Made by a program: the position numbers and the translations under genes
Source of the DNA: Branchiostoma floridae
Lineage: Eukaryota > Chordata > Leptocardii > Amphioxiformes > Branchiostomatidae
Length of the DNA stretch: 64,000 nucleotides
Assembly (NCBI RefSeq): GCF_000003815.2
Contig: NC_049989.1
Coordinates: 5,160,182 to 5,224,181, forward strand
Direction: 5' to 3'
Notes under the pieces: model-generated
Database searches by the model: none
What the model was told of the DNA's origin: nothing
The model's input: only the letters and a program-made list of their open reading frames with translations
Shown here: positions 1 to 64,000 of the stretch, piece after piece
Layout of the letters: each line of letters begins with the position of its first letter
Position numbering within the stretch: the first letter of the stretch is position 1

Positions 1-313
1 TAAGGCGAAGACGACCCGTTCCTAGACACGCCTGGTAGATTATATCTTAAGATTACCCGCATGACATGTTCATCTGTCTTGCGGAGTACGTTCCCGTGGA
101 TCACAGTGAGAAGATGACGTTGATATAATGGCGGGATTTGCCAGGTTTGTGTTAGGGCACCTGATCAATACATGCACGGTGTCACGTGACATTTTGATAG
201 TCAGAAACTGCAAGATATACAGATCCCTCCAGCAGACCTAACAGAACACAAAAAAGACTTGAAATTGCCTTCATATAAGATGGCGTACATGTATACAGTG
301 TCGCATAAGCTTA

Positions 314-439
314 ATCTCCAAGCAGATCCTACGGTGCCATAAGATAGTATCAAAGCTGGTCAGGGAGTGTAGCCGGCTAAGGGAGTCAAACGGGGAAGTT
401 TGATACTATACATTACGCACCGTGGATCTGGTTGGAGAT
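314..439. mobile_element. Palindromic MITE, copy 1 of a TA-flanked family
   Basis: The element opens with ATCTCCAAGCAGATCC and closes with its near reverse complement, GGATCTGGTTGGAGAT. A TA dinucleotide sits directly outside both ends (312-313 and 440-441), as expected of a TA target-site duplication made by Tc1/mariner-type transposases. The inner part is also partly palindromic (ATAGTATCAAAGCTG and AAGTTTGATACTAT). A second copy lies at 42543-42699. It has no coding capacity, so it is a non-autonomous element; the superfamily is inferred only from the TA flank. Confidence 0.7.
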
Positions 440-3400
440 TAGCATAAGCTAGTTGCGACAATGGCATATTTTCACAAATGATGAAAGCTGCAAAATACGC
501 AACGCCAAGACATACAGACCCCTACAAGAGAACACACAGTAGTTTGCTGATTTCCTTTCAAAATATGTTACAAATGATATGAAAACAGAGTAATAAACGG
601 TACTGTGTAGCTGTTAACAGGAGGTGATTGAACATTGGGCAATAAATACTTCAAAGTCCAAACTAGCCATATTCTCTAGCGTGCTATGTGTGTACTTAAA
701 ATATCTGCACTTAAAATCTTAGAATACATGGCACTTTGTCACACTATCAGAAGATGGACATAATTTTGTCTGTCGGAAAATCCTTTGGAGTCAAAAGATT
801 AAGATAATTACAGGCTGGTGATATCGGTTTTCATTACGTAATACAGACATATTTTGACATCGCGAAGATGAATATGAAGACGTCGTCCCTTTAATTGTGT
901 TAGAGTGATCAATCTTACTATACAAGTGCTCATTAAGTCACATAAATGGATTGGAAAGTCCGTTATCAAAACAGACTGCACCCCAGGCAACTTAAATGGA
1001 GCCATCCATCAATCCTGAACATGCAGCCATGTTGATCTTTGGGTGCTGCAGCTGTTGGAGAGTTAATCTATGTACGGATCTCTTTCCGTTTCAGATCAAT
1101 TTTGCACAGTTAATTTGTTTGACATTACAACAACGTGTGTAGGGAGATGTTTTGTATTAGAATGCTTCAATAAGTTGTCTAATTAGGAAATACCCGTTGT
1201 ATAGATATACAAACGACGTCTGTGACATACGTATCAATCCGTACTTTGTTTGATAGCAGAACCTCTACACATCAGACTAGCTATAAGTTTATAGAGACTG
1301 TTGTCCTCTTAATGTAATTATTCATAAATCAACATTTCTCGCAGTTTGCCTCCTTTGCACGTCCTTTAAAACAAGCTACTAAGCATTCAATTCAGATGCT
1401 GCATGGCCCAAGATCTTTAACTCCGGTGCGTACCTCAGCCACCATCGTTATGATATAGGGTTATACACGTATCAACTTTGCATTGTGTTTCATTACGTCA
1501 TAGGAGAGATGAGTAAGTATGGTGGACTGTTTTAAGATTTCTAGACAACTCCAAAGGCCAGGGACAGGGTCTGAGATGCCAGGAGGTAGAAACAGCTAAT
1601 AAAAACTCGCCGGTCCTGTTCATGAGCTTGTCCACCGTAATCTAGTGAGTCGAGATGTCTGATATCGATTGCCGACGTACAACGGATTGATGACGCCTCG
1701 CTGTTCACACAGCTCGTAAGTACAATGTACACCGACGTGACAAATGACACCGTCAATATAAGGAATGACCCTTGTCCACAAGAGAACAAGTCGGGTTTGT
1801 GTTAGACGGAAGATCAATTTTGATGCCTTGGAACGGGCGGCAGAGGAGAAAAATTTCCCAAACCCGTTGGCAACGGCTGGAAGCTGTTCGATGTCTGCAA
1901 GTACTGGAACCGGTCGATTTTTGTACAATAGGACTGAAAATTACATTCCTGACGTCTCAAAGCGCACGGTTTTGCGGGATGAATGCAAGCTGTTGGGGAT
2001 GCATTTATATAGAATCATTATTCATTCCGCAGAGAAATAGTAATCATGCTACAAACCACACTGCAGACTAGGCCAGGTGCAGAATTTGCAGTTGGTTAGC
2101 AGCTCTCTTTTTCATGTAACTTCAAAATTTTATGAGCATTTGCATTCATTTGAGAAACTTGAAGGTGATAACGGACGAAGTATAGATACTAAAATGTGAA
2201 TACAAGTTTTCAAGAGCTTTCCTCCCTCCCCTCGTCATTGATACGCCATATTTCCCTCGTTAACTAAGAAATAGATCAAACTTTAGGACCTTTCTCCGTT
2301 AGAAGGAGGTAGGCAAAGAAAAAAAGTTTTGCATCAGAATGCACGGCATTAAACAGCAGCCCCGGTCGAACACAGTAGCGACGATTTTCCAGAAGTTATT
2401 TCGAGGTTCCACTGAGCTCGTACATCACATAGCGTAGTTCTGGCAGGTAGGATATAGATGTCTTTGAATTCAGTTAGGAGGCTGATTTGATTTTTCACCA
2501 AAGGAAGGGTAGACTGCACAAGATCTATTCATCTGTTAGTTCAGAAATGGCGCCATATATTCACATCTGCGGCTGGCACAATGGTGTTTTTAAGGGGGGT
2601 CTGGGGAGCTGTGGTCCATGGGCTGTTTGAGAATAAACGGTCTTCAGGAAATGCCGATTGATTGGAACATCTACCGGTTTTCTGTAGAGTGTTTTGAACA
2701 CTGTTTAAAGGGGTCAAAAAGCTAAATATCTAAGACCGTCCATGACAAATAGAACGAAAACTCGACGGATGCCCTGGTCCGTCAATTTTTCCGTTACTTT
2801 GGATCCAAATCTATTTCACCAAGCTTAGCATTGTCATTTTAGGCTTCTATCCTCTGTACTTACCAACTGATTCTTTTACTTTGCTTGCCAACCGCGGTAT
2901 TGTCATTTAGGAAACTTAGCTCATAGCAAGAACCACGAACCGTATTTTCTAACGTTATATACATTGTAGATGATGGTAAACCAATTTCTCCATACTTAGG
3001 GACCATAGACATGCTAGGACGTCATCCATTTTTGATCCACAACAGCATTCCGATTTTGCTTCCAAATTGTTGACGATTTGTACAGGGATTACATCGATCT
3101 TATGCTACTATATCTATGGAGGAAGCGACAGCAGTTCAATCATTACCGTTACCATTAAACTGCACGTAGGAAAGCTCCATCTTGCTAACGAGGTCCCATG
3201 GGGATGAGAAAGTTGAAAAATATCGCTCGAAAACTTTCTTATTGTGAAGTCGACACTGATGGAAGCGAAGCACTCTGTAGTCTGCGTTCAGTTGGAACCG
3301 GGAAAGGTCGCTCCAGTGTCTTGTACATTATCATCGGAATGATTCGTGGCGTCTAACTGGCTGATTAAAAGTACATACGAATGAAAAACACCACGGGAGG

Positions 3401-6235
3401 TCTTCGTTGAGGGCAAAAAATCTGCATAAAAGATGCAGGAAAATGCAGAGTTTCGGTTGAATAGCTCTTGCTACTCATTTCTTGTTCGACTTTGGTCACA
3501 CTGTTCTTGTTTTGTTTCTGGAGTCAATAAATGAATCAATTTGACGTTCGTTTCCATCTCTTTAAAATGTATATGTAACGTTGGAAAATCTTTCGGTTAT
3601 CATATTGAGCTTTGACTTATTATATTGAGATCCACAGCTTTGGGGTTTTGCGTTTTCTGCAATGTTTGTTTTATCTCTGGATGATTGACGACACCCTTCG
3701 CTCCTCCTATCGAGAAGACGTCAAAGAGATAGATGGCCAGCGCGGTCTGCTGTTGGCTCGTACTCTAGATTAAAGGCATTCCTGTCTGTTTTATTGCACC
3801 TAGTGCATTAAGCTGTTTTATAGGGCACAGACATATTGCCGACTTCTAGCCGTAAAGCTTCAGGACACTGGAAGGTCAGACTTTTATGGTACTCTGCGTT
3901 TCGGTCTTATTAAAGGTTGCTCATCCGTGTCGTGTAAGACAAACTTTATTGGGAGTATGAGTCTCTTTAATGTCGACGCTTTCTCGTAACTATTCCTTTA
4001 AATCACCACCAGCTCGCACAGGCTGATGAGATATTTGTAGTTCTTACAAGTTTCAATGCCACCTTGCCTGTACTTTCACGGTAACGTATTCTGCATTACC
4101 ATACAGTGGTTGTTTCACCTCTATGACAAGAGTTATAAGTGCAAACTTCACAGTACTTGTGCCATTTAGCCTCTGGCCACTGTCTGAAGAAGCTGTACAT
4201 AGCGAAACTATAGTTTGGCCGACGGGCGGAATAAAAGTTCAAAACTTGAACTATGTGGCTCCAGATGTCTTTCTGAGGTACGACTGCAGTGTGCAATATG
4301 TCAGTAGCTTGAGGAATGAATCTAGCTACCCTACTATATACTGATATCTATAGTATGTTACCCACGAAATAAATAAAGTCTGTTATGGCCTCCCAAACCA
4401 GCTGCGGTGGTGGCATAAGATTGAGAGATTCGAAACCGCAACCACGATTCCCGGTACGACTTTAGTTACACGCATCCGCTAAACAACCGTGCACACGGCA
4501 GGAACACGTCGTTAATGACAACATTACTTTCCATTCTACAGGGGATATACTGCCGTAAAACTCGTTACGCTGCTTTGTTCCCGATTACCAATGGTAATTA
4601 TCGGAGCGCAGGTAGAAATTGAAAAACTGAGTACGTGCGGACCGGAAAATATGTCATAAAGGCTTCGGATCTGCCGCTTAACTTCGTTTTATGACTTATG
4701 CTATGTGGGGGAGGTTATAGACAGTAGGCATATAAAATATATATATACGTTAGGGAAATAAACCATAGCTGTGAACTATTAATATATAAACTGGTGTTCT
4801 CTCCTGTAGAAGCCACCGTCCCATTTTTATCGATCGACCTTTACCAGAGTTATGTGATGGTAATCGTTAAAAACAAACCCTCATCTTCATGATGTAATAA
4901 CCTGGTGAATTAGAAATGAATATTTTCTACGTACATTAAAATATCATGGTACAAGTAGACTCGGCATTTGCAAATACGAGGATCAGCGTAAATACTAAAA
5001 GGTTACGTCTTCATACTCCAATGTGAAAGTCTATGGATTCTTGCCTTGATTGCTTGTCAAACTTAGTACCCAGTTGGGAAAAAAACAGTGCCGGGTGTTC
5101 TCTATTCTAATTTACACTCACCACAGAGAGACCAGTGAATGGGATACCATCAACTCGTCTGTCACTGGAGTTTTGCACAATGGAATGCAGAGGCAACGTT
5201 ACATTGTAAGCATCAGTGTGACTGCACTAAAATCACCATTGCAAAATAATAAAAAGGTGTAGGCTTATGTTAAGCTTAGGGAGGATTATTTATTCATGAT
5301 ACATGATATAGAAAAACAGTTATACAAAGCGTGGTGGCGTCTGCGTCTTTAGCTGTGGATTATGATAAAATAGTTGTACTGAATGAGGAAAATACATGAA
5401 TATGGTATGTTTTCAAGCTATAAGACTTCTGAGACTGCCACGTGTCGCACAGTACTTAGACTTTGACCGCAAACGTTACGGTAAAAAATCCCCCAAAGAC
5501 TGTAGCTTCTGACCAAATTTACGTAATACACGATTTCAGACAAATGCATGTGCGTTTTCTTTTATATCACACCACACCATTACCATCCATCCCGGCACTA
5601 GCTGTTATGATACCCAATATTGCTTGCCATTTGCAGACTGGTTGTAAAACCATAAAGTCGAGCATCCCAGCGTCCAACTTTGACTTTTAACGACATATCT
5701 TTATCTGATTCCACCGCTGTCCCCGGGCAAATGGCACGGGTGCAGTCGTAAACAGTAAAAGATATGGTAAGCTCACATCTTGTTACATGGCCGCCAAAGT
5801 TTAATGGCCGCGCAGGGGGAGACCGGGTTGTTAAGTGGTATGTGCAGTTTACCCGATGACTACCGGGAGTGTCGTAAATGAAGACATCAACTCGTGAATG
5901 GTAAGGCCACCCGTTTGAGGACAGTAAAACTGTCGTAAACTACATGGCTAATGTGAATTGGAAGGTCAGGGGTGTTTCGTTGAATAACCTTGTGGAGACG
6001 GCATAGATTGGTACCAGCATCAACACGCATGGAGAACAACAGAATAACATGTAAATAGCACCGAGAGTAACCGTTTGATGTTGACATTGTGTCAAAACAG
6101 AAAGGCGTTTGAAATCCTTAATCAACGGATGGCACCGGGTAATTTGTACATGTTGTGTTTTATATAGCGAATTAGCTGTTTAATGCGTTTCAAATCACAG
6201 GGAGTCTGCATTTCGAAAGCTAAGTAGCATATGGT

Positions 6236-6675
6236 TTTCCACAGACTGCATTCAGCACCAAGGAGAGAACCATTCTTTATAGTGTTCTACAGACTACATA
6301 TTTAGCATCAAGGCTAGTACCAGTCTTTATGTAGTTAGTTCTACGTACTGCACTTTTAGCCCCAAGGAGATTGCCACTCTCTACAATAGCCTACAGACTA
6401 TACATTCAGCACCAGACTACAGTGCTCTATAGACTACGCACTAAGCACCAAGGAAAGGGTGTTTCTCTATAGTGCTCTCCACACTACACATTCAGCACCA
6501 AGAGAAAACAATTCTCTAAAGTGTTCTGCAGACCACACATTCAGCACCAAGGAGGGGACCATCCTCTTATGTCTTCTGAGTATCATGTATTCCTCACCAA
6601 GAGAGTACCGTTCTCCATGGTATTACGTAGAATGCACATTCAGTACCAAGGAGAGTACCATTTTATATATCGTGT
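6236..6675. repeat. Degenerate minisatellite, about 55-60 bp period
   Basis: About eight diverged tandem units share a core of the type 'cagactacacattcagcacc' followed by 'aaggagagaaccattctct' and 'atagtgttct'. The units differ by substitutions and small deletions, so the array is old. A modest plus-strand ORF across part of it (6459-6716) follows from the repeat and is not called as a gene. Confidence 0.7.
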
Positions 6676-7236
6676 TCAATGAACGAGAATTGCTTTTCTT
6701 AACACATCACAAGTAGGAATGAATATTGTAGGGAGGGGGGGGGGTAAATCATATAAAATCAAGACAGATAAACCATTGTTATTTAGGATGATATGAGCAA
6801 TTCTTTCTATCGAAAGTGGTACCTTTCAGAAGCAGCTTAGAACAAGGTATTGGTACCAATACTGCCTCTACGTGTCGCTTTTTCCCTTGCAGCTATTCTT
6901 TAAGCTCAGTACGAGTACATCGGAAGATTCCATCCGATTCGAAAGTGAGAAGTATCTTTTCTTCATATACCTGTGCAATGGGCTCAACAACACTGCAGGA
7001 TTTAGAAAAAGGTCAAACTGCATTGTAGACGGACCTGAAATTGCAAGGTAGCGCTTCTACGAGAAAATTACAGTCCTGCTATGTTATCTCTCATTCATAC
7101 CGGGGGCCTTTTGCAAACGCTGTCGGAATATTCAAGCAGCAACAAATAGGCGCTTCTGGTCGTTTTCTTATAGTTTCTCGTATCGGACCTTCAGTACACA
7201 TTTGATTCTATATGTTCCAAAACACACAGCTACACG

Positions 7237-7437
7237 CATTATAATAAATAATAAATTCACGGGTCTCAGTGGCAAGTGTGCAGATGGTGGAGGTGTTTTT
7301 TGGCACCTTTAGACAGATTAGCCGTGAGGCTCGGTGGACGTCACTCCACCGTCATGGGGGCAGGGGCATGGCGAGTTTAGAACTCAGGACCTTCTGATTC
7401 TGACTCCAACGCTCTAATCGTTGCGCCACACAGCTAC
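7237..7437 (-). mobile_element. tRNA-derived SINE-like element
   Basis: Read on the minus strand, the element starts with a tRNA-like head: TGGCGCAACGATTAGAGC resembles a polymerase III A box, and GAGTTCTAAACTC about 45 nt later resembles a B box. A GC-rich body with an internal inverted repeat (GGTGGAGTGACGTCCACC) follows, then an AT-rich tail (ATTTATTATTTATTATAA). This order of tRNA head, unrelated body and AT tail is typical of a SINE. It is not a functional tRNA, because the cloverleaf is incomplete. The SINE family is not identified. Confidence 0.5.
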
Positions 7438-7451
7438 ACACATTACCGTGA

Positions 7452-7645
7452 TCTATCTCCCCCTCTCTACCCCCTCTCTCTTCCTCTCCCCTCTCTCTCC
7501 TCCCCCTCTCTCCCTCTCCCCCTCTCTCCCTCTTTCTCCCCCTCTCTCTCCCTCTCCTTTCTCTCTCTCTCCTTTCTCTTCTCTCTCTCTCCCTCTCTCT
7601 TCCTCCTCTCTATCCCTCTCTCCCCCCTCTCTCTCCCCTCTTGCT
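7452..7645. repeat. CT-rich low-complexity tract (CCCTCTCTn)
   Basis: About 190 nt of almost pure pyrimidine built from CCCTCTCT and CTCTCTCC units. It generates long spurious frames on both strands (Ser/Pro/Leu-rich on plus, Arg/Glu-rich on minus). It lies directly upstream of a GC-rich ORF at 7739. Confidence 0.9.
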
Positions 7646-7738
7646 CTCTTCGCGGATGGAGAAAAACAAAGCACACCCGAAAAGTGCTACCATCCATCAG
7701 AGAGACGGAAACGTGTGACTCGCTACACTGCCGCAATT

Positions 7739-7954
7739 ATGTCACCAGAAGGAACTGCCTCGGCCTCTGCCCCCCTGACGTCCGCGGGGGCGATCCCGGG
7801 CTGCTCCTCGGGGCCACCTCCATCCATCGCCGAGCTCATGAATGAATCATACCGACACGAGGTCGACCTTTCGATATTGCCTCTCCGTCCCCTGCTCTCC
7901 ACGGAAGTGATTCCCACCTTTGTTACCCTTTACGGAGATGTGCCGAAATGTTAA
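7739..7954 (+). CDS. Short GC-rich ORF, possible first exon, unrecognised
   Basis: An ATG at 7739 opens a 71-codon frame rich in Ser, Pro and Ala that ends in a stop at 7952-7954. The first two thirds are markedly more GC-rich than the surroundings, as real exons in this window are. I see no clear consensus splice donor before the stop and no recognisable domain. The upstream extension of the frame runs into the CT-rich tract and is not credible. It could be a single short coding exon, part of a 5' leader, or chance. Confidence 0.2.
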   Translation: MSPEGTASASAPLTSAGAIPGCSSGPPPSIAELMNESYRHEVDLSILPLRPLLSTEVIPTFVTLYGDVPKC

Positions 7955-8059
7955 CAAGGAGTCTGGGAAAGCATTCTGTCTTTCTGCTGTCATTTACTAC
8001 GATATATCCTCACTCTTGAAACCTCCCCCACAATGCATTGACTTCTCCCTGGGTTCGTT

Positions 8060-8359
8060 TTGCACCTAAGGCCATTTGTTTTACATTTGATGATGTACAC
8101 CAATCAAAGGGTAATAGCACGTCAGACTACCAAAATAGAAAACTACGCTGTGCTAAACGTACTGGCTTCCTTCAACAGATTTGAACTAGATAAATATTCA
8201 GCATTTTTGTTAACATTCCATTTCTATGAAAAAGTGGCAAAAATTTACGAAAGACTGATGATAGGCACAAGACGAGAAGACTATTTCAATATGTTCTATA
8301 TTGCTAGGCAACATCTACTCATATCAAACATAATTAACCATACAACATTGAAATACTAG
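8060..8359 (+). CDS. Unrecognised ORF, 99 codons, doubtful
   Basis: The frame encodes an AT-rich, helix-prone sequence with Tyr/Phe-rich stretches such as YSAFLLTFHFYEKVAKIYER near residues 50-70. A possible donor (CTAG|GTAGAT) overlaps the stop region. Base composition matches the surrounding non-coding DNA, which argues against a gene, while the amphipathic look of the middle part argues for a closer look. I do not recognise the family. Confidence 0.15.
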   Translation: MHLRPFVLHLMMYTNQRVIARQTTKIENYAVLNVLASFNRFELDKYSAFLLTFHFYEKVAKIYERLMIGTRREDYFNMFYIARQHLLISNIINHTTLKY

Positions 8360-9966
8360 GTAGATGGTTTATGATAGAGCATCAGCTACTTGCAGAAATA
8401 TACTGAAATTCATTTCATTATTGAATTCAAAATCCCATTTGTCCATAAGAGGAATTGTAAAAGTAAGATTTGACCCTACCCAAGGCCTTGCTGATTTAGC
8501 ATTTCATTGAAGTACGAAAGGTCTTAAGAGAATGCGGTAAGGGTCATGACTACAACATACTTTAATCTGGCAAAATTGATAACTGTCATTTCAAAACATA
8601 CATAGAAAATCTTCCATGAATAGTGTCTCTACACCCTGAAGCTTACCCACATTCAATGTTACAGATACTGATCAGATTGTTCGAAAAATGACATCGCCGA
8701 CCGAAAATTGAAATTGATGTTCAATATCGCTTCGTGCGGTCCAATATTCGGGCCGAACATGTCACAATGTATTATTCATACTCACACTGATATGCATCAA
8801 GATATGGTATTGTTACTTTTGCTTACATAGTCGGTTACATCTTGATCTATGAACGAATGCTAGTTAGCTCATTCTCTAACTCATTTTAAAGATCAGAGAT
8901 TGTAACCTTTGCCATATTGTATATGTATATGTAATGGCATGTCTGAATTTTACTCATACTTTTGTGATATTGTCCTTAACTGACTTGGACGCCTCCTGAC
9001 CTTCTGCTAGACCTCTATGAGAACAACGCCATTCATTTTTAAGGCTACATAATCATGATAATTGATTTATCTTGATGCATCGTGTTCTGCGCAGAAAAAG
9101 AATTGATTGAGATGATGAAGAATTGCAAGGGATAACAGATAGCCTATATCAGTTTCACCAAGGATCCGATTGTTGTATGTACGAAAGGAACATGAATACC
9201 TTTGGTGCTTCCCTAGATGCCTCCAGAAATGTTATAGTTGTATAGTATTTCAATAGGAAACTCACTGGAAAATTCAATAAACAATCGTTTGGAAGAGACA
9301 TGATTTGGACGATAAACGCAGAGAGTAGACCCCTAGTCATAAAGGTCACCTGCTTATTCTTTGATCATTCGTTCAAACAACAATTGCGGTCACTGCCACG
9401 GGCATGGTCTATCATACTACATAGTTCCTGAAGGTAAAGGTCAACTGCAATGGCATACATGCATTGTGAGGACCGCTACCCCGTCCTGTATTCACATATT
9501 GAATAAAACATCCCCAGGCTCCAAGTCCAAAGGTAAAGCCCGGTGCCGAAGATGTCAATGGGGAGTGAAAAGCGACTGTGCAAATGTAGCGATGCATACA
9601 TGATAAGGATTACACAGGCACGCGCGACAGCTTTTCTAATAAATCTATAATGAAGCGGTAGTCACCTAACCATCCCACCGCTTCAAGTGCAAACCTATAC
9701 ATGTAAAACCTTTCATACCGTTTACCCAAAACTCATTACCGCTACACGGCAATGCCAACCAGCCAGTTCCCAACGTTGCACCAAGGCTTCTCTTTCTTCA
9801 TTACTTCTATACTCCCACGTACACGGGCAATTCTTTCACTACCATACATGATTTAGCTGGGGGTAACTGCCTTCGCTTCTGCCCCATTTACTCCATCTAC
9901 CGATCAATGCCAGCTACGTACACTGGCATCGGTAAAGTAGCTGTCTTTCAAATGGCAAGGACTTAC

Positions 9967-10381
9967 CGTTGATCCCCGCTAGTGTTAATGGCTGGTACAT
10001 GACTCTTCCCGGTCTTTCCTTGATTGCCTTTTTGATAAAAGCCTGATGATCTACTGCGCTGACCGTTCCTTTCATTCTCGTAGATGTTTTATTCCCAGGG
10101 GCCGATTCTGTCCCGGCAGGGATTGACCGGAGGCGTGTGTTTTTCTGATTCCCTAATTTAGATACGGCGGAAGGTCTTGAACGATGAGGAAGCTGTAAGT
10201 CTGGCAGCACAGAAAATTCAACGCCCTCAAGAAGGTCCCGTCTGGATGGTGACAGATTCGTATTGTCCACCTGCCTGGTTATGAGCATCAGGCTGCAGAG
10301 GGACACCCCAGTGAGCACGAGAAGTGCCGGGGTTCCTACTCTCATGGTGGCCCGGGAAAGCTTGAGTAGCAGGCGGGCCAT
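9967..10381 (-). CDS. Orphan first exon of a type II membrane protein (Golgi enzyme-like)
   Basis: Reading minus from the ATG at 10381, the frame gives a short basic cytoplasmic tail (MARLLLKLSRATMRVG), one hydrophobic segment at about residues 17-36 (TPALLVLTGVSLCSLMLI), then a Ser/Arg-rich polar region with possible N-glycosylation sites (NLS, NKT). After about 138 codons the frame meets a perfect donor, AACG|GTAAGT, at 9967/9966. Signal-anchor plus stem is the usual N-terminus of Golgi glycosyltransferases and carbohydrate sulfotransferases. That is inference: no catalytic domain is visible, and I could not find the next exon in 1-9966. The gene probably continues left, perhaps beyond the window, or is broken. 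Confidence 0.4.
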
Positions 10382-10387
10382 CAGCAA

Positions 10388-13300
10388 CTTGAGCCCGACG
10401 ATGTCCCCCTCTCGGTACAGCTAAGCAGTCCTCTACCAGATGTAGTTGGTATCAGTTAAATGTGCACCGTAGACACCTTTCAAAAGACGCACAATATTCT
10501 GTCTAACGCTGTCGGCACACAGTAAGCAGAAAGGACAGCCCTGATGAACTTTCCTCAGATGTGACACTGCCAGCAAATCCTCTAAATGGCAGCTGATTTT
10601 CCAAGAATATCCAGTAACCAGAGGTCTCCCACCTCCAACACGGATCAAACGCGTGCGATTAGCTCTCTAAATAAAAGATTGTCCCTGACCCGTGGTGATG
10701 CAGAGATGCTCCTAGTCACCGATGGTGCTTATACTTACAGCGACCTCCTCTCCGGAACGTGCTGACGGATGAACGATAACCGCGTGTCTCTGCGCGAGCT
10801 CCGTCCTATTTCATACTAACTTCAGTCTCGCTTGCCTTGCGGAGAGTCCAATGGGTGATGACGTTAAAACTCATCGAAAATTTATGAGAAAATGTGCAGA
10901 ATAGTCTGGTCGAGAAAAGCTGCACGTCTCTGAAGGTTAAGCTGCGAGTAAAGTGAAATATTAAAGGCGTTCCTTTCATCATCACTGCTCGGATTCACGC
11001 CTTGATGAATCCGCCTCTTCCCCATTGCCCTATCCGCCCAAGTCTATTACTGCCCACCCAGCCTTGCAAAATTGCACATTCGAAGAGGATTCAATCCCAG
11101 TGCACAGTGTGCCGAGGGAGTCAGAGAAGCTCTACTGCAGAGGAAAGGACTGGAACGGGCAGGCATTATGGAGAAGGCTGGTAACAAATATCGTTTACTC
11201 GGATGTCTATAACCTTCATTAACGACGGAGGCTGGAACAGCCTGGAATGGCTCAATATTCATTTCAACTCTAACGCTGACAAAGACAGCATGTCGACGGG
11301 TGATTCCGTCAGGAATTAATCAGAAAACCAGATGGTGCCCGACTATGGGTGAGCACAAACAACCATTACTCATTTTCTGCTTCGTTCATGAAAACATGCA
11401 CAGTTCAAAAATGTAGTAGCAATAAAATGGGATACCCACACCCACTAACTGTTTGCTGAAAATAGGTGTTGCAATCATCGTATAATGTAAAGTTCAATGT
11501 ATATGCACAGCAGTGCTATTATGTTACCCTTTTCGCCTGTGCATAGCATCGAACTATGCATGCGAGATTGTAACGTATCGCCTCATTTCGTCAACGCGCT
11601 TCTTTTGATTTATTATTATGCGTTGTGGGATGCAACATTTAAGATGACGTGTGGATACTGAACCGCAACTTACTGCTTCGCATCAGCAGCGCTGGCAACC
11701 GTACAACCTATATCGCTTCAAGCCCGCTATACTTCAGAATTAACGGTCGCACATTCAAAGGTTGGCGTCGTTAAGGGACAGTTTCATCCGATGAACGATA
11801 ACCCGGTGCTGTAAGACGATTCTGATAACGTGTCAGATTTGGGGGGTCCAGTGAATTAACGGGGTGGGCAGACCCCCCCCCCCTTTTTCCAAACAAAACC
11901 CCCAATCATCTCCACAAGGCCGCAGGACGTGTTGCCGATGCTAAAGATTTCATTCACGTGGGGTGAAGATATTTTGATGTAACCCCCAGATCATCTTCCA
12001 GAGGAACTTTCACAAAGCAGGCTGCCAGCTCCGGGCAGGTTGCATTAAATCAGATCAGTTTTCCGGGGGGTGTCATCATAAATCATTGATCTACGAGCCT
12101 GGAGCTACGTGGAAATATCATCGCCTTGCGTCTCATCTGAAGGTTACCTTGGAAGTCAGTACTAGTCAGTACTTGTCTAACTTGTCATTAGTTCCCGCAG
12201 CACACACAAGACAAAATTACTTCTCTATCGCACCATTCTTTGAATCAAAGTGGTATGAAATATCAAGCAGATATCGAAAGAATCACAGTTGATATTTAAA
12301 ATGTGTATGTGTGTATGATACACTACTTTCATCAAAACTACCCTTTCATGTAAGGGTGAACAGTCTAAAGGTATAATCAAAGCAGAATAACCGACGCTTT
12401 CAGACAGACTCGATGGGTGTCTGCAACCACGTTTTCAACCCCAGCAGAGGCAGAGAAAAGATTTACCGGCACCGAAAGGGCATACATGACTAGCTATCCG
12501 CGCCCGGGGGTATATGATGGATTTGTGAGTCCGTTTCCTCAGGTATAAACTATTACGTTAGTACCTGTCCTTGGTGCTGAACAGTCACCACAACAGTCAG
12601 TAACAAAATCATCGCCTGAAGTCGTATGAATATTGTGCAGGGAACAGTGAAAATTCTCCTAAGCCTATCAGCTACAGTAACAGCCGTGTCGATTGCAGCA
12701 TAAGCCTCGCTTCCCTCCGTCCATCCAAACTAGCCGCTGGGTGGAAAGCTCAAACTGCGTATGCTCCAATCACCACGTTAAGTTCATGGGGGATTTTGTG
12801 AGATTAAAATGGGCGTCAAGATGGTTTAGTGTGTGTACACGCTTCCCAGGTTTGATATTAGGTGATGAGCAATTCAACCCACCGCGTTGGTAGGAGTAAT
12901 CGAGTACTGGTCAGGCGGAACCATTCTTCCACAAGACAACCCAAGGGTAGAATTGCTGTACGTATGCTGATCGCGCTAGTCCAGGCTCCTATTCAAGTTC
13001 AGAAATTCAAGTATAAAATATCAGCAGACTACACACCCATTCTAGACAGCAATGTCTAATCTCATTTTGATACCGAAGTAACCAATATAATCGATGATTA
13101 ATACTGTCCTTTCAATCACAGCCCTCTGAGTCCAGGGCCCTCCTTGCAATCAGATATGACTGTATCTAATATATCTAACTTAATTGTGTTCCTCTGAGAA
13201 AGACACTTCATTGTAACAAAATAGTTAATGAAAATTACAGGACAGCAATGCTGCATCTGAATCGGTAACGACTTTTCAATAGACAACAAGAGTGCAATGG

Positions 13301-14003
13301 TCTAAAGATATCTCTGCGATGTTTGTCGACATAACAGAGCACTTACACCTAAGATTACTTCAAGCTACAACTTATGATGAATCATTAACAACATTATTAC
13401 AGGAAATATTCCTTGCTTACATCCGATAATCTGGTACTTTTCTTGCCATTTGATAAGAATGAATAATGCATCTACCTCTCGTACGCTTGGTAATGTTCCG
13501 GTTGGAACATTGGATGGTTGGGAGCATTAACTTTGTACATCACACAAGATAAATGAGGAAACATCAACCACTGATCCCATTCTGTCAACGCCTTCTTCTC
13601 TTTCATATTGAACTCAGCCATGTGTAGTCTCCAAGCAGACGTGTCATTTGGATGGCAAAAGAGAAAAATAGGGACAAATAAGTTACCATGGTATCTCTGT
13701 CAGTCTTTTGCAGTCTATCCCACCGGCCGGTCAGTTCACTCCTAGGCCAATTAATTCCTACTGGGCTTTTATTCCTAACTTGGCCACAGTCCCCTATTAC
13801 TATTCGGCCAAGTGATACAAATACAAATACAACCACGGTAATCACCAACTGTACCAAAATGCCTCAATTCCCAGGGTTTTGGGAAAAATTATTTCATCTT
13901 ATCAGGAACTAAGATTTAGTGATGTGCTTCTTCGTACAATAAACAAGCCCAAGAAAAGTCTGTGTAATCAACGTTTGTGAAGGACTCCCTATCTGGGTCG
14001 TCC
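10388..14003. other. Intergenic DNA between the orphan exon and TTC38 copy 1
   Basis: No exon could be supported here. Small overlapping ORFs on both strands (up to about 84 codons) show no domain and no consistent splice sites. The left flank of the TTC38 gene, including its probable poly(A) signal, lies at the right edge. Confidence 0.5.
13768..13773 (-). terminator. Probable poly(A) signal of TTC38 copy 1
   Basis: TTTATT on the plus strand reads AATAAA on the minus strand, about 230 nt downstream of the TTC38 copy 1 stop codon. The distance fits a short 3' UTR. No transcript evidence is available. Confidence 0.4.
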
Positions 14004-18724
<4,721 letters not shown>

Positions 18725-20271
18725 GATGTTGTACCGATCAGTCAGAAGACCCTGTGGAGAAATCTCACATTGACATCGATTGGACACATCTTAAGAACTT
18801 TAATTCTGCAAATAATAATCTTCACCATGGATAAGCAATCTAAGTTATAAAATATAATTGCCTTGATTTGCTCATCTAGTCTTGTCTTGATACACAAAGT
18901 ATGGCTCAAAAAACATTGAATACCCACCGCGCTATTCTGCACTGTGCTCACGGCATTGTACTAGGCATTACTGTGTTGTGTTGCGTAAACAGTCAAAGGT
19001 TATGTGTCAAAGGTTGTGTGTTTACGGAAGGGGGTGTGCGAGTATTGACCTTACTTGTGTGGAAATGAATAAACCGCGGTATATTTGTAACTGAGTGCGG
19101 AACTGATGACGGCGAAGGCACTAGTTCACCAAGTGTGCTTAAGTAACACACTAACGGTTTATTGCGCAGGATATACATCCAAGCGTTCTGGAAACAACGT
19201 GCCCCTTGCAAGTCAACCATGCGATGTCCAACGTTTTAATCTGACAGTTGTGGACTTTGATCAAGCAACAAACTTTCGTGAAGGTTACCAACGTGACCTT
19301 GATGGTGTAAAGTATTTCCTGAATACCTGTTGTTGAGAACTGTAATTTAAACGAAACGATTGGCTGGCCTCAGGTGCAAGAAGCTGGCGAGGACAAGCAT
19401 TACATGTATACAGTTGATATACACATGTACCCAAGTGCTTGGCACGCGTAATTAGACAGACACAGACATCTTTACATCGTTCTACTACTGACAGCGGCAA
19501 AGGAATGTTTCACTCACCTTCAAGGCTGAAGTTAAGCTTATACAGAGGACGGCTAATATGGAAACACCCCACTTCACTGACAGGCTTCCGCAAGTATCTC
19601 CACCACAAGGACGAACAGGTGGTCGGACAGCCTCATTTACATACACTACTGACTAGCCCCGCCCCTTGGCCGACATGCAGTCTACAAGCGAGACCCATAT
19701 ATACACGTGTACTCATGGAATGTCAAACATTTGTTGTCTAAGGAATTAGCTTTTTTTTAAGATCATCTAGGGAAATGTAGTCCCAAATCCTGTCTGCTAA
19801 ATTTATATTTCGCAGTTTATATTTGGCAGAACGAAAGTCACTTTTATAGGTGACCTCTCGGTCACGTCATAACAGGTTATACCGTACGTGCCAGAAATAG
19901 TTTGTGGAAATGAATTATTCTTTGGCATAGCAGCCTTTTTAATATGGTGTATTAGTTCCTAAAGTAATAAGAAACTAGAGTTCGACAAACACATTCTCTT
20001 CGCCAAATAATCATGCCTTTATCAAGACTTTAACGTCTTATTCATGTATTACTACATAGTACCTACCCCAATAGCAAATGACTGCATGAACGTGTGTTCC
20101 TCACAAACCCACAAATGCTACCAAAAACATAACCGTCTCAGCGAACTGATGACAATGAAATTATGTACAATGTTGTGATATTTTCCAGCGCAACTTTCAT
20201 AGTGTTTTGTTAAAATCAGTAGTCTCACCAGACTCCGGCCTGGTCGAATAGTACACAGATGACCTGGTATG

Positions 20272-20347
20272 ATCCCTGGTCAATCAGAATTTCATGCTTT
20301 CAAGACATATCATCCCTGGTCAATCAGAATTTCATGCTTCCAATACA
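20272..20347. repeat. Two-copy tandem duplication, about 38 bp
   Basis: The block beginning ATCCCTGGTCAATCAGAATT and running on into TTCATGCTT occurs twice in a row with only small changes after it. A second small tandem duplication follows at 20474-20507, where GGGGTCCAAAGTCCGGTAG is repeated directly. These look like local replication slippage events. Confidence 0.8.
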
Positions 20348-21699
20348 ACTTGAGGGATTCTCTGCTTCCACTGGCTCTCTTGACCTAATTCTACTCTATT
20401 TTTAGACATCTATGGGCCGATTCAAGTCCTTTCAGGTAACTCCGTCAGAAGTATATTGCAACCATTAACGGGAGGGGTCCAAAGTCCGGTAGGGGTCCAA
20501 AGTCCGGTAGGATTTTAAAATCATTTTTGCGGAGATATGCATAAGTGTCTGCACATGATAAGTACAACTTGTTATGGACTAAACCTTGTTGTAAATATCT
20601 GAAAAGTCAGAGTATGTGTCCAAGTTGGTAATCCCCAACAGATAACGATTGAAAAAAGTACACATGTTTGACGCCTTCCGAGCATTCTGACGAGCGAACT
20701 TATCGAGAACATGGCCCGGGAAACTCTTAAATTATTCATCGTCAAATACGAAATGTGAAAAGATACCACCACAGATGAGAAGGATATCTATAAGACTTCC
20801 TAAAGAAGCACAGCTATTCCGTGTCTTTGCTTTTATAGTTGAATAATCGGAGCTAAATTATGCCGCATGTTCACGGCCCTGTCACCCCCGCCATCTTTGC
20901 CAATCACCTATGAAGGAAGCCGAGCGATGCTCAACACGATGGAGTTAGTCAACTCGTCAGTAGAGTGCCGATCATTCAAGAAAATCGATCCCTACCGACT
21001 AAAGAAATCCTGTAGTCATCTCTGCTGTTAAAAACGAGGTTAAAGCGGGAAATTAAGAAGCCGAAAGTGAAAAAGTGTAATCACAGGCAGATGTAAACAA
21101 ATGTACCGCCATTTTCATTTTTGGCGACAGGTTGGTTTCGCCGTTAGAGGTAAACCTTGTAACTAAACGTATCTAAATATGCAGCGTAATTCAAAATATT
21201 GCATATATTTGTGACAAAAAATAGTATTGCAGAAGTTAAGTGTTATTTTGCATGCATAGGACGCTTAAAAAAATAGAGAGATGGCTTGGTTGCTAACTTA
21301 TCGGAGTTTGGACCCCCTTTTTGGGTTAGAACGTTCTACTGAAACGCAAGTCAAAACTTGCCAATAGCTATCAAACTACAGTTCGGTAGTTGCTGCCGTT
21401 AAATGAAATGTATGTCTGCACAGCTTCAATCACAGTTATATGGTTGTTAACAAGATCTTGACTTGTTTTTGATGGGTTCTCAGTAAAATGTACGATGGCA
21501 AAAGCCATGCGCATTCACTTAGAACAGTAACCGGACATTGGATCCCCCCCGTTATAGTTTCCCTAAGTAATTATATTAAATACATAGTGATTTATATAAT
21601 TAACATCTCATTATGTTGATAATCACCCAAAGTACCTACATACCAAAAACAAAGAATATCCATCAATCCCCTCAGGAGTTATCCATCTAAAAAGTTACG

Positions 21700-22215
21700 A
21701 ACTATAAGACCCACTGCAGTTCCAAACAAGCTGCTAGGGGGCCCAAAATTACACCATTTACTCCTAGTCTCAACAGCTATCCACCACTTAAAATTCATGA
21801 ACCTGGCACTTCTGGAAAATCGCTCACTTGCAGTACCAAAACAAGTCGCCAGGAAGCCCATTATCGAACTTGACCTTCCTTTCTGTGTCCCCTACCTATC
21901 AACGAAATATCATTAGCATCCATCAAGAACATCTCGAGTTATCTTGCATACAGACAAACGCACTTACATACAAAGCCAGCTACAGCACCATAGGTAAAAG
22001 CTAGCTAAACCATTCTCGCACATGAAAATCCTTTCCACAACCGCTACACACCTGCCAAATATCGTGGAAATCGCCCAGCTGCATTTTGACTTATGCTTTC
22101 GGAAACAAACCCCGAAAAAATACAAAGCTCGCTGCTGTACCGTAGGAAAACGCCAGGTAAACCGTTTTCGAAATAGGCATGCCTTTTGACAACCGCTACA
22201 CACCTGCAAAAAATT
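21700..22215. repeat. Diverged tandem repeat region, about 130-160 bp units
   Basis: Two motif families recur. CAGTTCCAAACAAGCTGC at about 21717 recurs as CAGTACCAAAACAAGTCGCC at about 21833, both followed by an AGG..GCCCA stretch. ACAACCGCTACACACCTGC at about 22037 recurs at about 22188, each preceded by a related 'GTA...AAACCRTTYTCG' segment. The pattern suggests degenerate tandem copies of a non-coding element. Minus-strand ORFs across it are by-products. Confidence 0.55.
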
Positions 22216-23018
22216 AAAAAGTTCCATCCACAATTTCTCAACTTATATGTTGTTGACCTGCATACAGACCCAAGTCGGAAAAATCATACTCTATCGCCAT
22301 TGGCGAAGAGAATTACTAGTTTGATCTCCCAAAACACAACTCAATCATCTTCTAAATAAAATAAAAAATGGGAAGAGTAACATTTTACATGTAATGATAT
22401 CTATTGGATATGAGCGGTAACTTGCTAGTTAGAAATGCATAATATGGCACACTTTATATTTTATAATCAATATTGAACTCGTACATTTGTATGTAAAAAA
22501 AAGGCAACCTGGTCTTAAACAGTTGAGAGCTCTTTTACATTTGAAGAGGAATATGTAACACTCTAGATCTTAGATGGTATGGAACAGATGGCAGCTCAGT
22601 GTGTGCCTGTGCTGTGGCAATATTCAGTTCTAATTTGTATCTGATTCTACTCACTTTACCACATGCCCACATGGCCTATCACAATGTTTGGAATGTTTCG
22701 ATATAAACAAAATGGCAATATAGCAAGCTTAAGGAAAGATTCAACATTGGAATGAAAATAAAAGTGGGCTTACTTTCTGTTCAGACAAGAGAACATAAAA
22801 ACAAAGACCAGGTCATGGTGATATTTTTAACACTGTTCCATTTCCCTCTTATTTTTCTCTTATATCATAATTCATTGATTAGTCAATGTTTATCATCTTA
22901 TAAAAATTAAAAGCTCCACAGTCTTAATATTATCTAGCTCATCATTCAGTCTTCATATCAATTGCATTTGCATAATTAATTTTCATTGCACTGTATCTTT
23001 ACCTTCAATCAAACTGTA

Positions 23019-23212
23019 ACGTTATTTCACCTTTATCCGCGGGGGTAACCTATATCCATTGTGTTGCTAAATAGGGTATCCAGGGATATCAAGTCGATGG
23101 AAGGTAGTTTCAAATTGTACTTTTCAAAATACAGTTTGAAACCATCATCTGTCGACTTGATTTCCCTAAAAACATTGTTCTTTGAAAGAACGGATAAAGG
23201 CGAACTAGCGTT
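23019..23212. mobile_element. Palindromic MITE, AACSTAGTTCACCTTTATCC family, copy 1
   Basis: The left end reads TTTCACCTTTATCCGCGGG and the right end CGGATAAAGGCGAACTAGCG, its approximate reverse complement. Internal palindromic segments (ATATCAAGTCGATGGAAGG and the mirrored TCGACTTGATTTCCC) complete the fold-back structure. Related copies lie at 47656-47851, 56601-57572 (interrupted) and 59538-59732. No coding capacity. Confidence 0.65.
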
Positions 23213-23378
23213 ACTAAGTGAAGCAACAGGATGTAGAAGGATAGGATTCTCATGTAAAAAATCATACTGTCTTGTATTGGTCAAATGAGTACTTTCTCTC
23301 CAATTCACCTATCATGTCATCCATATAATCAAATCAACATGACCTTTAAGTCTGTGAGAATAGCCTAATAAATGAGTT

Positions 23379-30555
<7,177 letters not shown>

Positions 30556-32489
30556 GATGTTGACACTCCACTTCCACTAAGAAAGTATGATAATCTGTGG
30601 GAACATTCTCATATTACATGCATTTGTTGTCATACAGCAAACACTGCAACTGAGACTGTATTCAATTCAGCCTTAAAGTTTAAGGCTCATGAATAAATTC
30701 TAGTGACATCCGAAGGCTAGCAAATATGAGATTAAGAGGTCATAAATTGATTCCTGCCTATATATAATTATATAATTTGTACCTAACCACTCCACCAGGT
30801 TTGAAATGGTTTAGTTGGCGTTGGAGCTCTAGTTTTTTTTTTTGCGGGGCGCTTAACGTTACCCTTGTTATCAAAGCTCCTTGCTTGTTGTCTGGCGCTC
30901 ATCGGCACTGAACGCCCGGCCAGATTGCCTGTGTTTGTCGGACTTTGTCCTCAGTACTAATCACTTGTATTTTTACCCATTTGTGGACCAGACGGCGTCT
31001 CACAGACTGCTCAGGAGCTGACCTGTGGCTGACCCAAGGGGATGGCAGGCGGACCATGTGTGTGCGTTCGGCATGATCGCCGGATATTGTCCATAATTTT
31101 GCGGCAAAAATGCGGCAGGAGGAACTATCTGATGAACCAGCACTGCTGCAGTATGCCATCGGCTTCCTGGTAGGCGATGGTGCCTGGAGGATCACGAGGA
31201 GAAGGCATAATTGTACTGAAAATAACCAAGAGAACCAAATTTCTTACCTCGCTATTGCTGTCAGACATGTCAGAGCTTTGTTGGAATAGGGGGCGTGACG
31301 TGACCTAGTTACGGGTTCAGATGTTATCTGTTTTCTCTTTCTGTAAATAGCTGCCATCTAGCGAGTGCGTTGGGAATGCCATATGTTTCGGAGACACGGA
31401 TGTGACGGACAATGTGACGGATGACAGTCATTTCCCCACTCCGCCCAGATTAAAATGGTTCAGTCACGCGTCAGTTGGGGAGGTAAAAGGCGGTGGAAGG
31501 AAAGCAAATTGTGCTGACAACACACACCTACCCTATTCCAAACTCACTGCACACGTCTTAACCCACTTCAGTGGGCAATTACAATTTTACAGCGCCACTA
31601 AGATTAATAATAGTTGGGCATAGCTAGTTGGTGTAAAGTAGTAAGAGAGATAGAAATAAGGAAGGAAAGCCCTCACCTGTTGGTATGATTTTATGAATCA
31701 TGCCACATTTTATAAATTATAAAGGTAACCGTTATCAAATTTAAATGAACAATTATATCTGCACCAGCAGTCTTTAATTAATATACTTTTTATGCGCTAC
31801 GTATGAAGGAAAAAATCGTTTATAATCAACAGACAATTGGTGTGAAATATTTCGCTCCCCTCGCGTGCCACCAGATCAGTGACAACACAAGCGATCACGA
31901 TGATGTCACGGTGACGCAGTGGTAGGCAAAAAGCAGATGTTTTGCAAAATATTGATTTACATATTAACCAGTAATTTGATCTGCTAATCTATAAAATATC
32001 AATTTTCAATCCAATCTACTGACGTCCTGACGTCGAATACCCTGGAATGATAACGTTATAATCAACAACAGCAATCACTCTTTGCTTCTTTGTATGCGTG
32101 TACTCGCTAGAAATCTACTGGTTGTGGCGCAGAAACATCCCCTCCCGCTTGGGACCCCATTAGTAGAGTGGCTGTTTATCAGCCTTGAATGTTGACTCGG
32201 TGGATGCCACCTGTTTGCCAGGTCACTAGTTCAACCAACAATAGACATCATAACATGACGTCTCAGGAAAGGTCCAAATATCTCGCATTACTCCTGTTTG
32301 AGGGGCTGCATACGTTACATGTAGTAGCTGCGTGCTATGGCATACTCTGTGGTTGAGGTCATGACATAAAAGTATAAATACTAGTCCTAGACTGCAGTGC
32401 ATTGGAATAAGTTCAGGACCTACATATAACGAAGGATATTGAACCTCCTTGATATAAATGCTGACGTTTCATCGGAATGAATGCGGGAG
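30556..32489. other. 5' flank of TTC38 copy 2 and intergenic DNA
   Basis: The promoter and 5' UTR of TTC38 copy 2 should lie just right of 30555. A more GC-rich block at about 30840-31200 includes an unrecognised plus-strand frame around 31107-31270 with no convincing start or splice pattern. I found no supported gene. Confidence 0.4.
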
Positions 32490-32918
32490 GGTCTTTTTAG
32501 CGAATGCCCACAAACGCCCACTCTAGAGAAGTCCGCGCTGCACGAATCTCATTTTTTTTGCTTGGAATATGTCCACGTTGTGCTCCCATGTATTAATCCT
32601 GAGTTTCAAGTCAATCCATTGACCCGAAGTGACATAAATCAAAGTTTTCGATTCTCGATGGTCTTTTTAGCGAACGCCCAACAAAATGTCTTTTTAGCGA
32701 ATGCCCACTATATCCTCAAAAATATCGGCCGTCGCGCAACGACACCTAAACCTACCGCCACAAACATGTTCAAGATGGTGTCCCATTGATGTGTACGGAG
32801 TTTCCGTGCTTTACAAGCATTTTAAGTCCCTGTTTTTGGTCAAAATGTACGGCGACGATACTACCATACTTTAACTATAGCAATTCAAAATGGCGGGCAC
32901 TAGTCATGTGACCTCCTT

Positions 32919-32940
32919 GCGGGACTGTTATATAAGTATC
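32919..32940 (+). promoter_or_regulatory. TATA-like motif inside the fold-back arm
   Basis: GGGACTGTTATATAAGTATCG contains a TATATAAG sequence that fits a TATA box, followed about 30 nt later by GTAGCATAGCTTCTC, a plausible start region. The mirrored arm has CTATAAG here (one substitution), so only the left arm keeps the better match. This is inference from sequence alone. Confidence 0.25.
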
Positions 32941-33640
32941 GCGGGAGGGACTGTTGTAGCATAGCTTCTCATACAACCATTTTAGAGTGAATTCTGAACA
33001 AGATTTTCCTTTCATAGTGCTATCATCTGACTGATATTTACAATGTGGTCATTTTTTCTGTGCTATTATTACCTAGGTTTGAGGAACTTAGTGCAAATTT
33101 GGATATTGATTTACCTCAGTGCCCAATTAATGTACAAAAGGCTCAGACACATAAGTGTTATAAACCTGAATAGGGGCAGGTAACCAATACTAGAAAAACA
33201 TAGCTATTTATTATCAACAATACTATTTACATCATAATAATAACTCTTCACCAAACTGGACTTGTCTTATCTTTATTTATCACAGAAACATTGTTACAAT
33301 GAGGATTTGATTAGATGAGTATCTGTTACAGTGTGTACAAACTTATTTCAAATACAAAAATGTATTTCGTTTCACTTCCTAAATATTTTTAAAGTATTGG
33401 AAGAAGTTGACACATAAACAATATTAATTGCATTATTTATGTGCAGTAAAATGTGACCACATGCTATCAATAGCCTAATAAAATGTTGGAACATGGCACA
33501 AGCGGGCTCCTCTTCTGAGTAGAGAAAGGAAATGTTTTATAACATTTAGTTATGACGTAGAAAATTTCAATTGTAAAATGTACCTTTATTAACATTTACA
33601 AACAAATTGTTTTTTCTCTTCTTAATAAATGACAACAATA

Positions 33641-34789
33641 CAGGTAAGTAAGGTGTGTTTCCTTTTATAACAGGCCAGGTAAGACGCCGTACAGGTAAGT
33701 AAGGTGTGTTTCCTTTTATAGCAGACCAGGTAAGACACCGTACAGGTGAGTAAGGTGTGTTTCCTTGACTACAGACTAGGTAAGACACCTTACAGGTGAG
33801 CAACGTGTATTTCCTTTGATTACAGACCAGGTAAGACACCGTACAGGTGAGTAACGTGTATTTCCTTTGATTACAGACCAGGTAAGACACCGTACATGTG
33901 AGTAAGGTGTGTTTCCTTGACTACAGACTAGGTAAGACACCGTACAAGTGAGTAACGTGTATTTCCTTTGATTACAGACCAGGTAAGACACCGTACAGGT
34001 GAGTAAGGTGTGTTTCCTTGACTACAGACTAGGTAAGACACCGTACAGGTGAGTAACGTGTATTTCCTTTGATTACAGACCAGGTAAGACACCGTACAGG
34101 TGAGTAAGGTGTGTTTCCTTTGATTACAGACCAGGTAAGACACCGTACAGGTGAGTAAGGTGTGTTTCCTTTTATGTATAACAGACTAGGTAAGACACCG
34201 TGCAGGTGAGTAACGTGTATTTGCTTTGATTACAGACCAGGTAAGACACCATACAGGTGAGTAACGTGTATTTCCTTTGATTACAGACCAGGTAAGACAC
34301 CGCACAGGTGAGTAAGGTGTGTTTCCTTTGTCTATAGACCAGATAGGGTATTACACAGGTGAGTAAGGCGTCTTTCCTTTGCCTATATACCATATAGGCC
34401 ATTATACAGGTGAGTAAGGCAACTTTCCTTTGCCTGTAGACCAGATAGGGTATTATACAGGTAAGTTAGGTGTCTTTCCTTCGCCTATATATATACCAGA
34501 TGGGGCATTATACAGGTAAGTAAGGTGTCTTTCCCTTGTCTATAGACCAGATAGGCCATTAAACAGGTGAGAAAGGTGTCTTTCCTATGCCTATAGACCA
34601 GATAGGCCATTATACAGGTAAGTAGGATGTCTTTACTTTGCCTATAGACCAGACAGGGTATTATACAGGTGAGTAAAGCAACTTTCCTTTGCCTATATAC
34701 TACCATATAGGCCATTATACAGGTGAGTAAAGCGTCTTTCCTTTGCCTATAGACCAGATAGGTATTAAACGGGTGAGTAAAGCAACTTA
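33641..34789 (+). repeat. Minisatellite of about 50-51-bp units, left array (about 23 copies)
   Basis: The typical unit reads ACAGGTGAGTAACGTGTATT, then TCCTTTGATTACAG, then ACCAGGTAAGACACCGT (51 bp). Two subfamilies occur: units with TAAGACACCGTACAG (33641 to about 34330) and units with ATAGGCCATTATACAG (about 34330-34789). Because 51 is a multiple of 3, open frames run through several units (17-residue repeats such as SYLVCNQRKYTLLTCTV on the minus strand). These are not called as genes. Each unit carries sequences matching splice donors (CAG|GTGAGT, CAG|GTAAGA) and an acceptor (TTTCCTTTGATTACAG|). Confidence 0.95.
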
Positions 34790-35361
34790 CTTACCTGTAT
34801 AATGCCCTATCTGGTCTATAGGCAAAGGAAAGACGCCTTACTCATCTGTGCGGTGTCTTACCTGGTCTGTAATCAAAGGAAATACACGTTACTCACCTGT
34901 ACGGTGTCTTACCTGGTCTGTGAACAAAGGAAATACACGTTACTCACCTGTACGGTGTCTTACCTGGTCTGTAATCAAAGGAAATACACGTTACTCACCT
35001 GTACGGTGTCTTACCTGGTCTGTAGTCAAGGAAACACACCTTACTCACCTGTACGGTGTCTTACCTGGTCTGTAATGAAAGGAAATACACGCTACTCACC
35101 TGTACGGTGACTTACCTAGTCTGTAGTCAAGGAAACACACCTTACTCACCTGCACGGTGTCTTTAATACCTGGTCTGTAATCAAAGGAAATACACGCTAC
35201 TCACCTGTACGGTGTCTTACCTAGTCTGTAGTCAAGGAAACACACCTTACTCACCTGTACAGTGTCTTACCTGGTCTGCTATAAAAGGAAACACACCTTA
35301 CTAACCTGTACGGCGTCTTACCTGGCCTGTTATAAAAGGAAACACACCTTACTTACCTGTA
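34790..35361 (-). repeat. Minisatellite of about 50-51-bp units, right array (inverted, about 11 copies)
   Basis: These are the same units as in the left array but in reverse complement: CTTACCTGGTCTGTAATCAA, then AGGAAATACACGTTACTCAC, then CTGTACGGTGT. The array is about half as long as the left one, so the inverted repeat is symmetric in its outer arms but not in its repeat number. Array length has changed since the palindrome formed. Confidence 0.95.
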
Positions 35362-36510
35362 TTGTTGTCATTTATTAAGAAGAGAAAAAACAATTTGTTT
35401 GTAAATGTTAATAAAGGTACATTTTACAATTGAAATTTTCTACGTCATAACTAAATGTTATAAAACATTTCCTTTCTCTACTCAGAAGAGGAGCCCGCTT
35501 GTGCCATGTTCCAACATTTTATTAGGCTATTGATAGCATGTGGTCACATTTTACTGCACATACATAATGTAATTAATATTGTTTATGTGTCAACTTCTTC
35601 CAATACTTTAAAAATATTTAGGAAGTGAAACGAAATACATTTTTGTATTTGAAATAAGTTTGTACACACTGTAACAGATACTCATCTAATCAAATCCTCA
35701 TTGTAACAATGTTTCTGTGATAAATAAAGATAAGACAAGTCCAGTTTGGTGAAGAGTTATTATTATAATGTAAATAGTATTGTTGATAATAAATAGCTAT
35801 GTTTTTTTAGTATTGGTTACCTGCCCCTATTCAGGTTTATAACACTTATGTGTCTGAGCCTTTTGTACATTAATTGGGCACTGAGGTGAATCAATATCCA
35901 AATTTGCACTAAGTTCCTCAAACCTGGGTAATAATAGCACAGAAAAAATGACCACATTGTAAATATCAGTCAGATGATAGCAATATGAAAGGAAAATCTT
36001 GTTCAGAATTCACTCTAAAATGGTTGTATGAGAAGCTATGCTACAACAGTCCCTCCCGCGATACTTATAGAACAGTCCCGCAAGGAGGTCACATGACTAG
36101 TACCCGCCATTTTGAATTGCTATAGTTAAAGTATGGTAGTATCGTCGCCGTACATTTTGACCAAAAACAGGGACTTAAAATGCTTGTAAAGCACGGAAAC
36201 TCCGTACACATCAATGGGACACCATCTTGAACATGTTTGTGGCGGTAGGTTTAGGTGTCGTTGCGCGACGGCCGATATTTTTGTGGATATAGTGGGCATT
36301 CGCTAAAAAGACATTTTGCTGGGCGTTCGCTAAAAAGACCATCGAGAATCGAAAACTTTGATTTATGTCACTTCGGGTCAATGGATTGACTTGAAACTCA
36401 GGATTAATACATGGGAGCACAACGTGGACATATTCCAAGCAAAAAAAATGAGATTCGTGCAGCGCGGACTTCTCTAGAGTGGGCGTTTGTGGGCATTCGC
36501 TAAAAAGACC

Positions 36511-37180
36511 ATGCGCACGCGGGACGCATGGGTGACATGCCTTTGAGTTCGTGCTGGATAATTATGTTAACAGCTGTTCAAAGAAAGAGAATATGATCAA
36601 GTTACTGTTACTTACATGAAAGAAAAAGGCTGAGAAAATGGGACAAAGATTTCTGTGGTTCAGTGCAATGGGCAATGATTGACCTCAGGTGCCAGAAATC
36701 AGTCAACCATATGTTTCTGCAGGTCAAAGTATAACGCAACCTATGTCTAACTTAGGGGTTTACCAAACATCGTACCTTCCATTTATAGTCAAAATAAATG
36801 ACTGTTGGAACTAAAAGGACAACTCAAGCATAAAATACAACAACAGAAATATTCTTACTATTACTAATGCCAGTATGTTGGATATAACGTTATGCATGAC
36901 AAAATTGAGAGACTGCGATACCACAAAACCCTTCTGGTAGCCTCAAGTAAAGGTTGTTTTGGTTTAGAGTGTTGAGGTGAGAGCCGCTGACGAAAACCGG
37001 TTTGGTGCTGGAAGAACTTTCAGCAGGTGGTAACCAACTAAAACGTTAAGTTTGATCTACTTCAGCTCCGTCTTGAGCTGTTGAGGCTGCTGATTTGAAA
37101 GAAGAAGTCTTGACCGTTACCACAAAACAGCGAACTTTTCTCAGGTCGACGTCTCAAAACTTTGAAGACGCTCCAGCAAG
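36511..37180 (+). other. Upstream region of SLC13-A
   Basis: About 670 nt lie between the fold-back element and the SLC13-A start codon. The region should hold the promoter and 5' UTR. I see no clear TATA box close to the start. Only the Kozak-like context (AGCAAGATGGCG) directly supports the translation start. Confidence 0.4.
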
Positions 37181-40100
37181 ATGGCGCCCAGGATCGTCAA
37201 GGAGTTGTTGTCCTTTTGGAAGTCTATCGTCTTCCTCCTCACACCAGTACTTTTGTGCCCGCTCCCGATTTACTTCGCCTCCACGCAATACAGCAAGGTA
37301 AGGTGCTTTTTTGGTGTGTTTTCTTCAGCGTTCTTCTTTAGTATCTAGGTCATGACCGGTCACTGACCTCCCACTGCGTAGGATCAAGACAAACAAACAA
37401 ACAAAAAACAAATCTTACCCATGGAAAGCAGATTTTTACCCGGAGAAAGATTTTGTAAGTATGTCGTCTAAGTCTGGTCCAATGAGCAGAAGTGAAATGT
37501 AAGAATATAATGGTCATATTTATCGACATCTGTAACAAATTACAGCTGTTGCTTGTGTCCTCATTTTCACATCCTGTCAACGCTGGTTTTTGGGTCGTAC
37601 CACTCTATCTCGGGGGTGTCCTGGAATGCTCCATTATGGTTTTCAAAGGGTTTAATAATAACCCACCCCAAGGTTTGATGGTGTCATAACGCCAGGTCCT
37701 TTGCTATAACCCTTTATTGAATCAAACCAACGAGTGAGCGAAGCATCAACACAATTAACTCTTATCTTGTTATCTTATACTTATACTAAGTTATAGCCTG
37801 TCAGAACTTTATTTATAACGTTAACGTTATATAACTTAACATTTAATTACAAGAAATACTTTGTGACACTACACATTTAAATACAGTTGTCCAATTTTTG
37901 ATGGGCTTTGTATTCTCCCCTACTGCGATTTCTGTAGAATTTATTCAGCCTCTAGTTTTACATAAACAATTTCCCGTAGATTTGACCAAAGGGTTTATGC
38001 AAAAGGCTGGGCCTAGCATAGTAGCCAGGCTATCCTCATTTGTAATTGTAAACCCAAGATACTAAATACTCCCGGGTACACATGTCACAACTGTCCTAAA
38101 ATGTATCTTGGGTTGTGGTTGGGTTAATAGGTATACCGTATAAGTCAAAAGGTACTATATTAAACATTGTGGGCTGATCCAAATAAATTTTATGAAAGAG
38201 ATTTGGGAGATCCAAAATTTATGAATAAAATTTACCTGTTGTAACCTTCGGTACAACACCTGATGGCAGTTAAATCCAATAACATTAACTAATTGCAGTT
38301 ATATTCGTTAGGCCTTGGAAAAAATGTTTTAAAAAAATATGTCATTGCTTCATGCTTCCCTAAAAAATACAAGAAAAATAAAGATAACTCCTACCTACAT
38401 ACCCTAATTTGTTCTGGACTGAAACAGTCAATACATTGCAACATTTTTTTCCATAGGCCTTAGACTACTTTGAATAGTGACTGTGTAAAACATCTTACAA
38501 TGTCCATACAATTTTGTTAAGACCCCCTCATGCTCAACAATAGTCTTATGTTTATACAATATTCTAAAGTATTATGTTGCCTACCTTAGATTGCAGCCTG
38601 TGCCTATGCTGTGATCATCATGGCAGTGTACTGGACAACAGAAGTTCTTCCTTTGGCTGTCACTGCTCTTCTTCCCATCATTCTGTTTCCCATGCTTGGG
38701 GTCCAGTCATCGAAGGATGTCTGTATCAACTACTTAAAGGTACGTATGTACTGTACATGTATGGAATGCATAAGACTTCTACTCTGGACTGTATAGACTT
38801 AACGGAAAACTTCTGGCAAATTTAAATTACGGGGCTGATCCAGTCAGTACGGTCAGTACTAATCACTTTAATCAGTAAGATTCCAATTCTGGTAGTTTGC
38901 TAAGGGGTACCAATGAGTGTAAGATGCCTTAGGTTCTATCAACTACAAAACTAAATTAATTTACTTCTGTTAAATGCAGGACAACAATTTTCTGTTTGTT
39001 GGAGGATTGCTGGTTGCTGTGGCCATAGAAAAGTGGAATCTCCACAAGAGGATCGCACTGAGGGTTTTGCTGACTGTTGGTTCTGAACCAAGATGGTGGG
39101 TTCTAGCTTCTACTGAATATGTTATCTATCTGAGCCTCTTAATTTATAGAGTATTCTCTCTCAGTTACATGTTGATTGGTTTTAAGTTCCTAATTAAAAT
39201 TGCATAATTGTGATGAGTGGAAGATCTTCAAAAGGTATAAAATCAGGCAACTTTGATTCTGACGGCAGCAATTTAGATGTTAAGTGTGTTCCAGTTGCTT
39301 ATCAGTAAAAAATCCTTTTAGCTTAGTAATTTAGTTATAATTTTTTTCCATAGGTTGATGTTAGGAATGATGTCAGCCACAGCATTCTTGTCCATGTGGA
39401 TCAGCAACACAGCAACAACTGCCATGATGGTCCCCATCGCACAGGCCATCCTGACGGAGTTACTGAGGGAGACAGGAAAGGACAAACCTGAAGAGAGAAG
39501 GATGCTGCCTCCTGACGGGAAAACAGGTTTGGTAGATACAATTGTTGTTAGGAAAGTAATATTTACCTCCCTGAAAATGGAGAGTGTTTGCTTGTTTGTG
39601 TATTGTTGGTGTATGTTTATTCACCGTTATTTGAGGGTATTGCAGTGACAAAAAATAGATATCCTGTTTGGACCTAATCTAATGACTTGAAGTAATAATG
39701 TAAAAGTTAAGTAGCCCAAATAAAGACATCGTTAATTCTTCATTGCTATGACTCAAACAAAACATTGCCTAAACTAGTGCAAACTAATAGTATTACAAGA
39801 AAGCCATTTAAACTGACTGTTGGCATATAATGATAACAGGATTCTGGTTTTAGGACCTATATTACTAGTATGTTGAAACTGACTTGATTATAATATGATG
39901 GTTTGTTGATGCCTTCGGTTTCTATATGTGATACATGGAGTTCTTTTCTAAACAGGAGGAGGGGAGGATGGAGAGGCACTCAAACTCAAGGAGATAAGAA
40001 TGGAGGAAGGGTGAGGATAGTTTATGATAATATCCACGGGAGACAATTCACTAGAAACCTATTAACAATTTTGTAGAATAGCTTTGTGCTATTTTGGAAA

Positions 40101-43100
40101 AGGCAATATTATTTCTTATGGATTCTTTTGTTTTTGTTGTTTATTGTGAACTGGTGTTGTGCCCAGTATTTGATAATGTTGAAATATTCTTGGACTTAAC
40201 AAAATGTTGTCCTGTACTGCTGCATAAAAATTCACCCAAATCTACCGAAATAAATTTGAGAGCAATTTAACAAGCCATAGTGCGCCCCATAACTGTTTGG
40301 CCTATCTAATGATATTTCATTTTTGGTCCAATCACAGTGTTTTATTCCTGTTTTGTTTGAACTTTTGTTTGTTTTCTGTTGTTTTTTTGTTGTGAAGTGA
40401 CCATGACTTTGTTGAAGATGACACGACAATGGCAGAAGACCAGGTAATGCACTAAAAATTCAACCAACCACAGTGTCTACATAAACCTTATCTTCAAAAT
40501 GACCACTTCACTTAATACATAAGTGTAATATGAAAAATACATGTGTATTTAACATTCCATGGTAATGTTAAAATGTACTAGATCCTCTGAATTTTACAAC
40601 TAAAATAGATTTTTACTTATGCTGTATTTGATATGTTTCTATTGCCTGTATCTTTGTGAGAAGTCTCAGCTTCCTGGCTGACCCATGTAATACTAATATT
40701 GTAATAATATTCTGTAATATTTTAGAGTCATGCAAATATTGAATGTGATATTCTAACAGTAAAATCATCTTAAGTTACGGATTTGAAACTTCTCTTCCTG
40801 ATTTCCAAGGAATTATTGCTTCATCATTTACAAGTAAGTCTGTTGAGTTTCTGTAACTGTGGGTAAGGTCTCTAACTCAGTATTCTGGACTTGCTAGTTG
40901 TGAACTAAAAAAAATGCCAAAAAGTGTGATAGCCAAAAAGAAAAAAAAAACAGCACATCATTTATGAGGGCCCCCAAGGGGGGGTACCGACAACGCTCTA
41001 CGCTAAATTCGGGAGGGCCGGCTACGTAATACGCTAAATTATGGACGCTTTATTACGCTCTACGCTAAATTACGAAGTTTCATAATGCATTATGCAAATC
41101 TTTATAGTCTTTTGGCTGAACTCCGCTGACGGCAGAACACGTGAAGAGGAGATTTAAACAAAATTGATAATTTCGTCAACAAGATTCAAACTTTACTTAG
41201 ACGATATAATAAAAAGCACCAGTCTAGAGGCGGCGACAGCAAATTTCTTATGTGACGTAATTTTCAGCACTTCTAGCACCGAAAGCAGAGGCGCGACAAT
41301 CTTAGGGGCGTCCGGGGGCATACTCCCCCGGGAACATTGTGAAATCTTAACCCTATGAAACGCCATTTTATCCATTTTGAAGGGCAAAGTTTGCTCACAG
41401 AGTAAGCTAAGTTAAATGGCATTTCAATTAGAAATTCACATGCAACGCCCCCAAACATCATTTTCAGATTTCGAGTGCCATTAAAGCACGAACTGTCGGA
41501 ATGTAGGTATGGAAAAATTTTGAAATTTGTACCCTCTGAAACACCATTTCCTGCATTTTAAGGGACGAATTTTGCTGGCAGACTCAATGTAATGACATTT
41601 CTGTCAGAGAATACTAGTAGTTTTTGAGGGCGACGAGCGCCGGATGGGTCGTGAGCGCCAGAGGCCCAAGTCGCCGGAAGCCCAATGGCCGCCGGGACAA
41701 AAGTTGAAATCTTGACCCTCTGAAATTCCATTTCCTGGGGGCACATTCTGCTTGTTAACTAAGCTAAGTTCGGTAAATAAATTTCTACTAGTTGGGGGGC
41801 GACGCTCCCGCAACATATTTTCACCATGTCCAATGCCGAAGGGGTGAGCCATCGCAAGGAAGGTCCGGCGAAATTTTGAAATCTGGACCCTTTGAAACGC
41901 AATTTCCTGCGGGTAAAATTTGCCGGTAGACTAGTTCAGTTTAATGAAATTTTGATTAGGCTTTACGAACAATTCATATGAATTACGTTTTACGGTAAAA
42001 TCCAGTTAGCTTCTACGTAATACGTGAAATTAAAGGGGCCAATATCGCTCGACGCAAAATGCACCGATTACACTCTACGTTGAATTCGAGCGGTCCCGCT
42101 ACGGAGTACGTTGAATTAAAACCGCCGATTATGCTCTACGGAAAAGGGCTTTGGGGCCCCCATTTATTACTTTGGTTTGGTTTGAATATCCAGAAAGATC
42201 TAGAAATTCAGTCCTATTTGGGGATGAAATATACTACTTAAGTGTAGGATGGATTGTTCAGTCTGGTGAAAATGATGATCATGCAAAAAATAATGTAAGC
42301 AGACGACAGATGACAGTGAAAAATTATGCACAGGAAAAAGATGATCAAGATTTCCATGAAAAATGTAGCCTGGTATCCAGCTGTAATATAGCTCCCGAGT
42401 CTCTTCTCTGAGGTATATCCAGCTGTAATATAGCTCCCGAGTCTCTTCTCTGAGGAGAGAAGAGACTCGGGAGCTATATTACAGCTGGATACCAGGTTAT
42501 GAAAAATGTATTCAACTTTCTTAGTCCATATCAACTGACATAATCTCCAAGCATATCTTACGGTAGCATAAGATAGTATCAAAAGCTGGCAGAGGAGTGA
42601 AGCCGGCCTAGGATTGTATATGTGACCAGAGCCCCGGTGCCTGTACTCCATGGGCAGCTTTGATACTATCTTATGGCACCGTAGGATCTGCTTGGAGATT
42701 ACATCTGACATGCAATATGTTGTTCTTTAAAGAAACAGTTGCAGAGCAGCTCAGCAGATAGTGGTGACAGGATGAGCAAGGGTCTGCTGTTGTGTATTTG
42801 TTACGCTGCCAACATCGGAGGTACCGCCACCCTGACTGGTACAGGCCCCAACCTGGTCATCACACAGGCTGTGGACACGTGCGTTATCATGTTATGTTTC
42901 TTCCTATTTAAGGCATAGAATTCAGCCTCCCTTCTTTTGTACCTGGTGCAGCGCATGGTTTAAGGGCCCTGTCACAATTTGTTGTATCATATATTAGTTC
43001 TACAAATGAAGGACCTTTTTAGCAAAGTTGTGGATGTGTATGCAAAACTCTGTTGTCTTATGACAGTCTGAAGTACTCACAGAGTGTAATACTACATATT

Positions 43101-46100
43101 TTTCAAAGAACATCAGTCACCAGTTGGCTCTGTCATTTATACTCATAACATTGCTAAAAGTCCTACGACAAAAATTATACAATAAATGAGACTATCCATG
43201 TGTATATTAATGAAAATGCTATCTAGCCTACAGTTAGATGCATATATCAAATGATTTTAAAAGCAATATCAACCACATGCATTTTTGACTGAAAGGTTTG
43301 ACTGAAAGGAGTCGTGATGCTATAATTATATTTCAGACCATGACTAGATATAATATCTCGAATCAACTGTTCTGTCACCAACACGATATCATCTGTAAAT
43401 TTTTCCTTGTAAGCATGTTAGCTATCTGATATCTGAAGTACAATTTGTCATACGGTAATTGTGTAATATTAGGTAACAGCTAATAGTACCATCTTTTCAA
43501 ATTGGCTCTCCTCTTTCCAGACTGTTCCCCAACGGTCCAGGCATTGACTTTGTGACCTGGTTCTCCTTCGGCTTCCCTGCTATGATTCTGGCCCTTCTCC
43601 TGGCCTGGATCTGGCTTCAGTGTATGTTTCTGGACTGCAGGTATCAATATCATCATCTCACATAATTCATACGTATGCCATGGTAATTGCCACATGATAA
43701 TAAACACTTCAAGTTAAAGTGATTTAAAGGGATGTACCAGCACCAGTAATCCTGAGGTATATATTTCAGATAGTGTTTAAGACAATATATAACAATGTTT
43801 TTTTATGTGGTAGTATATTGGCACCTGGTGGCATTATGAGAGTTCTTAACTCTGCCAAAAGGGACGGGGTTGTGTCTTTGATTTGCATTATAGTATACTA
43901 CTGAAGAAATTTTGAATTTTTTTATTTCTTTGTAATGCAGGACATTTGCTAGTTCTGAACAAAGAAAAATAAGTTAGGTTTTGGGTCCCCCAGCAATTTC
44001 AGTTTGAACTGCAGCTACTAGTATTAAGAAATTTCTCTCTGATCAATATTGTAATAAATTTGAATGTGCATGGTTAACTACAGTTGTCTGCTGGGATGCA
44101 TTAAGCAGAGAGGGTGCAAGGGCAGATGTAAACGAGACCGGGACAATGCTGCCTATAAGGTCATCAGGAGACAATACGATGAGCTGGGACCTGTGTCGTT
44201 AGTATTGAAAACTTAAAGGCTTTACATACATGTAGTCAAGCACTTGCCACATGCTTCATTGCCTTTCTTGTGTTGCTGAAGATAATTTGTTGTGTATCAT
44301 ATCACACTAATGATTGGAAAAAGATAAAGTAGCAAGACTCATCTATGAGCAGTTATGATTGGATAGTTGGTCAATTTTGATCTTGGTTTTGTCATCAAGA
44401 AAGTGACAGTCAGAACAATTTTTAAGATAGGTGCATACGGTACAGTACTATGAAAAGAGTGTCATACTTTGTACCATAATGCTAACAAGTTCCTTACATG
44501 ATGATTTCTGTAGGTTTCCAGAGAAAGTTGTTCTCCTCCACTTTGTCTTGCTGGTGCTCCTGTGGTTTTTCCGGGACATGAAGTTTGTGAAACTGGAGAA
44601 TGGGCGGGCTGCTGGATGGACCTACTTCTTTGTGAAAGGGTGAATACGTGTAACTTTCTTTTGTCTTGTTGCAATGGTAGGAAATGTTTTCTTGTACACC
44701 AAATGTCTGAAATGCACAACCAGGCAACTACTACAGCTACTACAATGTGAGTGTAGTTAAGATTACAATTGAAAAAAATATCAATGCAACTGTTGATTGT
44801 AGATAACATACAATAGACTGACCAACATGTAGTAAGTAAATATATCCAATCATGCAATTTGACATAGAATATTTTAAGCAACTGACCTCAGATTTGGAAA
44901 TGTTTGTCTAAACGACTGAACTCATAACTAGTTTTGGAAATGCTAATGATATTTTCCTGCTGAAAGATGTTGTTCTGTTTCTGTAGCTACATGACAGATG
45001 CAGCCACAGGTATCATGGTCGCCATCTTCCTGTTCTTCTGGCCGTCCAAACCTCCCAACTTCATGTGCTGCAGACAGAAAAGAGGTACGTGAATGAGCTG
45101 AAATGTGCTAAAAACTTACTGCTAAAACTGAAGGGACTTGTGTCTTGAGTGCTCTTTATGTCTATTGTGTATGTCTGTGTATTGATGGAAAAGTCGTAAA
45201 AGAGCACTTTAACTAAAGATTGATAAGAAAACTTGTCCTTCGTTCCTTGGCATCATGTCAACAGTTGGCCTTTTTTGTGTTCTTTTTGCCCCACATTTGT
45301 ACCCAAAATATTCACGACGAAGGAAGTGTCTAATGTATAGGGAATATACATGGGTAGGGTCTGCATAGGGTACTAAGTATCATTATTGTTATATAAAACA
45401 TGTCACGTAATATGCCACTAGAGTAGTTCTGCAAAAAGTGATCTGGTTATATATTCATCAAAACTTTTTACTCTACATTTTCAAAATCTCACCGTGGAAG
45501 GGCCAAGACCCCCCTTCCACACCACCCGCCATTACTATTACCCTAAAATAAAATCGTGGCTAGAACCCTGTAGCATTACAAAACTGTAGATATACAAGTA
45601 CAATGTTAACAACCTTGTGTTCCTCCAGACACCCGTCCAGCGGAGCCTGCCCCGCCCATCCTAGATTGGGCCACGGTACATCAGAAGATGCCCTGGAGTG
45701 TCGTCATCCTCCTGGGAGGAGGGTTTGCACTCGCAGATGGAGTCAAGGTGGGAGACAGGAAAGATGTTACTGAAGAGGTTTCATCAGATAAAACCTCCTT
45801 CATGTTATGTAGCAATGTTCTTCTAGTGTAAGAATAGTCAAGTTGTATACAATCATTGTATAATTACGTTCAAGACAAAGAAAATACAGCTGCATTGCAT
45901 ATATTGAATCAAATACAAATACTGTCTCGTTGATGACTAAGCACATTGCTCATGAAGTTGTCAGTGATAAAAGGTAGTGAATGATAGCTGAAATGTCTGA
46001 CTGTTTGTAAAATCTATCCAGTTGCTTGAGAAACTTTTGTGAGCTGTGTGTATCTTGTTACCTTAATGTCTAACCTTTATCAATGTACCACCTGACATGC

Positions 46101-48081
46101 AATTTCCTACCATGTTTGCTACTACAGATAGAGGTTTAGATTCAAGGTTTATTTAAAATATTTGATTATTAGAGGATGTTGATATTTTCAGTTTTCATTG
46201 TTTCTTGTAGTTGTTTTACATATCCTTACCAACAGTGCTGAATCAGTGCCAGAATGAACACCTAAACACTGTGTATTCTGTATGTACATATTACAAATAT
46301 AACAATACGACACAGGCTTCTGGCCTCTCGGACTGGATGGGACAAGGCTTCCAAACATTTGCAGGGTTTCCCGTGGTCGCCCTAGCTCTCATCATTTGCG
46401 TCATTGTGGCCTTCATAACAGAGTTCACCAGCAACACGTCTACTGCTGCCATCTTTCTGCCTATCCTCGGAAAACTGGTGAGAGGGGACAAAAGCACACT
46501 GCAGTAACGGTTAATTTTTCTCTGTGTTGTCTGGTCTTCTAACTAACACTTTAACATGTTCTTGCTATCCTGCTATAGGTGGTAGTAGCTTGAATGCTCC
46601 TTGACTGACCAACTTATGTATAAACTGCTCTAGCAAAGGAGTGTACAGCTGTGTTACACTCTGCATTTTGGGTACCACCTGGGCTTGCACTGACATCTAC
46701 AGCCTTCTACTGACCGTACGCCGCCGCCCCCCCCCCCCCCCCCACACACACACATACACTTGCCAGGTTTCCAGCAGGTTTGACTTGCAGTACCTCTGTA
46801 GTGAACAACTTACTGTACCTCTGTAGTGAACAGTAGAACTTTGATGCATCCCTTTGCCTGACTCCAGGTATCAGGCCTGTCTATGTGGCTGAGTGAGGCA
46901 TTTACTAGTCTTGCTGGAGTGCCTCCCGCTGTCGTTGCACTGGTTGTATCCATCATTGTGGCCTTCATAACTGAGTTCACCAGTAATGTTTCCACAGCCT
47001 CCATCTTTCTCCCCATCATTGGTAAAATGGTGGGTGTTTGTCCTTCATTTTTTTAAATTGAAACTACAAAGTTTTACTGTTTTTCTCTCAATTGCCCAAA
47101 GGGTATTTTCAAACATCTGTTATTCAAAGACTTGTTGCTATATCCATACAGTCTAATAGTATAGCCACAACCTTACTCTGCCTCCCACTCAATGCTGCAT
47201 ATACCAATGTTTACTTCAGTAAACCTGATGTGTAAACCACTAACTAACATCACTTAAGACTAACACTTTGTGAACAATACTCTGAAACTAAAGTTAAGCA
47301 AATCTTTAACTTTTAATATCCTAAGTTTACATTTACTCATTGCTCTTTAAAGCTCTCTCTGAAAATTTGTCTTTTGAACGAACTGTAATTGTGACATGTG
47401 TGATTAATAGAAACATTTTATTCCTCTCTTTAGGCTGAGGGTATCTGTGTCCACCCTTATTACCTAATGATCCCGGCAACCATCGCCTGTTCTTTTGCCT
47501 TCATGCTACCAGTGGCGACACCGCCCAATGCCATTGTTTTCTCGTATGGGCGCATCAAAGTGTTTGACATGGTAAGTGGAATAACAAACTTTAAACATAA
47601 TAAGAATTACCACTGTAATTTTCTCTTTTTTTTAAACAATTACTACTGCTGCAGTATCTTTGTCCATGGGGTAACCTATATCCATTGTTTTGAAAACTAA
47701 AGTATTTAGGTATATCAAGTCAATGAACATCGGATTTCAAACTGCAATATTTTGAAAATACTACTCTGAGACCAGCGTCCGTCGACATGATGTCCCAAGA
47801 TACTCTGTTTTTGAAAACAACAGATGTAGCTTAACATGCGGATAAAGGTGATTGAGATAGAGACAACCGTAATTTTTTTTTTCTTTCCATTCCAGGCCAA
47901 GTGTGGCTTCATGTTGAACCTGGGCTGTATCCTGGTGCTCACTTTCGCCATCAACACCTACGGGATCCCCTTGTATGGCCTCAGCACGTTCCCATCCTGG
48001 GCCACCTGTGCTGCTGGTGGGGTCACCCTGCTGGGCCCTGCCAATGTCACGGGGCTTCCTGCTAATGTTACTCTGGGGTAA
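37181..48081 (+). CDS. SLC13-like: SLC13 (DASS) Na+/carboxylate cotransporter, paralogue A (complete)
   Basis: Coding exons: 37181-37297, 38590-38739, 38980-39095, 39354-39526, 39956-40010, 40398-40443, 42745-42878, 43521-43640, 44084-44197, 44514-44639, 44987-45084, 45629-45747, 13a 46316-46477 (or 13b 46868-47029), 47434-47571, 47896-48081. With one version of exon 13 they give 617 aa, the family's usual size. Landmarks: [20 protein letters not shown] (first membrane helix), [33 protein letters not shown], first Na+-binding signature SNTATTAMM (SNT at 145-147), an acidic cytosolic loop (exons 4-6), [33 protein letters not shown], second signature SNT or SNV (495-497), [16 protein letters not shown], and C-terminal N-glycosylation sites N606 and N613. 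It should carry citrate or other dicarboxylates with Na+ across the plasma membrane; exact substrate unknown. All introns have GT-AG ends. Confidence 0.92.
40957..42165. mobile_element. Unclassified 1.2-kb element in SLC13-A intron 6
   Basis: The ends are roughly inverted copies: ATTTATGAGGGCCCCCAAG on the left and GCTTTGGGGCCCCCATTTAT on the right. Both end regions carry repeats of the type CTCTACGCTAAATTACG or TACGTAATACG. The middle holds four tandem segments about 170-185 bp apart, each starting near 'GAAATCTTGACCCTCTGAAA' and continuing with CGCCATTTCCTGC (at about 41340, 41521, 41706, 41878). There are no coding frames. I could not assign it to a superfamily. Confidence 0.55.
42370..42495. 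repeat. Perfect 35-bp-arm hairpin with an extra direct copy
   Basis: The left arm 42417-42451 (starts ATCCAGCTGTAATATAGCTC) and right arm 42456-42490 are exact reverse complements with a 4-nt loop (GAGG). A third copy of the left arm lies just upstream (42370-42412), preceded by CTGGT; the right arm is followed by the complement ACCAG. So the sequence is A-A-A' with an outer complement. It lies in intron 6 of SLC13-A. Exact pairing suggests a very recent origin. Confidence 0.9.
42543..42699. mobile_element. Palindromic MITE, copy 2 of a TA-flanked family
   Basis: The terminal repeats start ATCTCCAAGCATATCTTACG and end CGTAGGATCTGCTTGGAGAT, with TA directly outside each end (42541-42542 and 42700-42701). 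The inner arms (CATAAGATAGTATCAAAAGC and GCTTTGATACTATCTTATG) also pair. It is the same family as 314-439, with a longer centre. It lies in intron 6 of SLC13-A, about 45 nt before exon 7. Confidence 0.8.
46316..46477 (+). CDS. SLC13-like: SLC13-A exon 13a (SNT version)
   Basis: The exon is 162 nt, phase 0 at both ends, with acceptor ACACAG| and donor |GTGAGA. It encodes 54 residues starting [12 protein letters not shown] and containing [20 protein letters not shown]. This is the re-entrant hairpin and helix carrying the second SNT signature, which in bacterial VcINDY and in human NaCT helps to form the second Na+ site and the substrate site. It is about 59 per cent identical (32 of 54) to exon 13b. 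Confidence 0.85.
46726..46757. repeat. Poly-C and CA tract between exons 13a and 13b
   Basis: About 18 C residues are followed by a short CACACACA run, within the 390-nt intron between the duplicated exons 13a and 13b of SLC13-A. The pyrimidine-rich tract could serve as a binding site for poly-C or polypyrimidine-tract binding splicing factors, but that is conjecture. Confidence 0.9.
46868..47029 (+). CDS. SLC13-like: SLC13-A exon 13b (SNV version)
   Basis: The exon is 162 nt, phase 0 at both ends, with acceptor ACTCCAG| and donor |GTGGGT. It encodes 54 residues starting [12 protein letters not shown] and containing [20 protein letters not shown]. It starts 390 nt after exon 13a ends and could replace it without changing frame. 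SNV at this site is what human SLC13A2 and SLC13A5 have, as I recall, while SNT occurs in SLC13A1 and SLC13A3. Including both exons would insert a second copy of this hairpin and is structurally unlikely. Confidence 0.85.
47656..47851. mobile_element. Palindromic MITE in SLC13-A intron 14, same family as 23019
   Basis: It starts near TTTGTCCATGGGGTAACC followed by TATATCCATTG and ends at GCGGATAAAGGTGA. The inner segments TATATCAAGTCAATGAAC and CCGTCGACATGATGTCCC are mirrored. It fills most of the short intron between exons 14 and 15. A copy of the same family occupies the homologous intron of SLC13-B. Confidence 0.6.
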
Positions 48082-48563
48082 AGCTGTTCCAGATGGCCAC
48101 TCGACAACTAGTATCTTCAAAATGAAAAACATCGTCCTTCACCGGCTTCTCTGTGGGCATTGCTTGCAGCATGCTTACAAGCTTCCTGGCATATATTCCT
48201 TTCCCAGCGTATTTGTGAATTGACTTCCCCCATCACCGCCCCAAAAAGCACAATCCCGCCCCACAACAACTTACACTAAATGCCAAGGCCTACAGAGAAG
48301 CCGGTGAAGGAGGCTAAAATTTGTCCGTGCAACACAAACTTGGAGGGTTCACACATTGCTTTGTGTTAGTAGATCACTTCCAGATATATTTCTGTTTTGC
48401 ATTTTAAGCACTCTCAAAAGACAATTGGTGTGGTGTTGTAGCATTTTACAGCTGGTTTCCTAAGTGCATTGCTTGTAGAAAATGTTTTATCAGGAAGTTC
48501 TGCATTGTGTTACACTTTTTGCTAACGATACACTGTTACATGCTTCCTCAAGCTCAGACTTTC

Positions 48564-48569
48564 ATTAAA
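48564..48569 (+). terminator. Possible poly(A) signal (ATTAAA) of SLC13-A
   Basis: ATTAAA lies about 480 nt after the stop codon and is the first near-consensus signal I noticed in the 3' flank. There is no transcript support. Confidence 0.3.
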
Positions 48570-49642
48570 CAAGCTGTGTACATAGCACCCCCTAACAAGC
48601 TTTTAAGGAAACACAATCAATTCTAAGTATGTAGTGTTAAGATTTTACACTTTATTAATATGTTTATGTATTGGTTTTTACTATTAACTGTTTTAATGTG
48701 CTGTATTGTTTCTAGTGCTTCTTTAAGGATGAGACAACTGAATGTTTGGCAGGGTTGTGTACCCAATGCCTTGGTAGAAATAAGGATAATCTAAGCCATT
48801 TGAACAACTACACATCACATATTTTACCTTATTCATCTTGGGTCAACCCGGTGTGCATTGCACTCAAAGTGCACTTAGCTCGTTTGAAATTTTAAAGCCC
48901 TGAATTTTGTAGCAGCAGCTATATGTATGATATACAGTTTTATCATGTTTTCACATTTTGATAGGTGGTGACATCTAACAAGTGTAATGTTTTTAATTTC
49001 TGACATACTCTATACTAATGTGACAGAGATTATTTTTGCAAGGAGAAACATGCTGACAATCATGTTATTCAGACAATCATGATAAAATTGTGAGAACTAA
49101 CAGATAGGAACTGAAAATTGTTGCATACCGGTACTTTCTATAGAAACTCATGTATATCAAAGAATAGTTTTTCTTGTGTGAAACTAACAAGTGCAAGATG
49201 GTCATTAGAAATCGTTTTTGAAAGGAGAAACGCAATTATGTTGGTTTAGATCTTGTTAAGAGGATGACTAGACAAACAGATTTTATCTTCTTAATTGTCA
49301 ATCCTGCTTGACTTAATCCTATTTCTAATATAATAATCTTATCATCATGTGTGTGAGTTTGTGTCTCTACATTGTACAACTGTAATGTGACATGGCAATG
49401 TTATTTCTAATGAGTAATTGCAAGATAACTATGACACTATTTTTCTAAATACTAGCAGACTAAGCTACTTTTATGTTTTCATCATATGAGAAAAAAAACA
49501 GATTTATAAACTCAGCCCAGATGAATTTTTTTTCTCATGTTTTTATTCATTGTATTTATTCATACCGTCATAACTATTTTATTTTAATACCTGTCGTGGC
49601 CTATACACATAATATGTAGATTTAGCATTTTCTTCCATCACC

Positions 49643-49700
49643 AGAAATGAATGAATGAATGACATTTTATTTATTTGCCCACATGGGCTCATAAGACACG
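49643..49700 (-). mobile_element. Probable LINE 3' tail fragment
   Basis: Read on minus, the segment ends ...GGGCAAATAAATAAAATG followed by TCATTCATTCATTC, the short-tandem 3' tail style of CR1/L2-like LINEs. A plus-strand 'GAATGAATGAATAAAA' at about 60733 may be a similar tail. No reverse-transcriptase frame is attached. Confidence 0.3.
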
Positions 49701-49862
49701 TTTTAATATTACATACAACATAAGAGAACAGAGGTGCAATTTACCAAAACCAATAGATTCTAAACAATTAGATAACAAGTATACTAGTAGTCATTAGACA
49801 AAGACACTTATCACTTGTACAAATAAACTAAGAGAGACCCAATTCGCAATATATTTCATTGC

Positions 49863-49920
49863 ATAAACGTATATGTATAAACGTATATGTATAAACGTAT
49901 ATGTATAAACGTATAAACGT
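49863..49920. repeat. 14-bp tandem repeat (ATAAACGTATATGT)
   Basis: Three exact copies of ATAAACGTATATGT are followed by two copies of the truncated unit ATAAACGT. Confidence 0.95.
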
Positions 49921-49950
49921 CAGGACAAGCAAAAGAAATATTTAACTTGT

Positions 49951-51020
49951 TACCTCCATGAAATGTCATGGAGGTTATATTTTACCCCGCGTTTGTCTGT
50001 CTGTCTGTCTGTCTGTGTGTGTGTAAACAAAATAACTCATGAACGGTTGGGCGGATTGCTTTCGTACTTTGTGTGTTGGTAGTGTCTGATGAAAGCTGGA
50101 AATGATTAGATTTTGGACCCCCTAACGACTCCCCTTGGTACTGCAGCGCAACTTCCGGTTTTGCTATCTCGGTGTTCTGAACATGCTATGGTCACGATTT
50201 TTGAGTATTAGATAGCTCTTGTGCTCGGGAACAAATGACAGAAGTTTGGGCCCCCTAGCGTCTAGTTTTGGGATAGCAGGGGCATTTTTGTCAAAAACTT
50301 CTGACGAGGATAACTCAAGAAGGGAACAACGGATTTTCATGATTTTTGGTATGTAGGTACCTTAGACAATGTTGTACAAGATAAGATACTAATTATGCAA
50401 AATAGGAGTACATTTGCATAATTAATGAGAATATTCTATCATAGCAGTTTTTTCAATGTATCTCTTGTCCCGGATGTGCTATGGTCTTGACATTTGAATG
50501 GTAGATAGCTTTTAGCGTCATGACAAAGTGGGGCAAGTTTCAGTCCCCTAACATTTAATTGTGGAACTGCAGGGGCATTTTTGTCAAGACATTCCAAAGA
50601 GGATAACTGCAGAAAGGAACGACGGATTGCCTGCATTTTAAGTATGCAGGTAGCTTGGGCAAAGATGTTTAAAATGATATGCATTTTATGCAAATGAGGA
50701 CTTAATTTGCATTATTGATGAGGAAATTGTATAATTAAATTGTTTTGAATAACTGGACTTCAATAAATGTAACACATGTTAATTATGATGGGTGGAATAT
50801 AAGCAGATACCAAATATGGTAATAAGGAACTTATTTGCATAATTTATGTAAAAATTCAAAACCGCTTAATGATTGATGATGGGAATTTTATAATTGTGAC
50901 ATGTGTACGTTAGTCAATGATGAACAACACCATGCATAAATTATGTTAATGTGTTAGTCAATTGCATGAAATTTACGAAAGCTCTAAATTTTCATGGAGG
51001 TATGAGGTCGCCGAACTCTA
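49951..51020. mobile_element. Non-autonomous element with internal TCTG microsatellite
   Basis: It begins with a short perfect hairpin (ACCTCCATGAAATGTCATGG, closing AGGT), then GGTTATATTTTACCCCGCGT and a (TCTG)n/(TG)n microsatellite, then CATGAACGGTTGGGCGGATT. Two similar segments follow (each with 'CAGGGGCATTTTTGTCAA' and 'GGATAACT...GAACRACGGATT', at about 50277 and 50571). The element ends near TTTTCATGGAGGTATGAGGT, which restates the hairpin. I know similar 'hairpin + TCTG microsatellite' sequences as common repeats in marine invertebrate genomes; the class is unsettled to me. No coding frame. Confidence 0.55.
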
Positions 51021-52025
51021 GTTAAAGACTAAATTACACAGCAGTAGTTTTGGAGAAGTTATTAGAACAGCCGTCAAGCCTTACACATGCAAGGCAAAAA
51101 GGGTTTGAGAGTGCAGACGTCACAAGCCATTACATGCTTATGAATGCACAGTAGTAATGTTAAATGGCGTCACGTGATTACCTGATAAACCAGTTCTTGA
51201 ACACCTATATTGTCCCAACGTGATGTAATCTGTATCTTTTGACCGACTCTTACTTCAGAGAAACGCTTTGAGCTTTTCATAAAGGAACAAGATTCAAACA
51301 AAAATAGAAGTGTCTGAAAATAAATTAGAATATCGGACTGGTACCTGGTGTGATACGGAGTACACCGTGTTGTATTCTATATTTATCACCCCGGGTCCGA
51401 AACACCCATATCGAACGTTATAATTATCGCGGCCCAGGTACAGGTATAAACTACAGCCCATAATAAAGTGCCGTTCATCTTGTTTATATTACAACATTAT
51501 ATTGGCAATTTTTGTTCCATAGGAATGTGATTATATCACTTGGTGATAGGGGTTCATGCAAATGTAGATTTTCACTTCAGGTGAAAATACGCTCGAGTCT
51601 CGCAATCAACAGCTGAAGCCCCGATTGTGTGACGGGGACTCAAGCCGTCAAACCGGTTCTGGTACATTTTCACAATGCTGCTTATTATCTACGTATACGT
51701 TTAGACAACACATAAGCAGCAACACATAATGCATCGCATTTACTTGCAGCTGGTATATAAGTACTGCCCTTTCGTAGTCTCGTCGACCGGTGGTATGTTG
51801 TTATACTTTTACCTTTGAACCACATAAGGTCAAGGACTTCCCTGCCTGTAGTGGATTGTGGACTAGGTGAGGTGAGTGGTGTGGACTGGTTTATTGTTTT
51901 GCTGGAGACCATGCCATCTGTCAGACAGTTCCAACCGGCCACGGTTCCTACTCTGCTATTCAGGGCCTAACTGTTTTCGAATCTCGTGCAACTGAAGGGC
52001 ATCCCTAGAGACAAACTGTTTCAAC

Positions 52026-55000
52026 ATGGCGAATGGGACATCAGGAATATGCAATGGACTTGTGAGATTCTGGAAATCCATCGCACTTCTTGTGACACCT
52101 GCGATCTTCAGTCCACTGCCTATCTACTTTGCGACAACAGAACACAGCAAGGTATATATATGTTGATATTTTCCTTTTATATCTATCATCATACGGTATC
52201 AGCCAGTATGCGTTTATGTCAGCTATTACTTGTTCATATATACAATTTAAAGTTTAAGATGCGTTTCTTGTGTGACCATTGTCTCACCCTAATGACGTGG
52301 CAGAAAACCATTTTGCAGGCCGATCTGAGTTACTAGTATTCATTAACAAATAAAGGCAACGTTACAACTTATCTAAGAACATCAAATGTACAAGTACATG
52401 TAGGGTATACATGTTTTGAGCACACGGTGGCTGTACGTTCTAAAGAAACCAAACGGAACAGTTGGCCGTGTCATTGATATCAGGTAAATAAATTGCCCCA
52501 CTTTGCGTCTTACAAAGTTGACAACAAGGAAAACACAATACAATGATGACCCATATTGTGATGGCCTGGAAAACATTACTTCGCAAACCATGGCTGTTTC
52601 TCGCCCAAACATGTGTATGTAGCTGGTATTTGCCTTTCGATGTAGCTAGCCTAGATTTTGTCAACGACTCATCCATTATCAGTGCTTTCAGTGTTGGCTC
52701 AGTGCGAATTTGCAGTCCTTTTGGCGTTTAAATCTTTACCTGTTCATACTTTCATGCATCATACAATTTCAATATGACTTAAAGCAAACATGTCATTGAA
52801 GCACACAGCAAATCTGCAATGTACACCTGCTCAAAACACCCCCCTGTTTTTACAAAACTATATGTACACGATTCCGTTTTCCCAGGTCGCGGCATGTGGG
52901 TATGTTGTGATCATCATGGCGGTGTACTGGGCCACAGAAGTCCTACCTTTAGCCGTGACAGGTCTCCTTCCCATCGTGTTGTTCCCCATGCTGGGGATCC
53001 TCTCAGCAAAGACCGTCTCCATCAACTACGCACAGGTACCGATTAAATCCTGTTTGAACATTTTGAAATGTATAACCCAACTACACTTTAGTAATGACGT
53101 CAGTGGGTATATTAGATTTATATAGTAGTACTGTCTGAAATGGATCTCCACATTTGCAAGATTTCTTGCAGGATAGATTTGTTGATACGAATTTGTCACA
53201 AATAAGTTTTATCTATCCTTAAGAGGCTTCCATGTAGTTCCATTACTATATAATACTATTGGAGCTAGCGTTTCTTAAGTGACGCAGTTGTCAAGATGTA
53301 CGTTGAGATGCCGAAATTTAGATGAATGTTAAATGAACGGTCAACTTCGGTACTAGCGCTATAGGGAGCCGTCACCTAACGCCATAAAATGCATGGGAAT
53401 ATAGTATTTCGTGGCACTTTCTTATTGAAACCTTAAAAAAAACACGCGAAAACATTGTCCGTATCATCCTGTGGATACCAAAGACATAGACTATTTACAT
53501 GTGATTAATATTGTTCGTGAGAGAATACGTGATAACACCTTTGCCCTCTGTCCAGAACGCCACCTTTCTACTGGTTGGAAGTCTGATATTTGCGATAGCC
53601 ATAGAACGGTGGAACCTCCACAAGAGAATAGCTCTGAGGGTGCTGCTGGCTGTTGGAGTGGAGCCAAAACGGTACGTTTCTGTCCGCCTGTCTCCATACG
53701 TGTGACCTATAGGAGTTTCTTTTTTAGTGCATACATGTACTATCATATGGTTATCTTCAAGTAGATGAAATTTGTTTGTTGCATCGTATAACTGTTAATT
53801 GGCACCTGTTATGTACATATTACACTCCTTTATGTTTGGAACCGCATTGCAAACATCGCATGAAAATCGCTATATATATATATATATAAATGTAAATGCA
53901 TCCGCATCTGTAAGCAGCGACACCTATAGCTGCAGTACTAGTATACGATGTGAAGCAGTCCTGAGGAAGGTGACAGATGGTCACCGAAACATTGGAAATA
54001 AAGCAAGGGTTGTAAAAAAATGGATCTTCATTTTATGACTTACCTTGTCTATATTTTCTGCTCTCTTCAATCGGAACGTTGTTGATATTTTCCAGTCTAC
54101 TGTTGGGAATGATGTCAGCCACGGCGTTTTTGTCCATGTGGATCAGCAACACAGCAACCACTGCCATGATGATCCCCACGGCTGAGACCATCATTTCTGG
54201 GTTGTCTTACGATGTCGAAGCCGACCGCCAGGAGAAGCATGTCCAGGCCAAGAAGATCTCACTTTCAAATGAGAAAACAGGTCTGACTATTCTTCCTTGC
54301 AACAAAATATACTATATAGTCAATACTTACATTACATCACATGTATAGTTATTTCAGCATGATCATAAGCAAGATAAGCTATTCCAGCTTGTTAAGCTTG
54401 ACTTATAAAAATATTCCCGTCATGTACATGTACCATATGGAACTATATATAACGTAACATTAATTATGCACATCAGTCCTTTATTAGCATAAGTGATGTC
54501 CCTTATTTCACCTACCATTAGTAACAAGAAAAGCACTTGAATTAACTTTGCAAATCATTCAATGTTCTATTTTGCATTTTGCATAATATACATTCAATTG
54601 TGTAATCTGCCTAAGCTACTTGAATACCAAATATCCTGACAATCCGTCTTTCTTTGTCTCACAAAATGCCCCTATACATTTCTATAGGTCTTCTGTCGGC
54701 CAGAACGTACGGAAAAGGGCCTTACAGGACACCAGAGGACTTAGTGAGAATAGTTGAACAGTAAGTTGCCCCCCTCCCATGTTCTTGCTAGCTTTAATTA
54801 GTAGGATATATTGTAAGTTTAGAGGAGAAGACTAGGCCCTTATCTAGTCTAATAGTAATTGTACAAATAAGTACTAGTCTTTCTAACTTGTGCTTTGCCT
54901 ATCTAGCTATTGAATAGGTGGTGTTAACGTTAAAGATTACAATAGAAATATATAAGAACCTGAATGGACACTCAATGTACAGTATGTTCAATCCAAGCAT

Positions 55001-58000
55001 TGAAATCATGTCACAAACTTAGGTTTTGGACCCAGTATATTGTCCACCTCTTGATTTATGTCAAATTGTTTTGTGTTTCTTTGTTTTTGTAGTGATGACG
55101 CCGAGGACACGTATGAAGATGAGGTACCATCAAATATTTTTCTCGCAAAGCTTTTGAAGTGTTCATTCTAATGTCTAGTCACCACATTCAAAATCATTTT
55201 TCATTTCATTTTTCATTGTTATCCCCAAATATTTTTCTAAACATATCCCCCTCCTCTTTCCCTTTCTTACAAAGGAGGGACCATCCGATCGTTCGGCAGA
55301 ACAGGCCGACAAGATCGCGAAAGGCCTGTTACTGGGTACCTGCTATGCTGCCAACATTGGAGGCATGGCTACTCTGACTGGGTCCTCCACCAATCTGCTG
55401 GCTGTGGAAGTTATTGAAGCGTGAGTTAAACTTTCTGAATAAAACTTTCTTATTGCACTTTAACAGACAGACAGACAGACAGACAGTGTCTGCATTTTGT
55501 TTTGAAAATAATACTATGCCCATATTTTACGAAACTGGTGGCTTAAATTTGTGCTAAATTCGAAATAAGAATGTTATTGTGATTTTGCTGCCAGGTGGCT
55601 TTCGCGTCATCGAAAATAGCCTCTTATGATAACGTTCCGAATAGCCTCTTATGATAACGTAGTTATCCACAAAATCCAAGGATGTTTAACTTTAACTATA
55701 TACATCATAATTTATGATTAAATCACGACTATTGTCAACCTTATACGAATGGAATTACTGATATTGTGACATTTTACTTTCCAGGATTTTCCCCAAGAGT
55801 AACGGTATCGACTTTGCCACCTGGTTCTCATTCGGCTTCCCAACGATGGTTCTGATTCTCATTTTGGCCTACTTCTATCTACAGTGGCTGTTTCTTGGAT
55901 GCAGGTAAAATGAAAACAAGGAAAGAAATTCATTGCTTCATTGTGAATCTCATGTAGATAAATAGTTCGTCGTTATCTGCCTCTTTATTTGAAGCTTTGT
56001 CTACAAATAACTTTACAATTTTAGCCCACATGCAGTTACACTTTATTACCTCCCTAGTTGCTTGCTGGGTTGCATGAAGCGCGAAAGATGCAGAGGTCTT
56101 TGTCAGAGAAACCAGAGCAGTGCAGCTTACCAAGTGGTGCAGAAACAGTACAAGGAGCTGGGACCACTGTCGTAAGTTTTAGTGATATTGCTGCATGCGT
56201 ACACAGTAGAGGCCGCTTAATTGCACGGCCTATTTGTCAGTGATTGTCGTGCAATTATCAGGCCGGTGTAATAATACGAAGTTATCCAGCTGGACCGCGC
56301 CGCACTCTACGTCAACCCCCCCTCCCCGCTCTGGGCGTATAAAATGGGTTGTCCTTCCTTACAACGTTGATTTTTCTTTATTTTAATTTCGAATTCTGTT
56401 CTTAGTTGTCAACGCTTGCTTCCCTTTTTTGCCAGTTTCCCCGAGAAAGTTGTACTTTTCCACTTCGTCCTGTTGGTTCTCCTGTGGTTTTTCCGCGACA
56501 TGAGGTTTGTACATCTAGAGAACGATCGTGCTGCAGGATGGACCTACTTCTTCAGGCGGGGGTGAGTGAAGCTCGTAGTTTCCTCTGAAACATTTGTGAC
56601 ACTAGTTTGGCAGGGTAACCTATATCCGTTGCTTTTATATACGTGATATTTACGGGTATCAAGTCGAAGACGCTGCAATATAAAACATTGCAGTTTGAAA
56701 CTACCGTTAGGCCATGTTGATTTGATTATATGGATGACATCCTCCGGGAACTCCAAAAGTGATGCGAGCGAGCGAATAAAAAAAAAGTTTGGCCAAAAAA
56801 AAATGTTGCCTTCAGTATGAAATCAAAGTGGCCAGGAAGGTTGAACATAGGACTAAACACACATAGTATGGTACACCAACAGTTAGGTGTAGGGACCAGT
56901 ACATCATACGAGTGCAAAACATTTTTTCTTCTTGGACCAATCCGAAAAAAAACAGACCTGAAAAAAACAAAACAGAGGAACAGGTTTCGCCAATTACAAA
57001 ATGGACACACTATGTCGGCAGCCATTTGGGGTCTAACAAGAGCGAAGTCAAGTAGAGTTTATAGTCAATTAAACCAAGTTTCTATAGTCAAAGGTACAGA
57101 GACAGTTAACCTTTATTCCACGGAGATGGGATTTTAAAATGCAGTGGGAGTCCAATAATCCACCAAACAGATTTCTTTGTAGCAACATTGACCAATTACC
57201 ATTGTTTTGAGTATTGCCTGTTCTCAAGTTTCCACAGACAATCAGGTTCAGGTCCAGACCTGGAAATGATCCTCTGGACCTGAATTTTCTGTACTGGTAC
57301 CTCCCCCAACCAACAATAGATTTTTTTTCTTTCTCTGTCCTTTCACATCTCATTCTTTGACTTAAGATTCATTTTGGCATTCTATGGCATTAGTTATCTG
57401 TTTTTTTTTCAATCTACGGAATATTTGTGCTCATTTTACAGCTGCTTTGCACAATTTATTGTGTGCTCGAAAACTTTTTTTTTTTTTGGAAAGGGCCGAA
57501 AATTGGTGCGCGCGCGGATGTCATCCATATAATCAAATCAATGTGGCCTTACCGGCGAATAAAGGCGAACAACTGTCATTACATGTTTTTTGCCATGTGT
57601 TGTTGATAGCCATCACATGTAAATTGTTCATCATATCTTTAACCTAAGAGAGCGAACGAAACGTTTGAGCTTTTCCAAATTATATCCAGTAGCTTGAGTA
57701 ACGCGTATCTTATCACCTAGCTACCTAACCTTCATATCCACGTAGCTATTATATGCATTGTTTTATCTACAAGCAACATATATAGCAAATGAAAACTTTT
57801 CCTAACATTGTGTCATTTTTCATTCACAGCTATGTAACAGATACATCAACCGTCATGCTGGTTATCATCCCACTTTTCTTCTGGCCATCCAGACCTCCAA
57901 GCTTCCTCTGCTGCAGAAATAACGAAGGTTCGTGTGTCTTTAATATTACTAGAAATATTTACAGAAATGTCGAACCTTTCTGGAGTAAAAAAACAAACAT

Positions 58001-60002
58001 TATTTTAATTCTTCCCGTAGGGCCATTCGGCATTCCAAATAACAGGTTGAAAGAGAAATTCTTTAGTAAGATGTATAATCTTTCTTATCCCCTTTGCAAA
58101 CACTACAGGTCAAAATTTAATGCAAAAAAATGACTGAAGAAGGTGTATTTTCGCAGATGCACAATCCTCCGAGCCAGCTCCTCCCATCTTAGACTGGTCT
58201 ACAGTGAGCAAGAAGATGCAGTGGGGACTTGTTTTTCTCATAGGAGGAGGTTATGCACTTGCAGATGGGATCAAGGTAAGAATTTCAAAAGGGTATGATG
58301 ATATTATGTTCCCCCTGTAGTAAGAATTGAAAATTTAATTTCTTCGCTAAAAAGACGTATTTTGGTCCAATGTTCTCTCCTTTTAGAACAATTTACTCTA
58401 CAACAAATAAACCTGTAGCCTTGCTAAAGAAAAGACGGTGCTTTCATTCCTTCTACCTCTTCTATGCACATACAATGAGTGTTTCAGGTAGCCTATAGCA
58501 GGCTCTACAGGGCGCTGAAAAAATAGCTTAGGTCGCAAACTATACTCCTCGGCCATCTAACTCCTCTGTCGTGTTTTTAGTCTTATTTGGCCAATTCAGA
58601 ATCTACTATTTCTCAGCGACCTGTGAAGCCTGGTAGTGGCTACGTTTCAGGCAAAAATTTTGTAATCAATGACTTGAACCCACGCAGGTTTCAGGACTGT
58701 CCAGTATGATGGGGCGGCTGTTCAAGTCTGCCTCCGGGTTCCCTCCCGTCGCGCTGGTGCTCACCGTCACCACCATTGTCTCCTTCACGACGGAGTTAGT
58801 CAGTAACGCTCCTGTCGCCGCCATCGTGCTGCCAATCCTCGCCTTCTTGGTAAGATAATTATATTTTCACTCACCGCTATTCTTGATTGTGACGTCTTAC
58901 ATGCAGTTCTAATGCAGCCAGCTATCGGATTATGATGGCGAAAAATATAAATAGCACTGTGTTTTTTTTATATTGTTTTAGTGTTTTTGTTTCTTTGTTG
59001 GCGTTGCTCAGAACTTGCTCTATCTATGGATCGTATACCGTGAGAATCTTATTACCTTTGCCAAGAAGGTTATATTTTCGGTAGCATCTGGATATGTGTG
59101 TGTGTGTGTGTGTGTATGTAGAAGACCAGCATATCTTGAGAACGCTAAGATGGATTGCATTGATATTTGGTATGTGGGTAGGTCTTCATGAGAGCTGGTT
59201 AGAGAAATGTTAATTAATAGTAGAGTATGGCTCATGTCTTGTGTCTTTTTGCACAGGCTGAGGGCATCTGCATGCACCCCTATTACCTGTTGGTCCCGGC
59301 CACCATCAGCTGCTCCTTTGCCTTCATGCTGCCGGTGGCGAACCCTCCCAATGCAATCGTCGTTTCATGCGAGAGAATCCAAGTGTATGATATGGTATGT
59401 AAGAAAGGCAATGGGATTGCTTTAATATGGAGACGCTTAAATAACTGAACGCTGAATTCCGTGAACATTAACGCACGAGATGTTATAAGGAATTTCTGCA
59501 CTGATGATGAACTTGACATATAAGGTCTAGTTGAAAGGCTAGTTCACCTTTGTCCACAGGGTAGCCTATATCCGTTGCTTTTAAAAACGGAGCATATAGG
59601 AATATTTTGAATATTAACAAATATTAAAAAATATTGCAATTTTAAACCACCGTCCATCGATTTGATATCCCTAAATACCCTGTTTCTAAGAGCAATGAAT
59701 ATAGGTTACCCCGCGGATAAAGGTGAACTAGCGTTCACTTAACTCTTGTCCAGGCCAAATAAAGACGGCTTTGAGATCTAAACCTTTCTTTCTTCCTGTT
59801 ACTGTTTCAGATAAAGAGTGGCTTCTTGTTAAACCTGATCGGCATCCTGGTGATAAACGTGGCCATCAACACGTACGGATTCCCCCTGTATGATCTAGAC
59901 ACTCTCCCCTCCTGGGGGAAGGGCTACTGTCAGCACAACCTCACAACGACCATGACCTCATCCTCGGCTCTTCTCAATACCACCCTCACTCCAGGTGTAT
60001 GA
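52026..60002 (+). CDS. SLC13-like: SLC13 (DASS) Na+/carboxylate cotransporter, paralogue B (complete)
   Basis: Coding exons: 52026-52151, 52886-53035, 53556-53671, 54096-54280, 54688-54760, 55093-55123, 55275-55420, 55785-55904, 56058-56171, 56436-56561, 57830-57927, 58157-58275, 58688-58849, 59257-59394, 59811-60002. They join in phase to 631 aa. Exon phases match SLC13-A throughout; nine internal exons have the same length, and differences fall in exon 1, the acidic loop (exons 4-6), exon 7 and the tail. Landmarks: [53 protein letters not shown], first signature SNTATTAMM (SNT 148-150), [50 protein letters not shown], and C-terminal N-glycosylation motifs NLT and NTT. At the second signature it has SNAP (507-510) instead of SNT or SNV, so Na+ or substrate handling may differ. 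There is no second exon 13. The frame is intact. Confidence 0.92.
53866..54040 (+). mobile_element. Retroelement-like fragment with a hammerhead-like core
   Basis: A TA microsatellite (about 53872-53887) is followed by a repeat ending in CCTGAGGAAGGTGACAGATG, GTCACCGAAACATTGG and AAATAAAGCAAGGGTTGT. The order CTGANGA, a hairpin (GGTGAC/GTCACC), then GAAAC resembles the conserved core of hammerhead ribozymes found in Penelope-like and other retroelements, but one extra A breaks the core spacing. It lies in intron 3 of SLC13-B. No reverse-transcriptase frame is present. Confidence 0.35.
56601..57572. mobile_element. Interrupted or composite MITE in SLC13-B intron 10
   Basis: The left part (AGGGTAACCTATATCCGTTG ... 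TATCAAGTCGAAGACGC) matches the family of 23019-23212. The expected right end (CCGGCGAATAAAGGCGAAC) appears only at about 57552-57570. The flanking blocks TTGATTTGATTATATGGATG (56718) and CATCCATATAATCAAATCAA (57522) are inverted copies enclosing about 780 nt of AT-rich DNA. Best read as one longer fold-back element or a MITE with an insertion. Confidence 0.45.
58688..58849 (+). CDS. SLC13-like: SLC13-B exon 13, divergent second signature (SNAP)
   Basis: The exon is 162 nt, phase 0 at both ends, and corresponds to exons 13a/13b of SLC13-A. It encodes [18 protein letters not shown] at its start and [17 protein letters not shown] around the signature. Threonine or valine after SN is replaced by Ala-Pro, and the preceding FT by LV. 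The rest of the hairpin is well conserved and the exon has no stop, so this looks like functional divergence, not decay. Confidence 0.85.
59052..59215. mobile_element. Truncated relative of the microsatellite-bearing element
   Basis: ATTACCTTTGCCAAGAAGGT and TATATTTTCGGTA are followed by a TG microsatellite (59095-59117) and GCATATCTTGAGAACGCTAA, GATGGATTGC. The order 'hairpin - GGTTATATTTT - microsatellite - AACTCAAGAACG-like - GGATTGC' parallels the start of the element at 49951. It lies in intron 13 of SLC13-B. Confidence 0.45.
59538..59732. mobile_element. Palindromic MITE in SLC13-B intron 14, same family as 23019
   Basis: The left end GCTAGTTCACCTTTGTCC is mirrored by GGATAAAGGTGAACTAGC on the right. 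Inner blocks GGTAGCCTATATCCGTTGC and GCAATGAATATAGGTTACC also pair. This is the best-preserved member in the window and defines the terminal sequence. It lies 143 nt after exon 14 and 78 nt before exon 15. Confidence 0.75.
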
Positions 60003-61257
60003 CCAACGTTTGGGATCAAATTGTAAAGTTAATAGATAGCTTGAAATTCTACTTGCTAATCTCGTTGTCAATGTGCCAAAGTTATACCCCCTTTTCACTA
60101 GGACGGCGCTCTCGCCGCGCTCTCTCAGTGACCTATTTGACAGATCGCTCAACGAATTGTATAGAAAATAGATTTGTATTTTACATTTTGTATGTTTTGT
60201 TGTCCTCTCAGCCACACCTTTACATGCTGTATGATATACCCAGTATGAAATGAAAGGTTATACATATCCTATTTAGGTCGCAGTGAGAGTGCATCGCGAT
60301 CGATCGCCGTCTAGTGGAAAGGGTAACTTAATGACGAAGAGCTCAACATGTGAAAACAGTGGTTATTAAAGCATGGAAGCGTACATTGTAGACATAATAT
60401 ATGAGCGGAACTTTTCACGCCGTGGCTGTATACGTGCTACTTGTATCATTACACAGACAACAACGCGTTAACGTTAGGCCACGGATGTCATCTTTGTTTC
60501 TCTTCTCATGTTGTAGAGACAAATAAAAATGTTAACATCAAATCAATAGTTGGTCTGTTCTTGGGCGTTTTATGAGTGGCTGAGCAAGTAGTGTCTTCAT
60601 TTCTATTACTAGTAACTACAATCTAGCTACATGTATCTGTATCTGTATCTATATAGCCCGGGTATAACCGCCGTTCGGTGTAACACACCAGCTCAATGGT
60701 ACCGTTTGATGTATAGCAAATTATTCCATGAAGAATGAATGAATAAAACACCTTTATTAAAATAACAATGTATAGAAATTGGGGGGGTGGGGGTGCTCAT
60801 CTCTGAATGACATGAACTAGATTTCTAGCGAGGTCTGTGTACTGTGTGGCCCTGCTTCCTTAACTCTTTGTGCCTCTTCGCCTGCTTCCAAGTATGTTGC
60901 ACACTCTCTTGCTATCAGGGGCTGGCTATTGTCGACCTATCCATGCAAGGGGCATGAATTTAGTTACGTGTAGTCTAACTATAGGTGCGAATAGCATCAG
61001 GTACTTGACTGGAACACAATTACTAATCAACGAAGTCTTAAAACCGACTTTGTTCCAGACCTCCTCTTGGATGGTGAAGGTTGCATGATACCAGCTACAG
61101 TAGTCTACACCATAGGCCTAGATTGTTGTGGGCGATGTATGTCTAAGTTGTCTGTATATGTATTACGTAGAAGAAGACAACACAGTACATTGCCTAAGGC
61201 CACGAACCCAGGCTAACACAAACCGAGTGGCTACAGACTGATCAACAGTGCGGCAAA
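60003..61257. other. 3' flank of SLC13-B and promoter region of SLC13-C
   Basis: The 3' UTR of SLC13-B should end near an AATAAA at 60522. The rest is short intergenic DNA with a G-rich run (60780-60792) and a possible LINE tail (about 60733). The SLC13-C promoter must lie within the last few hundred bases, so the B and C genes are only about 1.25 kb apart from stop to start. I see no other gene. Confidence 0.5.
60522..60527 (+). terminator. Probable poly(A) signal of SLC13-B
   Basis: AATAAA lies about 520 nt after the stop codon, in the context GACAAATAAAAATG. Confidence 0.45.
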
Positions 61258-63119
61258 ATGGCGACAGGGAAACCGAGTCCGGCGAAGAACATGCTGTCTT
61301 TCTGGAGGTCCATCGTGTTCCTTACAACGCCTGTAATCTTGTGCCCGTTGCCGATATACTATGCGTCTACAGAGAATAGCAAGGTAATGTTTCTGCGTGT
61401 GGAGTAGTTTATGCAAATATGGACATTTGTTTATCAATTTTGTCGCCGTTCTTTCAAACCGAACACCTGTTATGTTTACCGATGCAAACCCCAAATCATA
61501 AACAAGTCAAAGCTAAAGCACGTCTGTCTATGCGTCTATTGACAACAATGATGGGTTTTTACTCCACAGCAAAACTGCACTGAAAAGACGAAAATAATGG
61601 TAAATGCTTCATATCTGATATAACGTCCTTGATATGATCAACGCCCAACTGTAAAAATACCGCAACCCTGTCATTTGCTATCCCTACGTGTTGATTAGCT
61701 TTCTGAAACTAAATGACAGGTTTATTTTAATATGAATCAAATAGATACATGTTTTGTATTATGAAAGTTTTATTTGCTTCACGACTTAGCCACATTTAGG
61801 AGATATATATTTGTGCATGCAAACAATGTTTACTCTTCTCGGGTTCAAAGGTCAGCTTTGAACCAGTTCGTCTACTTTTGGGCGAGTTTGTAATTGCTAT
61901 CACACAGGGGATGCGTGGCAGACAAATGAATAATATCACTACTGAGACAGAAGTAGAACACAAAATGGAATAATTTGCATAAAATGAAGTCTCTACCACG
62001 TCAGACTTACATCTGCGTCAGACTAACATCTGCGTGTTTACATCTCATTTGTTGAATAATATTGCAGAGAACTTAAGTAGTTAAAACTAGGCCATTTAAT
62101 TACTGCAACAGAATGAGTTTGAAAGGCAAACATTTTATTATGGCATAAATTTTTTTGACCTGGATGCTGCACATTCAACATGGCTTTCTATTTCTATCAA
62201 CTGAATACAAGTATTCAATTAAATTTCTATAAACCAAGGAGGTTTTAACCTCCTTGTACGGACAAGCAAAATGTGCTCTGAAAGCACAAACCGCGCATCA
62301 GATCATACAGTTGATGCACGTGACACACTGTGGCTCACTACATACAGATATATTCACATGTATCACATAATAGTCGTTTATGTATATATTATTCCCAGAT
62401 CGCAGCCGGTGCCTACGCTGTGATCATCATGGCAGTGTACTGGGCCACAGAAGTTCTGCCTTTGGCTGTCACTGCTCTTCTTCCTATCGTTCTGTTCCCC
62501 GTGCTGGGGGTCCAGTCATCAAACCATGTCTGCATCAACTACTTCAATGTACGAGCCGAAATTTCAATCATTCTTATATAGTTGGATGTCTTTTAGAAAT
62601 ACATCTGTCAAAGCGCGAACAAAGTTATAATGTGATATAGTAGCAGTTTTAGTAATTTTACAAATCAGTCTTATCATCTTATATTTCCTTGTATACACAG
62701 CATCTTAAATAAGAGGGATTTGGAGTACTGCGAATAATGAATGAAAATTATGAAAGTTTTAAAAACTGAATGCGCCAATTAAGTACAAGTAAGGGTCTTC
62801 AAAAGATCAAAGCCCGAAAGAGACATAGAGGAAGGGAAGATGGAGGGAGGGTGAGAGAGACATGGCGAGAGAGAAATAGAGAGGGGATATAGAGAAAGAG
62901 GGAGAGAGATCCGTGTTTTCATATATAAATCCTTAGGCAAATAAAAAACTGTCTTACAGTTTTGGTCTTCCTTGACTAATCGCCGACTACCTACATGTTT
63001 CAGGACAGCAATATGTTGACAGTTGGAGGGTTGCTGCTCGCTGTGGCCATAGAACGATGGAACCTCCACAAGAGGATCGCGCTGAGAGCCATTCTCACAG
63101 TTGGGGTCGAGCCAAGATG
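61258..63119 (+). CDS. SLC13-like: SLC13 (DASS) transporter, paralogue C, 5' part (exons 1-3)
   Basis: Exons 61258-61383, 62399-62548 and 63004-63119 have lengths 126, 150 and 116 nt, the same as in SLC13-B, and intact GT-AG borders. The ATG sits in a good context (CAAAATGGCG). They encode the N-terminal helix ([20 protein letters not shown]), [20 protein letters not shown], and a helix ending [13 protein letters not shown]...GVEPRW. Exon 2 is closest to exon 2 of SLC13-A (shared LGVQSS). The remaining exons are outside the window, except for a short exon-4-like sequence at 63624 that runs into a stop. The gene is therefore partial here and could be either functional, with exon 4 further right, or a pseudogene. 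Confidence 0.85.
62814..62913. repeat. GA-rich tract in SLC13-C intron 2
   Basis: GAGAGA/GGAGGGA low-complexity sequence of about 100 nt. It shows no function that I can support. Confidence 0.8.
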
Positions 63120-63421
63120 GTGAGTTTCCGTGGAATCTGCTTCTTGCAATTCAGATGTAACTCACAAAAAGTTGCTCTGAAAACGCACGCATGTAGCGTT
63201 ATGTCAGTTTTCGTCGGATTCTCCTGTCGATTCTCTTCGTCGGATTCTCCTGTCACTTGCCGAGGAGGGTTCGGCGACCTGTTTGCCAGACCTTATTTTA
63301 GCACATGGAAGGAGGGGGCCGGGGTACACTTCCTTCTCCACCCTCTCGTCTACTGACGCTCATAGCCCCACAGGTGTAGGAACTGCCACATGTAAGACGG
63401 CCCAAGCAAATGCAGCTTTGT

Positions 63422-63510
63422 TATGTACTACGTATGTATGTATGCATGTATATATACTATGTATGTATGCATGTATGCATGCATGTATATATATTATGTA
63501 TGTATGTACA
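63422..63510. repeat. ATGT/ATGC microsatellite
   Basis: Runs of ATGTATGT, GCATGTAT and TATATA repeat for about 90 nt in the region after exon 3 of SLC13-C. Confidence 0.9.
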
Positions 63511-63623
63511 AAAACGACGGCATTGCATTGGGTGTGACAACTAATTACATATATATCAGCAGGCCATGTCCAAGTATATCAGCAGGCCAGGTCCAATAAT
63601 TAACGAATTCTTTTCGTATTCAA

Positions 63624-63653
63624 GGTTGATGTTGGGGATAATAAAGGGTTAAT
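63624..63653 (+). pseudogene. SLC13-like: Exon-4-like remnant of SLC13-C, broken after four residues
   Basis: After ATTCAAG| the sequence GTTGATGTTGGGGATAATAA matches the start of exon 4 of SLC13-A (GTTGATGTTAGGAATGATG) and completes the split Trp codon in phase (W-LMLG). Homology then stops: the frame reads IIKG and ends in TAA at 63649-63651, before the SNTATT signature. The following GGTTAATGCCCCGCCCCGAGG is unrelated to exon 4. Either an insertion or deletion has cut this exon, or this is a duplicate scrap and the real exon 4 lies beyond 64000. Confidence 0.55.
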
Positions 63654-64000
63654 GCCCCGCCCCGAGGTGTATATGGTGAGATAATCCTGAATATTGACAA
63701 TAACACCATGATATGTCTGAAGAAGTGAGGATATCTTTGCCCATATTTGGAGGTATGGCGCGGTATGACGTGCTGAAGATGACATTTTGTTTTTCTGCAA
63801 GAGGCAGACTAATTTACTGGGAAAAGATACTAACCTTTGAGGCTGTGAGTTCGAGGTAGATATATGTAAATATATGCATGTATACATGTAAATATTTTAT
63901 GAGGTACGCAAGAACTTTTCATGTAACCTGTTAAATTTTTCTGAAGTCCTCTGCACACTTACCGCAACGGCCATAAAGATACGCCCTAGTCTTTCTCACA
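63652..64000. other. Window end, no gene seen
   Basis: The last 350 nt after the exon-4-like remnant show no SLC13 exon and no other coding frame that I can support. Confidence 0.5.

Follow-up and report, generated by a model that had tools for sequence, protein, structure and literature searches.

A tandemly duplicated hairpin exon in a putative SLC13 di/tricarboxylate transporter gene of Branchiostoma floridae, a candidate for mutually exclusive splicing

The window, a stretch of 64,000 nucleotides from Branchiostoma floridae (contig NC_049989.1), contains tandem genes of the SLC13 family. In SLC13-A, the gene studied here, the thirteenth exon is present in two adjacent versions, 13a and 13b. 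The features of the region are as follows.

37181..48081, + strand, SLC13-A gene, 16 predicted exons with AG/GT boundaries in one open frame
42844..42846, + strand, Gly codon in the constant exon 7 (TGTGPN), aligned with NaCT G228 and VcINDY P201
46211..46315, + strand, possible 105-nt in-frame 5' extension of exon 13a, 35 open codons, maybe open by chance
46296..46315, + strand, weak 3' splice site of exon 13a, 6/17 pyrimidines
46316..46477, + strand, exon 13a, HPout hairpin, SNT-STAA
46436..46438, + strand, Thr codon at exon position 41 of 13a, aligned with NaCT V466 and VcINDY T379 (VcINDY numbering as in PMC5413979)
46478..46867, + strand, intron between 13a and 13b, 390 nt, U2-type ends
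46868..47029, + strand, exon 13b, HPout hairpin, SNV-STAS
46988..46990, + strand, Val codon at exon position 41 of 13b
58688..58849, + strand, single HPout exon of SLC13-B (SNAPVAA), same length and phase

Exons 13a and 13b were each 162 nt long and in phase 0-0, with AG upstream and GT downstream, and each encoded 54 residues, of which 32 were identical and 22 different. The mismatches fell mostly within the first 28 residues (17 of 22), where identity was 11/28, compared with 21/26 afterwards. The coordinates, length, phase, and identity of the pair given in an initial annotation of this DNA were all reproduced, as were the tip motifs SNT-STAA and SNV-STAS. The protein length of 617 aa given there was not obtained; the exon model gave 621 aa with 13a or with 13b, a length on which the small exons 5 and 6, as uncertain predictions, bear. 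The same annotation described the isoforms as differing only at the ion/substrate site, which is too narrow a description for the 22 differences above.

The predicted SLC13-A protein matched PF00939 from residue 16 to 587 (profile positions 10–470 of 472), with E values of 2.9e-94 and 4.5e-92 for the two versions, and the top-scoring solved relative was human NaDC1 (8w6c). By family membership, SLC13-A is thus a putative Na+-coupled anion transporter. Its hairpin-tip motifs were SNT in exon 4 and, in the second hairpin, SNT (13a) or SNV (13b), the two exons occupying one and the same slot in the transporter. Exon 13 aligned with NaCT residues 426–479, including the SNT/V tip of HPout, and would thereby contribute one half of the binding pocket. 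In our reading of the fold, the exon would also contain both hairpin helices; the roles of the hairpins in the DASS fold have been described previously (PMC9098524, PMC8537002). A search with 13a recovered 13b both within the window (E 1.4e-19) and across the whole assembly (E 5.1e-15), and the likeness of the two exons is homology rather than chance.

Some other elements of the gene were recorded. Near-perfect inverted repeats lay in intron 6 (42366–42499; 36 nt at 100% and 44 nt at 98%), and a second inverted pair came after them (42541–42701; 43 nt, 91%). The repeats at 42366–42701 can form hairpins and are possibly a short mobile element. The intron between 13a and 13b contained a stretch of poly-C and then one of CA (46725–46755), as well as a 25-nt tandem repeat (46783–46832); these are expected to be variable among individuals. 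No Rfam family reached its gathering score on 45000–48100, and no Pfam family matched two ORFs elsewhere in the window at E 0.1. The GFP family PF01353 had no match in this genome, but none in 14 control genomes either, so its absence carries no information.

With an E limit of 1, the assembly (513,431,437 bases in 431 contigs) was searched with the protein of each exon. Both queries led to the same 8 places, which were 8 HPout exons in 7 SLC13 loci: A with two exons, B, C, then D, E, and F at 16.4–16.5 Mb of the same contig, and G on another contig (C1). All 8 exons were 162 nt long with AG/GT ends. Since a 162-nt exon in phase 0-0 is common to these loci, the pair in SLC13-A is a true exon duplication. 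Among the 7 SLC13 loci found, two HPout copies were present in SLC13-A only, in a search that scores the best candidates and that a strongly diverged extra copy could escape.

Downstream of SLC13-A lies the tandem paralogue SLC13-B (about 52026–60002). Its pocket letters were NaS1-like, with TGSSTN in L5 and VANPPN in L10, where Asn replaces Thr as in NaS1; the HPout tip SNAPVAA was unusual. Judged by these letters, SLC13-B may be a sulphate-type member placed in tandem with a carboxylate transporter. The third tandem gene, SLC13-C, starts at about 61258 and extends about 18 kb past the window end. A gap of about 11.7 kb separated its detected exons 3 and 4, and one HPout exon was found. Between A and C, the HPout exon was 33/54 identical and the neighbouring exon 12 was 80% identical over 40 residues; the HPout exon was thus the less conserved of the two, despite belonging to the binding site.

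The age of the duplication and the selection on both copies were examined. By the NG86 method, 13a and 13b differed by a dN of 0.29 and a dS of 2.23, and the maximum-likelihood distance was at its bound. The silent sites were therefore saturated, and the duplication is old. In the pairwise codon model, omega was 0.25 between 13a and the gene C exon (omega=1 rejected, 2dlnL 11.55) and 0.06 between 13b and the gene D exon (omega=1 rejected, 2dlnL 28.8), a test that cannot assign the selection to either of the two lineages compared. On the 8-exon tree, omega=1 was rejected for the terminal branch of 13b on both topologies tried (2dlnL 5.95 and 7.84), and it was not rejected for that of 13a (2dlnL 2.58 and 1.81; estimates 0.10 and 0.14). 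Purifying selection is thus firmly supported for 13b and less so for 13a, and the unrejected omega=1 leaves room for a recent relaxation of 13a.

With regard to genealogy, the nucleotide identity of 13a was 114/162 with the gene C exon and 103/162 with 13b. The DNA trees placed 13b with D–G, separate from 13a, B, and C, with weak support, and in the protein tree 13b was basal to that trio. Trees uniting 13a with 13b were not rejected (p-AU 0.155 to 0.202), and neither were trees uniting 13a with the gene C exon (p-AU 0.294 and 0.374); the exon duplication may thus be older or younger than the A/C gene split.

Furthermore, the two exons were unusually alike in one tract, 46401–46432 in 13a and 46953–46984 in 13b, with 30/32 bases identical in the tract and 73/130 outside it. 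Among codons comparable at silent sites, the same codon was used in 1/10 for codons 1–28, 8/10 for codons 29–39, and 4/11 for codons 40–54. Without correction for the 28 pairs, three scores gave the clustering of identity between 13a and 13b a permutation p of at most 0.0005; clustering also appeared in the pairs E–F (0.0005, one score) and 13a–C (0.0035, one score), and on silent codons alone the 13a–13b value was 0.14. These patterns are only suggestive of a small gene conversion in the tract.

The splice sites of the pair were compared with those of the other exons. According to the initial annotation, both exons had good splice sites. This was confirmed for the acceptor of 13b, which was ordinary (24th lowest of 67), and for both donors, which were adequate (13a 47th lowest and 13b 44th lowest of 66), and it failed for the acceptor of 13a, which was weak. 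The latter had the lowest score of 29 hand-placed acceptors; the gene B exon table behind part of that set was made by eye with several boundaries lacking AG/GT, and only sites passing AG/GT were counted. In the set of 67 acceptors, mostly placed by script and excluding SLC13-A exons 5 and 6, the 13a acceptor had the fewest pyrimidines (6/17) and the fourth lowest score, the three lower ones being F7, G7, and D8, script-placed sites that were retained in the counts and may be misplaced at weakly aligned exon starts. In addition, the AG closest upstream of the 13a acceptor was 65 nt away, the largest such distance in the 15 SLC13-A introns (next 62). The asymmetry of the acceptors fits a default use of 13b with a regulated 13a, and also a decay of 13a. 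In U2AF1, the duplicated exon that has the less favourable signals was reported to be used more than its partner (PMC5224494), so splice-site strength alone need not decide which exon is the default.

Possible sources of exclusivity were also investigated. Because 162 is a multiple of 3, inclusion of both exons or skipping of both leaves the frame intact, and exclusivity would need another source than the frame. Of the human clusters of such exons, 60% contain exons with lengths not divisible by three and the others do not (PMC5740500); accordingly, frame enforcement is not required for mutually exclusive exons. Steric exclusion was rejected, as it would require a shorter intron than this one of 390 nt if the branch point is normally placed; an AG located 33 nt ahead of 13b suggests, from AG positions, that the branch point is close to the 13b acceptor. 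Incompatibility of U2 and U12 sites was likewise rejected, the donors being U2-like.

The search for complementary intronic sequences, a check proposed in the initial annotation, found no RNA pairing above shuffles among introns 12, 13, and 14. The best local complementarity in these introns was matched or beaten by 30, 24, and 20 of 100 shuffles, and the whole-intron duplexes by 39, 48, and 70 of 100. A 14-nt inverted pair (45953–45966 and 46688–46701) was noted. Moreover, 7 splicing-factor motifs, ACTAAY and a PTB-like one among them, were counted in the three introns, and no enrichment survived the 7 tests. ACTAAY occurred 4 times (total P 0.083; intron 14 alone 0.037), and the PTB-like motif had a total P of 0.04 (intron 14 alone 0.023), not significant after 7 tests.

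The binding pocket was then compared with solved and characterized relatives. In NaDC1, the Na2 site is formed by T471 and T474 through their carbonyls, by N476 through its side chain, and by A518 (PMC10980263); the equivalent of A518 lies outside exon 13. For the other three, the corresponding residues of the exon (35, 38, and 40) were Thr, Thr, and Asn in 13a and 13b alike, so the swap should leave the Na+ ligands alone. The initial annotation had proposed an effect of the swap on Na+, which these identical ligands do not support; a difference in substrate, citrate versus dicarboxylate, would be a more specific reading of the exon swap than a tuning of Na+. Its statement that vertebrate SLC13 members vary at the tip residue was borne out in four human proteins: position 41 was V in NaDC1, V in NaCT, T in NaDC3, and P in NaS1.

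Nie et al. (2017) treated the equivalent of residue 41, together with a Pro/Gly residue of TM5, as a module separating succinate from citrate binding (PMC5413979). In that source, Pro plus Thr in VcINDY selects C4-dicarboxylate, and Gly plus Val in NaCT admits citrate. Furthermore, the NaDC1 mutation V477M, at the residue after N476 and thus at position 41, was reported to cause about 90% loss of transport in vitro (PMC12383742, citing Pajor and Sun 2010). Mutation of VcINDY T379 did only moderate harm, and MT5, an octuple VcINDY mutant including T379V, transported succinate normally with a similar Km (PMC5413979), which indicates that residue 41 alone may do little. The difference at residue 41 is also unsurprising by itself, given that 22/54 positions differ.

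The TM5 and HPout residues of SLC13-A were Gly and Val with 13b, and Gly and Thr with 13a. The constant Gly is of the citrate type, and 13b therefore completes a NaCT-like Gly plus Val pair. At the other loci the pairs were Pro plus Thr in C and D, Gly plus Val in E, Ser plus Val in F, Ser plus Ser in G, and Ser plus Ala in B; the pair of SLC13-C, with Pro in L5 and Thr in HPout, was of the VcINDY type. Co-variation of the two residues across loci is no more than an impression from few genes. The comparison suggests that SLC13-A has obtained, by exon duplication, both HPout tip types that its relatives keep in separate genes. On this basis, it might be proposed, quite tentatively, that the 13b isoform is citrate-competent and the 13a isoform dicarboxylate-leaning, so that splicing would switch the metabolite selectivity of the transporter.

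The duplicated exon is real, and 13b at least is clearly under selection. Mutually exclusive use of 13a and 13b is the most likely reading of the locus and, in our judgement, a probable one. It is backed by the anatomy, by the selection, and by a fold argument: a transport domain with both hairpins one after the other, or with neither, should not work. In this respect the view of the initial annotation, that the duplicated HPout exon is fit for mutually exclusive use, was upheld. It is unlikely, though it deserves weight, that 13b is constitutive and 13a a decaying or barely used copy, skipped after loss of its polypyrimidine tract. Such a decay would explain why the 13a acceptor is the lowest of 29 and has the fewest pyrimidines of 67, and why omega=1 went unrejected on the 13a terminal branch alone; however, the frame of 13a is open through all 54 codons, the HPout tip residues are retained, omega=1 was rejected between 13a and C (omega 0.25), and the 13a donor, 47th lowest of 66, is adequate.

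Joint inclusion of both exons, or their use as independent cassettes, would give some proteins two hairpins. The length divisible by 3 permits this, and both donors and the 13b acceptor are adequate for it, but two serial HPout hairpins should disrupt the inverted-repeat transport domain, as judged from the DASS fold (PMC9098524), and we regard the arrangement as improbable. A longer form of 13a (46211–46477, 267 nt), replacing the 162-nt form or existing beside it, would start at a stronger upstream acceptor and add 35 residues before the hairpin. The acceptor at 46211 scored 9.57, against a median of 10.3 for real ones, and the frame of 13a continues through the 105 nt without a stop; however, 6/438 non-splice AGs scored in SLC13-A introns beat this acceptor, none of the other HPout exons among the 8 had comparable acceptor use, the family pattern being 162 nt, and a DNA search of the assembly with 46180–46315 gave, at E 0.001, no match other than the query. 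This form is very improbable, a shade more so than joint inclusion.

Under mutually exclusive use, the following mechanism may be proposed. An exon encoding the HPout re-entrant hairpin of an SLC13 di/tricarboxylate transporter would have been duplicated in tandem long ago, and 13a and 13b would have been retained as alternatives, one per mRNA. With less certainty, the asymmetry of the splice sites suggests that 13b would be used by default, and that 13a would be regulated and require activation. Also with less certainty, published structures point to a swap that spares the Na2 site and alters the substrate side of the tip. The Val of 13b together with the constant Gly would form the NaCT-type citrate module, and the Thr of 13a would make the pocket more dicarboxylate-leaning. 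Kinetics or trafficking may be changed by the remaining 21 differences, most of which fall within the first 28 residues.

In human, 236 events of tandem duplicated exon substitution in 214 genes have been reported, for example SLC12A1 (PMC9741552), and the transporter cases of mutually exclusive exons include SLC25A3 and SLC39A14 (PMC5740500). Like SLC13-A, these three genes have adjacent homologous exons inside the folded domain of a transporter, which are used singly in their case and are candidates for such use in SLC13-A; unlike it, they belong to other gene families. No mutually exclusive exon case in SLC13, amphioxus included, was present among the literature matches listed, in a search outside which most subscription papers lie. 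In the available parts of the two papers naming both SLC13 and mutually exclusive exons there was no such SLC13 event, and one had an alternate-terminator event of SLC13A3.

NaDC1, NaCT, and NaDC3 share with SLC13-A the PF00939 domain, the two SNT/V hairpin tips, and the same Na2 residues in the exon. Each human chain has either T or V, whereas SLC13-A holds the T of NaDC3 as well as the V of NaDC1 and NaCT. MT5, a VcINDY humanized by eight changes that include P201G and T379V, has the Gly plus Val of SLC13-A with 13b; it was made in the laboratory with eight changes at once, whereas SLC13-A would switch the HPout half only (PMC5413979).

Exons 13a and 13b would therefore offer a natural isogenic pair for asking how much of the choice between citrate and dicarboxylates is due to the HPout tip (T/V) and its hairpin, a question raised by the structures and seemingly without a settled answer in an animal SLC13 protein. 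If transcripts confirm the exclusive use, splicing would govern the uptake of citrate, and with the tentative substrate switch one gene would achieve by exon swap what the rest of the SLC13 family does via gene duplication.
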